This document shows, piece by piece, positions 1 through 64,000 of a DNA stretch of 64,000 nt; positions within the stretch are counted from its first letter, which is position 1; each line of letters begins with the position of its first letter. The DNA is from Calothrix sp. FI2-JRJ7 (GTDB lineage Bacteria; Cyanobacteriota; Cyanobacteriia; Cyanobacteriales; Nostocaceae): NCBI GenBank assembly GCA_019359675.1, contig JAHHGX010000071.1, positions 1 to 64,000 on the forward strand. Direction: 5' to 3'. The notes beneath the pieces were generated by a model that ran no database searches, had not been told where the DNA came from, and worked only from the letters and a program-made list of their open reading frames with translations. The translations under genes were made by a program, and so were the position numbers.

Positions 1-210
1 AAAAATTATCTATTTATGGAAATTCAATACTCAATCTAACTCAAGCGGGACATCTCCCCTAATAATCAAAACTAAAGACTAAATTTATCTTTGAGTTTCG
101 CACCGGGAACTAGTCTAAACTCCAGTACATTTAGGCATTTTTTACAATTCCTGAACGGACTGCTATAAACCAAAAATTTATGGCGCCATGCACCAACTTT
201 CTAGGCAATA

Positions 211-615
211 TCAACTAAAAATAGAAATTACTTGAATATTTGTAACTCTAAACATCGGCTTGGTTGGCTTCTCAGTAGTTATAAACTCATCCGCACCAAC
301 GTAAAGAGCTGCTGCAATATGTAAAGCATCCATTGCCGCTAAACCGTACCTACAGCCAATGTTATAGGCATCTTGCATTATCTGTTCTAAATTATTAGCC
401 CAATATGTAACATCGCTAAAAAATTCCTCATAGAATTGAGCTTCTTCTGTTTGCTTGTTGTAGACGGCTTTAGGAGTTACTTCCAACTTAACAAATTGAC
501 TCGAAACAAATTCACGATTTGAATCTCCCAAAACTTCTAAAGCTTTCTCGGCAATACTACCTACACCGTCTGTAGCACTCAATAATACCCCTGAATCAAT
601 ATAAGTTATTTTCAT
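211..615 (-). CDS. PIN-domain ribonuclease toxin (VapC-like)
   Basis: Probable endoribonuclease toxin of a type II toxin-antitoxin pair. The 134-residue protein has the PIN layout: acidic Asp7 in the first strand (TYIDSG), Glu45 (KLEVTP) and Asp96 in AAMDALHIAAAL, followed by a TTEK segment at 113-116 where many PIN proteins have an acidic residue plus Asn/Asp. It begins inside the stop codon of the upstream gene (ATGA overlap, 612-615), the typical coupling of antitoxin then toxin. Family knowledge: PIN toxins cleave RNA and are neutralised by the partner. The RNA target cannot be read from sequence. Confidence 0.8.
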   Translation of the reverse strand: MKITYIDSGVLLSATDGVGSIAEKALEVLGDSNREFVSSQFVKLEVTPKAVYNKQTEEAQFYEEFFSDVTYWANNLEQIMQDAYNIGCRYGLAAMDALHIAAALYVGADEFITTEKPTKPMFRVTNIQVISIFS

Positions 616-854
616 TCCCCTCTACTCTGTAGTCCACCTCTACGACTAGCAAGTTCTTTTTCTATTTCATCCTCATTTAATAAGTGTTTACCCGAAGCAA
701 CAATCTTTTCACGAATTTTTCGTAGACGTGCCCCTAATGGAGGTTTCTTTGCTGAATTTTTTAAATGAAGATAGTCCACAAAATCTAGCACTTCCTCTCG
801 TTTATTTTCCGGGAGAGAACGCCACTTTTCTAATAACTCTTGTTCTGGACTCAT
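612..854 (-). CDS. VapB-like antitoxin, DUF2281-type
   Basis: Small 80-residue partner of the PIN toxin. The N-terminal half (LLEKWRSLPENKREEVLDF, then VDYLHLK) is the helical segment typical of DUF2281 antitoxin-like proteins; the C-terminal half is highly charged (IREKIVAS, EDEIEKELASRR), as expected for a tail that wraps the toxin. It comes first in the two-gene unit and overlaps the toxin by four bases. No clear ribbon-helix-helix or AbrB fold is visible, so DNA binding is uncertain. An inverted repeat about 30 bases upstream (886-902) is a possible autoregulatory site. Confidence 0.72.
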   Translation of the reverse strand: MSPEQELLEKWRSLPENKREEVLDFVDYLHLKNSAKKPPLGARLRKIREKIVASGKHLLNEDEIEKELASRRGGLQSRGE

Positions 855-885
855 GCTGATTTTACCTACGATAATATTAATATAT

Positions 886-902
886 TACTAAATATATTAG
901 TA
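886..902. promoter_or_regulatory. Candidate operator of the PIN/DUF2281 pair
   Basis: Perfect inverted repeat TACTAA-N5-TTAGTA, 32 bases upstream of the antitoxin start. A related wider-spaced pair, ACTAAT at 961 and ATTAGT ending at 990, lies further upstream. Autoregulation through such palindromes is common for type II pairs; the link here is inferred from position only. Confidence 0.35.
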
Positions 903-1100
903 AAAATCCCTCAGAGAAGTGTTGTGGAACGGTCAGACTACATAACCTTAACTTTTCTTAACTAATATGAAGTAATGTATCTATATTAGTACGGATTTTA
1001 GCTATTAGTATATTTAAACTATTGGTTATAGCAATATTCCTTTGTCTTATCATTGACAATTGTTAAATGACAAATGGTTTATCGAATCATTAAGTTACAC

Positions 1101-1448
1101 ATGACCAACCAAGACACGATTTTTGGCAAGATTATTCGACGCGAAATATCTGCGGATATTGTTTATGAGGATGATTTAGCGCTTGCTTTTAGAGATGTTA
1201 ACCCTCAGGCGCCTGTACATATCCTTGTAATTCCCAAAAAGCCTATACCCAAGCTCTCCGATGCTCAAAGCGATGACACTGAACTTCTCGGTCATTTGTT
1301 ACAGACTGTTAAGAAAGTTGCCGAAAATGAAAAACTTACTAACGGCTATCGAGTTGTGATTAATACTGGCAATGATGGTGGTCAAACGGTTTTCCATATG
1401 CACCTCCATATATTAGGTGGGCGCCCGCTTAGTTGGCCACCAGGTTAA
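1101..1448 (+). CDS. HIT-family nucleotide hydrolase (HinT-like)
   Basis: Histidine-triad protein of 115 residues; family members hydrolyse purine nucleoside phosphoramidates and related adenylates. The signature HMHLHILGG carries the triad at His99, His101 and His103, followed by the usual C-terminal RPLSWPPG. The nucleotide-binding part is also present ([18 protein letters not shown] at 30-47, [10 protein letters not shown] at 87-96). An upstream in-frame ATG at 1074 would add nine residues; 1101 is preferred because the conserved HinT family start lines up with [11 protein letters not shown]. It is a single gene, followed by a 28-bp palindrome that may act as a transcript-end hairpin. Confidence 0.9.
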
Positions 1449-1512
1449 GTATCAATATTTAATGTCCTGGAATCATTGCTGTGTAGGGTTTTTATAGAAG
1501 GCGCCGATTCTT

Positions 1513-1540
1513 GTAGAGACGTTACATGTAACGTCTCTAC
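1513..1540. repeat. 28-bp perfect palindrome, dispersed family copy 1
   Basis: Two 14-base halves starting GTAGAGACGTTACA form a perfect palindrome. The identical sequence recurs at 43120-43147 and a version with altered but still paired bases is at 56826-56853. It lies between the HIT gene and psbA and could fold as a hairpin on either strand. Confidence 0.85.
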
Positions 1541-1573
1541 ATTTTTATACACGTAAAATATTTAACCAATTAG

Positions 1574-1602
1574 TTTACATTTCATAATGTAAACCATATA
1601 AA
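1574..1602 (+). promoter_or_regulatory. Putative psbA promoter with overlapping inverted repeat
   Basis: TTTACA (1574-1579) and TATAAA (1597-1602) are separated by 17 bases, a good sigma-70-type arrangement about 130 bases before psbA. An inverted repeat, GTTTACAT-N6-ATGTAAAC (1573-1594), covers the -35 box and spacer and could bind a regulator or fold in DNA. The predicted leader would be about 120 bases. No transcript start is known from sequence alone. Confidence 0.5.
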
Positions 1603-1716
1603 TACTCACTTATACATAACAAAATGTTAAGTTAAATACCTTTACAAAACTCAATAAAAGATTTAACTTAGTTATTAAGCAAGTTAAACAACTAGCTTAA
1701 ATTATTCATCACATAG

Positions 1717-2814
<1,098 letters not shown>

Positions 2815-2842
2815 TAGTTGAATAACAACTAAATAACTGATA

Positions 2843-2876
2843 AAAAAGCGCTCCTAGAAATAGGGGCGCTTTTTTT
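2843..2876 (+). terminator. Rho-independent terminator of psbA
   Basis: AGCGCTCCT pairs with AGGGGCGCT (one G-T wobble) around a short AGAAAT loop, flanked by an A run before and a T run after. It begins about 28 bases past the psbA stop. Confidence 0.88.
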
Positions 2877-2879
2877 ATT

Positions 2880-3098
2880 TGGAATAGGCGCCGTTAAAAT
2901 TCTTGTAGGTTAGGTGTCAGCGAGTGCGTTTACGTAGTATGCCGTTATCCGTAAACGGAGTTTTCCCTTTACTGGTAGGATATCCTGAAGGGTAGGCACA
3001 ACCCAACCAGAGTATCATTGTTTTTCATGCAAAACCTTTCTAGTATTGGGCGCCGTCCTCCGAGACAAACCCGTGATGCTGCAACTGGGAATTGCTGA
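2880..3098. other. Intergenic stretch without a recognised gene
   Basis: Contains two GGCGCC palindromes (near 2886 and 3049) and a short inverted segment around 2927-2960 (CGTTTACG with CGTAAACG). An open frame on the minus strand here has no family resemblance and overlaps the YgiT-type gene, so no gene is called. Confidence 0.5.
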
Positions 3099-3350
3099 TC
3101 AGCTAGCCTGCTCAAGTTCAGAAAAATGGGCAACTTTAACTGGACATTCAATAGCAATACTACGTCTATTAGCCTTAATTCGATCAATTTCATGTAGCGT
3201 TTGTGCCGTAAAATAGCTAGCTCCACAATTGGGACAGCTAATAAGCGGAATATTTTCTATAACTAGTAAATTATCACCTTTGCCATAAGCCCTCGATATT
3301 TTACGAACACGAGTGCCTTGTTGTCCACAAACATCACAATTCATTATCAC
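3099..3350 (-). CDS. YgiT-type zinc-finger antitoxin (MqsA N-terminal-like)
   Basis: 83-residue protein with two CxxC knuckles, CDVCG near the start and CPNCG around residues 39-43, the zinc-binding pattern of the MqsA/YgiT N-terminal domain, plus the typical IENIPLISCPNCGASYF strand-turn segment. The longer helix-turn-helix half of full MqsA is absent, as in many compact YgiT-like antitoxins. The real start may be the second Met (MNCDVCG). It follows and overlaps the DUF4258 gene by 17 bases, so toxin precedes antitoxin, the order seen in mqsRA-type pairs. Expected role: neutralise the upstream protein. Confidence 0.78.
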   Translation of the reverse strand: MIMNCDVCGQQGTRVRKISRAYGKGDNLLVIENIPLISCPNCGASYFTAQTLHEIDRIKANRRSIAIECPVKVAHFSELEQAS

Positions 3351-3642
3351 CCTCCTCTCCTAATAAAGCATATACAGTAGTGATAACGACTTTTCCTGTA
3401 GCACCCAGTTTAACAATTATTTCGATGCCTTCACCCATGACCGTTTCTCCTCGTATACGATATTTTAACTCAGCGCTCGTTTGATCTTTTTGACGTTCTA
3501 AAATTTCACCTGTAAGTATTCCATTTTCAACATCATAGATACTGAAATCGTCGTCTTCCATCTCTTCCTCGGCATGAAGAGTCATAATATACTGTTGCAG
3601 GCGTATTTTCTCCTGAATAGTTCTTAGTATTTTTTCTAACAT
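3334..3642 (-). CDS. DUF4258-family toxin candidate
   Basis: 102-residue protein with the DUF4258 look: N-terminal helix (LRTIQEKIRL), then MTLHAEEEMEDDDFSIYDVENGILTG (shown here only as key points: His23-Ala-Glu, then SIYDVE and a GEILE strand), and C-terminal beta strands VVITTVYAL. DUF4258 proteins are commonly encoded directly next to YgiT-type zinc-finger proteins and are thought to be MqsR/RelE-like RNases. The 17-base overlap with the next gene supports a co-translated pair. Toxic activity is inferred from family and context. Confidence 0.72.
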   Translation of the reverse strand: MLEKILRTIQEKIRLQQYIMTLHAEEEMEDDDFSIYDVENGILTGEILERQKDQTSAELKYRIRGETVMGEGIEIIVKLGATGKVVITTVYALLGEEGDNEL

Positions 3643-3808
3643 TCTTTATCTATATTGCTCATTCTATCGCCGAGCGCTAAAGTCAACATTAAAAAGTTTT
3701 TGTAAGAATTATTTTACCTAACAAGTAGTTATATGTAGTTATACTTCGTCTTTGTGGTGCCTAATTTACATTGACCAAAATCAAGTATAAGCCGTTGGAG
3801 AATATAAC

Positions 3809-4149
3809 ATGTCACAAACTTTAGACAAGCAACTACAATTTACACGTGATGGAATTGAAGCAATTGCACTATACGCACAACATAAAGCTAAAATTCATGT
3901 AGTGTTAATGGATATGATGATGCCAGAGATGGATGGTTTAACTACCATCCGCACATTAAAAAAATAAACCCACAGGTTAATATTATTCCCACAAGCGGAC
4001 TAACATCAAATGAGCGAATGGCTGAATTGAAGACTTTTGGTACCACAGCGTTTTTATCGAAACCCTACACAGTCGCATAATTACTAAAAGTTTTATCGTC
4101 AGTACTTCAGGCGAAAAACAAACTAAAATTTTCTAATAATGTTATTTAA
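3809..4149 (+). pseudogene. Broken response-regulator receiver domain
   Basis: Frame one from 3809 encodes MSQTLDKQLQFTRDG then EAIALYAQH and VVLMDMMMPEMDGLTTIRTLKK, clearly a receiver domain around its phospho-acceptor Asp (MDMMMPEMDG), and stops at 3965. The next frame continues without a gap: INPQVNIIPTSGLTSNERM, then TTAFLSKPYTVA with the conserved Lys, hits a TAA, and continues LLKVLSSVLQ. The shift falls in a run of seven A (around 3957-3963). The N-terminal acidic pocket (VDDE) is missing. It resembles the C-terminal receiver of a hybrid histidine kinase that has decayed. Confidence 0.85.
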
Positions 4150-4283
4150 ATATTTGTGTTCAAACTTTTCTTGAACAAAAGCCAAATCTACAATATTATG
4201 GAAGCTTGTTGAATTTTAGCAAAATAGTAGGCTAAAATTCTCTAATGGTGTCATTATAAGTAAAGTACAGATTTACTGGAGAT

Positions 4284-4886
4284 ACGACTACGGTTTACGC
4301 ACGCCCCTTAGCACGGTTAATCGAACAGTTGCAACGCTTACCCGGAGTTGGACCAAAAACTGCCCAACGTTTAGCGCTGCATATTCTGAAGCGTCCCGAA
4401 ACGGAAGTCGAAGCACTTGCCCAAGCTCTTATTGAAGCTAAAAAAAAGATAGGTCTGTGTAAGGTTTGCTTTCATCTTTCCTCTGAACCTGTTTGCGAAA
4501 TTTGTCGGAATAATACGCGCGATAACACTACTTTATGTGTTGTCGCAGACTCGCGCGATGTAATTGCACTTGAAAAGACTCGCGAATTTAAAGGAAAGTA
4601 TCATGTTCTAGGTGGTGTAATATCTCCTATTGATGGTGTCGGCCCTGAACAGCTTACTATTCAGTCATTAGTACGACGGGTTAGTAAAGACCAACCCAAA
4701 GAAGTCATTTTAGCAATTAGTCCTAGCGTTGAAGGAGAGACTACTACTTTATATATCGGTCAACTTCTCAAACCTTTTACCAAAGTTACACGTATTGCAT
4801 TTGGTTTACCAGTAGGTGGAGATTTAGAATACGCAGATGAAGTTACACTCGCGCGCGCACTTGAAGGGCGCCGGGAATTAGATTAA
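4284..4886 (+). CDS. recR: Recombination mediator protein RecR
   Basis: RecR acts with RecO (and RecF) to load RecA onto gapped DNA. The protein shows, in order, the helix-hairpin-helix [17 protein letters not shown], a four-Cys zinc finger (CKVC...CEIC), a Toprim domain ([15 protein letters not shown] to [10 protein letters not shown]) and the conserved C-terminal [29 protein letters not shown] and [12 protein letters not shown]. Family proteins of about 200 residues start roughly M[14 protein letters not shown]. Here that segment ([12 protein letters not shown]) is encoded from 4293, but no ATG, GTG or TTG precedes it: the aligned start is ACG at 4284 or 4290, with GGAG at 4278. The first canonical codon is TTG at 4329, which would remove a conserved helix. 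Confidence 0.93.
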
Positions 4887-4907
4887 TGATGCCTAAAATA
4901 TCATTTA

Positions 4908-4925
4908 TAATTAGGCAGCTAATTA
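4908..4925. promoter_or_regulatory. MarR-type operator upstream of the marR-like gene
   Basis: Perfect inverted repeat TAATTAG-GCAG-CTAATTA, 23 bases before the MarR-family start. The same arms with another 4-base spacer occur at 5558-5575 before the next gene. MarR dimers bind AT-rich palindromes of this size, so this is a good candidate autoregulatory site. Confidence 0.72.
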
Positions 4926-4948
4926 ATAAGTAAATATCTATATCTAAA

Positions 4949-5455
4949 GTGGAAACACTACGCCCTTTCGTTGAAAAAGAAATTTTAGAAAATCTCGCCA
5001 AGCAGGTTCCGGAACTTGATGTAACCTCCGTCGAAACTTGCTTGGCTTTTCTTCATACTACTGCCGAAGTCTACACTGCTTTAAATACTCATTTCTCTCG
5101 CTACGGCCTCTCAATGGGTAAATTCACTCTATTAATGCAGCTACTTCATGCACCCGAACAAGGTTTAACACCATCCGAATGTGCAGAACGTGCAAAAGTT
5201 ACGCGCGCTACCATTACTGGTTTACTTGATGGACTCGAACGCGATGGTTATATCAGGCGCCAACCTTCACTAACAGATAGGCGCATGTTAACTGTACATC
5301 TCACTGAAAAAGGGCGCCAGCTATTATTGAGTATGTTACCAGACCACTTTTGCCGTACTACTAAACTGATGGCTAATCTATCTTACGCTGAAAAGCTCAT
5401 GCTAATTGAATTACTTGGAAAAGTAAGTGCCGGGGCGCCTGCCATGAGCGAGTAG
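4949..5455 (+). CDS. MarR-family transcriptional regulator
   Basis: 168-residue winged-helix regulator with a GTG start. The centre carries the MarR DNA-binding core: LTPSECAERAKVTRATITGL (helices 3-4), LERDGYIRRQPSLTDRR (wing, with the conserved D-R-R) and LTVHLTEKG. N-terminal and C-terminal helices (ETCLAFLHTTAEVYTALN; YAEKLMLIELLGKV) should form the dimer interface. MarR proteins usually repress neighbouring transport or detoxification genes and release DNA on binding a phenolic or oxidant ligand. Matching palindromes before this gene and before the DUF2269 gene suggest it controls both. No redox Cys pair is evident, though Cys25 and Cys67 in the N-terminal half exist. Confidence 0.93.
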   Translation: METLRPFVEKEILENLAKQVPELDVTSVETCLAFLHTTAEVYTALNTHFSRYGLSMGKFTLLMQLLHAPEQGLTPSECAERAKVTRATITGLLDGLERDGYIRRQPSLTDRRMLTVHLTEKGRQLLLSMLPDHFCRTTKLMANLSYAEKLMLIELLGKVSAGAPAMSE

Positions 5456-5557
5456 GTTGGGTTACGGCTTTGCGTTCACGTAGTGTCCCGCAGGGAAACC
5501 CAACACAAACTTTACCAGCATAGTGTATTGCTTTTTCATACTCTAAGAGCTTAAATA

Positions 5558-5575
5558 TAATTAGCCGCCTAATTA
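5558..5575. promoter_or_regulatory. Second MarR-type operator, before the DUF2269 gene
   Basis: TAATTAG-CCGC-CTAATTA, identical arms to 4908-4925 with a different spacer, 16 bases before the ATG at 5592. A partial third arm (CTAATCA) follows at about 5583. Position over the start region suggests repression by the adjacent MarR protein. Confidence 0.72.
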
Positions 5576-5591
5576 TTAACTAGCTAATCAT

Positions 5592-6134
5592 ATGAAGAAA
5601 TTGAGTGTAAAGCCCAAAAACTGGTTACTATCGTTCCACGTCGCATCAGGAGGAATATGGTTCGGCGCGGCATTGTGCATGGTAGTTACCGCGCTGGCAA
5701 AAGGAGGTAGAGCAGGGAATGGTGACGAGCTTTACGCGATTAACTATATATTGAAAGTACTTGATGATTTTGTAGTGATTCCATCTGCTAACTTATCGTT
5801 ATTAACGGGTGGATTACTTAGCTGGCTAACTATATGGGGATTTTTTAAGCATTACTGGGTAATTTTTAAGTGGGTTGCAACAGTGACGCTGATAGTTAGT
5901 GGTACTATTTGGCTGGGTCCTTGGGTTAATGCCATGACAAGTATTTCTGAAGCGGAACGACTACAAGCGATGCATAACCCGTTATATTTATTTGACCAGA
6001 AAGGCGCCTTAATTGGGGGTGCAATTCAAACAAGTTTAATTTTAGTAATTATCGCGGTTTCAGTTCTTAAACCTTGGGGTCGAAGAATATTTAAAACCAA
6101 GGATGAGAAAGAAACTGTTTCTGTTGCCAATTAA
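5592..6134 (+). CDS. DUF2269-family integral membrane protein
   Basis: 180-residue membrane protein with about four hydrophobic segments (roughly residues 12-34, 62-84, 88-110, 138-160) and short charged ends. The first segment SFHVASGGIWFGAALC has the His and small-residue pattern of DUF2269 proteins, some relatives of which resemble haem-copper-type or CopD-like membrane helices. Function is not established. Its own promoter region contains the MarR palindrome also found ahead of the regulator, so it is probably the regulated target, perhaps an export or stress-response membrane protein. A dispersed repeat (GTTGGGTTACG type) at 5453-5505 separates it from the regulator. Confidence 0.78.
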   Translation: MKKLSVKPKNWLLSFHVASGGIWFGAALCMVVTALAKGGRAGNGDELYAINYILKVLDDFVVIPSANLSLLTGGLLSWLTIWGFFKHYWVIFKWVATVTLIVSGTIWLGPWVNAMTSISEAERLQAMHNPLYLFDQKGALIGGAIQTSLILVIIAVSVLKPWGRRIFKTKDEKETVSVAN

Positions 6135-6275
6135 AGCGTGCAGTTTGTAGAAAGCGGCGCCTAATACTTGCACCCCACTTTGTGCTGAATTTTATTTGCG
6201 TCTTGTGATAGTGTTTGGCAAGCGACGACAAGCTTACGCTAAATATACACGTATGTTTTTACGGAGATAATTATT

Positions 6276-6494
6276 ATGCCAGCAGGTCACGCAAATCACA
6301 AAGGAACCTCGGATAAGCCTAACGTTAATGCAAACGGTGAACTGAATATGAATTCAGCAGCAGATAAATCTATAGACCCTAAAGACGTTTTGCCCGAAAA
6401 TATTACAAATAATGCAGCTTTTAGAACTCAAGAGTACGTAGATAATCCTGCTGCTACTCAGCGTCCAGACCAAGAAGATAAAGACGAAGAGTAA
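6276..6494 (+). CDS. Small hydrophilic protein of unknown function
   Basis: 72 residues, rich in Asn, Asp, Glu and Pro with no hydrophobic core, so probably disordered. A GGAG ribosome-binding site at 6261-6264 precedes the ATG (spacing about 11). The C-terminus is strongly acidic (QRPDQEDKDEE). I do not recognise a family; similar short hydrophilic proteins in cyanobacteria are often stress-linked, but nothing in the sequence fixes a role. Confidence 0.6.
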   Translation: MPAGHANHKGTSDKPNVNANGELNMNSAADKSIDPKDVLPENITNNAAFRTQEYVDNPAATQRPDQEDKDEE

Positions 6495-6641
6495 AATGAT
6501 TTTGGGTGAGCATTTTTACCAAATCAGCTTCGTAGTCGTTTATACTTGCTCAGGTTAGTTTGAGTTACTTTGTTATGGCAGTTAATATGTAATTGAGCTA
6601 AGTCATTAATATTGTCTCTCAAACTAGCAGGAGATTAGACG

Positions 6642-7076
6642 GTGAGTAAGTTAGGCAAAAAAAGATTAGAAGCAACTTCGGTAATTGTAACTTGTGCGCT
6701 CGGTAATGCCAGTGTTTCTGTGGCGCCAACACCTGGTGTAGAACTTCCCAAGCAGTTTCTTTTGACTGCTTCGGATGTTTTAATGTATTCGCGTATATGG
6801 AAAACTTATTTTGAAGAGGATTTATCGAGCAAAGGCATTTTAGACATATTAACTGAATTAGGTTTAGTTTGTGCAGTTGGCACCGGAACTGGTTATGTAG
6901 TAAGTAAAGCGTCAACAGCAGTATTAAAAGAAATTATCAACTGGACTGGTCCGTTAGGTTGGGGAGTTACTGCCGCTGTAGCTGGTTCTGTCTCGGCAAT
7001 GTTTGGCGCCGCATGGGCATTATACTGCGATAACACGTACCAACAAAAACATCCACAAGAGAGTCCTGAGTTCTGA
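6642..7076 (+). CDS. Hypothetical protein with glycine/alanine-rich membrane segments
   Basis: 144-residue protein starting at GTG with an AGGAG site at 6629-6633. The C-terminal half contains two hydrophobic stretches, LGLVCAVGTGTGYVVSKAS (about 75-93) and GPLGWGVTAAVAGSVSAMFG (about 102-121), separated by an amphipathic helix, a pattern reminiscent of DUF697-like hairpins that insert into membranes. The N-terminal half is mixed with no motif. The family is not recognised with confidence. It is a single gene ending in a hairpin at 7111-7155. Confidence 0.55.
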   Translation: MSKLGKKRLEATSVIVTCALGNASVSVAPTPGVELPKQFLLTASDVLMYSRIWKTYFEEDLSSKGILDILTELGLVCAVGTGTGYVVSKASTAVLKEIINWTGPLGWGVTAAVAGSVSAMFGAAWALYCDNTYQQKHPQESPEF

Positions 7077-7110
7077 GTGCTGAGTATTAAGTAGTAAATT
7101 CAAGTTGCGT

Positions 7111-7155
7111 GATGTTACAAATAATTAATTTCGTGTGAGAATTATTTGTAGCATC
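7111..7155. terminator. Inverted repeat after the 6642 gene
   Basis: GATGTTACAAATAATT (7111-7126) pairs with AATTATTTGTAGCATC (7140-7155) with one mismatch. It lies 35 bases past the stop and before a gene remnant. There is no T run, so termination is only a possibility. Confidence 0.45.
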
Positions 7156-7167
7156 AAGCATAAATAG

Positions 7168-7373
7168 AACATAGTAGTGCAGTGCGTGCGGTTGCCGTTA
7201 GTCCTGATGGTAGTTATATTACCTCAGTCGGTGAAGGCAATAATTTAATTATTTGAAATTTGGCGTGCGTTCTCAATCTCAACTTACTTGAATACGGTTG
7301 CAATTGGTTACGAGATTATTTGCAGATAAACTCAGAAGTAGAAGAACAAGATAGAAAAGTGTGTGAAAAATGA
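7168..7373 (+). pseudogene. Remnant of a WD40-protein 3' end
   Basis: Close copy of the last 200 bases of the AAA/WD40 gene (compare 18585-18787). It reads [14 protein letters not shown], then a TGA where the intact gene has TGG (Trp of the last WD blade), then [19 protein letters not shown] and ends at TGA 7371. The rest of the gene is absent. It shows that a second AAA/WD40 paralogue once stood here and was deleted. Confidence 0.9.
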
Positions 7374-7385
7374 AAACTAAGTTTC

Positions 7386-8729
7386 CTATTTTTCGATTAA
7401 CTCTTTAACGCGCGTGCTAAAATACTGTTGGTATAATCCACAGCTAACCATTGCTTTGCTTTCCTTTAAATTTACAAGTCCCAAACTTTTTAACTTAAAT
7501 GCTACCTCTTGTTCTAAGGTAACTGGTGCCTGCGCTAACACAACTTCACTTAAAGCAATAGCTAAATCGGGGTTTTTCTTCAGATGCCATAATAGTTCAT
7601 GCAAATATGAACTGAAAATTCCGGTATCACTTGTAGCATTTTGCATTAATGTTTCTAAAAAAATCTGATGTTGTAAACTATGGTAAAGTGCTAATCGCAC
7701 TAAATAAGGAACCCCCCCCGTTAGCTCCATTAATTGATCAAAACCAGAAGATGTCAGTTGAAGTCGGTGACGTTTTGCTAAATCTTCTACTTGCATCCCT
7801 GTAAAAGGTGGTAGCTCAATTGCTAATCCAATATTAAAGGGAGATTTATTAGTTTTAAAATTAAGATATGTGTCAGTTGAGTTAACAATCAGCAACCGTA
7901 ATTTTCTCCATATCGAAAGATCTCTAGTTTCTTCATACCACGAGCGTAACAATGCAAAGAAATCACGAGCAAGGTTGGGATAGTCAAATAACTGTTCAAC
8001 TTGATCTAAGGCTAAAACGAGTGGGCTAGAAATGTGATTTAATAAACATTCTTGAACATAAATAGTGCAGTTCATTAAAGCACCAATATCCTCATCCCAA
8101 AAATCAGAAATCTTTGATTTTAAACCTAACTGTAAATTAATATTTGCACATAACCATTGCAAAAATTTATGAGATGAAGCAAAAATTTCTGTTTCTGCGC
8201 GATATAGGCTCAAGCGCACTGTATGATAATTTTTAGAGTCAGCGTGAGCAAGAATTCTTGCCATCAGTGAAGTCTTGCCCATTTTTCTTGGAGCTTTGAT
8301 GCGAATAAATGCTCCTGGTTGGAGAATTTCTTGGTAACAAATTTGTTCGATACCTCGCTCAATATACAATGGAGACAGTAAAGGAACAGATCCTTCAGGC
8401 AATTCTAAAATTCTTCTATATGCTTGATTATCCCGTAATACATTTACAGAAGATAAACTTTCTAAGCGTTCTTTTAATACTGCATCACAATTGGTTCGAT
8501 TAACTTTCTCACCAACAGTATCTGAAAGTAATTGCCATAATTTAGGAGCGACAAATTGCTTAATATAATTTTCAGAGTAGTTATTCTCTACCGCGATTTT
8601 AGCATAAGTCTTTTTAGTTTGAGTTAAAGATTCGCGTAGTATAACTTTTTGAATAAAACTGAGCAATTTCCCAGTTTTTTCAAGAATTAAGTCTTGACAT
8701 AAATCAATTGTTTCTTCAATACTTGACAT
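7386..8729 (-). CDS. HTH (vMAP-N-like) plus AAA-like STAND ATPase
   Basis: 447-residue protein. Residues 1-95 resemble the N-terminal helix-turn-helix of vWA-MoxR-associated proteins (KTYAKIAVENNYSENYIKQF, followed by PKLWQLLSDTVGEKVNRTN). Residues about 115-400 form an AAA-like (AAA_35-type) NTPase: Walker A APRKMGKTSL at 146-155, Walker B LVLALDQVEQLF, and an arginine-bearing KLRLLIVNSTDTYL strand. The C-terminal segment (LVNLKESKAMVSCGLYQQYF) is the winged-helix-like end shared with the 9462 gene. Such STAND-type switches are thought to sense a signal and assemble effectors; vMAP proteins belong to conflict-system families. No effector domain is attached. It is divergent from the 9462 gene across 730 bases. 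Confidence 0.85.
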   Translation of the reverse strand: MSSIEETIDLCQDLILEKTGKLLSFIQKVILRESLTQTKKTYAKIAVENNYSENYIKQFVAPKLWQLLSDTVGEKVNRTNCDAVLKERLESLSSVNVLRDNQAYRRILELPEGSVPLLSPLYIERGIEQICYQEILQPGAFIRIKAPRKMGKTSLMARILAHADSKNYHTVRLSLYRAETEIFASSHKFLQWLCANINLQLGLKSKISDFWDEDIGALMNCTIYVQECLLNHISSPLVLALDQVEQLFDYPNLARDFFALLRSWYEETRDLSIWRKLRLLIVNSTDTYLNFKTNKSPFNIGLAIELPPFTGMQVEDLAKRHRLQLTSSGFDQLMELTGGVPYLVRLALYHSLQHQIFLETLMQNATSDTGIFSSYLHELLWHLKKNPDLAIALSEVVLAQAPVTLEQEVAFKLKSLGLVNLKESKAMVSCGLYQQYFSTRVKELIEK

Positions 8730-9461
8730 TTTTCCACCATCACAAATAATTTAATGCTCTCCTATGTGGTTCGGTATTCTAACTAAGTGAGGCTTCCACA
8801 CCTTCCCGGTGAGTGTAGGAGCGTCACGCAATCTATAGAAAATGGCTATAGTAATCATTATTAATTTTTCGGCTACAAAATTTAATAGTTAGTTAATATA
8901 ATATTGTATTTAGACCTCAAAAATTGGCTATATAGCTATCTTAAAATCATTATTGTGTTTGTAAAAAATTTTTTGAACAAGAGCATTACTTTACTATATT
9001 GACTTTTGGAAACATGTGTGGTATTAAAGCTAATGATAATCATCCCATCCAAATAGGTAGGAAACACGCTAAGTAACTAAGCGCAAGCCCATTTGTATTT
9101 AAAATGCTTGGTCAGTAGAAGCTATATCTATTAAGGTATGAATTTTATATACTTATTTTTCAGACAAAAAGTGGTTTAATAAGAGCCAGTGTGTTTGTTT
9201 TTACAAGTTATTGATGGAAAGAGTTTTAATATCTTATCCAGAATCAGACAAGAGTCAGTTAGCGTAAAGTCAAAGCGCCGTTGCGGGCAATATAGCTTAT
9301 CCCCAAAGCCTGGATACGTATTTTAAATGAAAAATTATATATTAACTGTTCCTTTAATTACCACGGCTTTCCTTAATCTTACTTACTTAATAACTAACCG
9401 TGACTACCATGTGGAACGGTTGCGATTCTGCTAATTTATCCCAGATATTCATAACATTATT
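8730..9461. other. Divergent intergenic region of the two HTH-AAA genes
   Basis: 732 bases, AT-rich, shared upstream region of two divergent genes. The only specific site seen is GCTAATGATAATCATCCCA at 9029-9047, which matches 14 of 19 positions of the Fur-box consensus; this could be chance. A 20-codon open frame starts at ATG 9014 but has no support. A short GGCGCC-free segment otherwise. Confidence 0.35.
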
Positions 9462-11459
9462 ATGGACGCAAATCAAGTTTTAGAAGTGGTAGAGAAAGTT
9501 TTACTTAAACGGCAACTTGCTCCTTTAGAACAATTAATACTCGTTCAATCGTGGCAAGGATCTGGCTATCAAGATATGGCGCAAAATTCTGGATATGGTA
9601 GCAACTACTTTAAAGAAGTTGGCTCAGTACTATGGAAATCACTCTCAGAGGCAGCAGGAAGAAGGGTTACAAAGAAGAACTTCCAATTGATATTAAAGCA
9701 ATACTATCAAGATGAAAGCAACGGTGGTAATGCTCAAACTTTACCCCAATTAATTAATAAGGCATCTATAAGCAGATATATTCCTTCTTCAACAGTAGAA
9801 ACTTTTGTTAGATATCCAGGTAGCCCTTTAGCTTTTGATTCTCCTTTCTACATCAACCGTCCCCCAGTTGAAAAGCTGATAAATGCAACCCTTCATCAAC
9901 CCGGATCTCTTGTTCGCGTCAAAGCTCCCAAGCGGATGGGAAAAAGCTCACTCCTTAACGTCGTCATCGCTCATGCTCAAACTTCTGGCTACAAAACTGT
10001 CTACCTAGATTTTCAGGAAATTGACACCACGTTTTTTACCAAGCTCGATAAATTTTTGCGCTGGTTTTGTGGCAATATTAGTAGTCAATTACATCTGGCG
10101 CCTAAATTAGATGATTATTGGGATGAAGATATCGGCAGCAAGGTGAGTTGTAAAAATTACTTTGAGAGATATTTACTCCAACAAATTGATAGTCCACTGG
10201 TTTTAGTTTTTAACGAACTCAATCGAATTTTTGAGTATCCAAATATTGCAATAGACTTTCTTGCCATGCTGCGATATTGGCATGAGACAGCGCAGCGCGT
10301 TGATATATGGCGAAAACTTCGGTTAGTGATGGCTCACTCGACAGAAAACTATATTGAATTAAAAATTAATCAATCTCCTTTCAACGTTGGAATCACTGTT
10401 GAATTACCACCGTTTACCTTAGAACAGGTACAGACTTTAGCACAGCGTTACGATTTAAATTGGGCAGCTTCAGAAACAGGAGCTTTATATCTTGAAAGAC
10501 TACAATTAATGGTTGGTGGACATCCTTATCTTGTAGCTTTAGCGCTTTATCATCTGTGTCAGGAAAACATTACGCTTGATGTATTACTAGGTGAAGACGC
10601 ATTCGCTGAAGACGCGATAAATCGCGTCTCTACAAGCATTTATAAGCAGCACCTACGAGGACTCTTGAACTTGCTCGTTGCTGAACCAAGATTAATGTCA
10701 GCGATGCACCAATTATTAACGTCCGATGAGGCAGTTGAGTTAGATGCTATTACTGCTTACAAATTAGAAAGTATGGGACTAGTGCAGTTAGATGGTAATC
10801 GAGCTTGTATTAGTTGCGAGTTGTACAGGTTTTATTTTTGCCAAGAGTTGGAAAAGCAAAATTTAGCATTAGCTTTATCAAGGCGCCCCCTGAACAGTTA
10901 CGAACAAGAGCCAGAAAAATACGTGCGTTTGACTGAAGCCGATGTACTAGGTAATTTTGTTAATCTATACTACTTCAACCAATATCTTGAAGCTAAGTGG
11001 CTTCAGTGGCAAGCAGCAATGACACCATTGTATTTAATCATATGTGAAATTGATTACTTCAAGATATACAACGACCGAAACGGTATTCAAGCTGGAAATG
11101 AAAGTTTACAAAAAATAGGTAACTGTATCATAAACTGCTTGCAACATCAGGCAACTCTTATCGCATACTATGATACAAAATTTGCTGCACTATTGCCTCA
11201 AACTGATACCACTACAGTGTTAGAACTTGCCGAAAATATTCGATGTCAAGTAGAAGCATTACAAATTGAGCGCACGCAATTTGACTGGGACGGGTTCCCG
11301 GCGCCTGTTCTTACTGTTAGCTTGGGGATTGCAACTACAATACCCGATGCTCATAACACAAGCGGGATGCTTATTGCTGCTGCTGAAGATGCGCTGTTTA
11401 TCGCAAAACGCAAGGGACACAATCGTGTTAATATGTATCCTGTTTTAAATATGATTTAA
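9462..11459 (+). CDS. HTH (vMAP-N-like), AAA-like ATPase and degenerate GGDEF fusion
   Basis: 665-residue three-part protein. Residues 1-95 match the vMAP-type HTH of the 7386 gene (YQDMAQNSGYGSNYFKEVG). Residues 130-440 are the AAA-like NTPase, with Walker A APKRMGKSSLL at about 157-167 and Walker B-like PLVLVFNELNRIF, in which the usual acidic Asp/Glu pair is replaced by Asn-Glu. Residues 485-660 form a GGDEF fold: LYLIICEIDYFKIYND, AGNESLQKIGNCI, VSLGIATT and ALFIAKRKGHNRV are all in place, but the active-site loop reads AYYDTKFAALLP, so GGDEF has become YDTKF. It is probably a c-di-GMP or nucleotide sensor or scaffold, not a cyclase. A palindromic repeat lies within the frame at 10610-10629. 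Confidence 0.87.
   Translation: MDANQVLEVVEKVLLKRQLAPLEQLILVQSWQGSGYQDMAQNSGYGSNYFKEVGSVLWKSLSEAAGRRVTKKNFQLILKQYYQDESNGGNAQTLPQLINKASISRYIPSSTVETFVRYPGSPLAFDSPFYINRPPVEKLINATLHQPGSLVRVKAPKRMGKSSLLNVVIAHAQTSGYKTVYLDFQEIDTTFFTKLDKFLRWFCGNISSQLHLAPKLDDYWDEDIGSKVSCKNYFERYLLQQIDSPLVLVFNELNRIFEYPNIAIDFLAMLRYWHETAQRVDIWRKLRLVMAHSTENYIELKINQSPFNVGITVELPPFTLEQVQTLAQRYDLNWAASETGALYLERLQLMVGGHPYLVALALYHLCQENITLDVLLGEDAFAEDAINRVSTSIYKQHLRGLLNLLVAEPRLMSAMHQLLTSDEAVELDAITAYKLESMGLVQLDGNRACISCELYRFYFCQELEKQNLALALSRRPLNSYEQEPEKYVRLTEADVLGNFVNLYYFNQYLEAKWLQWQAAMTPLYLIICEIDYFKIYNDRNGIQAGNESLQKIGNCIINCLQHQATLIAYYDTKFAALLPQTDTTTVLELAENIRCQVEALQIERTQFDWDGFPAPVLTVSLGIATTIPDAHNTSGMLIAAAEDALFIAKRKGHNRVNMYPVLNMI
10610..10629. 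repeat. Palindromic repeat inside a coding region
   Basis: AGACGCGA-TAAA-TCGCGTCT followed by CTACAAGC, resembling the GAGACG/CGTCTCTAC arms of the dispersed palindrome family at 1513, 43120 and 56826. Here it is translated in frame, adding residues around EDAINRVSTS between the AAA core and its C-terminal part. Confidence 0.65.
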
Positions 11460-11599
11460 CAATCTTTTCCATTTGCCAAATTCCTCTCTGTGTAATCTGT
11501 GCTTAATAAGGTAATATAAAATACTTTTAAACCACAGAGACACAGAGCGCACAGAGAATTGTTACTAGAATTAATAAGTCTATCAAAACCTGTTTAATA

Positions 11600-14149
11600 A
11601 TGTCTGTGAGTACAATAAGGTGCCTAGTTTTAGTTTTAGTAACTTTTTTGCTAATTATAACTATTTCACCAGCTTATTCAGAATATCCTTCCCATCAAAA
11701 ATCATCGCTTTCTCTTCTTGAACAAGGTAAACAATTCTATGATGCGGGAAAGTTTACTGCCGGAGCGCAAACTTGGGAGCAAGCGGTTAAAATATTTCAA
11801 CAAAAAGGAGAGCAACGTAATCAAGCATTGACTTATAACTATCTTGCAATTGTTTATCAAGACTTGGGAAAATGGGAAGCTGCACAAAAAGCTATAACTA
11901 CTGCACAAAACCTTCTTAAAATAGTTAATGACTCCTTACTATATGCCCAAGTTCTTAACACCCAAGGAAGCTTTCAATTTAATCGAGGTAATTCAGAAGC
12001 TGCGCTGGAAACTTGGAGACAAGCAGAGAACCGTTATCGTTCTCTCAAGGATGTAACAGGAATTATAAGCACACAAATTAATCAAGCTCAAGCTTTACAA
12101 ACTTTAGGACTTTACCGACGCGCGCAAACAGTGTTAGAGCTTACAAAGCAAGACTTGACAGATTTAAAAGACTCAACGCTTAAAATCTCTTTGTTACATA
12201 GTCTTGGTACTATAGAACAATTAATGGGGAATTTACAAGAATCTCAAGCTGTTTTGCTGAAAGCTTTAGCCATTGCCCAAAAGCTCAATTCGACATCTGA
12301 TATCGGGGAAACTCACTTTAGGTTGGGAAATACTGCCCTTGCAATGGCGGATACTGATACGGCGTTAAAATTTTATCAACAAGCACTTAACACCGCAGTA
12401 AATCCTTATACAAGGGTAGAAGCTGAACTTAATCAACTTAGTATCTTTGTTGGCGCCAAGCAAACAGACAAAGCGCTCCTGATACTCCCCCAAATTCAAA
12501 AGCATGTTTATAATTTACCTCCTAGTCGCGCGACTGTTTACGCTCAAGTTAATTTGGCGGAAAGTATGATGAAATTGTCATCTATCATTGGTGATAAATC
12601 TTTGGTTACAGACATTGCACAAATATTAGCGACATCGGTGCAACAAGCGAACTCATTACAAGACTCAAGAGCAGAAGCTTATGCTTCAGGAGAATTAGGG
12701 CATTTATACGAACAAAATAAGCAATGGTCAGATGCTCTTTCATTAACTAATAAGGCACTGTCTATAGCTAATTCTATACAGGCAGCAGATATAACGGCGC
12801 CGATTTATTGGCAGCAGGGACGAATACTACGCGCGCAAGGTAAATTACAATCAGCGATTACATCATACGACCAAGCTGTCAATATTTTACAGTCGCTGCG
12901 CCAGGACTTAGTAGCGATAAATTCTAATGTGCAGTTTTCTTTTAGGGAAGAGGTAGAACCTGTATATCGCCAGCTAGTACAGTTACTATTACAAAATGTT
13001 GATAACTTGCCTGAAACTACAAGACAACAACACCTACAACGCTCTAGAGAGGTAATTGAGGGGTTACAAGTTGCGGAGTTAGAAAACTTTTTTCGTCAAG
13101 CCTGCTTAACTTACAAAGCTCAACCAGTTGATGCCATCGACTCTTCCTCAGCGGTAATATATCCTATCATTCTTGACGGGCGTTTAGAAGTAGTTCTCTC
13201 GCTTCCTGGAAAACCTTTACAGCATTATGGTACTAATTTATCATCACAAGCAGCCGAAAAGGTGTTTGAAGAATTACGACAATCATTGAATCCGATTTTT
13301 TTACCAGAAGAAATATTACCTGCTGCACAGAAAGTTTATGATTGGTTATTGCGTCCTGGTATCGCAGAACTAGAGCGTCAAGGGATTAAAACTTTAGTAT
13401 TTGTCCTTGATGGATTTTTACGCTCTTTACCAATGGCTGTTCTCCACGATGGCAAACAATATATAGTAGAGCGTTATAACATTGCCCTTACCCCAGGATT
13501 GCAGCTTTTGGAATCACGCGCGCTGACCGTAAAAAAACTAACAGCGTTAGCTGGAGGTTTAGTGCAGTCACGACAAGGTTTCTCCGCTTTACCTGGTGTA
13601 GAAAGAGAGATTGAACAAGTTACCACTGAAGTTTCGACTAAAACTTTATTAAATCAAAACTTTACAACAGCTAACTTTGAAAAGCGAGTTGAGGCTTCAC
13701 CATATTCTATAATTCATCTTGCAACCCACGGTCAATTTAGTTCTAAAGCTGAAGATACTTTCCTGTTGACTTGGGACAGTCGTATTAAAGTTAAAGATTT
13801 AGACCAAGTGCTGAGAGGACAAGGTAAAAGTGCTGCTCTACGACTTCGTGAACCCATCGAACTGTTAGTGTTAAGTGCTTGTCAAACTGCCAAAGGTGAC
13901 AACCGAGCAGCTTTAGGATTAGCAGGGGTTGCTATACGCTCTGGCGCCAGAAGTACACTAGCAACGCTTTGGTCAGTACAAGATAATTCTACCTCTCAAC
14001 TTATCACAGAATTTTACCGCAATTTTACTCAAGGGGGCATGAGTAAAGCTGAAGCACTACGCAAAAGTCAATTATCTTTATTAAACTCACCTCAATACAA
14101 ACATCCTTACTACTGGTCTGGATTTGTTTTAGTCGGTAATTGGCGATAA
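11600..14149 (+). CDS. Secreted TPR-CHAT protein
   Basis: 849-residue protein with a signal peptide (about residues 1-27, VLVLVTFLLIITISPAYS), a run of TPR-type helical hairpins (about 35-450, e.g. ALTYNYLAIVYQDLGKWEAA) and a C-terminal CHAT domain (about 540-849). CHAT is a caspase-like cysteine peptidase fold; its His (IIHLATHGQF, about 707) and Cys (LLVLSACQTAKG, about 760) are both present, as is the closing segment HPYYWSGFVLVG. CHAT proteins act as proteases or docking domains in cyanobacterial signalling and cell-death-like systems. Next gene is DUF928, a frequent companion. Short repeats (CCACAGAGACACAGAG type) at 11531-11556 precede it. Confidence 0.92.
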   Translation: MSVSTIRCLVLVLVTFLLIITISPAYSEYPSHQKSSLSLLEQGKQFYDAGKFTAGAQTWEQAVKIFQQKGEQRNQALTYNYLAIVYQDLGKWEAAQKAITTAQNLLKIVNDSLLYAQVLNTQGSFQFNRGNSEAALETWRQAENRYRSLKDVTGIISTQINQAQALQTLGLYRRAQTVLELTKQDLTDLKDSTLKISLLHSLGTIEQLMGNLQESQAVLLKALAIAQKLNSTSDIGETHFRLGNTALAMADTDTALKFYQQALNTAVNPYTRVEAELNQLSIFVGAKQTDKALLILPQIQKHVYNLPPSRATVYAQVNLAESMMKLSSIIGDKSLVTDIAQILATSVQQANSLQDSRAEAYASGELGHLYEQNKQWSDALSLTNKALSIANSIQAADITAPIYWQQGRILRAQGKLQSAITSYDQAVNILQSLRQDLVAINSNVQFSFREEVEPVYRQLVQLLLQNVDNLPETTRQQHLQRSREVIEGLQVAELENFFRQACLTYKAQPVDAIDSSSAVIYPIILDGRLEVVLSLPGKPLQHYGTNLSSQAAEKVFEELRQSLNPIFLPEEILPAAQKVYDWLLRPGIAELERQGIKTLVFVLDGFLRSLPMAVLHDGKQYIVERYNIALTPGLQLLESRALTVKKLTALAGGLVQSRQGFSALPGVEREIEQVTTEVSTKTLLNQNFTTANFEKRVEASPYSIIHLATHGQFSSKAEDTFLLTWDSRIKVKDLDQVLRGQGKSAALRLREPIELLVLSACQTAKGDNRAALGLAGVAIRSGARSTLATLWSVQDNSTSQLITEFYRNFTQGGMSKAEALRKSQLSLLNSPQYKHPYYWSGFVLVGNWR

Positions 14150-14164
14150 TATATGAGTTTTGAA

Positions 14165-14320
14165 TCCCCCTTTGTGCCCTTTGTGTTCTTTGTGGTTTAT
14201 CTCTTTATTGAACCACAAAGGTACGAAGGACACAAACAAAGGGAAGAAAGAGAAGAAAAAGAGACTTGTGTGTACACGCCCCCTTATTAAGGGGGGTTGG
14301 GGGGATTCTTATGAGCTATT
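14165..14320. repeat. Intergenic dispersed repeats
   Basis: Two elements. First, an imperfect inverted repeat around 14180-14245 built from TTCTTTGTGGTT and AACCACAAAGG, of the kind that recurs across cyanobacterial intergenic DNA. Second, a C/G-run element near 14279-14306 (CCCCCTTATTAAGGGGGG followed by TTGGGGGG). An open frame through the region simply reads the repeats and is not called a gene. Confidence 0.7.
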
Positions 14321-14445
14321 TTTATCAAATCTCCGGATAATAAAGTATAAACAAAGAATAAGTTTGGCGTTGCTGACATTAGGCAAAAAGTAATTTGTTT
14401 ATTACAGCAAAGCTATAAAGTCAACTCGCGATTCTTTGTAAATGC

Positions 14446-15186
14446 ATGTTTGTCACGAATTCCTGCAATTTCTTCAAGTTTTTAACCTTGAGTCTATCGT
14501 TAATGCCACTATTAATAATAGGAACATCAACGCGCGCTGAATCCATACCAAGAACAAATTTACCAAAACCTACAATTCAAGCTAAATTTAAGCCACCAAA
14601 GACGAGTAAACCAAAAGATAGCTCCGGCGCCGGTTCTCGTGATGGACTAAGATGTGCAAACGAGGAAACGATTCAAGCTTTAATGCCGCGCGGTAACTTT
14701 GGGTTAACATATGAGGAGCGTCCATCTATATATATTAAACTGCCACGTCAAACAAAAGCACAGAGAGTTGTAATCGCGTTTCAAGATGAAGCTCGGAAGT
14801 CTTATCAAAGAGCATTTTTACCAATAAATTCTGGTGGTATCGTTCGTTTCTCCTTACCTTCAGATCAAAAAGCGCTAGTTCCAGGTCAAAATTATCAATG
14901 GTCTTTAGCAGTAGTTTGTGGAAATAACTTACAACCCGATGACCCTATATTTCAAGGTTGGGTACAGCGAGTAGCACTCACACCCTCTGTGGAAAAGCAA
15001 CTAAAACAAAAATCTATAATTGGGCAGATTACATGGTTTGCCGAGGAAGGGTTTTGGTACGATATGTTAGATAGAATAATAAAAGCAAGACTTCAGCGCC
15101 CATTAGATGCACAGCTAGAAACTTTGTGGAAAAACATTTTGCAATCAGAGGGACTTGATGCATTAATGTCTGAGGCAAATAAATAG
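14446..15186 (+). CDS. DUF928-domain secreted protein
   Basis: 246-residue protein with a signal peptide (FLTLSLSLMPLLIIGTSTRA, about 12-31) and a proline/lysine-rich linker, then the DUF928 domain: RDGLRCANEETIQALMP, GLTYEERPSIYIKLP, VRFSLP, YQWSLAVVCG and GWVQRVALTP. DUF928 is a cyanobacterial family of unknown function that regularly accompanies CHAT, CHASE2 and haemagglutinin-like genes. The C-terminal third (WYDMLDRIIKARL to SEGLDALM) is helical. Position between the CHAT and AAA/WD40 genes, all co-oriented, suggests a shared process at the cell envelope. Confidence 0.88.
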   Translation: MFVTNSCNFFKFLTLSLSLMPLLIIGTSTRAESIPRTNLPKPTIQAKFKPPKTSKPKDSSGAGSRDGLRCANEETIQALMPRGNFGLTYEERPSIYIKLPRQTKAQRVVIAFQDEARKSYQRAFLPINSGGIVRFSLPSDQKALVPGQNYQWSLAVVCGNNLQPDDPIFQGWVQRVALTPSVEKQLKQKSIIGQITWFAEEGFWYDMLDRIIKARLQRPLDAQLETLWKNILQSEGLDALMSEANK

Positions 15187-15259
15187 ATTTTTGTAGTTGT
15201 TAGGCGCCGGAGCATACCGCGTGTCTCTACATGCCCAAAATTTATATAAAATATAAACT

Positions 15260-18200
15260 ATGAGCAATTATACTTTCCAATTCGGAGGTAGTCTGACGGT
15301 TGATGCACCTAGCTATGTCAGGCGCCAAGCAGATTCTCAACTAGAAAAAGCGCTAAAACAGGGGGAGCTATGCTACATATTCAACTCTCGACAAATGGGC
15401 AAATCTTCTTTGCTTATTAGTACAAAGTATCGTTTAGAACAAGAAGGTTTTAAGTGTATTGTCATTGATATGTCAATTCTTGGAACTTCAAATATTACTC
15501 CACTTCAATGGTATAAAACTGTAGTAAGCTATTTATGGTTAGGTTTAAGATTATCTAACAAAATTGATTTAAAATCTTGGTGGAGCCAACAAGAAGACAT
15601 ATCTTTATTATCAAAGCTTAGATTATTTATTGAAGAATTACTACTAGTTCATTTTCCGCAAGAAAGAATCTTTATATTTATAGATGAGATTGACAGTATT
15701 CTTGGTTTGGATTTCTCTGTAGATGATTTTTTTGCGCTGATTCGCTTTTGCCATAACCAGCGAGCTATTAATCATGAATATAAGCGTATAACCTTTGCTT
15801 TATTTGGAGTAGCAACCCCCTCAGATTTAATACAAGACAGAACCAAAACTCCTTTTAATATTGGTCAATCAATTCCTTTAGACGGATTTACTTTAGATGA
15901 GGTTGCTCCATTAATTAATGGTTTAGGTAAAGTTACTGCTTCTCCTCTTATATTAATGAAGGAAATATTAAACTGGACTAAAGGACAACCATTTTTAACT
16001 CAAAAAATATGTTATTTAATATCTAAATTAAATAATAATGATACTAATCATAAAATAATTATACCGTTAGATAGTGAAAAAAATTGGCTAGAAAATATAA
16101 TTAGGAAATATATTATTTATTATTGGGAATCTCAGGACGAGCCAGAGCATTTGAGAACAATTCGTGACAGAATTGAGCTAAATGGACAGCGCGCGGGCAG
16201 GATGTTAGGAATCTATCAACAAATTCTACAAGCACAGAATCCCAAATGCGATGATAGTCGAGAACATGTAGAACTACTTTTAAGTGGTTTAGTAGTTAAA
16301 AACCAAGGTTTTCTATATGTTAAAAATCGTATATATGAAGAGGTGTTTAATTTAAATTGGGTAGAACAACAATTAGCTTCTTTACGTCCTTATTCTCAGG
16401 TACTTGATGCTTGGGTTGCCTCTAATCAAACTGATAAATCTCGTTTGCTACGAGGACAAGCATTAAAAGATGCTCAAATTTGGGCACAAGGCAAAAGTTT
16501 AAACGATTTAGATTATCAATTTTTAGCTAAAAGTGAAGAATTAGACCGACAAGAAGCTGAAATCAGATTTGAGGCAGAGCGTGCAAAAGAAGTTGCAGCA
16601 CGGTTAAAGCAAGAAGAGCGTACAGCTCGGTTACAGCAATTATGGCTAGGCGCCGTCACAAATGCATTGCAAGAAGCACAAATTAATGAAATCAAAGCAA
16701 TAGCTAAAACCTCTGATGCTTTATTTGCCTCAAGCCAGCGTTTAGATGCACTGGTACAAGCAATCAAAGCTAAACGGCGCCTACAAAAACTTGCTGTAAT
16801 CAATTCAAAATTAGAATCAGAAATCTCAAATCAAGTCGAGTCTGTACTTAGGCAAGCAGTATATGGAGCTACTGAGTGCAATCATTTATCAGGACATCAA
16901 AGTGAGGTTTGGAAAGTTACTATTACTACTGATGGTAATATAATTGCCTCTGCTAGCTATGATAGTAAAATTAAACTTTGGAGACGAGACGGTAAGCTAT
17001 TAAAAACACTCCACTCTGAATCTCCTTCGCTATGGGGATTAGCATTTAGTCCCGATGATAAGATATTAGCATCCGGAGGCGAAGATGGCACTATCAAACT
17101 TTGGTGGCGCCTTTCTACAAGTGATTTTGAAACTCATTATTATCAAAGTTTAAAAGCACATGAGGGTGCAGTTCGGGCAATAGCATTTAGTCCCGATGGT
17201 GAAATTATTGTTTCAGCAGGTGATGATGTAACTATCAAATTATGGAAGCGAGATAACACAACGCAATTTTCTAATTCACCAGAAGTAACCTTGAAAGGTC
17301 ATGATGCTTTTGTTGGTTGTATTGCCTTTACCCCTAATGGTCAGATGTTTGCTTCCAGTGGCGAAGGGACGATAAAACTTTGGCGCCGAGACGGCAGTTT
17401 AATTAATAGTTGGCAAGCACACGATGCAGGGATTTCTCAGTTTGCTTTTACTCCTGATGGTAAAACTTTAATTACTGCTAGTCTCGATAATACTATTAAG
17501 TATTGGAATATTAACGATTTGATAACTACACACGCCATTCTCCTCAACGTTCCCAACCCCCGCACGGAGATGGCTCCTCAACCGCAAAAAATTCTTACTG
17601 CGTTGAGTAATGGAGTTGCTAGTTTAATAATTAGCTCTGATGGTAGTACTATTATTTCTGGAGGCTATGATAAAACAATTAAAATTTGGGATATTAATGG
17701 CACGGAATTATCCATTCTCACAGGTGCAGGTGGCGCCGTTCAAAGATTAGCATTAAGCCACGATAACAGTTATCTCGTATCGGCAACTACAGAACGAATT
17801 ATCCGTGTCTGGAAATTTCGCTCGGAAATCAACAAAACGATTACTGCCCATAACGCTCCAATTTGGAATGTTGCTATAGCTTGTGATAGTTCAATTATTG
17901 CTACCGCTAGTCTCGATTATACTGTAAAAATTTGGAGCCGAGAAGGTAAATTGCTAACAACGCTAATTGGGCATGATGCTTCAATATTTAGCATCGCTTT
18001 AAACCAGAACACTCAAACTATTGCTACGGCAAGTAACGATAGCACTGTAAAACTTTGGAGTTTGGACGGTGCATTGCTTCATACTCTACGTGGACATAAT
18101 ACATTAGTTTGGGACGTTGCTTTCAGTCCTAATAATGAGAGTATTGTTTCTGTAGGTGCCGATAATACGATTATATTTTGGAATCAAAACGGTACTTTAC

Positions 18201-18787
18201 AAAAAAGTTTAACTAGCTATGGTTCAACGATGCGACGAATTGCGTTTAGTCCAGATGGTAGTATTTTTGTAGTTGCCAGTGGTGAAAGTTCCATTGAAAT
18301 ATGGACTTTTGATGGTATTTTGCTAACCACATTAACCGAGCATAAATCTTTAGTCTGTAAAGTTGCTTTTAGCCCTGACAATCAAATTTTCGCTTCAGGA
18401 AGTAGCGATGGTATAGTTAAGCTGTGGCGCCGTGATGGTACACTTTTACAAACTATCGCCGCTCATAATGGAGCAGTTTGTGGACTTGCCTTTAGTCCTG
18501 ACGGAAACATTATCGTCACAGGGGGTGATAAAACAGTCAAACTTTGGAAACTTGATGGTGCGTTACTAGAAACGCTAATAGGACATAGTGGTGCAGTACG
18601 CGCGGTTGCCGTTAGCCCCGATAGTAGTTATATTACCTCAGTCGGTGAAGACAATAATTTAATTATTTGGAATTTACCGCGCGTTCTTAATCTTAACTTG
18701 TTAGAATACGGCTGCAATTGGGTGCGAGACTATTTGCAAACAAACGCAGAAGTTGAAGAGGCAGATAGAGAACTTTGTAGTAATTAA
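15260..18787 (+). CDS. AAA-like ATPase fused to 14 WD40 repeats
   Basis: 1175-residue signalling protein. Residues 1-390 are an AAA-like (AAA_35) NTPase with P-loop [10 protein letters not shown] at 42-51 (Asn in place of the first Gly), Walker [13 protein letters not shown] near 140, and the conserved [15 protein letters not shown]. Residues about 430-520 are a charged coiled coil ([20 protein letters not shown]). From about 543 to 1150 I count 14 WD40 blades by their closing KLW/KIW/IIW motifs, enough for two seven-bladed propellers. No transmembrane segment. The family is thought to work as a switch that opens on ligand binding to the propeller. The stop overlaps that of the convergent CHASE2 gene by 3-4 bases. 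A remnant of a second copy lies at 7168-7373. Confidence 0.9.
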
Positions 18788-21531
18788 GATTGACGACTAT
18801 TTTCCAACGTTCGCTCTATTAATTCTTGGTTGTCTTGGCTTTCGGCTTGCTTGAGATATTCAATTGCAATAGTGCCAGCGCTTGGTTGTTCTTTCGTAAT
18901 CGCGATTAGCAACTCGACTGTTTGGCGCAATTGAATTTTCTCTAAGTGTTTAGCAGTAACAATAGGTAGAATTTGAGCAGCAACTACTAATCCAATTATT
19001 GGCGGAATTACAGAAATCCACCAACCTTCTAAAAAAGCAAGATAGGCAATTGTTATAAGTCCTCCTATTGCTATTATTGTAGTCATGATTATTAATTTAG
19101 GAGAGACAAATTGCCAGCTTAGTGCAGCTCCTACCCCTGACCATAGCAATATCCATATCCATTCCATGCATTCTGGCAAAACTCGCAACATTGGGCGCCC
19201 ATCTAAAGCCGCACTTAATATCTGGCTGGTAATATTGGCATGAATAAATACTCCTGCCATACGCTGTGGAAAATCAAAAATTCGACTACTGTAGGGTGTT
19301 TGAAAAAAGTCATTGGTACTTTCTGCTGTTGAGCCAATCAAAATAATTTTATCACGCACTGTATCTGGTGGTAAACGATTGGCTAATAAATCGGTAATTG
19401 AAAAGGTTTGAAACTGTTTTTGAGTACCGTAATAGTTAAGCAATATTTGATAGCCTCCTTCATCAGCCCGTACATATCCGCCGTCGGACGCTGCAAAGGG
19501 AATCAGGACGGCTTTTCCTATTTGCAGTTGATTATTAGGAAGCGATTTATAGGTAATATCATTCCTTTCTAGGTAATCTAATGCTAATTGTAGACCGAGA
19601 TTATACCGTAATTTATGTTTATCTTCCACTGAAAGCAGCGCGCGGCGAACTTTACCGTCAAAGTCTAAAATTTGGTCGGCAAGACCTACTTGATTTAATT
19701 CATCTAAAATTGGCGGTGCCGCAATTCGATTACCTACTGCTTTCTCAATGCCAAAGAGATTTGGAGTTGTTTTATATATTTGTACTAATTCCTGATAGCC
19801 AGGTTCTACAGGTAAGTCTCGATATAAAGCAAGCCCAATCGATGATGGCTTATATCTTTTTAACGTCTGCAAAGCATTTACTAATAGTTTATCTGTCAAA
19901 GGATATTTACCGATTTGGCGAATATCTTGCTCGTTAATCGTAATAACTGTGATACGGCGCTCAATTTTAGTTGGTGGACGCGCTTGAAAAAATCTATCTA
20001 GTATTGTTAATTCCATACCCTGAAGTAGTCCAGTCAAACGCAAAATAATTATTCCACCAGCAACGATAGAGGCAATCGAAATTATACAACGTTTACCTAA
20101 AGTTAATGTCTGAGTATTTGTTTTAGCAGTTTTGCGCGCGGAAGCTAGAATTTGATGTGCTTGTCTCGCACATTGCACGGCAAATAAAGCTTTTTCTTGT
20201 TCAATTAGCCTTGCTTGCTTTTCTGCTAATAAATCATTCTCAATCTCTCGTTTTGCAAATTCTTGACTGGCACCAAGAAAACGATAATCTAAATCACTGA
20301 GCATTTTATTATGCGACCAAGCAAGCGCTTTTTGCAATGTTATACCCTTGAGTAAACAAGAATCATCTTGTTGGCCAGAGGCAATCCACGCTTTAAAATA
20401 TTGAGCGTAGGGGCGGAGATTTTCCATTTGTTTGGCAACCCATGCCAAGTTAAAAACTTCTTCATAAATTGGGTTTTTAACTTGGAGTTGAGAATTTTCA
20501 TTAACAACTAAGCCCGATAAAAGTAACTCAATTTGTTCTTGACTATCATCATATTCTACATATTTACCAGTTAAAATACGTTGATATATACCTAACAGGC
20601 GCCCAGCCCGAAGCTCGTCAAATGAAAGGCGATGACGAATTGTGCGTAAATGCTCAGGGTTATCGTTCTGTTCCCATTTATTAATAATCTGTGACGAGAC
20701 AATAGTTTCTACCCAAACTTTTTCGTCATTGAGAGTTAGTTCTTCCGGAGCTTCTTGGCTCGATAACACCGCTAACTTACAAAGTTTTTGTGTGAGGAAA
20801 GGCTGTCCTCTTGTCCAAGCTAAAATTTCTTTGAGAACTGCCCCAGCATTATATCCTTGAATATCTAATCCTTGAGCTAACGGCTGGGCTTGTTCTAACG
20901 TGAAGCCCTTTAATTCTATTGCTTTACCAATATTAAATGGAGTGCGCTTTTTATCTTGTATCAAATCAGATGGTGTTGCCACCCCAAATAGAGCAAAGGT
21001 AATACGATTATATTCTGGCGCCATTGCTCGGCGGTTATAGCAGAAACGCAACCACGCAAAAAAATCATCAACACGAAAATCAAGACTTCTAACGCTATCA
21101 ATTTCATCAATAAATATCAATAAATTGTCATTACTAAAGTGTACCAATAATAATTCTGAAATAAATCGATTTAATTTTTGAAGTAAAGATACATCTTCTT
21201 GTTGCTGCCACCAAGTTTTTAAATTAAATTTTCCATATATTTGAAAATCTGACAGAGCTTCACTGATAATTCCTTTGTACCACTGAGTTGGAGTCACGTT
21301 TTCACTACCGATATTCGTCATATCGATAGTCGCCGTTTTAAAACCTTCCTGCCGCAGACGGTGCATCGTTCTAATCATTAGTGAAGATTTGCCCATTTGT
21401 CGGCTGTTCAGGATGTAGCAAAACTCACCTTGTTTTAAGGCTTCATAAAGCTGAACATCAGCCTGTCTCTCTACATAGCTCAAATTGTCAGTGGCTAAAC
21501 AACCACCAACTTGGTACCGATAATTGCTCAT
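18784..21531 (-). CDS. AAA-like ATPase fused to a CHASE2 sensor domain
   Basis: 915-residue protein. The first 390 residues are paralogous to the 15260 gene, with P-loop [10 protein letters not shown] at 42-51 and Walker [13 protein letters not shown] helical stretch follows, then one membrane segment ([18 protein letters not shown], about 495-512), a CHASE2 extracytoplasmic sensor (about 515-790, with [29 protein letters not shown] and [13 protein letters not shown]) and three closely spaced membrane helices (about 800-865), then a short cytoplasmic tail. CHASE2 normally sits on kinases, cyclases or AAA/Ser-Thr kinase proteins; here the output module would be the cytoplasmic AAA domain. Ligand unknown. 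It is oriented against the CHAT-DUF928-WD40 row. Confidence 0.92.
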
Positions 21532-22601
21532 TTAATTTTTAGTTTAGGTGCTAAGTGACTCGAATGTTACAGTCCGTAAACAAGCAATGTCAAATTTTAA
21601 AAATTTATTTAATTACTGAATTATAATTATAGCACATTAGCCATCTCGGTAAATGGTATAGAGACCTAATTGAATAGCATCTCTACAAAGATGGAATCTA
21701 CCTCAAACAAAAACTAGGTATATCAGTAAAAAATTAGGGTTCATTGCAAAACATGAAGCAAGAACCCCGGTTTTTTAGCCTTGTTGATAATGGTGCAAAA
21801 TATAGGTTAATAAATAATTAAAAAGTAATAAAAGTAATAAAAGTAGGAAAAATAGATACAAATATATTTGTTAAACCAATAAAAGGAAAAAAGTAGGAAA
21901 AGTAGGAAAAGTAGAAATAAAATTAAACTCTTACACTAAAGGTAGTATCAATAATATATTTTAATCAAAAAAAAAGACAAGTTTAAAGCTAAGTTAGCAC
22001 TTATTAAAGACTGTATCGCCTTGTTATGTATACAATCCAGCTTGAATTATGCTTTCCAAAAATAAATCAAAAGTTGTTTGTTTAACCCACTTCATAAAAA
22101 CTTTACAATGATTGCCATAATATTTTTAATTGTCTATGTTATAAGTTGTATGTAATCAAAAAATAGTTACATATATAATTTCCCCAGTTTAATGACTTCG
22201 AGTTTGAGTCACACTAAAATTAACTAGTGGTGAAAATACCAAACACCATTACTGAATATCATTGACTGATATTTTTCAATAATTGCTTTGTTAGCGAAAT
22301 TATTTCAAATTTTATACATTCTAAAATTTATGAGTGCATCCGATAAATCATTAGTGAAATTTTAGATGTATATTATAGCCTTTCCCAGCCTAGTCAAGTA
22401 CATTTTTAAAGCTACTTATTTTCGTAGGAAAGATTTGTCTGTACCTCACCCGTTTAGGAAACGCTATAGCTAACTGTAAGCGATTATTTAATGCAGAAAA
22501 ATTTTAGTTTTCGCTTTTACAAGCTTGCCCGTTGCTACTTTTATCAAAAAGTAGCAGAATCTGCTCATTTGTAAATAACTGTTAATCAAGGAAAATTAAA
22601 C
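21532..22601. other. Long intergenic region upstream of the RTX gene
   Basis: 1,070 bases, very AT-rich, no gene recognised. It contains a GAGACC/CTCTAC half-palindrome near 21660-21690, a CCCCGG-type repeat near 21765, AGTAGGAAA-like arrays (21820-21850, 21881-21920) and long A/T runs that could hold the promoter of the RTX gene. No confident -35/-10 pair was chosen. The RTX start has AAGGA at 22589-22593 as ribosome-binding site. Confidence 0.5.
21820..21920. repeat. 9-base periodic array, consensus AAAGTAGGA
   Basis: Two runs, AAAGTAATA units at 21820-21850 and AAAGTAGGA units at 21881-21920 with three consecutive copies. Related arrays lie at 27020-27042 and 32351-32390, each before or between the large surface and NOS genes. 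Confidence 0.75.
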
Positions 22602-25600
22602 ATGACCCAAAACTCTAATTCACCAATTACCAATTTACCGCTCGTTAGTTTCACAGCCGACAAAACCTTTATCCAAGAAGGAGAGGAATTTAGCTGGTTC
22701 TTCAGACTCGATCAGCCCGTACCTGCTGGTGGACTAACTCTGAACATCCCTATTTTAGATAACAATGATCCATCTCCAGGCGATATCAATTTTAATATTG
22801 CAGGTAGCACTAATGTAACGAACTTTGCAGTGGTGCGTGAAAAGCTTGCTGTGGTTGGATTCCAAGTTACCCTAGCAGAAGGCGCCACTGAAGCCAGATT
22901 AGTTAATCGGGGAGCTTTGGATAATTTGGTCGATATTGACGAGATTGCCACAGTCGCCCTAGCTCAAAGTTCAAACTACGCTGTTGACCCAACTCAAAAG
23001 CTGGTATCGTTCACAATTGACGACCCAGTGGGTACTCCGACAGAAGGTGCTGGTGGAATTCCAGATGGGACTCCATTTGTTAGCTTTACCGCAGACAAAA
23101 CGATCGTCCAAGAAGGAGAAACGTTTACCTGGAATTTTAATCTGAGTGAACCTGCTCCTGCTGGTGGGTTGATTTTGAATTTGCCGATTCTGGATAATAA
23201 CGATCCGGCTCCCGGTGATATCCAGTACAACATCGAAGGCAGCACTAACATTAGTGGCTTCGAGTTTATCGTTGACAATGGTGTCTCAATCGGCTATCGG
23301 GTGACGGTACCAGAAGGTGTAACCGAGGCAAAGCTTGTCTCGCGTGCGTTAGTGGACACAACCATAGAGTCCAATGAAATCTTCACTACAGCCTTGGCTC
23401 AAGGTGTAAACTATGCCCCCAGCCCAACAGCAAAACTGGTGCCTCTTACGATAAGTGAATTACCAATTAGCACTAATTTCGTTGTTAACAGCCTTGTAGA
23501 TGTAATTAGTGCCACAGATGGCGCCATCACTTTGCGGGAAGCAATCAACGCAGCGAACAGTCAAGCTGGACAAAACACGATTACATTCAACCTGGCATCA
23601 GGCTTTCAAATTGACTTAACTGGGCTGTTGGAAATTACTGATGACCTAATTATTAACGGTAATGGAGTAACGGTTGCAGGGAACGGTTCCTTTGATAACT
23701 TCTTCATCAAGAACGCAAATGTAATAATTAATGGATTGACCATTGCTAATGGTGAAGATGGAATCGCTATTGGAGGTGATAGTAACCTGACACTTACGAA
23801 TAGCATCTTGAGTAATAATGCAAATGATGGGATTGATATTGGCGGCAATAACAACAGTATCACGCTTTCTGGGGTAAGTGTAACTGGCAACGGCGACAAT
23901 GGTGTGGAAGCCGATGCTACAAACAGTATTATCAATATAAACAACAGTAGCTTTGTTAAAAATGGTACAGATGGCTTGAGTTTTGATGAAGGCGGTAACA
24001 ACATTGTTAACGTCAGCAGTAGTTCTTTCATCAACAATACAGGCGATGGTATCGATGTTAATTCCGGTGGTAATAGCTTAAACCTTTCCAGTGTCACCTT
24101 GGCAGGTAACGGTGAAGACGGGTTTGAAGTTGATGGCAACAACAATAAAATTAGCATTAGCAATAGCAGCCTCAACAACAATACTAACGACGGGTTCAAT
24201 ATCGATGCTGGCAGCAGCAATACGGTTAACTTTAATAGTGTTGAGCTTGCTAACAATAAGGGTGATGGTATCGATGTTGTCACGGCTAACAACAACATCA
24301 ACCTCGCTAACTTCAACGTTTCTGGTAACAGTGAAGATGGTGTTGAAATTGATGGCGGTTCTAACACCTTGACTGCAACCAACGGCAGCTTCAGCAATAA
24401 CACAGGCGATGGTGTTGATTTTAATGGCAGCAACAATATCGCCAACTTGTCTGGAATTGGTATCAGTGGTAACACTGAAGATGGGATTGAAATCAGTCCT
24501 GGTAGCAACAACAACATCTTAAACGTCAGCAACGCTGGTATTACTGCGAATACAGGTGATGGTATTGATGTCAATGGCAACAACAATGCTGTTACCGTCA
24601 CAGGTAGCAGTTTGAGTGGCAACGGAGTCGGCGCCGCACTAGAACCCGAAGACGGATTTGAAGTTGACGGCAACAACAACTCAATTAGCATCAGTAATAG
24701 CAGCCTCAACAATAACGAGAGTGATGGGTTCAATATCGATACTGGCAGTAGCAATACGGTTAACTTTAATAGTGTTGAACTTGCCAATAATAAAGGTGAT
24801 GGTATTGATATTGTCACTGCCAACAACAACGTCAGCCTCGCTAACTTCAACATTTCTGGTAACAGTGAAGATGGTGTTGAAATTGATGGTGGTTCTAACA
24901 CCTTAACTGCAAGCAACGGTAGCTTCACCAACAACAAAGGTGATGGCGTTGATTTCAATGGCAGCAACAACACCGCTAACTTGTCTTCTGTTGCTATTAC
25001 TGGTAACGGTGAAGATGGTGTTGAAATCAGCCCTGGAAGCAACAACAACACCTTAAACATCAACAACGCTGGTATTACTGCGAATACAGGTGATGGGATT
25101 GATGTTAATGGCAATAACAACAATGTTACTGTCACAGGTAGCAGTTTGAGTGGTAACGGAGTCGGCGCCGCACTAGAACCCGAAGACGGATTTGAAGTTG
25201 ACGGCAACAACAACTCAATTAGCATCAGTAATAGCAGCCTCAACAATAACGAGAGCGATGGGTTCAATATCGATACTGGCAGTAGCAATACGGTTAACTT
25301 CAGTGGTGTTGAGCTTGCCAATAATAAAGGTGATGGTATTGATATTGTCACAGCCAACAACAACGTCAGCCTCACGAACTTCAATGTTTCGGGTAACAGT
25401 GAAGATGGTATTGAACTCGATGGTGGTTTTAACACCTTGACTGCGAGCAACGGCAGCTTCAGCAATAACACAGGTGATGGTGTTGATTTTAATGGCAGCA
25501 ACAATATTGCCAACTTGTCTTCTGTTGGTATCAGTGGTAACGGTGAAGATGGTATTGAAATCAGCCCTGGAAGCAACAACAACACCTTAACTGTCACTAA

Positions 25601-26924
25601 TAGCACCGTTAGTAATAATGCAGGCGAAGCTATCGCAAATCGTGGCAATGCCAATACTGTGAACATAATTGACCAAACTACTGGCAAACTTACAACTGCA
25701 ACAGATCAAGTCGTTAGTTTCCGCTTGAAAGATGTATTTGGTTCCTTTGTCTACATCGACAATGCCAGCTTTGAAGAGCCTGTTCTTGCAGACAATACCT
25801 TTACTGTCACCCCTCCACCAGGCTGGCAGTTGTATAATCCTTTCGGTTCAATACCACAGGTTATTACTAATGAAAGTTCGACAGTAGGAGCATTCAATCC
25901 ATCTACAGACAACTACCCCAATGGAATACCAGACGGGCAAAATGTTGGCTATGCATTCCTAATAGATAAACCTGGCAGTGGCTTTGCTGGTATCGCTCAA
26001 ACTCTAGACACTGTTGTGGCTGCTAATACTCGCTACACCTTGACAGTTGGTGTAGGCAATCCTACGGGTGCAGATATTGCTACAGGCTTGGATTATGCTG
26101 GCTTTTCTGGCTATCGCGTTGAATTGCGAGCTGGTGATGAGATAGTTGCTGTTGACAACAACTCTCTAAATATAGGAGAAGGCAAGTTTGCTACTTCCAC
26201 CATTAGCTTCACTGCTGCCACAAGTGAGTCAATTGTTGGTAAAAACTTGACTATCAACCTAATTAATGAACTCAATGGCGAGGGTATTGAAGTAGACTTT
26301 GATAATGTTAGCCTCAAAGCTGAGGCTGTCACTGCATCTGCCATAACAGGCAATCAAACTCTATACGGTAGCAGTGGCACTACAACTCTTAATGGTGGTT
26401 TGGGTAATGACATTATCTTTGGCAATGGATTCTCAACCACTCTCTTTGGTCGTGATGGCAATGACCAGCTTTTTGGAGCTTCTACTGATGACTACATTGG
26501 TGGTGGCGCTGGAAATGACACTATCTACGGTAATGGTGGCAAAGATATCCTTCTTGGTGATGCTGGTGATGACGTAATTTTTGGAGGTTCTCAAACAGAT
26601 ATCATCTTCGGAGGCGCCGGCAATGATACTATCTACGGCAACGGTGGTGGTGATTTCATTGACGGCGGTACTGGTTTCAATACCATTTTCTTAGGTGCAG
26701 GTGATGCGACCGTCGCGCTTAATACTGGTGAAGGCTTTGATACTATCAACAACTTCCAACTAGGGTCAAGTCGCTTCTTCGTAGGTAGCTTGCTTAATGA
26801 CTTGAGCTTTGCTGACAGTTCGAGCGGTGTACGTATTTCTGCAGGTAATGATTTGCTTGCAGTTGTATCTAACCAAACTGCTAGTAATTTCATCAATAAT
26901 ACGGGTAAAATTTTCACTGCATAG
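22602..26924 (+). CDS. RTX beta-helix surface or secreted protein
   Basis: 1440 residues without a classical signal peptide. In order: two copies of a Calx-beta-like unit (about 12-135 and 163-285, sharing VSFTADKT-hx-hQEGE and PILDNNDP), a CSLREA-type entry segment (ITLREAINAANSQAGQNTI, about 308-327), a right-handed parallel beta-helix of Asn/Gly-rich rungs (about 330-1030) that includes three 178-residue tandem units, a jelly-roll-like domain with IDNASFEEP and VDFDNVSLKA (about 1045-1245), and C-terminal RTX Ca-binding nonapeptides (GGAGNDTIYGNGG, about 1256-1362). RTX repeats mark export by a type I system, which is not in the window. Likely an adhesin, sheath or S-layer-like protein. 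AAGGA precedes the ATG. Confidence 0.88.
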   Translation: MTQNSNSPITNLPLVSFTADKTFIQEGEEFSWFFRLDQPVPAGGLTLNIPILDNNDPSPGDINFNIAGSTNVTNFAVVREKLAVVGFQVTLAEGATEARLVNRGALDNLVDIDEIATVALAQSSNYAVDPTQKLVSFTIDDPVGTPTEGAGGIPDGTPFVSFTADKTIVQEGETFTWNFNLSEPAPAGGLILNLPILDNNDPAPGDIQYNIEGSTNISGFEFIVDNGVSIGYRVTVPEGVTEAKLVSRALVDTTIESNEIFTTALAQGVNYAPSPTAKLVPLTISELPISTNFVVNSLVDVISATDGAITLREAINAANSQAGQNTITFNLASGFQIDLTGLLEITDDLIINGNGVTVAGNGSFDNFFIKNANVIINGLTIANGEDGIAIGGDSNLTLTNSILSNNANDGIDIGGNNNSITLSGVSVTGNGDNGVEADATNSIININNSSFVKNGTDGLSFDEGGNNIVNVSSSSFINNTGDGIDVNSGGNSLNLSSVTLAGNGEDGFEVDGNNNKISISNSSLNNNTNDGFNIDAGSSNTVNFNSVELANNKGDGIDVVTANNNINLANFNVSGNSEDGVEIDGGSNTLTATNGSFSNNTGDGVDFNGSNNIANLSGIGISGNTEDGIEISPGSNNNILNVSNAGITANTGDGIDVNGNNNAVTVTGSSLSGNGVGAALEPEDGFEVDGNNNSISISNSSLNNNESDGFNIDTGSSNTVNFNSVELANNKGDGIDIVTANNNVSLANFNISGNSEDGVEIDGGSNTLTASNGSFTNNKGDGVDFNGSNNTANLSSVAITGNGEDGVEISPGSNNNTLNINNAGITANTGDGIDVNGNNNNVTVTGSSLSGNGVGAALEPEDGFEVDGNNNSISISNSSLNNNESDGFNIDTGSSNTVNFSGVELANNKGDGIDIVTANNNVSLTNFNVSGNSEDGIELDGGFNTLTASNGSFSNNTGDGVDFNGSNNIANLSSVGISGNGEDGIEISPGSNNNTLTVTNSTVSNNAGEAIANRGNANTVNIIDQTTGKLTTATDQVVSFRLKDVFGSFVYIDNASFEEPVLADNTFTVTPPPGWQLYNPFGSIPQVITNESSTVGAFNPSTDNYPNGIPDGQNVGYAFLIDKPGSGFAGIAQTLDTVVAANTRYTLTVGVGNPTGADIATGLDYAGFSGYRVELRAGDEIVAVDNNSLNIGEGKFATSTISFTAATSESIVGKNLTINLINELNGEGIEVDFDNVSLKAEAVTASAITGNQTLYGSSGTTTLNGGLGNDIIFGNGFSTTLFGRDGNDQLFGASTDDYIGGGAGNDTIYGNGGKDILLGDAGDDVIFGGSQTDIIFGGAGNDTIYGNGGGDFIDGGTGFNTIFLGAGDATVALNTGEGFDTINNFQLGSSRFFVGSLLNDLSFADSSSGVRISAGNDLLAVVSNQTASNFINNTGKIFTA
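24115..25600. repeat. Three 534-bp tandem coding repeats
   Basis: Units begin near 24115, 24649 and 25183, exactly 534 bases (178 codons) apart. Units two and three are nearly identical (compare 24658-24906 with 25192-25440), unit one is more diverged and unit three is cut short. This indicates a recent in-frame duplication of beta-helix rungs. Confidence 0.88.
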
Positions 26925-26967
26925 TACTTAAATCTGTTTTAGATAGAGATACATAATTATGATATTG

Positions 26968-26996
26968 TAGGGGCGCTGCGGTTGCGGCGCCCCTAC
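26968..26996. terminator. Strong hairpin after the RTX gene
   Basis: GTAGGGGCGC (26968-26977) pairs perfectly with GCGCCCCTAC (26987-26996) around a 9-base loop, 44 bases past the stop. The following bases are TTCACCTTTTA, a weak T-rich tail. It may be a terminator or a mobile hairpin repeat of the GGGGCGC type. Confidence 0.6.
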
Positions 26997-27019
26997 TTCA
27001 CCTTTTATAGGGCTGAAAA

Positions 27020-27042
27020 GCAGGAAAGGTGGGAAAAGTAGG
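27020..27042. repeat. Short copy of the AGTAGGAAA array
   Basis: GCAGGAAAGGTGGGAAAAGT continuing with AGG: two degenerate and one full unit, between the RTX gene and the LysR remnant. Confidence 0.6.
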
Positions 27043-27098
27043 TTATTCATAAAAAAGTAGCTTAATTCTTAAAACATGATATTGATATATTTAAATAA

Positions 27099-27413
27099 TT
27101 AAACATACTCAAACAGAATTTTTAAAAATTTATCTAAAGATTTGCATGGTGTTTCCTTCCTCCACATGGCAACTGATTGGGCATAGTATATTGGATGGTG
27201 GAGCGGGATAAATACAACTTTGGAATGAAGGAGTGATTCTGCATCGTTCGGCATAACTGCTACCCCTTGCCCTGCTGTCACGAGGGCAATCATTGAGGCA
27301 TGGCTATCGGCAAACAGATGCAGATTTGGCGTGAAGCCGGCACCAAGGCAAGTGTTACAAATACGATCATTCCGCCCTAGAAACGTTTCTTCAGAGAAAT
27401 GTCGCAATTCCAT
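27099..27413 (-). pseudogene. LysR-type regulator, C-terminal fragment
   Basis: 104 residues matching only the last part of a LysR substrate-binding domain: GFTPNLHLFADSHASMIALV, then TAGQGVAVMPNDAESLL, VVFIPLHHP and WRKETPCKSLDKFLKIL. The winged-helix DNA-binding half and most of the effector domain (about 200 residues) are missing, and no matching sequence lies upstream on this strand. It cannot act as a LysR regulator and is best read as a leftover piece, although the frame is still open. Confidence 0.78.
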
Positions 27414-27557
27414 AAATTTATTTTGATATGCCTATAAGTTATAGCTCCTAGAATTATAAGGTATTTGACCTCAATTAATTATCTACGTATTATTTAGAGG
27501 CTAAAAGTTAAACCATCAGGGTATATATATAGTTAATGTTAAAATCCCAAACTTACA

Positions 27558-30500
27558 ATGTTGAGAATGATTACAACTATCCGTAAATCGCCTTGGTTAC
27601 GGGAAATATTATTTTTATTTATTTTTAGCTCTATATTTACTGCCTTTAATTTTAAAACTATTGCCCAGATAATCCCTGATAAAACATTAGGTGCCGAAAA
27701 GTCTCGCGTTACTCCTTCTGGTGTAAAAGATGTAATCGAAGGAGGCGCCATTCGCAATGATAATCTTTTTCATAGCTTTACTGAATTTAACGTTAGTAAT
27801 GGGCAGCAAGTTTATTTCGCCAACCCTGTAGGTATTAATAACATTCTTACGCGCGTTACAGGAAGCAATATCTCACGTATATTTGGCACATTAGGAGTTA
27901 ATGGTGGCGCTAACCTATTCTTAATCAATCCCAATGGTATCATATTTGGCACCAATGCGAAGTTAGATGTTGCAGGCTCTTTCACTGCCACAACTGCAAA
28001 TAGTCTTATTTTTAACAACTATGAATTTAGTGCTACTAACCCAACGGCGCCACCTTTACTCAAAATTAACGTTACACCGGGTTTACAATACGGCACCATT
28101 CAACCCTTAAGACAAATTAGCAACCAAGGTAATTTATCTGTGGGGCAAGATTTAACTTTAGTTGGTGACGTATTGAATTTGCAGGGTCAACTTGATGCAG
28201 CAAACAATTTAACTTTAATCAGTAATAATACCACAATCAGAGATAATACAACCCAACCGTTTATAGCCTCCGCTGGTGGTAATTTACTAGTTCAGGGAAA
28301 TCAAAAGCTAGATATATTCGCCCTAAATCATCCAAACAGCGGTTTTTTCTCCGGTGGAGATATAACTTTACGGTCAGCCAACCCTATATCTGGGGATGCC
28401 CATTATACCAGTAGAGGCAATTTCCTAATTACCTCCCCCCTCACAGGGGGGACTGAGGGGGGTCTAGGAGAATTATTTAGTTTATACGACCCAGTAATCA
28501 AAGCAGGTGGAGACGTTTTAATCGGTAGTTACATAGGCGCCTCTTTACATATTATTGCCGCTGGTAAAGTTGAAATTCCCCAGTTTATTAGAATTACTGG
28601 CGCCGATGCTAATCAAGGTTTACAGGAAACTATAACTTTATCAGATAATACAATTGTTGCAATTGACGGTAAAGCTAGACCAACGCTAGATATCCGTGCG
28701 GGAGTAGACCCAGCAGCTATTGGTACTCCTATCTTACCAGCAACAGGCGCCGTTGGTTTCGGCAGTCCGAGAAACTTCTCCAATACTCCTACAAGTGCAG
28801 ATATCAAAGTTGGTACTATTTTATTTGCAAACACTGCAAATACACTAATATCAGGACAAGTATTTTTAACTAATCAATACCGCCCTAACCCTAATTTACA
28901 GGGAGATATTCAAATCAACAACACTTTCGGGGCAATTGGGATTTTAAATAACGGACTAACAGGAAGTAGGTCAGTTAATATAGGCTCTAAAGGTAGTATT
29001 ACTCTTAATGGTAGTATTGATACCTCTGCCATTGCAGTTAATAACAAATATTCTGATAACGGTGGAGATGTACGGCTACTAAGTGGAGGAAACATTATCT
29101 TTAACAATGGTGCCGACCTATCTTCTTTTGGTTTATTAGGGGGAAATATTACCTTAAAAAGCAATGGTGACATTTCATTTACCAACGCTAACGTTTTAAG
29201 TAATAGCTATACCAATGTACCTAGTATAACTGGGGGTGATATTACCCTAGCAGCAAAGTCAATATTCATCAATAATGGCTCAAACTTAATAGCACGGACT
29301 TATGGACAGGGTAATGCGGGTAAAGTGACGGTTGCAGCTAGTGAGTCAGTCTTCTTAGCAGAAGATAGCAATATTAGAAGTAACGTAGAACAAGGAGCAA
29401 GTGGCAACGCTAACGGTATAGAAATAACAGCAAAAACAATAGAACTTAACAGAGGTTCAGACCTAACTTCTGAAACCTCTGGCGCTGGAAATGCTGGTAA
29501 TATTCAGCTTACTGCTTCAGGTGCAATTAAAATTGATGGGGAAAATAGCGAGCAAGACACCAGTAGTATTCGCACGCGCGTACTTGAAGGCAGCACGGGT
29601 AATTCAGGAACAATAGAAATAACTGCTGGTTCTCTTTCTGTTACTAATGGTGGTTTTATCAATGCAAGCACTCAGGGACGAGGTAATGCGGGCAATATAA
29701 ACATTAAGGTTGCATCTGACCTCAAATTAGATGGGGAGAGTATAGCAGGAGAAGCAAGTGGTATCTTTAGCGAAGTAAACTCGCAGGCAGTAGGTAATCC
29801 TGGAAGTATTCAAGTTACTGCTGGGTCGATTTCTGTATTAGGTGGCGCCCAAATCAGTTCTAGCACTGCTGGGCAAGGAAATGCAGGCAACATTACAATC
29901 AATGCTGGTAGTAATTTCTCGTTGGATGGGGGAGGGCGCCAAGGATTTTCCAGTTTGATTACTAGTGGTGTGAACAGTGGCGCAGTGGGTAATGCTGGAA
30001 ATATTGAACTGACCGCCAACTCGGTGTCTATAAAAAGTGGGACTCGTATCAATTCCAGCGTTACTGGAGAAGGAAATGCAGGCAACGTAAAAATTACTGC
30101 CAAGGGCAACATCGAATTGGATGGAGAAAACCGCTTCGGATTCGGCAGTGCTATCTCTAGTTCTGTAGACTTTGGGGCAGTGGGTAATGGTGGAAATATT
30201 GAACTAACTGCTGGTTCGCTTTCTCTAACTAAGGGAGGTAATATTCTCGCAGCTACTGGTGGAAAAGGAAGATCAAATGCAGGTAATATCACTATTAATG
30301 TATCTGGTGATGTTCGGCTAGATGGGGAAACGAGCAAAGGATTTGGCACTGGGATTGCCAGTAATGTTGCTCCTGGTGTAATTGGTGACGGTGGAGCCAT
30401 CAAGCTAACGGCAAGCAACCTCTCCCTGAGCAACGGCGGGCAAATTGCTACGGGTATTTTTGGAGAGGGCAAGGGAGGCGATATTACAATCAACCTCTCA

Positions 30501-32021
30501 GGTGCCGCGCGCGCGGATGGTGAAAATAGCCTGGGATTCACCAGTGGTATATATAGCAATATTGACATCAACCGTAATACAAATATTGATATTCTTAGAA
30601 ATACTAACGGTGTGGGTGTAGGTAGCAGCGGAAAGATCGATTTTCAAGCGGGTTCCCTTTCTCTAACCAATGGTGCAGGCATTACTGCCAATGTTCGTGG
30701 AGAGGGAAACGCAGGTAAAATTTCGGTTGTAGTTAAAGGTGATGTGTTGTTAGACAGGATTAGCCGATTTTACGATAGTGGAATTTACAGTAATGTGGAA
30801 CCTGGAGCAGTCGGTAAAGCTGAAGGAATCGAACTGACGGCAAACTCTCTTTCTGTTAGTAATGGCGCCCAACTAGCTTCTAGCGCTCTAGGTAGGGAAG
30901 GAAACGCAGGTTTTTTAAGTATTAATACTAAAGAGCTATTAGTACGAGATGGAGGACTAATAACAGTCCGAGCTGCTAACAGTCAAAATGCTGGAGATTT
31001 ACATGTTAAGGCAACCAATGTAACTCTAGATAGTAGTATAATTACTGCCCAAACCGATTCTGGCTCCGAAGGCAACATTAACCTTAATATTGCAAACACA
31101 TTAAATTTACGCAATAACTCGCGTGTATCTGCTGCTACCGTTAATGGGGAGGGCGGGCGATTGCAAGTTAATGCTAATTCTGTAAACATTAATAATAGTG
31201 CTATCACTACCGAAGCCACTGGAGAGGGTGGTATTGCAGGTGCCATAGATATTATTGGTAATAATTTACAACTAAATGATAATTCTCGTGTATTAGCTAC
31301 TACTGCTTCAGGTAACGGTGGCGATATAATTATGAACTTAGCAGATTTATTACTCTTACGTCGGGGCAGCAGTATTTCCACAACCGCAGGACAAGCTCCT
31401 GGTGGCGGCGATGGCGGTAACATTAATATAAATTCTAGATTTGTTGTTGCTGTACCAATAGAAAATAGCAATATAACTGGCAATGCGTATACTGGCAGAG
31501 GTGGGAACATTACTATTACCACCAATGGCATTTATGGATTTGAGTCCGGCGCCCAACCGAGCTTTAACAGAAGTAATATCACGGCCAGTTCTGCGCTTGG
31601 TATTAACGGTACAATCATTTTCAACATTGAAAACGTTGACCCTAGTAGGGGATTAACAGAATTACCTTCTGTCCCAACTGACCCAACCAACCAAATTGCA
31701 GCAGGCTGTCCAGCATCTGGAGATGCATCTTTTGTAGTCACAGGACGGGGAGGACTACCAGATAATCCAAAAACAACGCGGCTTGGTCAAGTAGTTTTGC
31801 AAGATTTTCGAGCTACCGCTACTGGCAGTATAGCAAGTAATGGAAATAATGAATTAGAAATTGAGAATAATCAACTACCAATTATCGAAGCTCAATCTTT
31901 AGTTCTTGACAAGCAGGGCAATGCTGAACTAGTGGCAAATATTCCGTACAATAGCCGCATTTCCTTAAATAATGACATTGATTGTCAAGGTTTAAGACGC
32001 GCGACAAAAGGTACAAAATAA
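27558..32021 (+). CDS. Filamentous-haemagglutinin-like protein (TpsA family)
   Basis: 1487-residue exoprotein of the two-partner secretion type. An N-terminal signal region (ILFLFIFSSIFTAFNFKTIA, about 15-34) is followed by the haemagglutinin N-terminal TPS domain (about 38-150): IEGGAIRNDNLFHSFTEFNV, FANPVGINNILTRVTG, IFGTLGVNGGANLFLINPNG and FIFGTNAKLDV-like strands. The rest is repetitive beta-helix with GNAGNI-x-h-TA and SLSLTNGG motifs. A Cys-containing end (AAGCPASGDAS; NDIDCQGLRR) closes the protein. TpsA proteins leave the cell through a TpsB outer-membrane pore; no tpsB is in the window. A GC-run repeat is inserted in frame at about 28436-28470. Confidence 0.9.
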   Translation: MLRMITTIRKSPWLREILFLFIFSSIFTAFNFKTIAQIIPDKTLGAEKSRVTPSGVKDVIEGGAIRNDNLFHSFTEFNVSNGQQVYFANPVGINNILTRVTGSNISRIFGTLGVNGGANLFLINPNGIIFGTNAKLDVAGSFTATTANSLIFNNYEFSATNPTAPPLLKINVTPGLQYGTIQPLRQISNQGNLSVGQDLTLVGDVLNLQGQLDAANNLTLISNNTTIRDNTTQPFIASAGGNLLVQGNQKLDIFALNHPNSGFFSGGDITLRSANPISGDAHYTSRGNFLITSPLTGGTEGGLGELFSLYDPVIKAGGDVLIGSYIGASLHIIAAGKVEIPQFIRITGADANQGLQETITLSDNTIVAIDGKARPTLDIRAGVDPAAIGTPILPATGAVGFGSPRNFSNTPTSADIKVGTILFANTANTLISGQVFLTNQYRPNPNLQGDIQINNTFGAIGILNNGLTGSRSVNIGSKGSITLNGSIDTSAIAVNNKYSDNGGDVRLLSGGNIIFNNGADLSSFGLLGGNITLKSNGDISFTNANVLSNSYTNVPSITGGDITLAAKSIFINNGSNLIARTYGQGNAGKVTVAASESVFLAEDSNIRSNVEQGASGNANGIEITAKTIELNRGSDLTSETSGAGNAGNIQLTASGAIKIDGENSEQDTSSIRTRVLEGSTGNSGTIEITAGSLSVTNGGFINASTQGRGNAGNINIKVASDLKLDGESIAGEASGIFSEVNSQAVGNPGSIQVTAGSISVLGGAQISSSTAGQGNAGNITINAGSNFSLDGGGRQGFSSLITSGVNSGAVGNAGNIELTANSVSIKSGTRINSSVTGEGNAGNVKITAKGNIELDGENRFGFGSAISSSVDFGAVGNGGNIELTAGSLSLTKGGNILAATGGKGRSNAGNITINVSGDVRLDGETSKGFGTGIASNVAPGVIGDGGAIKLTASNLSLSNGGQIATGIFGEGKGGDITINLSGAARADGENSLGFTSGIYSNIDINRNTNIDILRNTNGVGVGSSGKIDFQAGSLSLTNGAGITANVRGEGNAGKISVVVKGDVLLDRISRFYDSGIYSNVEPGAVGKAEGIELTANSLSVSNGAQLASSALGREGNAGFLSINTKELLVRDGGLITVRAANSQNAGDLHVKATNVTLDSSIITAQTDSGSEGNINLNIANTLNLRNNSRVSAATVNGEGGRLQVNANSVNINNSAITTEATGEGGIAGAIDIIGNNLQLNDNSRVLATTASGNGGDIIMNLADLLLLRRGSSISTTAGQAPGGGDGGNININSRFVVAVPIENSNITGNAYTGRGGNITITTNGIYGFESGAQPSFNRSNITASSALGINGTIIFNIENVDPSRGLTELPSVPTDPTNQIAAGCPASGDASFVVTGRGGLPDNPKTTRLGQVVLQDFRATATGSIASNGNNELEIENNQLPIIEAQSLVLDKQGNAELVANIPYNSRISLNNDIDCQGLRRATKGTK
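28436..28470. repeat. G/C-run repeat within the TpsA gene
   Basis: A C-run followed by TCACAGGGGGGACTGAGGGG, a type of element normally intergenic (a similar one is at 14279-14306), here translated as SPLTGGTEGGLGE without breaking the frame. Confidence 0.6.
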
Positions 32022-32093
32022 AATGTCGCGTTCAGTACCTGTTTATAAGGAAATTATCTAAATTTAAATTTATTGTACCTCATGAAAGGAATC

Positions 32094-32272
32094 TTACAAT
32101 ACGGCGCTCAACGGCCAACACAAATTAGCAACCAAGGTAATTTATCTGTACGGCAAGATGGCAATATTTAACCCTTGTTAGTGACGTATTGAATTTACAA
32201 GGTCAACTAAATGGTGTAAACAATTTAACTTTAAACGGTAATAATACTACAACTATCACTGATAATACAACC
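32094..32272 (+). pseudogene. Fragment of a second TpsA-like gene
   Basis: About 180 bases closely matching 28083-28256 within the intact TpsA gene, including ACAAATTAGCAACCAAGGTA and GACGTATTGAATTT. The fragment has a small deletion and stop codons (GCAATATTTAACCC) and no flanking TPS domain. It is a duplicated and decayed piece lying between tpsA and the NOS gene. Confidence 0.88.
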
Positions 32273-32350
32273 AAGGGTATATATTTACCACACAGGCGTA
32301 GAGGACACAGAGAAGAGAATAGGAAAAATTTGAAATCAATAATAAATATT

Positions 32351-32390
32351 AAAAAGTAGGAAAAGTACGAAAGGTAGGGAAAGTAAGAAA
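32351..32390. repeat. 9-base periodic array before the NOS gene
   Basis: Four consecutive 9-base units of the form AAAGTAGGA/AAAGTACGA/AAGGTAGGG/AAAGTAAGA, the third such array in the window. Preceded at 32288-32325 by a CACAGGCGTAGAGGACACAG repeat. Confidence 0.75.
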
Positions 32391-32411
32391 ATGTGTCAAC
32401 TTAGTAACTTA

Positions 32412-32431
32412 ACCTCGTTAAATAACGAGGT
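32412..32431. promoter_or_regulatory. Palindrome upstream of the NOS gene
   Basis: ACCTCGTTAAATAACGAGGT: 9-base arms around a 2-base centre, 75 bases before the ATG at 32507. The short centre and lack of a T run favour a protein-binding site over a terminator. It is the best candidate operator for the NOS gene; the binding protein is unknown. Confidence 0.5.
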
Positions 32432-32506
32432 AATAAATTAGAATATATTTACTAAACATGTGTGCTGCACAGGCAACCAAACTTCTAAGCTGCGAAATTG
32501 AATTTC

Positions 32507-35500
32507 ATGATAAATGGCAATCAGAGAACTATCCACTTAACTGAAGTGTCCGCTATCGACCTACCTACTTCAGCTAATTACAAGTACAAATGTCGCATAC
32601 AGGTGATTTCAAATGAAGGGCAACCTTTGTTACAAAAGGATTTGCTCACTCGAAATCAACCAAACTGGTTGCTTGATGTCAAGAATAAAGGAGACTGTTC
32701 GATAGCTATTACTTTGTGCTATCGCAAAGGAGATATTAGTCATCCTTGGCAAGACGCAGCAACGGTACAATTTGCTACACAGGATTGTTTGAATGGTCAG
32801 CGTAGTAGTGAGCAGGAGTGGGCTATCCCAACATGGCTTGAAGCGCCGCAGCTAAAAATAAAAACTCGCTTGACCCAAAGTAACAATGAGGAAACTGGTA
32901 GCGCAGTAACAGTGCTTGGAAATAATAAACAAAATTTTAATATTCAGAGTCGAGAGAATAAAGCTGAGGATGAATTTAAACTTCCAGAAGCTGTACCTTT
33001 AACACCGCAAGACGAAGTAATTATCAAAGATGTATGGAATAAGTTGCGTGCGTGGAAAGAATTGCAAATGGAAAAATTCTTGAAGCGTTTGCTGTTAGAG
33101 GCGCCAGAACTTGAGTATGTTTTTGGAGAAACAATCGACAGCATGAGCGATTATTTCTTCGAGTTTTTTGACTGCTGTATTCATAAACTTCAACCAGAAA
33201 CTCAGAATATAGTCGGAGAACCCTTAATGGGTGTACCTCCGGAAAAAGGAAATGGCTTAGATACGGTTGAAGATTATGGGCAGTTGTTCGCTGACCTTGG
33301 AATGCGTCCACACCATTGGCTTAAAGCACGACAAGTATGGATGTGGATGCTACCGTCAATTCCTTATTTAGAAGAATATGACCGTCAAGATTTAGAAAGG
33401 AGCGCCAACTCTGCCCTTTACCGCTTTTTCAATATTTATGTAATTTTACCAATGGTAGAAGCTCTCGAACGCTACGAGTTAGCTTTGCCTCCAGAAATGC
33501 TAGAACGCATGGCAGACTCTTGGCAAGTTTTTAGCCAAAATAAGCAAGAAATGGGAAGTGTATTTTATCAAACTTTGTTTGAAAAGTATCCCTTTGTGTT
33601 ACCCATTTTTGGACGGGCAGATATGGATTATTTGTCCTTACACTTGTTCCAATCGTTAGAATTTCTCATGCGATGCCTTAGAAGTGAGAAAACTAATGAC
33701 TTATTAATGGAATTAAGGTATTTAGGGCAGTTACACGGTAGTGTAGGAGTACCATCCTGTGCTTACCCTGCGATTTCAGATACGATGTTTGTTCTTTTTG
33801 AAAAGTACGTTCCTGATTTTACATTAGGGTTGCGGCAGGCATGGCAAACTTTGTTTAATCGTGTCACTAATATAATGAAGTTGCCCAAGTTAAATGAGGA
33901 GCGACTGCTTAAAAAAGCAAAGCAATATTTAGATATTATTGCTCATGAACAAGCTTGGGAACCAGAAGATAAAGCACGACGTTGGACAGAAATTCAAGAA
34001 GAAGTCCAAGCTACAGGTACATATACTCATACATACGAAGAACTAGCTTATGGCGCCCAATTAGCTTGGCGTAATGCTTCAAAATGTATTGGGCGGATTC
34101 AGTGGAATAATATGGTAGTGCGTGATAAACGCCATATTACCGACCCAGACGAAATGTTCACTGAATTAGTAGAGCATTTACGGCTAGCTACTAACGGTGG
34201 TAACATTCAAATTACCATGACTGCCTTTCGTCCCAAGCAACCGAAAGAAAACTGGGGACCTCGAATTTGGAATCCACAGCTAGTTCGCTACGCTGCATAC
34301 GAACAACCAGATGGTAGCATCATGGGTGACAAAGCCAATTTCGAGTTAACAAAAGCAGTTATTAAATTAGGCTGGAACCCACCGCAACCGCGCACACCTT
34401 ACGATATTCTACCGTTGGTAATTGAAGTACCGGGCATGGCACCGAAGCTTTACGAATTACCATTAGAAGAGATATTAGAAGTTGAAATCGAACACCCAAC
34501 AGTTGCCGATTTTAAATCTTTAGGTTTTCGTTGGTATGCTGTTCCTGCAATTAGTAACTTCCGAATGGATATTGGTGGCATTACCTACGGTTGCATACCC
34601 TTTAATGGTTGGTACATGGGTACTGAAATAGCGCGCGACTTTTTGGAAGATTGGCGTTATGACAAAATGGAAGAAATTGCCAAAGTTCTCAAACTGGATA
34701 CAAGTTCCGAACAAACTTTGTGGCGTGATAGAGTGGCTTTAGAACTTAATATTGCAGTATTATATTCCTTCCAAAAAGCCAAAGTGACAATGGTAGACCA
34801 CCAGTCAGCATCACGGCAATTTTTGGCACATGACTTACGCGAGAAAAAAGCAGGACGCGAATGTCCAGGTGATTTTGGTTGGGTTGTACCCCCTGCTGGA
34901 GGTAGTGCTTGTCCAGTATGGCACCATCAAATGCGCGACTTTTACCTCGAACCAGCTTATCATCATGCCGCTGACCGCTGGGCACTTGAAGACGGTATTG
35001 ACTTAGAAAAACTGATTACTACAAATAACGTAGACGAAGATAAGCAAGACCGCATATTAATTCTATATGCATCTGAAACAGGTACAGCCGAAGCCTTCGC
35101 GCGTAAAGCTGCCCGTCAGTTAGTAAAATTCCGTGCCAAGGTAATGACGCTTGATGAGTATGATACAAATACCTTAGCATCTGAAAAGCTTCTACTTATC
35201 GTTACTTCAACTTTTGGTAACGGCGAAATACCCTCAAACGGCAAAAAATTCATGCAATGGTTGAAAAAACAGCCATCTGGTTCCCTTACAGGCTTAAATT
35301 ATTCTGTATTGGGAATTGGCAGTACTGTTTATGAATACTTCTGCGCTGCTGGTATTACTTTAGATAAGGTGTTAGCAAAAGCTGGCGCCAATTCTATTGT
35401 GCCGTTACATAAAGGTGACGAAATTAAAGGACAAGCCGATACGTTCAAAAATTGGCTAGGACTAGTTTCGCGCGTATTAGGTGAGGATGTTTCTTCTGCT

Positions 35501-36925
35501 GATGCTAGTAGTACGGCGCCAAAACTTAACGTTACATTCTTGAATGCTAATGATGCTGCAAACATTACACCAATACAAGTAAGCGGTGATAAAACTATTG
35601 AAGTACCATTAGTAGCAAATCAAGAACTTCTTCAAGAAGTAATTCCAGGTAGCCGTTCAACTAGATATATCGTTTTTGACATTGCCAATACTGATTTACA
35701 ATATGAAACAGGCGACCACGTAGCTGTTTATCCTTGTAATGCAGAAGAAATAGTAAATCGTCTTTGTACTCGAATTGGAGTCACAAGCGACACTTGTTTT
35801 ACAGCTAACTACGTAACAGCCAATGGCACACCAACCGATGGCAAGGCACCCTTTACAGTACCAACAACTGTAGGTCAAGTACTTAGAGAAGAACTCGATT
35901 TAGCTTTACGCGAACCGTTTAGCGACCTGCTGTCATACATGTATACAGCAGCAGCACCCGAAGATAAACAACGCTTGGAAACTTGGTTAGAACTACTTCG
36001 ACTTCCAGACGACCATCCCGAAGGGCACGCGCTCAAGAAAAATATTACAGATAACTTCATGAGCGTTATTGACTTGTTCGATGAATTCCCAAGTGTCAAT
36101 ATTACCCTTGGCACCTTAATAGAATTACTACCCAAGCAAAAACCTCGTCTTTACTCAATTTCCTCCTCTCCTTTACTTCATCCCCAACACATTCAAATAA
36201 CCGTTGGTGTATTGCAAATCAAAACCGACGTAGGTAAAGTTCGTCAAGGACTATGTTCTAACTACCTAGCCCGATTAGAAGTTGGAGCAAAAGTTCGCAT
36301 TGGCGTGCGTACCTCTACTTTCCGTCCTCCCAGCGACCCAGATGCAGTTATGCTCATGGTCGGGCCAGGTACCGGAGTATCTCCATTAATTGCCTTCCTT
36401 CAATATCGTCAAGCATTATTGCAACAAGGACAACACTTAAGCAACGCAAGTCTGTATTTTGGTTGCCGTAACCATAGTGACTTTATTTATCAAGAACAAT
36501 TACAAACGTGGCAAAATCAAGGTGTTTTATCTGGCTTAGAGATAGCATTCTCCCGCGTCGGTGCCCAAAAAATGTACGTACAAAATCTCATGGAGCAAAA
36601 CCCAGAAAAACTTTGGCGCCAACTCTCACATCCCAAATGTCACTACTACGTTTGCGGAGATGCCAAAATGGCGGACGATGTATTTGAAGTAATGTTATCA
36701 ATAGCCAAAACTGAGGGTGGGTTAACACACATTGAAGCAGTAGACTTTTTCGACAAAATGAAACAAGAAAAGCGCTTCCATAGCGACGTTTGGGGTGTAA
36801 CACTCAACTACAAACAAGCTATCAAACAAGTGCAAAAAGACAACTACTCAAAAGCTGAAAAATGGCTCAACCGTGTGCAACAATCAGCAGAACAGGTGCC
36901 AGTTAAGGAAGTAGTAAGTGTATAA
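32507..36925 (+). CDS. nos: Nitric oxide synthase with N-terminal globin-like region
   Basis: 1472-residue single-chain NOS that should oxidise L-arginine to citrulline and NO using NADPH. Parts in order: beta-rich N-terminal region (1-160); two consecutive globin-like helical segments (about 163-325 and 330-470, the second with candidate proximal His410 in LGQLHGSVG); NOS oxygenase (about 480-840) with haem-ligand Cys527 in [13 protein letters not shown], arginine-binding Glu707 in GWYMGTEI and pterin-site [21 protein letters not shown] domain ([14 protein letters not shown], about 848; [12 protein letters not shown]); FAD domain (RLYSISSSP, about 1213; GLCSNYL); NADPH domain ([13 protein letters not shown], about 1286; [12 protein letters not shown]). 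No basic calmodulin-binding helix separates oxygenase and FMN parts. It matches the Synechococcus PCC 7335 type in size and order. ATG 32507 is preferred to TTG 32498. Confidence 0.96.
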
Positions 36926-36944
36926 AATGGCTGTGTAACAAATA

Positions 36945-36967
36945 GTTCCCACCCTACATGTGGGAAC
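36945..36967. terminator. Hairpin downstream of NOS
   Basis: GTTCCCAC-N7-GTGGGAAC, a perfect 8-base stem starting 20 bases after the NOS stop. No T run follows, so factor-independent termination is uncertain. Confidence 0.5.
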
Positions 36968-36981
36968 ACCAACGCTACTAA

Positions 36982-37049
36982 ATGGAGGCTTTGCGTAACC
37001 CAACTTGCGTCTTGGAAACGTTGGGTTCCCTTCCTCCACCCAACCTACG
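36982..37049. repeat. GTTGGGTTACGCAAAG-type dispersed repeat
   Basis: GGAGGCTTTGCGTAACCCAA at 36984 and the opposing GTTGGGTTCCC...CCACCCAACCTAC at 37020-37049. Related copies: 5453-5505, 42160-42190 and 53602-53634. Confidence 0.75.
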
Positions 37050-37154
37050 ATTTTTCGCGTTTGTAAGCTATCCCTTGCAGTATTGGAAGCGGCTGTTATG
37101 CATTATATACTACACTTTACAGCCGCACTCAATTATTTATCTTGCTTTAACTAT

Positions 37155-37823
37155 TTATTTAGCTAGCGGTGAATTGTCGTATTGTGCAAGTAAATCAGCA
37201 GGGTTATCGTATATTGCTATAGCGTCGCGCAATTGGCTATCATCAAAACCACCACAGCGAAATGCTATCACTTTTACTCCGGCTTTACCCGCAGATTCGA
37301 TATCGTAAGGAGTGTCTCCAAGCATTATTACTTCTTGTGGCGCCATTCCTATTTTCTCTAAGGCTGCTTCAACTATATCTGGTTCGGGTTTTGAGGACTT
37401 TGCATCACTTGAAGTTGCTGCATTCTCTTCACTCAACAGGTCATCAACACCTGCTGCTTTTAGTAATACGCTTAGTTCTTCAGTTGTTGCCGAACTAGCT
37501 ATCATTGTTTTTAGACCATCGTTTTGCACCTTCATAATTAAATCGTGTGTTCCAGGTGCAGGCGCCAGAGTTTTACCAAATTTATTAATTATCAACTCTT
37601 TACGACGGTCGGCAATTTTTTTACCTTCACCTTCTTCACTCGATAAATCAGGAGCAAACTTCGGTACTACCTGGTCTCCACCCATCCCTATTAAAGGACG
37701 AACTTGGTCGAACTCTACCGTATATCCAAAGTCGGCAAACGCTTCAACCCAAGCTTGTGCATGAGCATCATTACTTATAACAAGCGTGCCATCAATATCT
37801 AAAAGTACACCCTTAAGTGACAT
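37155..37823 (-). CDS. HAD-superfamily phosphatase (phosphoglycolate/beta-PGM-like)
   Basis: 222-residue haloacid-dehalogenase hydrolase. Motif I LLDIDGTLV gives nucleophile Asp9 and acid/base Asp11; motif II is MIASSATT (Ser about 111); motif III Lys is in SKPEPDIVEAAL; motif IV is LGDTPYDIESA with Mg-binding Asp. The helical cap (about 18-90, ending FGKTLAPAPGTHDLI) places it among subfamily I proteins such as phosphoglycolate phosphatases or beta-phosphoglucomutases. The substrate cannot be fixed from sequence. It is a single gene divergent from the GT39-type gene. Confidence 0.9.
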   Translation of the reverse strand: MSLKGVLLDIDGTLVISNDAHAQAWVEAFADFGYTVEFDQVRPLIGMGGDQVVPKFAPDLSSEEGEGKKIADRRKELIINKFGKTLAPAPGTHDLIMKVQNDGLKTMIASSATTEELSVLLKAAGVDDLLSEENAATSSDAKSSKPEPDIVEAALEKIGMAPQEVIMLGDTPYDIESAGKAGVKVIAFRCGGFDDSQLRDAIAIYDNPADLLAQYDNSPLAK

Positions 37824-38017
37824 TGTTTTATTCCATCAATTAGTTCTTTTAAACTACTGCCTAAGCTCATGGAAAAACCTCATCCTATGGTTTGTATAAT
37901 TTGAGCATGTAATTTGAACCATTGGTAAGATGAAACCCGTACTCGAATATTTTGTTACACAAAAGCACAGTTTTACGTTAGGTTATTCAAGTTGGAATTA
38001 TATGTGTAGAGATAAGA

Positions 38018-39673
38018 ATGCAAGTAGCCCAGAAAAGGATGGCTAAGAAAACTAACAAGCTAGCGGTTAATTTGCTGCTTGGTGGACTAATATTTAGAAG
38101 TTTTATTGCTTTCTGGCTTTATCCGAGCTTTGATGAAGCATATTACTACGTTTACAGCCTGCACTTAGACTGGAGTTACTTCGACCATCCACTTCTCGTA
38201 GCTTTTTCTACTGGTTTGGGACCCTGGTTAACTGGTAATGTATCCCAATTTACTATTCGCTTAGGCGCCTTGATTTTACATACAGGTAGTTTAGTACTAT
38301 TGTATTTAACAAGTGCCAGATTATTTTCAGTCAAAGCAGCGACATTAACATTGGCAATTGCCACAGTAACACCAATATATCAACTTGCGTTTGGTACATT
38401 CGCTTTACCCGATAATCCGCTAATGTTTTTCTGGTCTGCTAGTTTATATTGTGCGGTTTGCGAGTTTTTTAAGCAAGATGAAGATTTTCTAGCAAGTGAA
38501 TATATTCCTAGTTACCGTTTAACTATTCTTTCGGTTTTAGTTGGTTTAGCTTGTTTAAGTAAATATCACGGTTTTATTTTAGGATTTGGACTAGTTGGTT
38601 TTTGCTTAACTAGTCAGCAGCATCGCAGAGTTTTTAGTTCTGTTTGGACATGGTTAGGAGTTGGATTATTTTTGCTAACTATATCACCGATTTTATATTG
38701 GAATATTCAACATGACTGGGTTTCGTTTCTTTTTCAGTCAGAGCGCGCGGTGCCTAGAGTCGGCTATAATTTTCTAAATGTTTTACTAGTATGTTTAGTT
38801 GGTATTGGTTATTTATTTCCCACTATAGGGTTTCCATTGTGGCGCATTACATTAAAAACCACAATCAATCAAATTCGTCAAGTATTTTCTAAAAAGTTTA
38901 TAGATGCAGATTGTAAAGAATTCAAACAATTTAAAGACCAAAAAAACATATTTATATTGTGGTTATCTTTACCCTTAATTTTAGGATTTAACTTAATAGG
39001 AGGATACCGTCAGATATTACCAGCTTGGTCAATGCCAGGATTTTGGGGAGCAACTTTACTACTAGGACAGCAAGCTGTAATTTGGTATAATCGTTCTAAA
39101 CGTTCAGTATGGAGATGGTTAACAGGTACAGGTGTTGCAGTTTCAACAATTTTATTATTTCTTTTACTGCATATTACAACAGGTACACTGCAAAAACCTG
39201 GTAACTTTGCAATACTTGGGGGATTTGTGGCGCCGCAAAATGACCCATCTTCTACAGAATTAATAGACATTCAACAAGTACGAAGCGGTTTTGCAGAGTC
39301 TGAGCTATTACGCGAAGCTTTAAAAAATTCTAACTTTATATTTACCAACCGCTACTATTATGGTGGACTCATCGCAATGGCACTCCACCCCATATCTAAC
39401 ATACCAATTACCTGTTTTGATATTGGTTATGATATACGTGGGTTTGCATTTTGGTCAAAACCAGATGAATGGCTAGGCAAAGACGCTTTATATATTACAA
39501 CCGAAGCATTCATCACCAGAAAAGATTTAATGACAAGCTACAAATCTCACTTTAACAGCTTCAACGAAATTGCAAAAGTCCCAATTAAACGCGGAGGTGT
39601 AGTTGTAAACAATATTCACGTATATCAAGCAAAAACACTACTAAAACCATATCCGCGCGCGTATGGAATATGA
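38018..39673 (+). CDS. GT39/ArnT-type membrane glycosyltransferase
   Basis: 551-residue multi-pass membrane protein. After the first membrane helix comes the diagnostic periplasmic loop FDEAYYYVYSLHLDWSYFDH with acidic residues and a DHPLL motif, as in PMT/ArnT glycosyltransferases that use a polyprenyl-phosphate sugar donor. About ten further hydrophobic segments follow (e.g. LILHTGSLVLLYLTSARLF, ILSVLVGLACLSKYHG, GLFLLTISPILYWNIQ, VSTILLFLLLHITTG), then a soluble C-terminal part (about 400-551). It probably glycosylates a lipid or surface polymer. ATG at 38039 (MAKKTNKLAV) is an alternative start. Acceptor unknown. Confidence 0.87.
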   Translation: MQVAQKRMAKKTNKLAVNLLLGGLIFRSFIAFWLYPSFDEAYYYVYSLHLDWSYFDHPLLVAFSTGLGPWLTGNVSQFTIRLGALILHTGSLVLLYLTSARLFSVKAATLTLAIATVTPIYQLAFGTFALPDNPLMFFWSASLYCAVCEFFKQDEDFLASEYIPSYRLTILSVLVGLACLSKYHGFILGFGLVGFCLTSQQHRRVFSSVWTWLGVGLFLLTISPILYWNIQHDWVSFLFQSERAVPRVGYNFLNVLLVCLVGIGYLFPTIGFPLWRITLKTTINQIRQVFSKKFIDADCKEFKQFKDQKNIFILWLSLPLILGFNLIGGYRQILPAWSMPGFWGATLLLGQQAVIWYNRSKRSVWRWLTGTGVAVSTILLFLLLHITTGTLQKPGNFAILGGFVAPQNDPSSTELIDIQQVRSGFAESELLREALKNSNFIFTNRYYYGGLIAMALHPISNIPITCFDIGYDIRGFAFWSKPDEWLGKDALYITTEAFITRKDLMTSYKSHFNSFNEIAKVPIKRGGVVVNNIHVYQAKTLLKPYPRAYGI

Positions 39674-39739
39674 ATTCTGCCGCACGTTTATAGATAGCAG
39701 TTTTTAGCCAAGTGAAGTAAAGATTAAATTAATAAATTT

Positions 39740-39771
39740 CTTGTGGGGTGGGCATCCTTGCCGCCCTCATG
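39740..39771. repeat. CTTGTGG...GGCATCC dispersed repeat
   Basis: CTTGTGGGGTGGGCATCCTT, a member of the family also at 40925-40957, 46478-46506, 49011-49040, 60370-60391 and 61359-61432. Members carry a short stem around TCC(C). Confidence 0.7.
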
Positions 39772-39844
39772 TACTTCATTAGAACAGGAAAAAACATATA
39801 TTGCGTCTTTACAAATCTTCTCCCAGCTTACTTAACGTACTAAT

Positions 39845-39904
39845 GGTGCGTGAAAGCACTGTATTTTGCGTTACATTAATTGATAGTAATAGCTTTCACG
39901 CACC
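39845..39904. repeat. GGTGCGTGA inverted-repeat element abutting a GH5 gene
   Basis: GGTGCGTGAAAGC (39845-39857) and GCTTTCACGCACC (39892-39904) are perfect 13-base terminal inverted repeats of a 60-base element. Its last base adjoins the stop codon of the GH5 gene. A second element with 15-base arms is at 42898-42956. Confidence 0.85.
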
Positions 39905-40783
39905 CTACCTAATTTTATTGGCACCGACCAATGCGGCAATATTTTCAGAAGCAATGTAATTAAAACCCATTTCCCAACGGTATTCGAGAAGGTCTAATAT
40001 TTCTGATGTTGGTTTTTGGAACCATTCTCGCGCTAAAACTCCGGCGCCGTACTCGTGTACAGAATATACCAGCTTATTCGCAACCGATAACCGAACAGGG
40101 TTATTGCGAACACCTTCTAAATTACCACCCCACCAATGTTTTGAAAGTTTTTGCCCTGCAACAGAACCGGAAATTCCTTCGACTACAATTAACCAATTAG
40201 GATTTACAGATAAAATGGCATTTCCACAACGTTCTGCCGCTAGTCTCCAATCTGTCGCGATATCTCCACTACCCCAAGTTGCGGCGCCATGCGGATTATT
40301 CTTCAAGTCTGCACCAATAACATTTGCTTGGTTTTTGTACCGTTTCGCTAGTAATGTCCATGCATCAATCCAATCTTCTTCAGAAAAACCATCTCCATAC
40401 CATAACTGCGGAGTATAAAAGTCATTAAGTCGATGACAATCTAAAAGAATCATCAAACCTTGGCGCCCAGCTTCTTGAATAACAAAATCCATCACTTCTA
40501 AAGGTTTCTTATCCTTCAAAGCTTGGTTTTTACCATTCTTAAAATCAATCCCCGTTACCCAATTAGAACTCAAACATTCTACAGAAAAAGGTAAACGGAT
40601 AACATTATAACCTAGCTTTTTAATCTGAACCAGCATGTCTGTACAATCTCTTGTCCACAGTCCGTGCGGTGCATGATTATCTGTTTCAAACCCAAACCAA
40701 TTAACTCCACGCAGTAAAATAACTTGCCCATCCGAATCCACTATCTGCGAACCATTAGTCACTAAGGGAAACTGAATTGTCAT
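39905..40783 (-). CDS. GH5-family glycoside hydrolase-like protein, catalytic residues lost
   Basis: 292 residues of the GH5 (cellulase A) fold: VILLRGVNWFGFET, LWTRDCTDMLVQIKKLGYNV, IRLPFSVECL, MILLDCHRLND, YGDGFSEEDWIDAW, WLIVVEGI and LVYSVHEYGAGV are all typical. The acid/base motif normally reading NEP is KNNPHGAATWG, so its Glu is Asn. The chain ends IAALVGANKIR where relatives continue to the nucleophile Glu (GEFGG), and the stop lies at the edge of the 39845-39904 repeat. It should not hydrolyse glycosidic bonds; it may still bind sugar or be decaying. No signal peptide. ATG 40783 is preferred to TTG 40819. Confidence 0.82.
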   Translation of the reverse strand: MTIQFPLVTNGSQIVDSDGQVILLRGVNWFGFETDNHAPHGLWTRDCTDMLVQIKKLGYNVIRLPFSVECLSSNWVTGIDFKNGKNQALKDKKPLEVMDFVIQEAGRQGLMILLDCHRLNDFYTPQLWYGDGFSEEDWIDAWTLLAKRYKNQANVIGADLKNNPHGAATWGSGDIATDWRLAAERCGNAILSVNPNWLIVVEGISGSVAGQKLSKHWWGGNLEGVRNNPVRLSVANKLVYSVHEYGAGVLAREWFQKPTSEILDLLEYRWEMGFNYIASENIAALVGANKIR

Positions 40784-40819
40784 ACGTAGTACTGAGTTGG
40801 GTATGTTTCCACAATACAA

Positions 40820-41150
40820 CTATGACCTAATTAAGTATTCCGTAATTTTGCGTCTTTTAATACAAATGTATTTTAACTAACTCAGTCAAGCTACTGAATA
40901 TAATATTTCTATTTATAATAATATCTTGTGGAACAGGCATCCCTGCCTGTCCCTACCTAATTATATTAATTAAATCTCTAAAAAACACTATTTAGTTTTT
41001 CTAAACAGTTAAAGCGGCAGTAAACGTGATATTACTATTTATCCTACTTACCCAACGTTTATCAAGAAGTTATCCGGTTTTTTAATTAGGCGCCTATCAC
41101 CTCCACGTTGCCTTAGCTTGTCCTTTGGCACATTGCACTTTATCTAATTT
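40820..41150. other. Intergenic region with one hairpin repeat
   Basis: 331 bases, AT-rich. The only element recognised is the CTTGTGGAACAGGCATCCCT repeat at 40925-40957, with stem ACAGGCA/TGCCTGT and loop TCCC. Confidence 0.6.
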
Positions 41151-41579
41151 TTATATCGTCCAATCCTCCAATTTAAGTCCTGGTACTTGCCTAAAGTCTC
41201 GCTGATTGCGAGTTACGACAGTAGCATTAACAGACAATGCAATAGCTGCAATACGTAAATCCTGAGTTCCCACTCTAATTTTTTGGCGACGTAACTCTTG
41301 ATATTGCAAATTGGCGACTTCGGTGAAATCTAAAATTGCAAACTGCAAAATATCATCTAATGCCTCATGAAACTTGCGATAAGTACGCACTAATTTTTCT
41401 GCGTCTGAAGCTTGAGTTGCTTTACGAATTGCGCTTAGTCTTCCCCAAATCTGCTCCTCGGCAGTCACAATTGTTATAACTACTTCGCTACTGTTTTTTG
41501 CCGCGAATTTGTTGACTACCGTAAGATGCCCTTGCAAAAATAAGGTTAAATTATCTGTGTCAAGAATCCACACTGTCAA
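41151..41579 (-). CDS. PIN-domain toxin (VapC family)
   Basis: 142-residue PIN ribonuclease. Conserved residues: Asp7 in WILDTDN, Glu41/Glu42 in TIVTAEEQIWG, Asp107 in VGTQDLRIAAIAL and the VVTRNQRDFRQVPGL ending with Asn125 and Asp128. This is the full VapC pattern and a closer family fit than the PIN protein at 211-615. Its start overlaps the stop of the upstream antitoxin-like gene by four bases (ATGA at 41576-41579), indicating translational coupling. It should cleave an RNA target when the partner is degraded. Confidence 0.92.
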   Translation of the reverse strand: MTVWILDTDNLTLFLQGHLTVVNKFAAKNSSEVVITIVTAEEQIWGRLSAIRKATQASDAEKLVRTYRKFHEALDDILQFAILDFTEVANLQYQELRRQKIRVGTQDLRIAAIALSVNATVVTRNQRDFRQVPGLKLEDWTI

Positions 41580-41935
41580 CTAACCTCATTGTCACCATTT
41601 GTTGCAGCATCAACTTCTGCTCTATAATCTTGTATCGCTGCGACTACATCATCAAAGTCTGGGTCATCTTTATATTTACCTGCCAGCGCTAGTAAGGGAT
41701 TTTCAAGCTTAGGTAAAGGAATTTCCATTTGAACAATTTCTGCCTTTGCTAATTGCTCAACGAGGTGTTGCTCTAAGTTCTCTAGTGCTTCCGAGCGGGT
41801 GTTGCCTTCTGCTGAACACTCTGTCCATCCTAGAACTTTTGCTGTCCACTTGGTTTTAGTTTTTTGTTCAACGGCAACGGTGTATGTTAGTGACGATAAT
41901 TGACTATCTTTAGAAGATACCGTAGAAAGATTCAT
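41576..41935 (-). CDS. Antitoxin candidate, HicB-like N-terminal fold
   Basis: 119-residue first gene of the pair with the PIN toxin. The segment YTVAVEQKTKTKWTAKVLGW, followed by TECSAEGNTRSEALENLEQH, resembles the partial RNase-H-like HicB fold (strand-strand-GxG-helix). The C-terminal part (ENPLLALAGKYKDDPDFDDV) is of the kind that occurs in cyanobacterial antitoxins joined to VapC toxins, with the toxin-binding end. No clear DNA-binding motif is seen. Function is inferred from the four-base overlap and length. Confidence 0.75.
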   Translation of the reverse strand: MNLSTVSSKDSQLSSLTYTVAVEQKTKTKWTAKVLGWTECSAEGNTRSEALENLEQHLVEQLAKAEIVQMEIPLPKLENPLLALAGKYKDDPDFDDVVAAIQDYRAEVDAATNGDNEVS

Positions 41936-42453
41936 TTAGTGCCTTATAGTAAGTATATAGTACTATTCGAATTTAGAGCATAAGTTAAAATGACAGTAGA
42001 CAGCTTTAAATTAATAAAATATTAATTTTAGTGCTTTTATCTGTTTTTGCTACACTCAATTTTTTAATTAGTGTCCTCTGCCGTCACAATCTACACCAAT
42101 TGTAATTTGTAGTAAGTCTCCTGGCAAATAGAAAGATAAATGAGTTTTATAGACATCATGTTGGGTTGCGCGTAAGCGAAGCCAACCTACGAATTACGAA
42201 CATCTAAGAGTTACTGGATGTGTGGAAGGTGTAAAGTTAGGCGCCAGGAATTGCCGATAACCCTTAATACTGTTGATACCGCGCTGAGGTTAAGTTTTGA
42301 TTTATCTTAAAACTTATAAGTAGTTAAATTATGTTTGTGTATTCTTTACAACTAGCAGGCGCCTGCTTTCTTGGTAGCTTCTGTAAAATTTGGGTTTCCT
42401 CGACTTGAACAGATATAAACTAAAGCATCTTATAAAATGCGTTATTAAATGCT
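41936..42453. other. Intergenic region with repeats
   Basis: 518 bases, no intact gene. Contains a GTTGGGTTGCGCGTAAGCGA repeat at 42160-42190 and two GGCGCC sites (near 42240 and 42359). A pair of short arms around 41950-41970 (TAGTA/TACTA) may belong to the promoter of the 41935 antitoxin. Confidence 0.5.
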
Positions 42454-42788
42454 ATGTAAATTAAAATTAATCTCGAAAATATTCAAACTCTCACCGACTT
42501 TAAACGAAACGCTAAAGATTACGTAGAGCGAATAAAGGCTACGAAATCTCCCCTTGTGCTGACAGTTAACGGGAAAGCTGAGGTTGTAGTTTAGGAGGTA
42601 CAAGCGTTTCAATCTTATGATGGATAAGCTTGAACGTATGGAGGAAGAATTGAGGACACTCAAAAAAGAAATATTGCGACGAGAAATAGCTATTGGAACC
42701 ATCGCAGCTTGATAATGGTCAGTATACAGAGTACGATGAAGAATTGCTCCTTTGTTTTTTTGAAGAGATTAAAGCACGAGGACGCTAA
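42454..42788 (+). pseudogene. Decayed Phd/YefM-type antitoxin
   Basis: Starts ATG-TAA, then reads INLENIQTLTDFKRNAKDY and VERIKATKSPLVLTVNGKAE, a clear Phd/YefM N-terminus. A TAG (probably from CAG) follows EVVV, then the frame shifts to LERMEEELRTLKKEILRREI and shifts again to DNGQYTEYDEELL, ending KARGR at 42786. At least one nonsense change and two frameshifts make it inactive. The toxin remnant follows. Confidence 0.88.
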
Positions 42789-42826
42789 AGATTGGAGTAG
42801 AACAAAACTCCATGAACTGATTTAAT

Positions 42827-42900
42827 ATTTCTACTCAAGCAACCCAAGATATAGAACGAATATTTTAGGACTTATGATACTGTTACAACCACGAGTTGGT
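42827..42900 (+). pseudogene. 5' remnant of a ParE/RelE-type toxin
   Basis: ISTQATQDIERIF followed by a stop; this is the usual first helix of ParE/RelE toxins (ISTQANQDLE type). Homology ends at the GGTGCGTGA element starting at 42898, so the rest of the toxin has been lost at the repeat. Confidence 0.72.
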
Positions 42901-42956
42901 GCGTGACGCTACAAGTCTTATTACTACGTTGAAATTTTTTCGTAGCGTCACGCACC
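42898..42956. repeat. GGTGCGTGA inverted-repeat element, copy 2
   Basis: Perfect 15-base arms GGTGCGTGACGCTAC (42898-42912) and GTAGCGTCACGCACC (42942-42956). Same outer nine bases as the 39845 element, with different but compensated inner bases. Followed by a CTCTGTGTACTCTGTGTCTC repeat at about 42998-43018. Confidence 0.87.
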
Positions 42957-43119
42957 CTACTGTTGGCGCCAATTTGAAATCTCTCTTTCTCTCTTCTCTG
43001 TGTACTCTGTGTCTCTGTGGTAAATAAAATTACATAATAAGTCATTTACTTTTGCGACGACTACTTCGTTTTTCTGCATAATGTTTCGATATTGTTTAAT
43101 TACATTTACACAACAAAAT

Positions 43120-43147
43120 GTAGAGACGTTACATGTAACGTCTCTAC
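43120..43147. repeat. 28-bp perfect palindrome, copy 2
   Basis: Identical over 28 bases to 1513-1540. Located 26 bases beyond the stop of the 43174 gene, where it could serve as a transcript-end hairpin. Confidence 0.88.
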
Positions 43148-43173
43148 ACACGACACATAGCATTAACTAATGA

Positions 43174-43689
43174 TTAATGTTTGCCAAACCATTTAGAAGC
43201 AATTGCTCCTAATGCGGCGCCTACCACAGGGTTGCTGAGGAATTTGAAGATAGCAGGTTGTTCTGCCATTACATCACGGAAGAGGTCAGGATGATTGTGG
43301 TATGTAAACGAAGCAAGTTTAGATACATCATCAGCAGTCATCCGGTTGGGGTTGTGAGTAGAAAGACCCAATTGCTTTTCTAAATGACGGTCGTCAAGTC
43401 CTCTTTCTTTGAGGTGCTTGAAGAACGAACGCGCTACATCGTCTCTTTCGTTTGGTTGAATTTTTTCAATTGCTTTCTTGAGTTCTGGCTCCATTTGGCT
43501 TGGAGGAACTTGGTTGTGGTCGATACGACCGAACAACTGGCGCCGTTCTTGGTGTGTTGAACGTTGTGCAAACTCATCAAAGTTTTGATACTCTCTTGAA
43601 GGGTCTGAGGGAGCATCATCAAGAGATTCTGTATTTCCTTGTGCCAAATCATTCATGATTTGACGTTTGTATTGGTCACTGCTAGACAT
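43174..43689 (-). CDS. Conserved hypothetical protein, stress-locus member
   Basis: 171 residues, mainly helical and charged, with ordered segments PELKKAIEKIQPNERDDVAR, SFFKHLKERGLDDRHLEKQL and ADDVSKLASFTYHNHPDLF, and a hydrophobic Gly/Ala end NPVVGAALGAIASKWFGKH that may contact membrane. I do not recognise a family. An AGGGAG site lies just upstream of the start. It is the first of three co-oriented genes with a lipoprotein and a PRC-barrel protein further upstream on the strand, suggesting a shared stress response. Confidence 0.68.
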   Translation of the reverse strand: MSSSDQYKRQIMNDLAQGNTESLDDAPSDPSREYQNFDEFAQRSTHQERRQLFGRIDHNQVPPSQMEPELKKAIEKIQPNERDDVARSFFKHLKERGLDDRHLEKQLGLSTHNPNRMTADDVSKLASFTYHNHPDLFRDVMAEQPAIFKFLSNPVVGAALGAIASKWFGKH

Positions 43690-43764
43690 TTGTTTCTCCC
43701 TTCATTCAAATTTTATTTAAAGTCAACTAGCTTCTTGTTTTGCTTGAGGTCAATCAAAATCGTT

Positions 43765-44202
43765 TTATGAGTTATACGCGATTTCATTTGACTGAGTATC
43801 ATATTTAGCTGTCAAAATCAGCTTTTTATCAGGTGCATATACTAAAACAGTCAAGTCCTGATTTGGAAAGTTTTTGTGGAAACCTTGCACTAAAGATTTT
43901 GCCAATGGTCTTACTTCTGCGGGACGAACTTGAGGTGTAATTACAACACCTAATTTGTTGTTATCACGCACAAAAGCGTCAGAGACGATTCCTTTTGCTG
44001 TTGATACTACCCAGTTACCAAAGTCTTGACCTTGTGCAGTATTACCCAGTTCTAACTGTGAGTAATTATTACTATATGTTGCACCTGGTAGCTGTGATGT
44101 TGGCTGTTTTGCTTGTACTGAGCTACATGCACTAGTAGTTGTTAGTAGTAGCACTAACGCAAATGCTGTTAAAATACGACGGAAATGCTGAACTATTCTC
44201 AC
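43765..44202 (-). CDS. Small secreted lipoprotein, unknown function
   Basis: 145 residues with a signal peptide and lipobox (ALVLLLTTTSAC, Cys26). The mature part has a beta-rich domain: GNWVVSTAKGIVSDAF, NNKLGVVITPQVRPAEVRPL, AKSLVQGFHKNFPNQDLTVL, VYAPDKKLILTAKYD. The composition suggests a small adapter or binding domain but no family is recognised. It sits 42 bases downstream of the PRC-barrel gene, likely in the same transcript. AGGAG precedes the start. Confidence 0.78.
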   Translation of the reverse strand: MRIVQHFRRILTAFALVLLLTTTSACSSVQAKQPTSQLPGATYSNNYSQLELGNTAQGQDFGNWVVSTAKGIVSDAFVRDNNKLGVVITPQVRPAEVRPLAKSLVQGFHKNFPNQDLTVLVYAPDKKLILTAKYDTQSNEIAYNS

Positions 44203-44244
44203 GCTTTACCTCCTTGATATGTAAAAAGTCTTTAAGTTTTTTGA

Positions 44245-45105
44245 TTAAATGCGGTCTTGTTTGTTAACGACAGATCGACCGTCGGTGTCTATATCCAATT
44301 CTTCACGACGAATTGTTTCAGTTGCTTCGACTGTTTCATGGTCTACAACTTTTCGGACACGAACTTCTTCCCGTACTACCGCTTCTTTACGAATGTCAGG
44401 AACTTCTTCGTAAATATCTACATGCGCTACTTCACCTTCACGGAATGCTGTTGCATCACCAGTAACTACTCTACCTGCATCTGCGGGGGTAATACGCTCA
44501 ATAACTACTCGCTCTTTCTCAATTGGTACTGCTACACGTGCGGTTTCTGTTTCAACATGCTTACCAATTGCAACTTCACCTGCTTTACGACGCTGTTTGT
44601 TAGCTACTAAGCGCTCTTCATAAAGTCTAATAGTTGTATCATCGTGTACGCTGGTGTCGTATAAATCAGCGTCTTGGCTATACTTATAAGTATTGCGGTC
44701 GTAAGTTGGCGTGGTACGTCCAACTGCACCCAGAGGCGCCGAGGCTTCGAGTGGTGTACGATATACTCCACGTACTCGCTCTTCGTAGTCGTAGTCTAGT
44801 ACTGTATCATCTTTAAATTCAGGTAAATCTTCTGCTTGCTTTTTAGTTAACGCAGTATACACACGCTCTTCTCTTGAATCAATTTGAGCGCGACCAAGTG
44901 GAAGTAATACTTTTTTACCAAAAATCCAAAAGCCTAAATCAACAAGTAGATAACGGAACTGTCCTTGCTCATCAACTAGGATATCACTGACTGTGCCAAT
45001 TTTCTCATCACTGCCTCGGCTGTAGACACTCATTCCTTTAATGTCTTTACCTTGAATAGTGTTATGGTAGTCTGTGTCGAAATCGCTAATTTTATGGAGT
45101 GCCAT
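44245..45105 (-). CDS. PRC-barrel plus DUF2382 stress-response protein
   Basis: 286 residues. An N-terminal PRC-barrel (about 18-110: IKGMSVYSRGSDEKIGTVSD, ILVDEQGQFRYLLVDLG, KKVLLPLGRAQID) is followed by a linker and a DUF2382 domain (about 155-280: RLYEERLVANKQRRKAGEVA, then VETETARVAVPIEKERVVIE and VDIYEEVPDIRKEAVVREE). DUF2382 proteins are linked to stress responses in cyanobacteria and actinobacteria. It is strongly charged and without a signal peptide, so cytoplasmic. It heads a row of three co-oriented genes and is divergent from the BON lipoprotein across 450 bases holding a direct repeat. Confidence 0.9.
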   Translation of the reverse strand: MALHKISDFDTDYHNTIQGKDIKGMSVYSRGSDEKIGTVSDILVDEQGQFRYLLVDLGFWIFGKKVLLPLGRAQIDSREERVYTALTKKQAEDLPEFKDDTVLDYDYEERVRGVYRTPLEASAPLGAVGRTTPTYDRNTYKYSQDADLYDTSVHDDTTIRLYEERLVANKQRRKAGEVAIGKHVETETARVAVPIEKERVVIERITPADAGRVVTGDATAFREGEVAHVDIYEEVPDIRKEAVVREEVRVRKVVDHETVEATETIRREELDIDTDGRSVVNKQDRI

Positions 45106-45320
45106 TAGTTATTTTCTCTAGGGTTATATATTAACGATGTTAAATATCTAAAACCCATGAGCCATCTTTCTAGAGAATGAAACGCTCCTATCTCTAGGTA
45201 TAAAACCCTCTTAATATTTATTAATATTTGCTGAATTTGATGCTTATATGAGCATGTAAGGTAATGATATTTCTCAGAAGATGGTTTTATAGATACTATT
45301 ATAATCATTAACTATAAATT

Positions 45321-45425
45321 TGTGACTACTTTCTAGCATTCTATGTCAATTATAGATAAGTCATTATAGGACTAAAGTACTAAGTAAGATATTAATAATT
45401 GTGACTAAGCTCTAGCATTTAATGT
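45321..45425. promoter_or_regulatory. Direct repeat in a divergent promoter region
   Basis: Two 26-base copies (45321-45346 and 45400-45425), start-to-start 79 bases, sharing TGTGACTA, TCTAGCATT and ATGT (21 of 26 identical). They lie between the divergent PRC-barrel and BON genes and may be paired regulator sites. Confidence 0.45.
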
Positions 45426-45554
45426 ATGTTACATAGCATTGTATTCTAACTTTTGAGAGATACTGTTTCATTCAATTGATTGATGATAAGTTCGCTTGAA
45501 TATGAGGAAATATAATTAAATAAATCGATAATATAACTAAATATTGAAGTTAGT

Positions 45555-46037
45555 ATGAAAAAAGCAGTTCCGGTTCTTTTTAGCTGTTTTTTAATTATTG
45601 GTGCTGCCGCTTGTGAAAGTCCTGCAAAAACTAGCTCAAGGGCGCCAGACCGTACTGATGTAACTACTAAAATAACTGACCAAGAAGCAACAGGTGCAGC
45701 TAAAAATGATGCCCAAAGTCAAATTAGGCGCCAGCAGTTAAATGCCGATATTCGTGCGCGTGAAGAACGAAATAATTGGGCAGGTGGTAGTGAACAAAAA
45801 AACCCTACAGACTTAGCAAGTCAGGTACGCTCAAAATTAGAAGCAAATATTCCCAATAGCCACTTGGCTGTAGAAGCTGCTAAGGACGGAACTATATATG
45901 TTACAGGAACTGTTGCAAATTCTTCACAGTTTGGCAAGGTTGCCCCCTTAGCTCGCGAAATTAAAGGTGTCTCATTTGTAGAGATGAAAGTTACTGTCGC
46001 TAATGCTAAGACTAAGGTGGTGAATAACCAACAGTAG
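45555..46037 (+). CDS. BON-domain lipoprotein
   Basis: 160 residues: signal peptide with lipobox FLIIGAAACES (lipid-bearing Cys20), a disordered charged linker with a RRQQLNADIRAREERNNW segment, and one BON domain (about 88-150) with LASQVRSKLEANIPNSHLAV, DGTIYVTGTVANSSQFGKVA and VSFVEMKVTV. BON domains bind phospholipid and stabilise the envelope under osmotic stress (OsmY-like). It should be an outer or plasma membrane periplasmic lipoprotein. The following CAAD gene starts 38 bases later, so they probably form a unit. Confidence 0.88.
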   Translation: MKKAVPVLFSCFLIIGAAACESPAKTSSRAPDRTDVTTKITDQEATGAAKNDAQSQIRRQQLNADIRAREERNNWAGGSEQKNPTDLASQVRSKLEANIPNSHLAVEAAKDGTIYVTGTVANSSQFGKVAPLAREIKGVSFVEMKVTVANAKTKVVNNQQ

Positions 46038-46075
46038 AAAAAACTAGAACAAAAACTAGAACAAAGGAGTCAATT

Positions 46076-46468
46076 ATGGAAACTCAAGAACAAACCAAAC
46101 AACAAGAATATGCTACTAAGCTTCAAAACGAAGCAACTTCTCAATTCGATAGCCAAGTGCAACATATTACTCAACAAGTTTCTAATTTTCTCGCAGAACT
46201 ACCAACCAACGTTAATCGCTTCTATCAAGAGTACAAACTCCCTGTCCTCAGCTTTGTTGCACTGGTAGTTGGTATTGTTGTACTTCGTGTTGGCTTGGCA
46301 GTAATAGGCGCCATCAATAGCATTCCTTTAGTAAAACCAATTTTTGAGTTAATAGGGATGGGTTATACTGGTTGGTTTGTTTACCGCTACTTAATCAATA
46401 GTTCTGCGCGTAAGGAACTGGTAGAAAATATAGACTCGACTAAAAAGGAAGTCTTGGGTAGTAACTAG
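46076..46468 (+). CDS. CAAD-domain (CURT1-like) membrane protein
   Basis: 130 residues: an amphipathic N-terminal helix (TSQFDSQVQHITQQVSNFLA), two adjacent transmembrane helices (about 60-84, VLSFVALVVGIVVLRVGLAV, and about 90-110, LVKPIFELIGMGYTGWFVYR) and a charged C-terminal helix. This is the CAAD fold, named for its fusion to cyanobacterial aminoacyl-tRNA synthetases and related to CURT1 proteins that curve thylakoids. GGAG lies nine bases before the ATG. It probably acts in membrane shaping or anchoring alongside the BON lipoprotein. Confidence 0.88.
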   Translation: METQEQTKQQEYATKLQNEATSQFDSQVQHITQQVSNFLAELPTNVNRFYQEYKLPVLSFVALVVGIVVLRVGLAVIGAINSIPLVKPIFELIGMGYTGWFVYRYLINSSARKELVENIDSTKKEVLGSN

Positions 46469-46477
46469 GTTAGTATT

Positions 46478-46506
46478 GGGACGGGCTTTCCTGCCCGTTC
46501 CACAAG
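46478..46506. repeat. CGGGC hairpin repeat between convergent genes
   Basis: ACGGGC-TTTCCT-GCCCGT followed by TCCACAAG, the reverse orientation of the CTTGTGGAAC repeat family. It lies between two convergent genes and can serve as a bidirectional terminator. Confidence 0.7.
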
Positions 46507-46509
46507 AGT

Positions 46510-47103
46510 TTATATTGTTGTTTGCTGTTTGTGAACAAAGAGTCTAAATAGTACAGTAAACACAATACCACTTAGTACTGTAGCCCAAGTTGCTGCTGAC
46601 AGCGTTTGATTCATGGCAATTGCTACTGCTGGATTTAATATTCCTTTACTAATTAATAACCCAGCAGTTAAAGCTGCACCTATAGCTATACCACTACCAG
46701 AAGAAGGAACATTCTTTTCATAAACTGCCAAAACTGTCAGCATCAAAATACCAAAACCAACAAATTCTGCCAAGCTGTTTGCTGCAAAGTAATACGGCGC
46801 CAAAACACCGACTAAGTTACCCAACGACCTTGCTAACAACGCACCAAGGATTTGCGCCGCAATATATAATGTACCTGTACTAGCCGTAATACTTCGATTT
46901 ACAAGTAGACCAATAGTGACGGCTGGGTTTAAGTGGGCGCCTGAAATACTTCCAACAGCGTAAACGAATGCTGCAAGCGTTAAACCAACTGCGTAAGATG
47001 TACCACCCAAAAGTGCAGCTAATGTTAGGAAAAAGGTTCCTATAAATTCAGCGAAAGCAGCTTTAACGTCTGGTTTTAATAAGGCGCCTGTAGAGTTTCT
47101 CAT
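46510..47103 (-). CDS. MIP/aquaporin-family channel, short
   Basis: 197 residues with six hydrophobic segments. Both half-helix signatures are present, HLNPAVTIG (Asn59-Pro60-Ala61) and ILNPAVAIAM (Asn157-Pro158-Ala159). The Arg that normally follows the second NPA and makes the selectivity filter is Val160, and the usual length of 230-270 is shortened, mostly in loops. Permeability may therefore differ from water-specific aquaporins; gas, glycerol or small solutes are possible. Start at 47103 lies within a GGCGCC-bearing segment, with no strong ribosome-binding site visible. Confidence 0.87.
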   Translation of the reverse strand: MRNSTGALLKPDVKAAFAEFIGTFFLTLAALLGGTSYAVGLTLAAFVYAVGSISGAHLNPAVTIGLLVNRSITASTGTLYIAAQILGALLARSLGNLVGVLAPYYFAANSLAEFVGFGILMLTVLAVYEKNVPSSGSGIAIGAALTAGLLISKGILNPAVAIAMNQTLSAATWATVLSGIVFTVLFRLFVHKQQTTI

Positions 47104-47130
47104 GTTGCTATATTTTTAATATCCAAGCAA

Positions 47131-47181
47131 GAAACCGGGTTTGTACGCAAAATCATCGTTTTATTACACAAACCCGGTTTC
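47131..47181. repeat. GAAACCGGGTTT inverted repeat, copy 1
   Basis: GAAACCGGGTTT (47131-47142) and AAACCCGGTTTC (47170-47181) are 12-base perfect arms with a 27-base centre. The same element is at 52414-52479; weaker traces occur near 21764 and 57510. Confidence 0.82.
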
Positions 47182-47229
47182 TAGGTTTCTGTTTTTACTA
47201 TTTATATAGCTATTAAGTAATTATTATAG

Positions 47230-48027
47230 TTATAGGGTAACTTTAAGCTCCGCAACTATTCCAAAATGGTCAGATGCATAAATTTGCTGATTATCTGGCG
47301 CCGACTTGGTAAGTATCAGTTCGCAGTTATAAACTTGTAAACGCTGGTTAATAAATATATAGTCTAGCGTTCCGCGCCACGGTTCAATTTTACGATGTAC
47401 TAATATATTTGCTACACGGTGCCCAATTGTGCGAGTTAAATTATTTTTAGTTTTCATTAAAGGTGTAGGACAAGTATATTCAGGTTCTTGACCATGATAT
47501 GCTGCATAAGCTGAAATAAAATGTTCACGTATAAATTCTATTTCTGGTGTGTCAGGTGTTGCATTAAAGTCTCCAACGACAACTATAGGCAATGAAGATA
47601 ACTCACTTAACCAATTTACAAGTAACTTAAATTGTTCCATTCGTGCAGGAGTAGCACCAGGTTGCCAGTAATAATGTCCATTACAAAATATCAATGGTTG
47701 ATTATTTATATTAACTTGTACATATTGAGCTAGGCGCCCTTGACTTTTTAAATCAAGCTGTTGTTGCAAAACGAACGGATAGCGACTCAGTATACCAATT
47801 CCATATTCAGGCCCATTTATATATGGTGGTGCTTGAAAAGGAACTAAGTACATATAAGGCATATTTAGTTGTTGTGCTAACCAATGACCTGTTTGTTCTT
47901 GAATATTAATTTCTTGTAATGCTATTAAATCAGCATTTATTACTTTAAGCTCATCAACGAGGAGTTTGCTTCGTTTCTTCCAACACTCCATATCAAACAA
48001 AATATTGATGGTAACAACTTTAACCAT
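47230..48027 (-). CDS. Endonuclease/exonuclease/phosphatase-family protein
   Basis: 265-residue cytosolic member of the DNase I/EEP fold. Catalytic markers: LIALQEIN (metal-binding Glu), FCNGHYYW (His), VVGDFNATPDTPE (Asp-x-Asn) and the closing YASDHFGIVAEL (Asp-His). A LDYIFIN strand precedes the last motif. Substrate could be a nucleic acid, phosphoinositide-like lipid or other phosphodiester; sequence does not decide. A second, membrane-anchored EEP protein is at 51408-52403 and both genes are preceded by the same CCGGGTTT inverted repeat. Confidence 0.9.
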   Translation of the reverse strand: MVKVVTINILFDMECWKKRSKLLVDELKVINADLIALQEINIQEQTGHWLAQQLNMPYMYLVPFQAPPYINGPEYGIGILSRYPFVLQQQLDLKSQGRLAQYVQVNINNQPLIFCNGHYYWQPGATPARMEQFKLLVNWLSELSSLPIVVVGDFNATPDTPEIEFIREHFISAYAAYHGQEPEYTCPTPLMKTKNNLTRTIGHRVANILVHRKIEPWRGTLDYIFINQRLQVYNCELILTKSAPDNQQIYASDHFGIVAELKVTL

Positions 48028-48437
48028 AAGATAATTCTACAACGATAATTTGAATGATTTTCATATTCGTTTGTTATATAATACTTGCTGTGCGACTAAA
48101 GGTTACTGTACTGTCTTAGCTGTGCAGCGATGTATAAAAATAAGCTAAATACATATATTCGTCTTATAAAATAACGTGTTTTTTGCGCTAATTACGTAAT
48201 AATTCTAAAAAATAGTATTAATTTTAACTGAAATACTATCTTTTTATGCGCTCAATTATTTGGTGTAGGAAGGCATAAACCATTTCACGGCGCCTCAAGA
48301 GCTTGAAAACGAATAATGTTTTACTGGGGGTTATAGTAAATAAACCCCAGTAATTTAAACTATTTTTTTATAACCCCCAGTAAAAACAGCCCCAGTAATT
48401 GAAAAATCTTGCCCATATGCGGGTATGAACGTAGTCG
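48028..48437. other. Intergenic region with a large inverted repeat
   Basis: 410 bases, no gene recognised. Holds one GGCGCC (near 48290) and the inverted repeat 48319-48385. Confidence 0.55.
48319..48385. repeat. 17-base inverted repeat with CCCCAGTAA motifs
   Basis: TTTTACTGGGGGTTATA (48319-48335) and TATAACCCCCAGTAAAA (48369-48385) match perfectly around a 33-base centre that contains ACCCCAGTAATT; a further GCCCCAGTAATT follows at 48390. It could be a small mobile element or a fold-back structure. Confidence 0.75.
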
Positions 48438-48959
48438 CTATGCTACGGTTCCACCTTTGCTTTTAATCAGTTCTAAATAATACCCTTCAACTTTACTCAA
48501 ATCATCATGCGTTCCTCGCTGCACAACTTTACCGCGATGTAACACTATAATTTCATCACAATCACGAATTGTACTTAAGCGGCGCCCAGTTGCGGGGTCA
48601 TTGAGAAAAACTTGCTTTTTACTAAAACCTTCGACAACTAAAAAGTGATTAAAATTCCAAAACACTATATAAGGACAAGCAATCTGTCGTAATCCTTCTA
48701 AATCAATTTTGAAACCCTTCCTTCGCCTATAAATCGTAACTTTTAGCCGCATTAATAATATTAGAAGCCTTACTACCATCACGAGATATGCCACAAGCAC
48801 TACGCAACTCAGCAAGCGGCACAATTCCCCATAATATGCCAATATCATCCCCAAAGAAGCGGCGCCACACTCAACCGCTTCCATCTCTAACAACGTTGGA
48901 GTACGGCGAATAGGCTGGTATTTGGACTTAAACTGCGGAACTTTCAACATAAGCGACAA
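48438..48959 (-). pseudogene. Collapsed C39-peptidase ABC exporter
   Basis: The open frame joins the start of a C39 leader-peptidase domain ([20 protein letters not shown], catalytic Cys) to the last 45 residues of an ABC ATPase (CDEIIVLHRGKVVQRGTHDD). In between, residues about 46-80 are out of frame: the other frame reads [20 protein letters not shown] then [11 protein letters not shown] and a TAG, the normal C39 sequence. The C39 His and Asp part (FNHFLVVEGF, NDPATGRR) is back in frame. The membrane domain and Walker motifs are deleted. It derives from a bacteriocin/NHLP-type peptide exporter. Confidence 0.87.
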
Positions 48960-49462
48960 AACTGAACCACTATCTATAGATATTTCTGGGCGCCTTCAAC
49001 TAATGCACTTCTTGTGGAACACGTATCCCTGCCTGTTCTCTCTGTGGCTCTGTGGTAAACAATAATACTACCCACGTATACTATACATAGCAGTAAATAC
49101 CCGTGCGCGACTCAACCACTTTGAAAAGCGTCACATTTACAAGCCTTTTCAAGAATGATATGTTGAAAACAACCAAGTAATATTAATTACTTTTCATCAA
49201 CAGAGCAACTTGCTTTTAAAAAACTTTAAATATGCAGTATAAAAAGTTTCATTTTGCCAGTAAAAATATTTACTAGCGTATTTATTTTTGTAACCTTATA
49301 TGTTTATATACTATTATCAAATAACACATGCAACTTGTGTAATTGTCCAAATATTATTACTAGTATCAAATTGATATAAACCTTGTAGAAAAAGGATGAC
49401 GATTGCACGGAGGCGGAAATAGCATAGCAAATATCAACCAGAGAAAACACGTACATACAACC
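48960..49462. other. Intergenic region upstream of the PEP-CTERM gene
   Basis: 503 bases, AT-rich. A CTTGTGGAACACGTATCCCT repeat (49011-49040) and a CTGTGGCTCTGTGG element lie at its left end. The rest shows nothing specific beyond A/T-rich promoter-like sequence; the true start of the next gene has an upstream open extension to 49403. Confidence 0.5.
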
Positions 49463-50227
49463 ATGCAAAAAGCTATGTTACTCGCAAAAATCTTCGCCGC
49501 AACGACTCTTGGCTTAAGTGTTCTTACTTTTGCTTCCACAGCAAATGCAGCTTCCTTAGTACCTAACAAAGAAGGTGAAATTAAAACAACAAACCTTGGT
49601 TGTCTTAATGCGAATAAATGTATTGATACTACTGCTGCTGCTGCGAATGGATTACCTTTTGGTTATACAGTAACCAGCTTAAAATACGATTTTGATAACA
49701 AGTATCCTAAATTTGTTGAAAGTCGCTTATTTGCTGATGACCGCAGCACTAAAAACAATTACGGTTTTGGTATTACATTTAATAAACAAGATGCAGGTAC
49801 AAACCCAGATCTAAATCAACTGTGGATGCGTCCCTCAGCAATGCTTGGTTTAACAAGCACTTTTGAAATCGGTCAATTAGAAGTTGGTAGATTCAAGTTT
49901 GATTTTGGTAAAAATATTGGCTCTGTAACCTTTGATTTATTTGACGTTGAAGACAAAGGTACAAGTATTTTGGAAGTTAACGGTAAGACTACTAAAATTA
50001 ATGCTGTTGCAGGCGCCGATAGCAATAGACAGACAATCACTATCCACGATGTGAGCTCGTTTGTAATTCAACTTGGCAATCATGACAGCAAATTATTTCC
50101 TAAAACTGGTGATGGTGTAGCAATGCGTGTAAGTGTTCCTGAACCTGGCACTGTCATTAGCTTAGGCGCCCTGGCTGTTGCTGGTATAATCTCTGCACGT
50201 CAACGTAAAAAAGTAAATATCGGTTAA
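49463..50227 (+). CDS. PEP-CTERM surface protein with LEVG motif
   Basis: 254 residues. Signal peptide MQKAMLLAKIFAATTLGLSV... ends at NAAS (about residue 31). The mature protein is beta-rich, with the motif EIGQLEVGRFKFDFG typical of LEVG-type PEP-CTERM proteins and a VTFDLFDVEDKG strand. The end has the sorting signal VPEPGT, a short hydrophobic helix (VISLGALAVAGIISA) and basic RQRKKVNIG. PEP-CTERM proteins are processed by an exosortase (EpsH/XrtA type) and go to the cell surface or matrix. ATG 49463 places the signal peptide at the very start, unlike the extended frame from 49403. Confidence 0.9.
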   Translation: MQKAMLLAKIFAATTLGLSVLTFASTANAASLVPNKEGEIKTTNLGCLNANKCIDTTAAAANGLPFGYTVTSLKYDFDNKYPKFVESRLFADDRSTKNNYGFGITFNKQDAGTNPDLNQLWMRPSAMLGLTSTFEIGQLEVGRFKFDFGKNIGSVTFDLFDVEDKGTSILEVNGKTTKINAVAGADSNRQTITIHDVSSFVIQLGNHDSKLFPKTGDGVAMRVSVPEPGTVISLGALAVAGIISARQRKKVNIG

Positions 50228-50561
50228 TTATCATAACCAATCATATATTTACTACATAAAGCTTAATTTTAAAGTGCATCAAAAGTTTTAAATTTTTCCT
50301 TCTCGTTTACACATGCGTTGAGTAGATAAAGTTACTAATGGTAAAACTTAGTACTTGTATCTACTCAATTTCTCTGTATACACCTATCCCGAATAATCAT
50401 TCTGAAAAAAAAGTATATTTCATCGTTACGCGAGTAGAATGTTCCTTAGTGCTTTATTTGATGGCTGTGATTTAAACTGCCTTGTAAGAAAGCAGCTTTT
50501 CGCACAAATGACTGAGTATTTTTCGGCTATATTTCAGTTCCCCTACCCTCACACTCTGACA

Positions 50562-51425
50562 ATGATGAATTCAACTGCTGCGTTACCTCCTTTTATCGTC
50601 CTCGATAAAATGCTATCTACCTGGCTACTAGAAGATATTGGTAGAGGTGACCGCACTACCCAAAGTTTATTTTTAGCGGATACAGTCGAAGGACAAGCTG
50701 AGTGGATAGTTAAAGCCACAGGAGTAATTGCTGGTTTACCAATAGCAGCAAGGGTGTTTCATTTGCTGAATGACAGAGTTAGTTTTGTACCGTTTGCAGT
50801 TGAGGGTCAATACTGCGAGCGAGGTTTAATAGTCGCGCGGATGCATGGTTCGATGGACGCGCTGTTAACGGGAGAACGAGTCGCATTAAATTTAGTCATG
50901 CGGTTAAGTGGTATCGCGACTCTAACCCGACAATATGTAGAAAAAATTGCGGATTTGCCTGTTAGGATAGTAGATACACGTAAAACAACGCCTGGATTAC
51001 GCATTTTAGAGAAATACGCAACACAAATAGGTGGCGCCATTAATCACCGTATGGGTTTAGATGATGCCGTGATGCTCAAAGATAATCATATCGCCGCAGC
51101 AGGTGGTATCGGCGCCGCCATTAAAAAAGTACGTTCTCAAATACCCTACCCTCTCAATATTGAAATAGAAACCGAATCATTAGACCAAGTAAAAGAAGCA
51201 TTGCTACATGGCGCCGATATTATCATGCTCGATAACATGCCCATCGAAATGATGAAAAAAGCAGTACAAATGATACGCCAACAAGATAGTCGCGTCAAAA
51301 TCGAAGCTTCCGGTAATATTACATTAGAAACAATTCGTAGCGTAGCAGAAAGTGGAATAGATTATATTTCCACTAGCGCACCAATTACACAATCAAGATG
51401 GTTAGACCTAAGCATGAAAATGTAG
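50562..51425 (+). CDS. nadC: Nicotinate-nucleotide pyrophosphorylase (quinolinate phosphoribosyltransferase)
   Basis: NadC converts quinolinate and PRPP to nicotinate mononucleotide, CO2 and pyrophosphate in de novo NAD synthesis. 287 residues from ATG 50562: LLEDIGRGDRTTQSLF, ERVALNLVMRLSGIATLTRQ, RIVDTRKTTPGLR and KYATQIGGAINHRMGLDDAVMLKDNHIAAAGG-type residues (key Arg, Lys and His), then IEIETESLDQVKEAL, IIMLDNMP and IKIEASGNIT-like and YISTSAPI strands complete the family pattern. The frame is open to 50439 but the family starts near MMNSTAALPPF. The 3' end overlaps the convergent EEP gene by 18 bases. Confidence 0.95.
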   Translation: MMNSTAALPPFIVLDKMLSTWLLEDIGRGDRTTQSLFLADTVEGQAEWIVKATGVIAGLPIAARVFHLLNDRVSFVPFAVEGQYCERGLIVARMHGSMDALLTGERVALNLVMRLSGIATLTRQYVEKIADLPVRIVDTRKTTPGLRILEKYATQIGGAINHRMGLDDAVMLKDNHIAAAGGIGAAIKKVRSQIPYPLNIEIETESLDQVKEALLHGADIIMLDNMPIEMMKKAVQMIRQQDSRVKIEASGNITLETIRSVAESGIDYISTSAPITQSRWLDLSMKM

Positions 51426-52403
51426 ACGTGCCGCAACAGGTAAATGGTCAGAACCTCCACCTTCGGCAACCCATGCTTTCACCGGTTTAAGTTCTTTTGT
51501 ATACCATATAAAATCAATTCTTCCAGGACGAAAGAACTGACCACGTACCGTGTGTCCAAACCCCCATCCAACTTCGCGAAAGCTATCTTGCATAACTTCG
51601 TGTGTACGTGCGTAAGCTTGCGATGTATCAACATAATTACAATCGCACAGCATAATTGTAGGCAGGCGCCGTTGTTGTATTAAACTGCGTAAATAAGTAA
51701 CCTCGTTTGCACGACGAGTATACCATTCGCGTGCAAACTTAATAAATTCATTACTAGGGTAATTAGGTGTCAAATGTGAGACTATCACCAGTAAACTCTT
51801 AGTAACACGCCCTTTATTAACATTAACCGTAGCTGATAACGCACGTCGCATGGGAGGATTGGATAACATAGTCACATCTTTAATTGGAAAGTGACTGACA
51901 ATACCAACATTATGACCTTCCTCAACTGGACGAAACGCATAATAAGGATATTCTCTTGAAAATCGCTTTATCCATACAGCATCACCATTCGGTGGAACTT
52001 CTTGTATACCAATAACATCAGGAGCATTAGCTTTTATCATTCTGCCAATCTCATCATAGTCATTATTGCTAAACAGCATATTAAAAGTCATCGCTGTTAT
52101 TTCTGGTTGAACAGCTTCATACGCAAAATTAGGTAACTGTGGTAAAAACAACGAACCGTAAAACGCAATAAAAACACCAAGTGGAAAACCCAACCCTAAA
52201 AGTACTCTCCACTGGCACCATAATAAAGCAAGCGGCAACAACAAAACCAATGGTACAAAAATATACAGTGCAACAGTATTAATTAACGCCAACCACCAAA
52301 AGCGGTCAAAAAACAGCAACCGCGATAAAATCCACAAAGTAAATAAAATTACGTACCCCCAACTAATTCGAGATACTAGCGTAGAAAATTTCAAGTTAGA
52401 CAT
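51408..52403 (-). CDS. Membrane-anchored endonuclease/exonuclease/phosphatase-family protein
   Basis: 331 residues. Three hydrophobic N-terminal segments (about 12-30, 38-60, 66-88: YVILFTLWILSRLLFF, LYIFVPLVLLLPLALLW, VLLGLGFPLGVFIAFYG) anchor an EEP catalytic domain. Active-site motifs: DVIGIQEVP (Glu), SLLVIVSHLTPN (His), LPTIMLCDCNYVD (Asp-x-Asn), IDFIWYT and GGGSDHLPV (Asp-His). The catalytic part probably faces the periplasm or external side, fitting YbhP/YafD-like phosphodiesterase relatives. It converges with nadC and overlaps it by 18 bases. Confidence 0.9.
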   Translation of the reverse strand: MSNLKFSTLVSRISWGYVILFTLWILSRLLFFDRFWWLALINTVALYIFVPLVLLLPLALLWCQWRVLLGLGFPLGVFIAFYGSLFLPQLPNFAYEAVQPEITAMTFNMLFSNNDYDEIGRMIKANAPDVIGIQEVPPNGDAVWIKRFSREYPYYAFRPVEEGHNVGIVSHFPIKDVTMLSNPPMRRALSATVNVNKGRVTKSLLVIVSHLTPNYPSNEFIKFAREWYTRRANEVTYLRSLIQQRRLPTIMLCDCNYVDTSQAYARTHEVMQDSFREVGWGFGHTVRGQFFRPGRIDFIWYTKELKPVKAWVAEGGGSDHLPVAARLHFHA

Positions 52404-52413
52404 TTTTAAATTT

Positions 52414-52479
52414 AGAAACCGGGTTTCTGTGTAAAATCTTCATTATTACAACAATATCTCTATAAGAAACCCGGTTTCT
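52414..52479. repeat. GAAACCGGGTTT inverted repeat, copy 2
   Basis: AGAAACCGGGTTTCT (52414-52428) and AGAAACCCGGTTTCT (52465-52479), each itself nearly palindromic, with a 36-base centre. Same family as 47131-47181. Confidence 0.82.
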
Positions 52480-52506
52480 TATGCATCTTTATCAAGGAAA
52501 TATAAA

Positions 52507-52893
52507 ATGTCTCCAGAACAAATTAAAAGCATCGTAGCTTCATATTATACCAACCTAGCAGCAATGAACACCGAAGGAGTACTTGCAAACTTCGCTCATG
52601 ATGCAATTAGTCACGACCCAGTAGGAGAACCACCAGCAAAAGTGCATGAAGGATTTGGAGAATTCATAGGTAGACTCAAAACAGTATTTGATAACTTAGC
52701 TACAACCACTGAGTCAATATTCATAGCAGGTAACTCCGCAGCAGTAAAATGGAAAACAGAAGGCACCAGTAAAACAGGAAAAACCATTATATTTGAAGGA
52801 ATCACCATCTTTGAAATAAACGACAGCGGCAAAATACAAACAACACGCGCATATTGGAGTCCAGCCGAAATGATAGCCCAATTACGCGGATAA
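52507..52893 (+). CDS. NTF2/SnoaL-like protein
   Basis: 128-residue cone-shaped alpha+beta fold of the NTF2/SnoaL group: helical start IKSIVASYYTNLAAMNTEGV, then LANFAHDAISHDPVGEPP, GFGEFIGRLKTVFD, and the beta strands AGNSAAVKWKTEGTS, IIFEGITIFEINDSGKIQT. Members are small isomerases, hydrolases or ligand-binding proteins; the polar residues in the pocket (Asp31-His35 region) would be where a substrate sits. GGAAAT at 52496 is a weak ribosome-binding site. No neighbour hints at its substrate. Confidence 0.87.
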   Translation: MSPEQIKSIVASYYTNLAAMNTEGVLANFAHDAISHDPVGEPPAKVHEGFGEFIGRLKTVFDNLATTTESIFIAGNSAAVKWKTEGTSKTGKTIIFEGITIFEINDSGKIQTTRAYWSPAEMIAQLRG

Positions 52894-53238
52894 TCACCGT
52901 ATCACCGTATTACCGTAGGGGCAGGTTAACCCAAAATCTTCACATCAAATAACAATTCATCTAAACCTGCCCCGGTTCATATGAATCATTATATTTGCGA
53001 CGCCATTCTATATAAGTATAATATATTTAAAGCATAGAGATTGGAGTTAAGGAAGCCACACCTGATTCCTAATTTGTTTACTAAAACAGCTAATTAAAGC
53101 TTATTGCTTAATGTACCACAATAGTGGTCAATTGATTTCCGCCGTTATGTACTAGCACCACTTAGTGAACCCCCAGCACGGTCAATCTGTATTTTTGCAC
53201 AAGCAAAGACGAGTTCTGCTGATATACACAAAGACATA

Positions 53239-53565
53239 GTGCAATTAGAGTATGCAAAATTTCGAGACCTTCAGAGAACAGGAAAATTTGCTCAGTACAT
53301 GGCAGCATTGGGAAAAGGTAATTCCGCAGATGGTCGATCTCTATGTTATGCCATATTTGCTAACACGGAGTTTAGAGAACAAGCGCGCGAATATGCAACG
53401 TATGAAGGAGTTTTACTGCGCTCACACCGACAAGCAACTTATTGGTTGAGTCAAAGCTTTAGCCTTGATAGTTTATTAAGTATGCGACAAACGCTCGGTG
53501 GTAACTTAGTTTGTGACCTTAACAGGAATATTGCGCCACTGATTGCATCATATTGTCAAGCTTAA
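53239..53565 (+). CDS. Hypothetical protein, possibly 5'-truncated
   Basis: 108 residues from a GTG, with an open in-frame extension back to 53120 that adds FRRYVLAPLSEPPARSICIF and TSSADIHKDIV but no start codon of standard type besides GTG 53239. The C-terminal part (FSLDSLLSMRQTLGGNLVCD) is ordered-looking. No family is recognised. Because the sequence upstream looks coding but lacks a start, it may be the remnant of a longer gene. Confidence 0.45.
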   Translation: MQLEYAKFRDLQRTGKFAQYMAALGKGNSADGRSLCYAIFANTEFREQAREYATYEGVLLRSHRQATYWLSQSFSLDSLLSMRQTLGGNLVCDLNRNIAPLIASYCQA

Positions 53566-54119
53566 GAGGTCATTTATAAAGTAAATCTTAAATAGCTGAA
53601 ACGTAGGTTGGGTGGAGGCTTTGCGTAACCCAACAAACGGAGGTTTTATATTTACTTTATAAATCAATTCTAATCAACTTTAATTGCTAAGTAGAGTCTG
53701 CCTGGATAATTTGGATTAATAAACCAAATATTTAAAACAATTGTACGCATTAAACTTTAATATGCGCCCCAAATGTGAACCACGGTTCACATTTAATGGT
53801 TTATTTGCACTACAGCATATTGGTGTTCCTGAAATCCTTAAATAGAAATCTTATGACTATCTTGGTACGTGGCGCCCATCAATCCAATTAAATGTATCAA
53901 AAATCACAGATGAATAAAAAATTGGTAGCTAGCAAGTAGAAATCTGTAATGTGTGATATGTTACAAATCTAAACTAATACTTACTAGTTTACCAATAATT
54001 ATCTAAACCACCAGAATGTTTCCATTTATTGCCGTATCACAATTAAAGCTTATCGAAGCCTAGCTCTTATCGGCATTACCCATTGAGGGTACTTTTATAC
54101 AAACTGTGATTAACGGAAA
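53566..54119. other. Intergenic region with two repeats
   Basis: About 550 bases without a gene. A GTTGGGT/GCGTAACCCAAC repeat lies at 53602-53634, and a perfect hairpin, AAATGTGAACC-AC-GGTTCACATTT, at 53771-53794. Also one GGCGCC near 53872. Confidence 0.55.
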
Positions 54120-54213
54120 TTACGTTGGTAAATTATCAGGGTCGATACCTTGGGATTTTAAATAGGCAGCTAACCGCTCTTTTTGCAAACGTTCGTGTTC
54201 GGCACTATTTTAA
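54120..54213 (-). pseudogene. Uma2-family nuclease, C-terminal remnant
   Basis: Reads SAEHERLQKERLAAYLKSQG then IDPDNLPT and stop, the highly repetitive C-terminal end of cyanobacterial Uma2 (DUF820) proteins (typically ERLAAYLRSLGINPDNLP). A stop lies directly before it in the same frame and the nuclease domain is absent, so only the tail remains. Confidence 0.8.
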
Positions 54214-54442
54214 GAATTTCTACCAAATATTCTGCTATAATAAAAATTATTTGTTGTAACGCATGTATTTTATGAAGTGGCGACGAAGACGGTAAAAGAA
54301 TAGAAATAGGCGCCGCAAGGATTTTTCATCAACTTGCTGGATAACAAATTGCATTCCAGCTATATATCTTTACTAATCTAGCAATAACAACGAAGTGCTA
54401 GAGGTACAATACGTCTGAAATTAGAAATTTTCATACTTACAC
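54214..54442. other. Intergenic region upstream of argS
   Basis: 229 bases, AT-rich, one GGCGCC near 54310. No promoter or regulatory site is convincing. Confidence 0.45.
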
Positions 54443-56200
54443 ATGAACGTTACACAAGAACAACTAAAATTAAAAGTAGAAGAGGCAACTGTTGCGGCGT
54501 TCGGCGCCGACTTATCGGGAACTGACGTAATGTTAGTATCCACAAATAATCCCAAATTTGGTGATTATCAAGCAAACTTAGCTTTACCATTAGCCAAAAA
54601 GTTAAAACAGCAACCGCGCGCTGTAGCTCAGGCAATCGTAGATAAACTTGATGTATCAGATATTTGTGAGGCGCCAGAAATAGCAGGGCCAGGGTTTATT
54701 AACTTACGGTTAAAAACAGAATATCTCGAAACGCAACTTAGTGCAATACAAGCAGACGCGCGGTTAGGTGTACCAATATCACAACATGCCAAGCGGGAAA
54801 TAGTAGACTTTTCGAGTCCTAACATTGCCAAAGAAATGCACGTTGGACACTTGCGGTCTACAATTATTGGGGATAGCATTGCTCGGATTTTAGAATTTAA
54901 AGGGCATGATGTACTGCGGTTAAACCATGTTGGTGACTGGGGTACGCAGTTTGGCATGTTAATTACCTACTTACGGGAAGTTTACCCCGAAGCGTTAACC
55001 ACCGCAAACGCATTAGATATTGGTGACTTAGTAGAGTTTTATAAAAAAGCCAAAGCACGGTTTGACGCAGACGAAAAATTTCAAGAAACCGCACGCTCTG
55101 AAGTTGTACGATTACAAGCAGGCGCCGAAGATACCACTCATGCTTGGAAGCTACTATGCGAGCAGTCACGCAAAGAGTTTCAAATAATATATGACTTGCT
55201 TGATATTAACTTGACCGAACGCGGCGAATCTTTCTATAACTCTTATTTAAAGGCAGTTGTAGAAGATTTAGAAAAAGCAGGTTTATTAGAAGAATCTGAT
55301 GGCGCCAAAGTAGTATTCTTAGAAGGATTTACCAATAAAGAAGGTAAACCGTTACCGTTAATTGTCCAAAAAACAGACGGTGGATATAACTACGCTACTA
55401 CAGACTTAGCAGCATTACGACAACGGATACAAAACGAAGGCGCCAAGCGGTTAATATATGTCACAGATGCTGGACAAGCAAACCACTTTGCAGGAGTGTT
55501 TCAAGTAGCACGTCGGGCAGGGTGGATACCCGATGACGTAGAAATCGTACATGTGCCATTTGGCTTAGTATTAGGAGAAGACGGCAAGAAGTTTAAAACC
55601 CGTTCAGGTGATACAGTGCGGTTGCGGGATTTACTGGATGAAGCAGTAACTCGGTCGCGCAATGACTTGGAAACACGGTTAAAAGAATCTGGAAACAACG
55701 AAACAGAAGAATTTATTGCTAATACTTCCAAAGTAGTTGGTATAAGTGCCGTTAAATATGCAGACTTAAGCCAAAACCGGACAACCGACTACAAATTTAG
55801 CTTTGATAGAATGCTCTCGCTCAAAGGTAATACGGCGCCGTATATGTTGTATGCTTACGCACGGGTCAAAAGTATTGGACGTGAAGGTAATATTGATTTC
55901 AGTAAATTCGGTGCCGACGCAAAAATTCTGTTACGCGAAGAAACTGAATTTACCCTAGCCAAACACATACTACAACTAGGTGAAGTAATTAATACCGTTG
56001 AGCAAGAATTATTACCCAACCGCTTGTGCGAATACTTGTACGATTTGAGCGATAAATATAACAAGTTCTACGAAAACTGCCCTGTTCTAAAATCAGAAGA
56101 ACCTGTACGTACATCACGGTTAGCACTATGTGATTTAACCGCGCGTACCCTAAAACTTGGTTTATCCCTACTAGGAATTCCAGTTTTAGAACGCATGTAA
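54443..56200 (+). CDS. argS: Arginyl-tRNA synthetase
   Basis: 585-residue class I synthetase charging tRNA-Arg. N-terminal additional domain (about 1-110), then the catalytic core with the HIGH-equivalent [20 protein letters not shown] (HVGH about 133-136), [22 protein letters not shown], and [19 protein letters not shown]. As in most ArgRS, the KMSKS loop is degenerate ([20 protein letters not shown]). The anticodon-binding helical domain closes the protein ([55 protein letters not shown]). Length and domain order are normal. It is a single housekeeping gene surrounded by accessory DNA. Confidence 0.98.
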
Positions 56201-56240
56201 AAACATGTTAACCCATCTGTGGAATGGGCATCGCAAGCCC

Positions 56241-56280
56241 CGTTCTTGATTTGGGGTGTTTGCTCGTTCTTGATTTGGGG
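56241..56280. repeat. Short direct repeat after argS
   Basis: CGTTCTTGATTTGGGG occurs at 56241-56256 and again at 56265-56280. It sits between argS and the BrnT gene; function unknown. Confidence 0.75.
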
Positions 56281-56326
56281 CGATGCACACTGAAAATATA
56301 AATCATAGAGCAGATGTAACAGAAGC

Positions 56327-56614
56327 ATGGAGCTAGAATTTGAATGGGATGACCGTAAAGCTCAAACAAACTTCACAAAGCACGGGGTAAGTTTTGAAGA
56401 TGCAAAAACTGTCTTTGATGACCCTGATGCTTACATTTTTAACGACGAATGGCACTCTGTTAATGAACAACGGGAAATTATTATAGGACACGACCTATCA
56501 AATCGCCTTTTACTGGTTTGTTTTACAGAGAGACTGAGTGTTATTCGTATTATTAGCGCGCGTTTAGCAACTAAAAAAGAGCGTAGGGACTATGAACAAT
56601 ACACAAACTCCTGA
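56327..56614 (+). CDS. brnT: BrnT-family toxin
   Basis: 95-residue DUF497/BrnT ribonuclease of RelE-like fold. Hallmarks are FEWDDRKAQTNFTKHGVSFEDA (given as WDxxKxxxNxxKHGVxFEDA), VFDDPDAYIFND, REIIIGHD and the C-terminal SVIRIISARLATKKERRDYE with the conserved Arg-Ala-Arg type residues needed for RNA cleavage. It precedes and overlaps the BrnA-like gene by 23 bases, the usual toxin-first order of brnTA. In Brucella the pair responds to stress and is autorepressed by the complex. Confidence 0.92.
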   Translation: MELEFEWDDRKAQTNFTKHGVSFEDAKTVFDDPDAYIFNDEWHSVNEQREIIIGHDLSNRLLLVCFTERLSVIRIISARLATKKERRDYEQYTNS

Positions 56615-56810
56615 TGAAGGCAATGACGATTTGCTACCAGAATATAACTTTGACTACAAAAAAGCTCGTCCAAACCGTTTTGCAGAACAAACACATAAAT
56701 CTGTTACCGTAACTCTTGATGCGGATGTTGCCAAGGTTTTTAAAACATCCGAAGATGTTAATAATGCTTTACGAGCATTGCTATCAGCAATTCCTCAAGC
56801 TAATGGTTAA
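56592..56810 (+). CDS. BrnA-like antitoxin
   Basis: 72 residues, following BrnT with a 23-base overlap. N-terminal part LLPEYNFDYKKARPNRFAEQ is the toxin-binding PEYDF-type segment, and SVTVTLDADVAKVFKTSEDV, then NNALRALLSAI is the ribbon-helix-helix half that would bind its operator. Smaller than Brucella BrnA but of the usual cyanobacterial size. A second copy of the EYNFxYKKARPN part is at 56881-56929. Confidence 0.85.
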   Translation: MNNTQTPDEGNDDLLPEYNFDYKKARPNRFAEQTHKSVTVTLDADVAKVFKTSEDVNNALRALLSAIPQANG

Positions 56811-56825
56811 TATCACCCGTTATGT

Positions 56826-56853
56826 TAGAGACGCTCACATGTGAGCGTCTCTA
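56826..56853. repeat. 28-bp perfect palindrome, variant copy
   Basis: TAGAGACGCTCACA and its reverse complement form a perfect palindrome. Relative to 1513-1540 the inner five bases differ on both sides so that pairing is kept, evidence that the hairpin itself is selected or that the copies arise from different palindromic masters. Confidence 0.85.
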
Positions 56854-56871
56854 CACGGTTTTATTGCGGTT

Positions 56872-56976
56872 ATGCTAATAAACGAATATAACTTTAACTA
56901 CAAAAAAGCTCGTCCAAACCATTTTGTTACTTATAAACCCTGTGAGTATAGGGTTTATAAGTCTAAATTAAAATTT
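56872..56976 (+). pseudogene. Partial duplicate of the BrnA-like antitoxin
   Basis: From 56881 about 45 bases nearly repeat 56639-56685: NEYNFNYKKARPNHF against PEYNFDYKKARPNRF. The homology stops there and no ribbon-helix-helix half follows, so it is a duplicated antitoxin fragment lying beyond the palindrome at 56826. Confidence 0.78.
56929..56962. terminator. Bidirectional hairpin between convergent genes
   Basis: ACTTATAAACCCT (56929-56941) pairs perfectly with AGGGTTTATAAGT (56950-56962) around 8 bases. It ends 14 bases before the stop of the convergent 56977 gene, so it can terminate either side. Confidence 0.65.
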
Positions 56977-57336
56977 TTAACTTTGATTGATAATTTGAGT
57001 GTACAAATAATTTTCTAATTCCGAGTCAACTTCCAAAGCAAAATGAAGCTCTCTATCCTTAATATGTGGAAAGTATGATTTTCCAAAGCGCTTGAGCAAA
57101 TTTCCACCGACCTGTGCTGCTCTATGAATTTCATGCTGCATGTATAAAGCTGTAACATAAGCAACTACTTTTGCTTGACTCTCTCTTTCCTTCCTGATAC
57201 AGGTACTAGAAGCTATCTTTACAGCTTCTTCCTGGGAGTGAAGATTCACGTTACCCATTTGAACTTGGATTGTATCTAAAATTTTTACTCCTGTATCATT
57301 TGCTTGCTGCCAAAACTGAGGGTGAATCCTGAGCAT
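56977..57336 (-). CDS. Hypothetical helical protein
   Basis: 119 residues, predicted mostly helical, beginning MLRIHPQFWQQANDTGVKIL. The middle (KIASSTCIRKERESQAKVVA, AALYMQHEIHRAAQ-like) and KRFGKSYFPHIKDRELHF look ordered. No family recognised. It is a single gene; the start lacks an obvious strong ribosome-binding site. It could be a piece of a longer gene or a genuine small protein. Confidence 0.5.
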   Translation of the reverse strand: MLRIHPQFWQQANDTGVKILDTIQVQMGNVNLHSQEEAVKIASSTCIRKERESQAKVVAYVTALYMQHEIHRAAQVGGNLLKRFGKSYFPHIKDRELHFALEVDSELENYLYTQIINQS

Positions 57337-57553
57337 TTATTGTTTACACGAATCTAAAGTATGCTGATTTACAATGTCATCAGAAATTTCCGAAACCGTA
57401 ACTTCACTGTATAATTTTCTGAAATTGATAATATTTTAAAAAAGCTGTAATTATTTTTATCAGTTTTTCTATAGTATGCACGAAAATTTTACTACTTACG
57501 GTAAAATAAACCCTGTTTCTTGGTTTTTCCTCAAATGGAATAAATAAAACTAA

Positions 57554-58336
57554 ATGGTACAAATATCTCTGATTGCTCAAGGACTGCCAATTATTAACTT
57601 ACAAGGGGTCGCTGTCTTGGACGGTGAGATAATTGTGGCGACTTTAGATGACCGTTTGCTACGTGTAAGTCAAAACGGAGATGTAACAACGCTTGCGAAT
57701 GTGTCTCGCTATGGGATACCGTTTGGGATAGTTGAGAAAAATGGAAATTATCTAGTTACCGTATCTGGAGAAGAAATTGGTGATAGGTTATTACGAGTTA
57801 CTAAAAGTGGATTTTTCTTTACTGCTGCTAATTTAGAATCTGTATGCGGTAGTTTTGGCGGACCTTTTGGAGTTGCTGCGGGTAATGATTTTGATGTTGT
57901 CGCAATTGCTACTGATATTTCTAGTTCTCAAGGTTGTTTAATTCGTGTACAGCGTGGTCGTGTTTCTATTTTTGCTGACACAGGTAGTTTTGGTGTTCCC
58001 TTTACAGTAATAGCAACTCAAGATGGTTTTATTGCTGGTTGCGAAACTGGTCAGTTATTGCGTGTTAGTTTGGATGGGAAAGTTACACCGTTTTTAAATT
58101 TGGCTGATGCAGGTTTTGGAATACCATTTAATTTAATTCAAGTCGGCGCCAATTTAATTATTACTTCTAATACTGGAAACCTTTTAGAAGTTGACTCTGA
58201 TGGAAAAGTTTCTGTTATTGCTGACCTTGGCGCCCTTGGTTTTGGTATACCATCTGGAGTTGCTGCTTGGAATGATGGTTATGTTGTGACTACTAATGCA
58301 GGTAACTTACTGCATGTTACAACAAATATTTATTAA
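57554..58336 (+). CDS. Beta-propeller-like protein with FGIPF repeats
   Basis: 260 residues made of about five to six repeats of 45-50 residues, each carrying a FG(I/V)P(F/S) motif: RYGIPFGIVEKNGNYLV, SFGGPFGVAAGND, SFGVPFTVIATQDGFIA, GFGIPFNLIQVGANLII, GFGIPSGVAAWNDGYVV, and between them DRLLRVSQNGDVTTLA-like LLRV blades. This suggests an SMP-30/NHL-like propeller. There is no signal peptide, so the protein is probably cytoplasmic. Function unknown; propellers of this type often bind ligands or hydrolyse lactones, but no catalytic metal site is evident. Confidence 0.7.
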   Translation: MVQISLIAQGLPIINLQGVAVLDGEIIVATLDDRLLRVSQNGDVTTLANVSRYGIPFGIVEKNGNYLVTVSGEEIGDRLLRVTKSGFFFTAANLESVCGSFGGPFGVAAGNDFDVVAIATDISSSQGCLIRVQRGRVSIFADTGSFGVPFTVIATQDGFIAGCETGQLLRVSLDGKVTPFLNLADAGFGIPFNLIQVGANLIITSNTGNLLEVDSDGKVSVIADLGALGFGIPSGVAAWNDGYVVTTNAGNLLHVTTNIY

Positions 58337-58383
58337 ATTTTATTTAAAATAAATTATCCGTTACATCCGTTGATCATCCGTTG

Positions 58384-58863
58384 CTAATTCACATCTCCTA
58401 GGTAAACTTTGTTATATATTTGATTGATTAATAAATGTTTTAGCGCACTGGGATATATACGGTATTTATGTAGCTCTGCAATGGGCAACCACTCGACTTT
58501 TTCTTGCCCATCATCGGGTAGTGTCCCATTTCCCAGAATATAATTCTCAGGGATGCTACAGGCAAATATAAAATCTATAGAGTGAACAAGCTTACACCAT
58601 TCAACATCGGTACAGTCTTCTAAGTGGTTTTTACCGATAAACTCGCGCACAAATACCAAGTTGTGAATTTTTACTAAGGCGCCTATTTCTTCTAAACATT
58701 CGCGCTGTAATGCTTGTTCTAAAGTCTCACCGTGCTTTTGTCCTCCACCTGGTAACAAATACCACATACCTTTTACATCACGTTTGGTAATAACCAGTAG
58801 ATGGTTGTCACGGATGATGAGTGCTTTAGCAGCGTTTCTTATTGGTCTGGAATGGTCTGGCAT
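58384..58863 (-). CDS. Nudix hydrolase
   Basis: 159 residues. The Nudix box is complete: GGGQKHGETLEQALQRECLE then EIGA, matching G-x5-E-x7-R-E-U-x-E-E-x-G with Glu residues binding the metal. It starts RNAAKALIIRDNHLLVITKR and ends with SALKHLLINQIYNKVYLGD. Family members cleave nucleoside diphosphates linked to another moiety (dNTPs, ADP-ribose, NADH, ApnA); the exact substrate is not set by sequence. Single gene between two hypothetical proteins. Confidence 0.9.
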   Translation of the reverse strand: MPDHSRPIRNAAKALIIRDNHLLVITKRDVKGMWYLLPGGGQKHGETLEQALQRECLEEIGALVKIHNLVFVREFIGKNHLEDCTDVEWCKLVHSIDFIFACSIPENYILGNGTLPDDGQEKVEWLPIAELHKYRIYPSALKHLLINQIYNKVYLGDVN

Positions 58864-59017
58864 TTTTTATACCACTCGAATGGAACCGTGTTTTATGGTC
58901 AGATTAATAAGATACACGTAATTTTAGAATTTTTATAGTTAATCTGGCTCTAGTTAGATGAATTTATAGATAAGATAGAGTTTAATTTACTGCTGTTGTT
59001 TTTTGAGATATTAATTT

Positions 59018-60343
59018 GTGGATGCAATATTAGAGCGCACTCACCAACTCAAGCAAGATTTAATCGATTTTGTTATGGATGCTGAAGGTACACTAGCGCA
59101 AGCTTTGGAAAGCTATGCAGCAATTCAAGCACGTCGCGGTTCTGGTGATACTGTTCAACGCGATATGATTATCGATGGCTTTATTACCGAGGGTAAAGTT
59201 GGCGATAAGGCGCCGCTCGATATATTTTTGCAAGATAATAAATTACCACAACCCGATATTGACTTACTTCAAAACTGGCGCCGTAGTTTCATTGGTTTAT
59301 TTACAGTATCTGAAGTACTACCTGATGGGTTTGAGTTGACGAACTGGCTAACAGAGAAGCGCTATATTGTAAAGCCAGATAATCAGCGGATGTTACAAGA
59401 CTTATCAAGATGTACAGTTGGAGAAATTTTATTGAGTCGCATATCCCCTGTTACAGACACTTACTGGAGTTTTTCCGGACCTTGTTCTGTAATGGGTAAA
59501 TTAGGTAGACCAAAGTTAGCTGTAGCTATTGGTAACTTTAAAGATAATCATCGTAATCATCTATATAGTGATGCACCCGACTTACTCGAAGAAGCTTGGC
59601 TATCTGTAGAAAAGTATCATCAACAGTTTGTTGACTTTTTTGGTAGTGATGAAGTCACAATGCCGGGATACCAACTTAGTAAAAAAATGACCGAGTTTCA
59701 AGAAATTCTGACGCAGAACCAATTAGAACAAGCAGGTGTTGATACTTCCAAGTCACTTACAGAAATGGCAGAATCTGCGGGTGTAGATGAAGACGAAATT
59801 AAAGCTGCTGCAACAGAATTAGGCGCCGACTCCAGTGTAGTATCACAATTATTCGATGCTAAAAACACTACAGGTAAAATGGTGGCGCCAAAAGTTGAAT
59901 TACCACCAGACCTCAAAAAAGCAGAACAACTAACAGCAATATCACATCCACGTTGGGGACAAATGCTTCTTCCAACTTACGCCAAGATGAAGTCTATATT
60001 AACAGCAGACGATTGGCAAAGCATCGAAGGCGCCGAGAAACTAGTACGCTTTTATCTCGAAGACAAAACTATCAACGCTTTTATTTGGCGCCGTTTAGCA
60101 AAAGAATATCCAGCACAACTAGAAAAAATTCTACAAACAATATTAGGGCGCCCTGACTTCAACCTGCAAAACGACCTCGACACACTATTAGAAAGCAACC
60201 ACAAACTCCTAGAACCCGAACTCCCAGAAATTGCCAGTGTACCCCTACATTTACACAACCTCTTCCAAGAAGCAGTAACAGAAGTCAGCAAATCAAAATC
60301 CAAAGCTAAAAAGCCAGCAGCAAAAAAAGGCTTCTCTTCCTAA
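59018..60343 (+). CDS. Conserved hypothetical protein with basic C-terminal tail
   Basis: 441 residues starting at GTG. Three parts: an alpha-helical N-terminal half with DLIDFVMDAEGTLAQALESY and RRGSGDTVQRDMIIDGF; a central region with the motifs LTEKRYIVKPDNQRMLQDLS and WSFSGPCSVMGKLGRPKLAV; and helical QLSKKMTEFQEILTQNQLEQ plus a Lys/Ala-rich end SKSKSKAKKPAAKKGFSS. The tail resembles nucleic-acid or membrane binding lysine tails. I do not recognise the family; the intact length and codon pattern argue for a real gene. No enzyme motif seen. Confidence 0.7.
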   Translation: MDAILERTHQLKQDLIDFVMDAEGTLAQALESYAAIQARRGSGDTVQRDMIIDGFITEGKVGDKAPLDIFLQDNKLPQPDIDLLQNWRRSFIGLFTVSEVLPDGFELTNWLTEKRYIVKPDNQRMLQDLSRCTVGEILLSRISPVTDTYWSFSGPCSVMGKLGRPKLAVAIGNFKDNHRNHLYSDAPDLLEEAWLSVEKYHQQFVDFFGSDEVTMPGYQLSKKMTEFQEILTQNQLEQAGVDTSKSLTEMAESAGVDEDEIKAAATELGADSSVVSQLFDAKNTTGKMVAPKVELPPDLKKAEQLTAISHPRWGQMLLPTYAKMKSILTADDWQSIEGAEKLVRFYLEDKTINAFIWRRLAKEYPAQLEKILQTILGRPDFNLQNDLDTLLESNHKLLEPELPEIASVPLHLHNLFQEAVTEVSKSKSKAKKPAAKKGFSS

Positions 60344-60369
60344 CCAATTGTGTCACAGCAGAGGTTGTA

Positions 60370-60391
60370 GCACAGGCATCCCTGCCTGTGC
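60370..60391. repeat. GGCATCCC hairpin repeat
   Basis: GCACAGGCA-TCCC-TGCCTGTGC, a perfect 9-base stem beginning 27 bases after the 59018 gene. It is a short member of the CTTGTGGAACAGGCATCCCT repeat family and may act as that gene's transcript end. Confidence 0.7.
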
Positions 60392-60523
60392 AGACACTTG
60401 TATAAAATCTATCTACCGCTAGATGTAATCTTATAAACAACTCAGATATAAATTATCCGAAAACGTCTGTGTATAAATTGAAGCTCAATTTATTAAATAG
60501 ATATCAATTAACCAGGTGTACAT

Positions 60524-61132
60524 ATGGCTTTAAACCGAATAGTTTTTATTACAAACACCACCATCAAGCAAGAACCAATCCAGTCAAATCAATTACCAAG
60601 TAACAGACTCCAAAACATCCCTGCTGGTACTACATTCGTAATACAATCTTACAGTTTGCCTCCTGGCAACAACGACCACTACAAAATTACACTGCAAAAC
60701 ATTCAATTCAAAGGTTTTAGTAACTGGTTCGCATTCGCAGACCACGTACAAATCATTCAAGAACCAATTGTAGCTGCCACCACTGTAGAAGCTGTAGTTA
60801 ACAGACAAACCGAGAAAAACGTCGCTAGAATTGCAGTAGACCGAAACACACTCGGAACTCAGCAAGGTTTTCTCAAGCTAGTTTTCAACGTTGACACATT
60901 TATTAAACGTCAACCAATAGACTCGAATGTATTGAACGACCAATCTAAACAGTTAATACCTGCTGGTACAGAATTAGTTCTTGCTACCAGTTTACCTGAC
61001 AACACTAATACAGTTAGACTACCAATTCAAGACAGCCACGTCAAATTTACACTTGATGATATTGAAATTAAAGGGTTTTCACAAGATTGGTACGCATTTA
61101 TTAAACATGTAGGTATTCAACGAGTAGGATAG
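60524..61132 (+). CDS. Hypothetical protein with an internal duplication
   Basis: 202 residues formed by two related units, about 5-78 and 118-200. The first runs VFITNTTIKQEPIQSNQLPS to KGFSNWFAFADHVQI; the second runs KLVFNVDTFIKRQPIDSNVL to KGFSQDWYAFIKHVGI. Each has a P-AGT (IPAGT) turn and a closing W-x-A-F-x-H-V strand, suggesting two small beta-rich (SH3-like) domains. No signal peptide and no catalytic motif. The family is not recognised; two binding modules in tandem suggest a scaffold or ligand-binding role. Confidence 0.65.
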   Translation: MALNRIVFITNTTIKQEPIQSNQLPSNRLQNIPAGTTFVIQSYSLPPGNNDHYKITLQNIQFKGFSNWFAFADHVQIIQEPIVAATTVEAVVNRQTEKNVARIAVDRNTLGTQQGFLKLVFNVDTFIKRQPIDSNVLNDQSKQLIPAGTELVLATSLPDNTNTVRLPIQDSHVKFTLDDIEIKGFSQDWYAFIKHVGIQRVG

Positions 61133-61150
61133 GTATTTATACATTTGTAA

Positions 61151-61167
61151 GGTGGGCAATGCCCACC
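61151..61167 (+). terminator. Hairpin after the 60524 gene
   Basis: GGTGGGC-AAT-GCCCACC, a perfect 7-base stem about 20 bases past the stop. The typical T run is lacking. Confidence 0.5.
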
Positions 61168-61447
61168 ATACCATACAGTTTATACATCGTCGCTTTTCCA
61201 AATTTGTCTATCAAGAACTGTGTAGTAAAAACAGTGATTGTTCTTAACTTTAGTAGAGTTGTTAAGGATTAATCTAAGTAGAATCTATGAATATAAATGT
61301 GATTTAAATATAAAAAACACTAATTACACTAAAGCTTTATTAACAAATGTCTCAAAACCTCTTGTGGGGTGGGCATCCTTACCCGTCCTAAAATCTAATA
61401 TTATGACGGGCACGAATGCCCGTTCCACAAGATAAGCATCCACAAGA
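61168..61447. other. Intergenic region with two dispersed repeats
   Basis: About 280 bases. CTTGTGGGGTGGGCATCCTT at 61359 and an opposing GACGGGCACGAATGCCCGTT copy at about 61406 belong to the same family as 39740 and 46478. A 65-codon frame here reads A/T-rich sequence and repeats and is not called. Confidence 0.55.
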
Positions 61448-62851
61448 TTATTGATTTATTGGATTGGGTTGGATGCTGGGAATTGGTGGTTTTGTACCAT
61501 CGAGGGTTTGAATGGTTAGAACTTGGGGTGGTGTTGCGTCGGGTGGATAGAGAAAGTTTACTTCTACTAGGCGCCTTTGTCCTGGTCTTATTGGTAGTGC
61601 TACTAATGACTCACCTGGTTGTCCGCGTTTTTGTACTAAATGTACATAGCTTGTTTGGGCTTTTCCTAGGTCGTCACGGTATGTTACTCTCACTGTCCCT
61701 CTAAAAAATGTGGGACGTGCGGGTGTGGCAAAGAAGCGTAGTCCTTTTTTGCTAAGTTGGTCTTCTTTTAGTGGTGTTTGAATTGATAGACTGACCGTTT
61801 GGACGTTTTTACTGTTGTTATATAACGGTAATCTTAAGTTATATTGCACGCCATAGTTACCATGAGCAACATATGCCGTATCTGGATAGCGAACTAGCAT
61901 GGGTGCGCTTTGAATTTGATTTGTTCCTAGGGTGCCACCATGAAGTGTGCTTATGCCGTAGGAGATTGCTTGTCCTGGTTGAGGAATTGTTAAGAATCTT
62001 GTTTTAGGAGTGTCGGTAAGTAGCGCACGCCAATATGAACCTCTTGCTACTCCTGCAACTCGTCCATATTTTCTAGAACCTGGTTGAGCAAGAGGGGTAG
62101 GTGCAATATCTCTGGGTGTGGAGAGTGTACCGTTATCTAATATATTACGCCATTCTTGAATTGTCGGCGCCCGTTCGGTTCCATCAGTATTTGTACGTGC
62201 GGGAGTTGCTAAAGAAGCTATATATAATGTGCCGTTACTCCGCAACCTTGCATAAGTAGAACGTCCATTTAAAGGAGGGGTTAGTCCTTGCACAGGTATT
62301 GGTTCATTCTGCAACATTTGATACTCGCCTGGAGCAATGACAATTTGTTTAGGAAAATTATTTTGTCTTAGTCCTCGTAAAACATCGCTCATTACTCGAC
62401 TACCTGGACCCGCATAAACATTATTTTCTGTGTTTAAAGCAAAGGATGGTAACTCTATAAATGGTGCATCTGGTTGACTTAGATAACTTGCTCCTTGAAG
62501 AACACTGACTGTTACAGGTTTTTTGCCGGGATTATATAAGATGATGCCAACGTAAAGTGAGCGCAAATTATCAGGTGTCGGCGCCCCAAAAACGTGGTGG
62601 GCAAAAACATCGAACCTCCCGTTGAAAGGAAAGTTTAAATGCGCTTCGGGATTTTTTTTGCCTGCACTTGGAAAAGTTGACAGCAGAATTCCTTCATTGA
62701 CTACTTTCTCTGGACTATTGCTGTTAAATACAGGCACACTATCCAACCTACCAGGAAGGGGTCTTATTTCTTGGGGAATGACAATTTCTTCGGGGGGAGG
62801 TGGGGTAGGAGTTGTCTGAGCAATAGGAGAGATTAGTAAGATTGGCAACAT
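61448..62851 (-). CDS. DUF3370-family protein
   Basis: 467 residues. N-terminal hydrophobic MLPILLISPIAQ and a proline run precede the DUF3370 core: EIVIPQEIRPLPGRLDSVPV, FNSNSPEKVVNEGILLSTFP, HLNFPFNGRFDVFAHHVF, SLYVGIILYNPGKKPVTVSV, QNNFPKQIVIAPGEYQML, and YWRALLTDTPKTRFLTIPQP. DUF3370 proteins are cyanobacterial and secreted or envelope-associated, probably beta-rich, with unknown function. The short signal region suggests export. It stands alone between two repeat-containing gaps. Confidence 0.9.
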   Translation of the reverse strand: MLPILLISPIAQTTPTPPPPEEIVIPQEIRPLPGRLDSVPVFNSNSPEKVVNEGILLSTFPSAGKKNPEAHLNFPFNGRFDVFAHHVFGAPTPDNLRSLYVGIILYNPGKKPVTVSVLQGASYLSQPDAPFIELPSFALNTENNVYAGPGSRVMSDVLRGLRQNNFPKQIVIAPGEYQMLQNEPIPVQGLTPPLNGRSTYARLRSNGTLYIASLATPARTNTDGTERAPTIQEWRNILDNGTLSTPRDIAPTPLAQPGSRKYGRVAGVARGSYWRALLTDTPKTRFLTIPQPGQAISYGISTLHGGTLGTNQIQSAPMLVRYPDTAYVAHGNYGVQYNLRLPLYNNSKNVQTVSLSIQTPLKEDQLSKKGLRFFATPARPTFFRGTVRVTYRDDLGKAQTSYVHLVQKRGQPGESLVALPIRPGQRRLVEVNFLYPPDATPPQVLTIQTLDGTKPPIPSIQPNPINQ

Positions 62852-62883
62852 ATACTTACATATTTTTCTTTTTCAAGACGCTG

Positions 62884-63456
62884 TTATCTTTCGGAAAGTG
62901 CCAGTCTGTCTATAACTAATAAGAAGTCGTCTACAACAACCCGTATATTACTCTCTGTCAAAACTGGTACGTGTATAAATATGCAAGAGCTTTTTGTCGA
63001 ACTTGAGTGCAGGTAATCTAAAACCGAATAATAAAGTCCTTCGCATACAAACTTACCGCAGTCGTGACTAATCTCTGTCGCTTGGCATGGCGCCACCAAT
63101 TCTTCCAAATTGACTGAGGTATGTAGTCTACTTTCTTGATAATCTTCTGGTAACATGCTCATACTACAATTAGTGAAAGCGGGTGTACTACGAGCATTTG
63201 ATTCCACGCTTAAGCAGCTACGACTTTCTGCCATGCCACAGCAAATTATATAGTCAGGTTGGGTTTCGCGGATTTTGGCTATTACTTGGTCAACTGCTCC
63301 TTTAACATCTACAGGTAGTTTTCGTACTAGCGTTAAAGCATGGGGTAGGGCGCCAAGTCTAGTTACTTCCTCTAACAAATCATCTGAGGAATTTGATTTG
63401 TGATGTGGAAGCCAAATGTCAAAAGAAGTTAATAATAATCTTTTCATCGTAAACAA
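62884..63456 (-). CDS. Pyroglutamyl-peptidase I-like protein (peptidase C15)
   Basis: 190 residues of the C15 fold: LLLTSFDIWLPHHKSNSSDD (start pocket), TQPDYIICCGMAESRSCLSV (region of the catalytic Glu), HDCGKFVCEGLYYSVLDYL with the nucleophile Cys, and SCIFIHVPVL with the catalytic His. In bacteria Pcp removes N-terminal pyroglutamate from peptides. The first motif is less strict than in E. coli-type Pcp (GFxPFGG replaced by SFDIWLP), so specificity may differ. ATG at 63447 is an alternative start. It is divergent from hisH, with no shared function visible. Confidence 0.83.
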   Translation of the reverse strand: MFTMKRLLLTSFDIWLPHHKSNSSDDLLEEVTRLGALPHALTLVRKLPVDVKGAVDQVIAKIRETQPDYIICCGMAESRSCLSVESNARSTPAFTNCSMSMLPEDYQESRLHTSVNLEELVAPCQATEISHDCGKFVCEGLYYSVLDYLHSSSTKSSCIFIHVPVLTESNIRVVVDDFLLVIDRLALSER

Positions 63457-63511
63457 TATTAATTACAATATAAAAAGACTTCATAATAATCCTTTTATCG
63501 GGAGCAGGTCA

Positions 63512-64000
63512 ATGGCAGTGATTGCAGTCGTAGATTACGACATGGGAAATTTACACTCAGTCTGCAAAGGACTGGAAAAAGCTGGTGCAACTCCTAAAAT
63601 TACAGCGACTCCCAAAGTTATCGAACAAGCGGATGCAGTTGTTTTACCTGGTGTTGGCGCCTTCGACCCCGCCGTTCAACACATAAGAGCGCGCGGTTTA
63701 GAAGCACCCATAAGAGCAGCGATAGCTTCAGGTAAACCTTTCCTTGGCATCTGCCTGGGACTGCAAATTCTTTTTGAATCTTCTGAGGAAGGAACTCAAC
63801 CAGGACTCGGAATTGTTAAAGGAAAAGTTAAAAGGTTTCGACCTGAAGCTGACATTACAATTCCTCATATGGGTTGGAACCAACTCCAAATTGCTCAACC
63901 AAAAAGTGTAATGTGGGAACATTTACCCCCACAACCTTGGGTTTATTTTGTTCACTCATATTATGTAGACCCAACTGACCCAAGTATACGCGCGGCAACT
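63512..64000 (+). CDS. hisH: Imidazole glycerol phosphate synthase subunit HisH, partial
   Basis: Glutaminase subunit of IGP synthase in histidine synthesis; supplies ammonia to HisF. The window holds the first 163 residues and the frame is open at the edge (family length about 210). Seen: MAVIAVVDYDMGNLHSVCKG, PGVGAFDPAVQ, the class I amidotransferase elbow GKPFLGICLGLQILFE with nucleophile Cys, VKRFRPEADITIPHMGWNQL and YFVHSYYVDP. The catalytic His-Glu pair should follow outside the window. A GGGAG site precedes the ATG. Confidence 0.95.
   Translation, partial: MAVIAVVDYDMGNLHSVCKGLEKAGATPKITATPKVIEQADAVVLPGVGAFDPAVQHIRARGLEAPIRAAIASGKPFLGICLGLQILFESSEEGTQPGLGIVKGKVKRFRPEADITIPHMGWNQLQIAQPKSVMWEHLPPQPWVYFVHSYYVDPTDPSIRAAT

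Follow-up and report, generated by a model that had tools for sequence, protein, structure and literature searches.

A cyanobacterial nitric oxide synthase gene of the syNOS type, with relatives that carry an EF-hand pair in the second globin

The gene at 32507-36925 on the forward strand of the window (the whole stretch of 64,000 nucleotides that was analysed, from contig C71 of an 8.66 Mb genome) is an intact open reading frame of 1472 amino acids that encodes a nitric oxide synthase (NOS). Judged by its sequence, it is a syNOS-type NOS of a cyanobacterium, i.e. a close relative of an enzyme of a kind already known. Its domains are C2, pseudoglobin, globin, oxygenase, flavodoxin and FNR with a tail, and this order is the same as in syNOS, the NOS of Synechococcus PCC 7335. 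Homology, conserved ligands and conserved contact residues agree with the order. Cryo-EM structures of syNOS are described in PMC12922734 (Sci Adv 2026), whose passages on domain structure give a C2 domain at 1-134, a haem-free eight-helical pseudoglobin (pGlb) at 179-339 and an NO dioxygenase globin (Glb) at 340-473, followed by oxygenase, flavodoxin, FNR and a two-helix tail. An earlier paper, PMC6104048 (2018), describes one globin of syNOS in the part cited here, names its Phe380 and His422 and gives a list of cyanobacteria with NOS. The six-domain architecture is already in print for the orthologue (one globin in 2018, all six domains in 2026) and hence is not new.

As the syNOS reference we took locus L058 of genome G141, which scored 3437 bits against PDB 9q05 over 1-1468. 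Over the displayed portion of the alignment it was identical to 9q05, and it was therefore used as syNOS. The best PDB matches of the window protein were syNOS chains (2242 bits), aligned end to end (window 9-1455, syNOS 18-1466). Overall identity to syNOS was 65% (945/1453 aligned); by domain it was 32% in C2, 25% in linker L1, 68% in pGlb, 63% in Glb, 81% in the oxygenase (Oxy), 77% in the flavodoxin (Fld), 61% in FNR and 76% in the tail. The start in the list of open reading frames was a TTG at 32498, and the ATG at 32507 agrees with the start of relatives. Elsewhere in its own genome the query matched one reductase-like stretch, at 30% identity. The gene is divided as follows.

32507..32884, + strand: C2-like regulatory domain, residues 1-126 (aligned with syNOS up to 134, 40/125 identical)
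32885..33004, + strand: linker L1, residues 127-166 (aligned with the syNOS linker, 10/40 identical)
33005..33487, + strand: pseudoglobin, residues 167-327, probably haem-free by homology (109/161 identical to syNOS pGlb 179-339; AlphaFold2 helices; no Pfam match)
33287..33289, + strand: Phe261 codon, putative F8 (proximal) place of the pseudoglobin (F in 30/30 with a letter; helix position in the model)
33488..33889, + strand: haem globin, putative NO dioxygenase domain, residues 328-461 (Pfam Globin; 85/134 identical to syNOS Glb; profile matches 3s1i and neuroglobins)
33734..33736, + strand: His410 codon, proximal haem ligand (F8), aligned with syNOS H422 and a His of haem globin 3s1i
33890..35023, + strand: NOS oxygenase domain, residues 462-839, with Cys527 and Glu707 (Pfam NO_synthase; 307/378 identical to syNOS)
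35024..35053, + strand: short linker L2, residues 840-849, without calmodulin-binding segment (aligned with syNOS L2)
35054..35476, + strand: FMN (flavodoxin) domain, residues 850-990 (Pfam Flavodoxin_1; 108/141 identical to syNOS)
35522..36790, + strand: FAD/NADPH reductase domain, residues 1006-1428 (Pfam FAD_binding_1 and NAD_binding_1; 257/422 identical to syNOS)
36791..36922, + strand: C-terminal tail, residues 1429-1472, syNOS-type plus 15 extra residues (22/29 identical to the syNOS tail)

The first-pass annotation had called the gene a complete NOS with its catalytic landmarks in place, and both statements held. The frame is open over its whole length, the alignment with syNOS runs from end to end, and Pfam found NO_synthase at 464-825 (E 4e-152), Flavodoxin_1 at 852-983, FAD_binding_1 at 1029-1253 and NAD_binding_1 at 1284-1392. 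The haem Cys and the arginine-binding Glu (Cys527 and Glu707) were identical in all 32 aligned sequences, and C527, W702 and Y703 are kept relative to syNOS. Calmodulin-type control was considered and rejected. The linker between Oxy and Fld (840-849) aligns with the 10-residue L2 of syNOS and is too short; therefore there is no space for a calmodulin-binding helix, as had been noticed earlier.

An N-terminal C2 domain, which the first-pass annotation had missed, was recognized by alignment with syNOS. Its K26, K28, R49, R73, W81 and R99 match the patch and contact residues of the syNOS C2, and the patch residues K26, K28 and R73 are identical. Both C2-Oxy salt-bridge pairs are kept (R49/E511 and R99/E556). 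Within the family R99 varies, with R in just 19 of the 30 members that have a letter there. In the tail, W1429 is kept. The tail-FMN salt bridge of syNOS (K987/E1454) is not: K974 is present and Q1443 replaces the Glu. Across 32 sequences, the E1454 position has Q in 30, K in one and E in syNOS only. Therefore, the K987/E1454 lock is neither general nor family-defining.

Two tandem globin-like segments had been proposed to precede the oxygenase. The second was detected by Pfam (Globin 353-455, E 2.4e-4; its 22.0 bits just equal the cut-off) and the first was not. Pfam gave no match N-terminal to this globin, and below E 0.6 a PDB profile search with the first segment found syNOS alone. The first segment is without significant sequence kinship to globins, and its profile comparison with the second globin reached a probability of 1.8% (E 0.027) over 58 columns. 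These results would suit an unrelated helical look-alike of a globin. However, the orthologue, which is 68% identical here, is an eight-helical pseudoglobin without haem binding according to the structural passages of PMC12922734. We also modelled residues 156-466 with AlphaFold2 (mean pLDDT 82, pTM 0.80; one loop, model residues 81-89, falls below 50). With Foldseek, this model matched syNOS in seven chains (TMq 0.81-0.85, 298-310 columns). Its matches to two-globin recombinant haemoglobins, six in number, were weaker (E 5e-5 to 4e-4, 316-327 columns). The latter matches cover both halves, at a TMq of only 0.40-0.43 and an rmsd of about 15 Å, which we took to mean that the two globin halves are differently oriented. 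The globin fold of the first segment is thus supported by the solved orthologue and the model, and the tandem arrangement agrees with both.

In the same model, the helix that ends at 264 (model 99-109) has Phe261 three residues before its end, and the F helix of the second globin ends at 413 and holds His410 at the equivalent place. From the helix order, Phe261 would lie at the F8 place of the first globin; it is F in all 30 rows with a letter. The names F8 and CD1 follow PMC6104048 or general globin nomenclature. It had been stated that only the second globin has a candidate proximal His. H410 was right. The first globin is not without an invariant His: H270 is H in 30/30 rows with a letter, though off F8. 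Haem binding through His269 or His270 might be considered for this reason, but these adjacent residues open the following helix (model 113-129), lying within its first turn, and H269 is H in only 11 of the 30 rows. It is very unlikely that the first segment is a mere look-alike or binds haem in this way. Homology with syNOS and the Phe at the putative F8 would fit a haem-free first globin, and with H410 kept in the second, the proposed combination of a haem-free and a haem-binding globin matches the cryo-EM description of the orthologue. The pseudoglobin was present in every readable N-terminus of the family. Its dN/dS was 0.040-0.098 in the seven sister pairs without an EF-hand insert (11 pairs computed) and 0.07 and 0.12 in the two EF-hand pairs; in the two window pairs dS was mostly saturated. 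The low values speak for a needed part under strong constraint.

For the second globin, H410 (F8) and F368 (CD1) correspond to H422 and F380 of syNOS. In the haem globin 3s1i, too, H410 aligns with the proximal His. The family profile of this globin matched 3s1i (E 4e-13), neuroglobins (best 2e-10) and 1vhb (E 3e-4). Phe368 is F in 31/31 members with a letter and H410 is H in 27/31. A self-contained NO producer and scavenger, as had been suggested, is a reading that would carry over from syNOS. The enzyme might instead be a source of NO only, with a second globin that is vestigial or an O2/NO sensor. The globin stands exactly at the Pfam cut-off, and some relatives are without the haem-pocket residues, so the slot can do without haem. 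We consider this unlikely: Tyr354, Phe368, His379 and His410 are kept in each of the 27 members that do not have the EF-hand insert, the oxidation of NO to nitrate by syNOS Glb is described in the relevant passage of PMC12922734, and the NOS globin was the sole match in its own genome to PF00042, a family separate from the truncated globins.

The explanation that we hold with high confidence is a syNOS-type NOS with a putative haem-free scaffold globin, a putative NO dioxygenase globin and a probable C2 switch. Electrons of NADPH would pass over FAD and FMN to the oxygenase haem, and the oxygenase would convert L-arginine to citrulline and NO. Electrons from the reductase would reach the second globin as well, and this globin would use O2 to turn NO into nitrate, so that the enzyme makes NO and probably also converts it to nitrate. 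Without a proximal His and without haem, the first globin would sit at the dimer interface, between globin and oxygenase, as a scaffold. At the N-terminus, C2 is probably a Ca2+ switch that blocks either the oxygenase or the globin. The activities, the control by BH4 and Ca2+, the haem-free state of the first globin and the movement of C2 are what would be expected by analogy with syNOS. PTPS, of a BH4-pathway family, is present in the same genome. This is no proof of BH4, as the PTPS family serves other pathways too.

In the passages of PMC12922734 on regulation, the N-terminal C2 of syNOS is Ca2+-responsive, and the proposal is that Ca2+ shifts it from the oxygenase to the globin. The same passages report that C2 removal or Ca2+ addition altered the rate of globin reduction in syNOS little, which speaks against a simple two-way switch. 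It was also counted against our explanation that the C2 domain is only 32% identical here and that the syNOS C2 is described there as having none of the usual Ca2+-binding Asp residues.

We surveyed the family by scanning genome_contigs with a C2-pGlb-Glb alignment, using two short peptide patterns in a search that was not exhaustive. The scan gave 33 loci, all labelled as cyanobacterial in their records. Reading frames of at least 900 codons with the sought motif were found in 29 of them; L073 (with an in-frame stop), L094, L098 and L102 were left out. The alignment thus had 32 rows (29 loci, the window, L053 and L058), and the N-terminus was incomplete in L076, L087, L095 and L101. Of the 388 genomes in the class sample, 93 matched the N-terminal query at E 0.001, mostly through ordinary globins of about 30% identity. 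The whole N-terminal region was present in eight of the 388, the window's genome among them (G059 in three pieces), and part of it in G028. An oxygenase match occurred in 19 of the 388. Besides the eight whole-region genomes, these comprised G212 with a fragment, eight whose architecture is different and two whose matches are short and weak. Within the window's own family, 25 of 217 genomes matched the two globins at 1e-20 (G578 in pieces only), and none of the six other listed genomes of the genus matched. This patchy occurrence and the decayed copies in G212, G028 and G578 could be read as signs of a functionless gene, a remnant that is decaying or of foreign origin. Such a reading is hardly credible for the window copy, whose 1472 codons are open and whose catalytic and contact residues are intact. 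At 16 positions that are nearly invariant in the family it differs, and no catalytic or contact residue named here is among them; its own dN/dS is affected by the saturation of dS mentioned above.

The second globin was not uniform among the relatives. Of the 31 readable members, 27 have retained Tyr354, His379 and His410. In the other four (L088, L089, L091 and L093), all three are changed and a canonical EF-hand pair takes the place of the segment with the proximal His. These four have an insert of 62-63 residues after residue 406, in which Pfam found an EF-hand pair (EF-hand_7, E 3e-12 to 1e-10), and both loops fit the canonical EF-hand pattern in 4/4. Tyr354 is changed to F, His379 to N, His410 to V or N, and V415 to I; the missing ligand suggests that haem has been lost. 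An order-wide search of 388 genomes gave a match in 25, and the insert was present in G714, G739, G837 and G854, in the last split over two contigs. Shared 30-mers equated G714 with L088, G837 with L093, G739 with L089, and G453 of the own-family search with L091. Therefore, there are five distinct EF-hand genomes. The AlphaFold2 model of L088 was weak in the insert (block means 40-57). With this model, Foldseek found syNOS and two-globin haemoglobins (E 3e-4 to 1e-3), and single globins and calmodulin only at E 0.03-0.13.

The four EF-hand members did not group together in the oxygenase-reductase tree. L088 and L089 stood apart from L091 and L093, which grouped with the His-type L071 (uncultured Nostoc) and L053 (100/100). 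Forcing the four together, a group chosen after the insert had been seen, cost 162 log units for the oxygenase-reductase (p-AU 3e-33) and 35 log units for C2 plus pGlb (p 0.004). In the globin tree, with the insert removed, they formed one clade (100/100, branch 0.55). Moreover, L091 and L071 are 75-100% identical in every 40-residue block except 321-441 (45-68%), where L091 is closer to L088 (60-85%). The trees and the windowed identities suggest that the globin module was exchanged between NOS genes, with recombination as the simplest reading; two gains with convergence retain some probability. The dN/dS of the globin remainder was 0.26 and 0.57 in the two EF-hand pairs (few changes), compared with 0.05-0.30 in the seven other sister pairs. 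It seems fairly likely that the second-globin slot is exchangeable, being a haem NO dioxygenase in most members read, the window protein among them, and a haem-free Ca2+ sensor (the EF-hand pair) in at least five genomes, and that recombination made, out of a self-scavenging enzyme, a Ca2+-gated pure NO source whose calmodulin-like element is built in. The replaced segment is there to be seen, and the change of function is what we infer from it. For EF-hands together with a cyanobacterial globin NOS, our search of the open-licence literature gave one paper, on the reverse-order NOS.

Three other relatives have a C-terminal LCIB-type carbonic anhydrase. The 254 extra C-terminal residues of L086 and L099 match LCIB_C_CA (E 5e-67 and 1e-65), and in G682 an LCIB domain is just behind the NOS (77% by tblastn) in a frame of 1727 codons. 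The decayed copy of G212 is fused to part of an LCIB domain. In the open-licence literature, we found no papers joining LCIB and NOS, nor the phrase 'cyanobacterial nitric oxide synthase'.

A conserved gene neighbourhood was rejected. We compared 273 ORFs lying no more than 6.5 kb from the NOS in 32 sources (the window, 29 loci, L053 and L058); five families recur in at least four sources. Two of them keep the same position in five Nostoc loci that are close relatives of each other, and the other three, by appearance a response regulator, an ABC transporter and a pentapeptide-repeat-like family, are at scattered distances. Viral spread and plasmid carriage were also rejected: none of the 75 stretches that matched the pattern in viral_contigs is a relative, and blastn gave no match in the plasmid collection. 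NtcA-like sites, defined by a consensus, numbered 24 in the window (17.5 expected; 9 of 100 shuffles reach 24). There was none in the upstream gap 32022-32506 and one inside the NOS gene (32765-32778). Promoter-like sites (11, against 13.7 in shuffles) and terminator-like sites (3, against 5.2) were not in excess, and Rfam and tRNA scans gave no matches.

Among known systems, syNOS (PDB 9Q05, 9Q06, 9Q0X, 9Q0Y and 9Q15) shares with the window protein the six domains in the same order, the haem ligands, the C2 patch, the salt bridges to the oxygenase and the short L2 without a calmodulin-binding segment. The window protein differs in its C2 (only 32% identical), in the Q at the E1454 place and in the 15 extra C-terminal residues. 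Animal NOS (nNOS, eNOS and iNOS) likewise consist of oxygenase, FMN and FAD/NADPH reductase domains with a C-terminal tail. Unlike them, the window protein is without a calmodulin-binding linker, has C2, pseudoglobin and globin at its N-terminus, and has Ile682, the bacterial type according to the residue comparison in PMC6104048. As in flavohaemoglobin (Hmp), a globin would be reduced by an FAD/NADPH domain for NO dioxygenation, but here both are within a NOS, with oxygenase and FMN domains between them. The reverse-order NOS of Sorangium and Microcoleus, an architecture that we also found in G277 and G336, has a reductase fused to the oxygenase too; as described in the cited part of PMC7400543, its reductase comes before the oxygenase and it has a 2Fe-2S domain and EF-hands.

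The window gene adds to a NOS type that is structurally solved and little sampled. The family survey shows what may vary in it, namely the haem globin, exchangeable for an EF-hand form, and what may not, namely the pseudoglobin. The EF-hand relatives are natural proteins with which the need for NO scavenging in NOS could be tested, and they bear on how Ca2+ may control NOS without calmodulin.

Five relatives of the window's NOS carry an EF-hand pair within the second globin (the haem globin/NO dioxygenase domain in the window's NOS). Besides the gene of genome G854, these are at four NOS-related loci:

L088:9001-13620, EF-hand-bearing NOS of syNOS type
L089:9001-13620, the same type
L091:2821-7440, the same type
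L093:5534-10165, the same type

In all five, the EF-hand pair takes the place of the second-globin part that holds the proximal His, and the residues corresponding to Tyr354 and His379 are likewise altered.

Another variant extends the protein at its C-terminus.

L086:4139-9310, syNOS-type NOS with a C-terminal LCIB-type beta-carbonic anhydrase domain
L099:8977-14148, the same fusion
L158:486-5621 (genome G682), the same fusion

Locus L061 (G212) retains a remnant of this fusion and is one of several decayed or interrupted copies, the others being L060 (G028), L160 (G578), L056/L087, L073, L059/L101 and L094. They show internal deletions, frame breaks or one in-frame stop, and some of them may be assembly errors.

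Two other features of the window stood out.

32094-32215 (+), short broken piece resembling a TPS secretion-domain gene, 5′ of the NOS gene
22602-26924 (+), gene for a protein that combines beta-helix and RTX-type repeats with an HpiC1-like domain (E 7.5e-49)

The broken piece matched the neighbouring TPS secretion-domain gene (27558-32021) in two pieces, at 74% and 78% (E 4e-8). Elsewhere in the same genome (G000:C67:133297-134088), two adjacent PTPS matches lie within a single open frame of 300 residues.

Other architectures were also found.

L068:4384-5910, NOS of oxygenase only
L062:5892-9539, reverse-order NOS
L063:5097-8759, reverse-order NOS

L069 has a frame resembling the oxygenase-only NOS of L068. 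An MFS transporter gene lies immediately 5′ of the oxygenase-only NOS in G066, and a similar-looking frame adjoins that of G127. Both reverse-order proteins have EF-hands, BFD-like 2Fe-2S and FAD/NAD domains N-terminal to the oxygenase, and in both cases the next gene is Bestrophin_2. Reverse domain order is already known from Microcoleus and Sorangium (PMC7400543).
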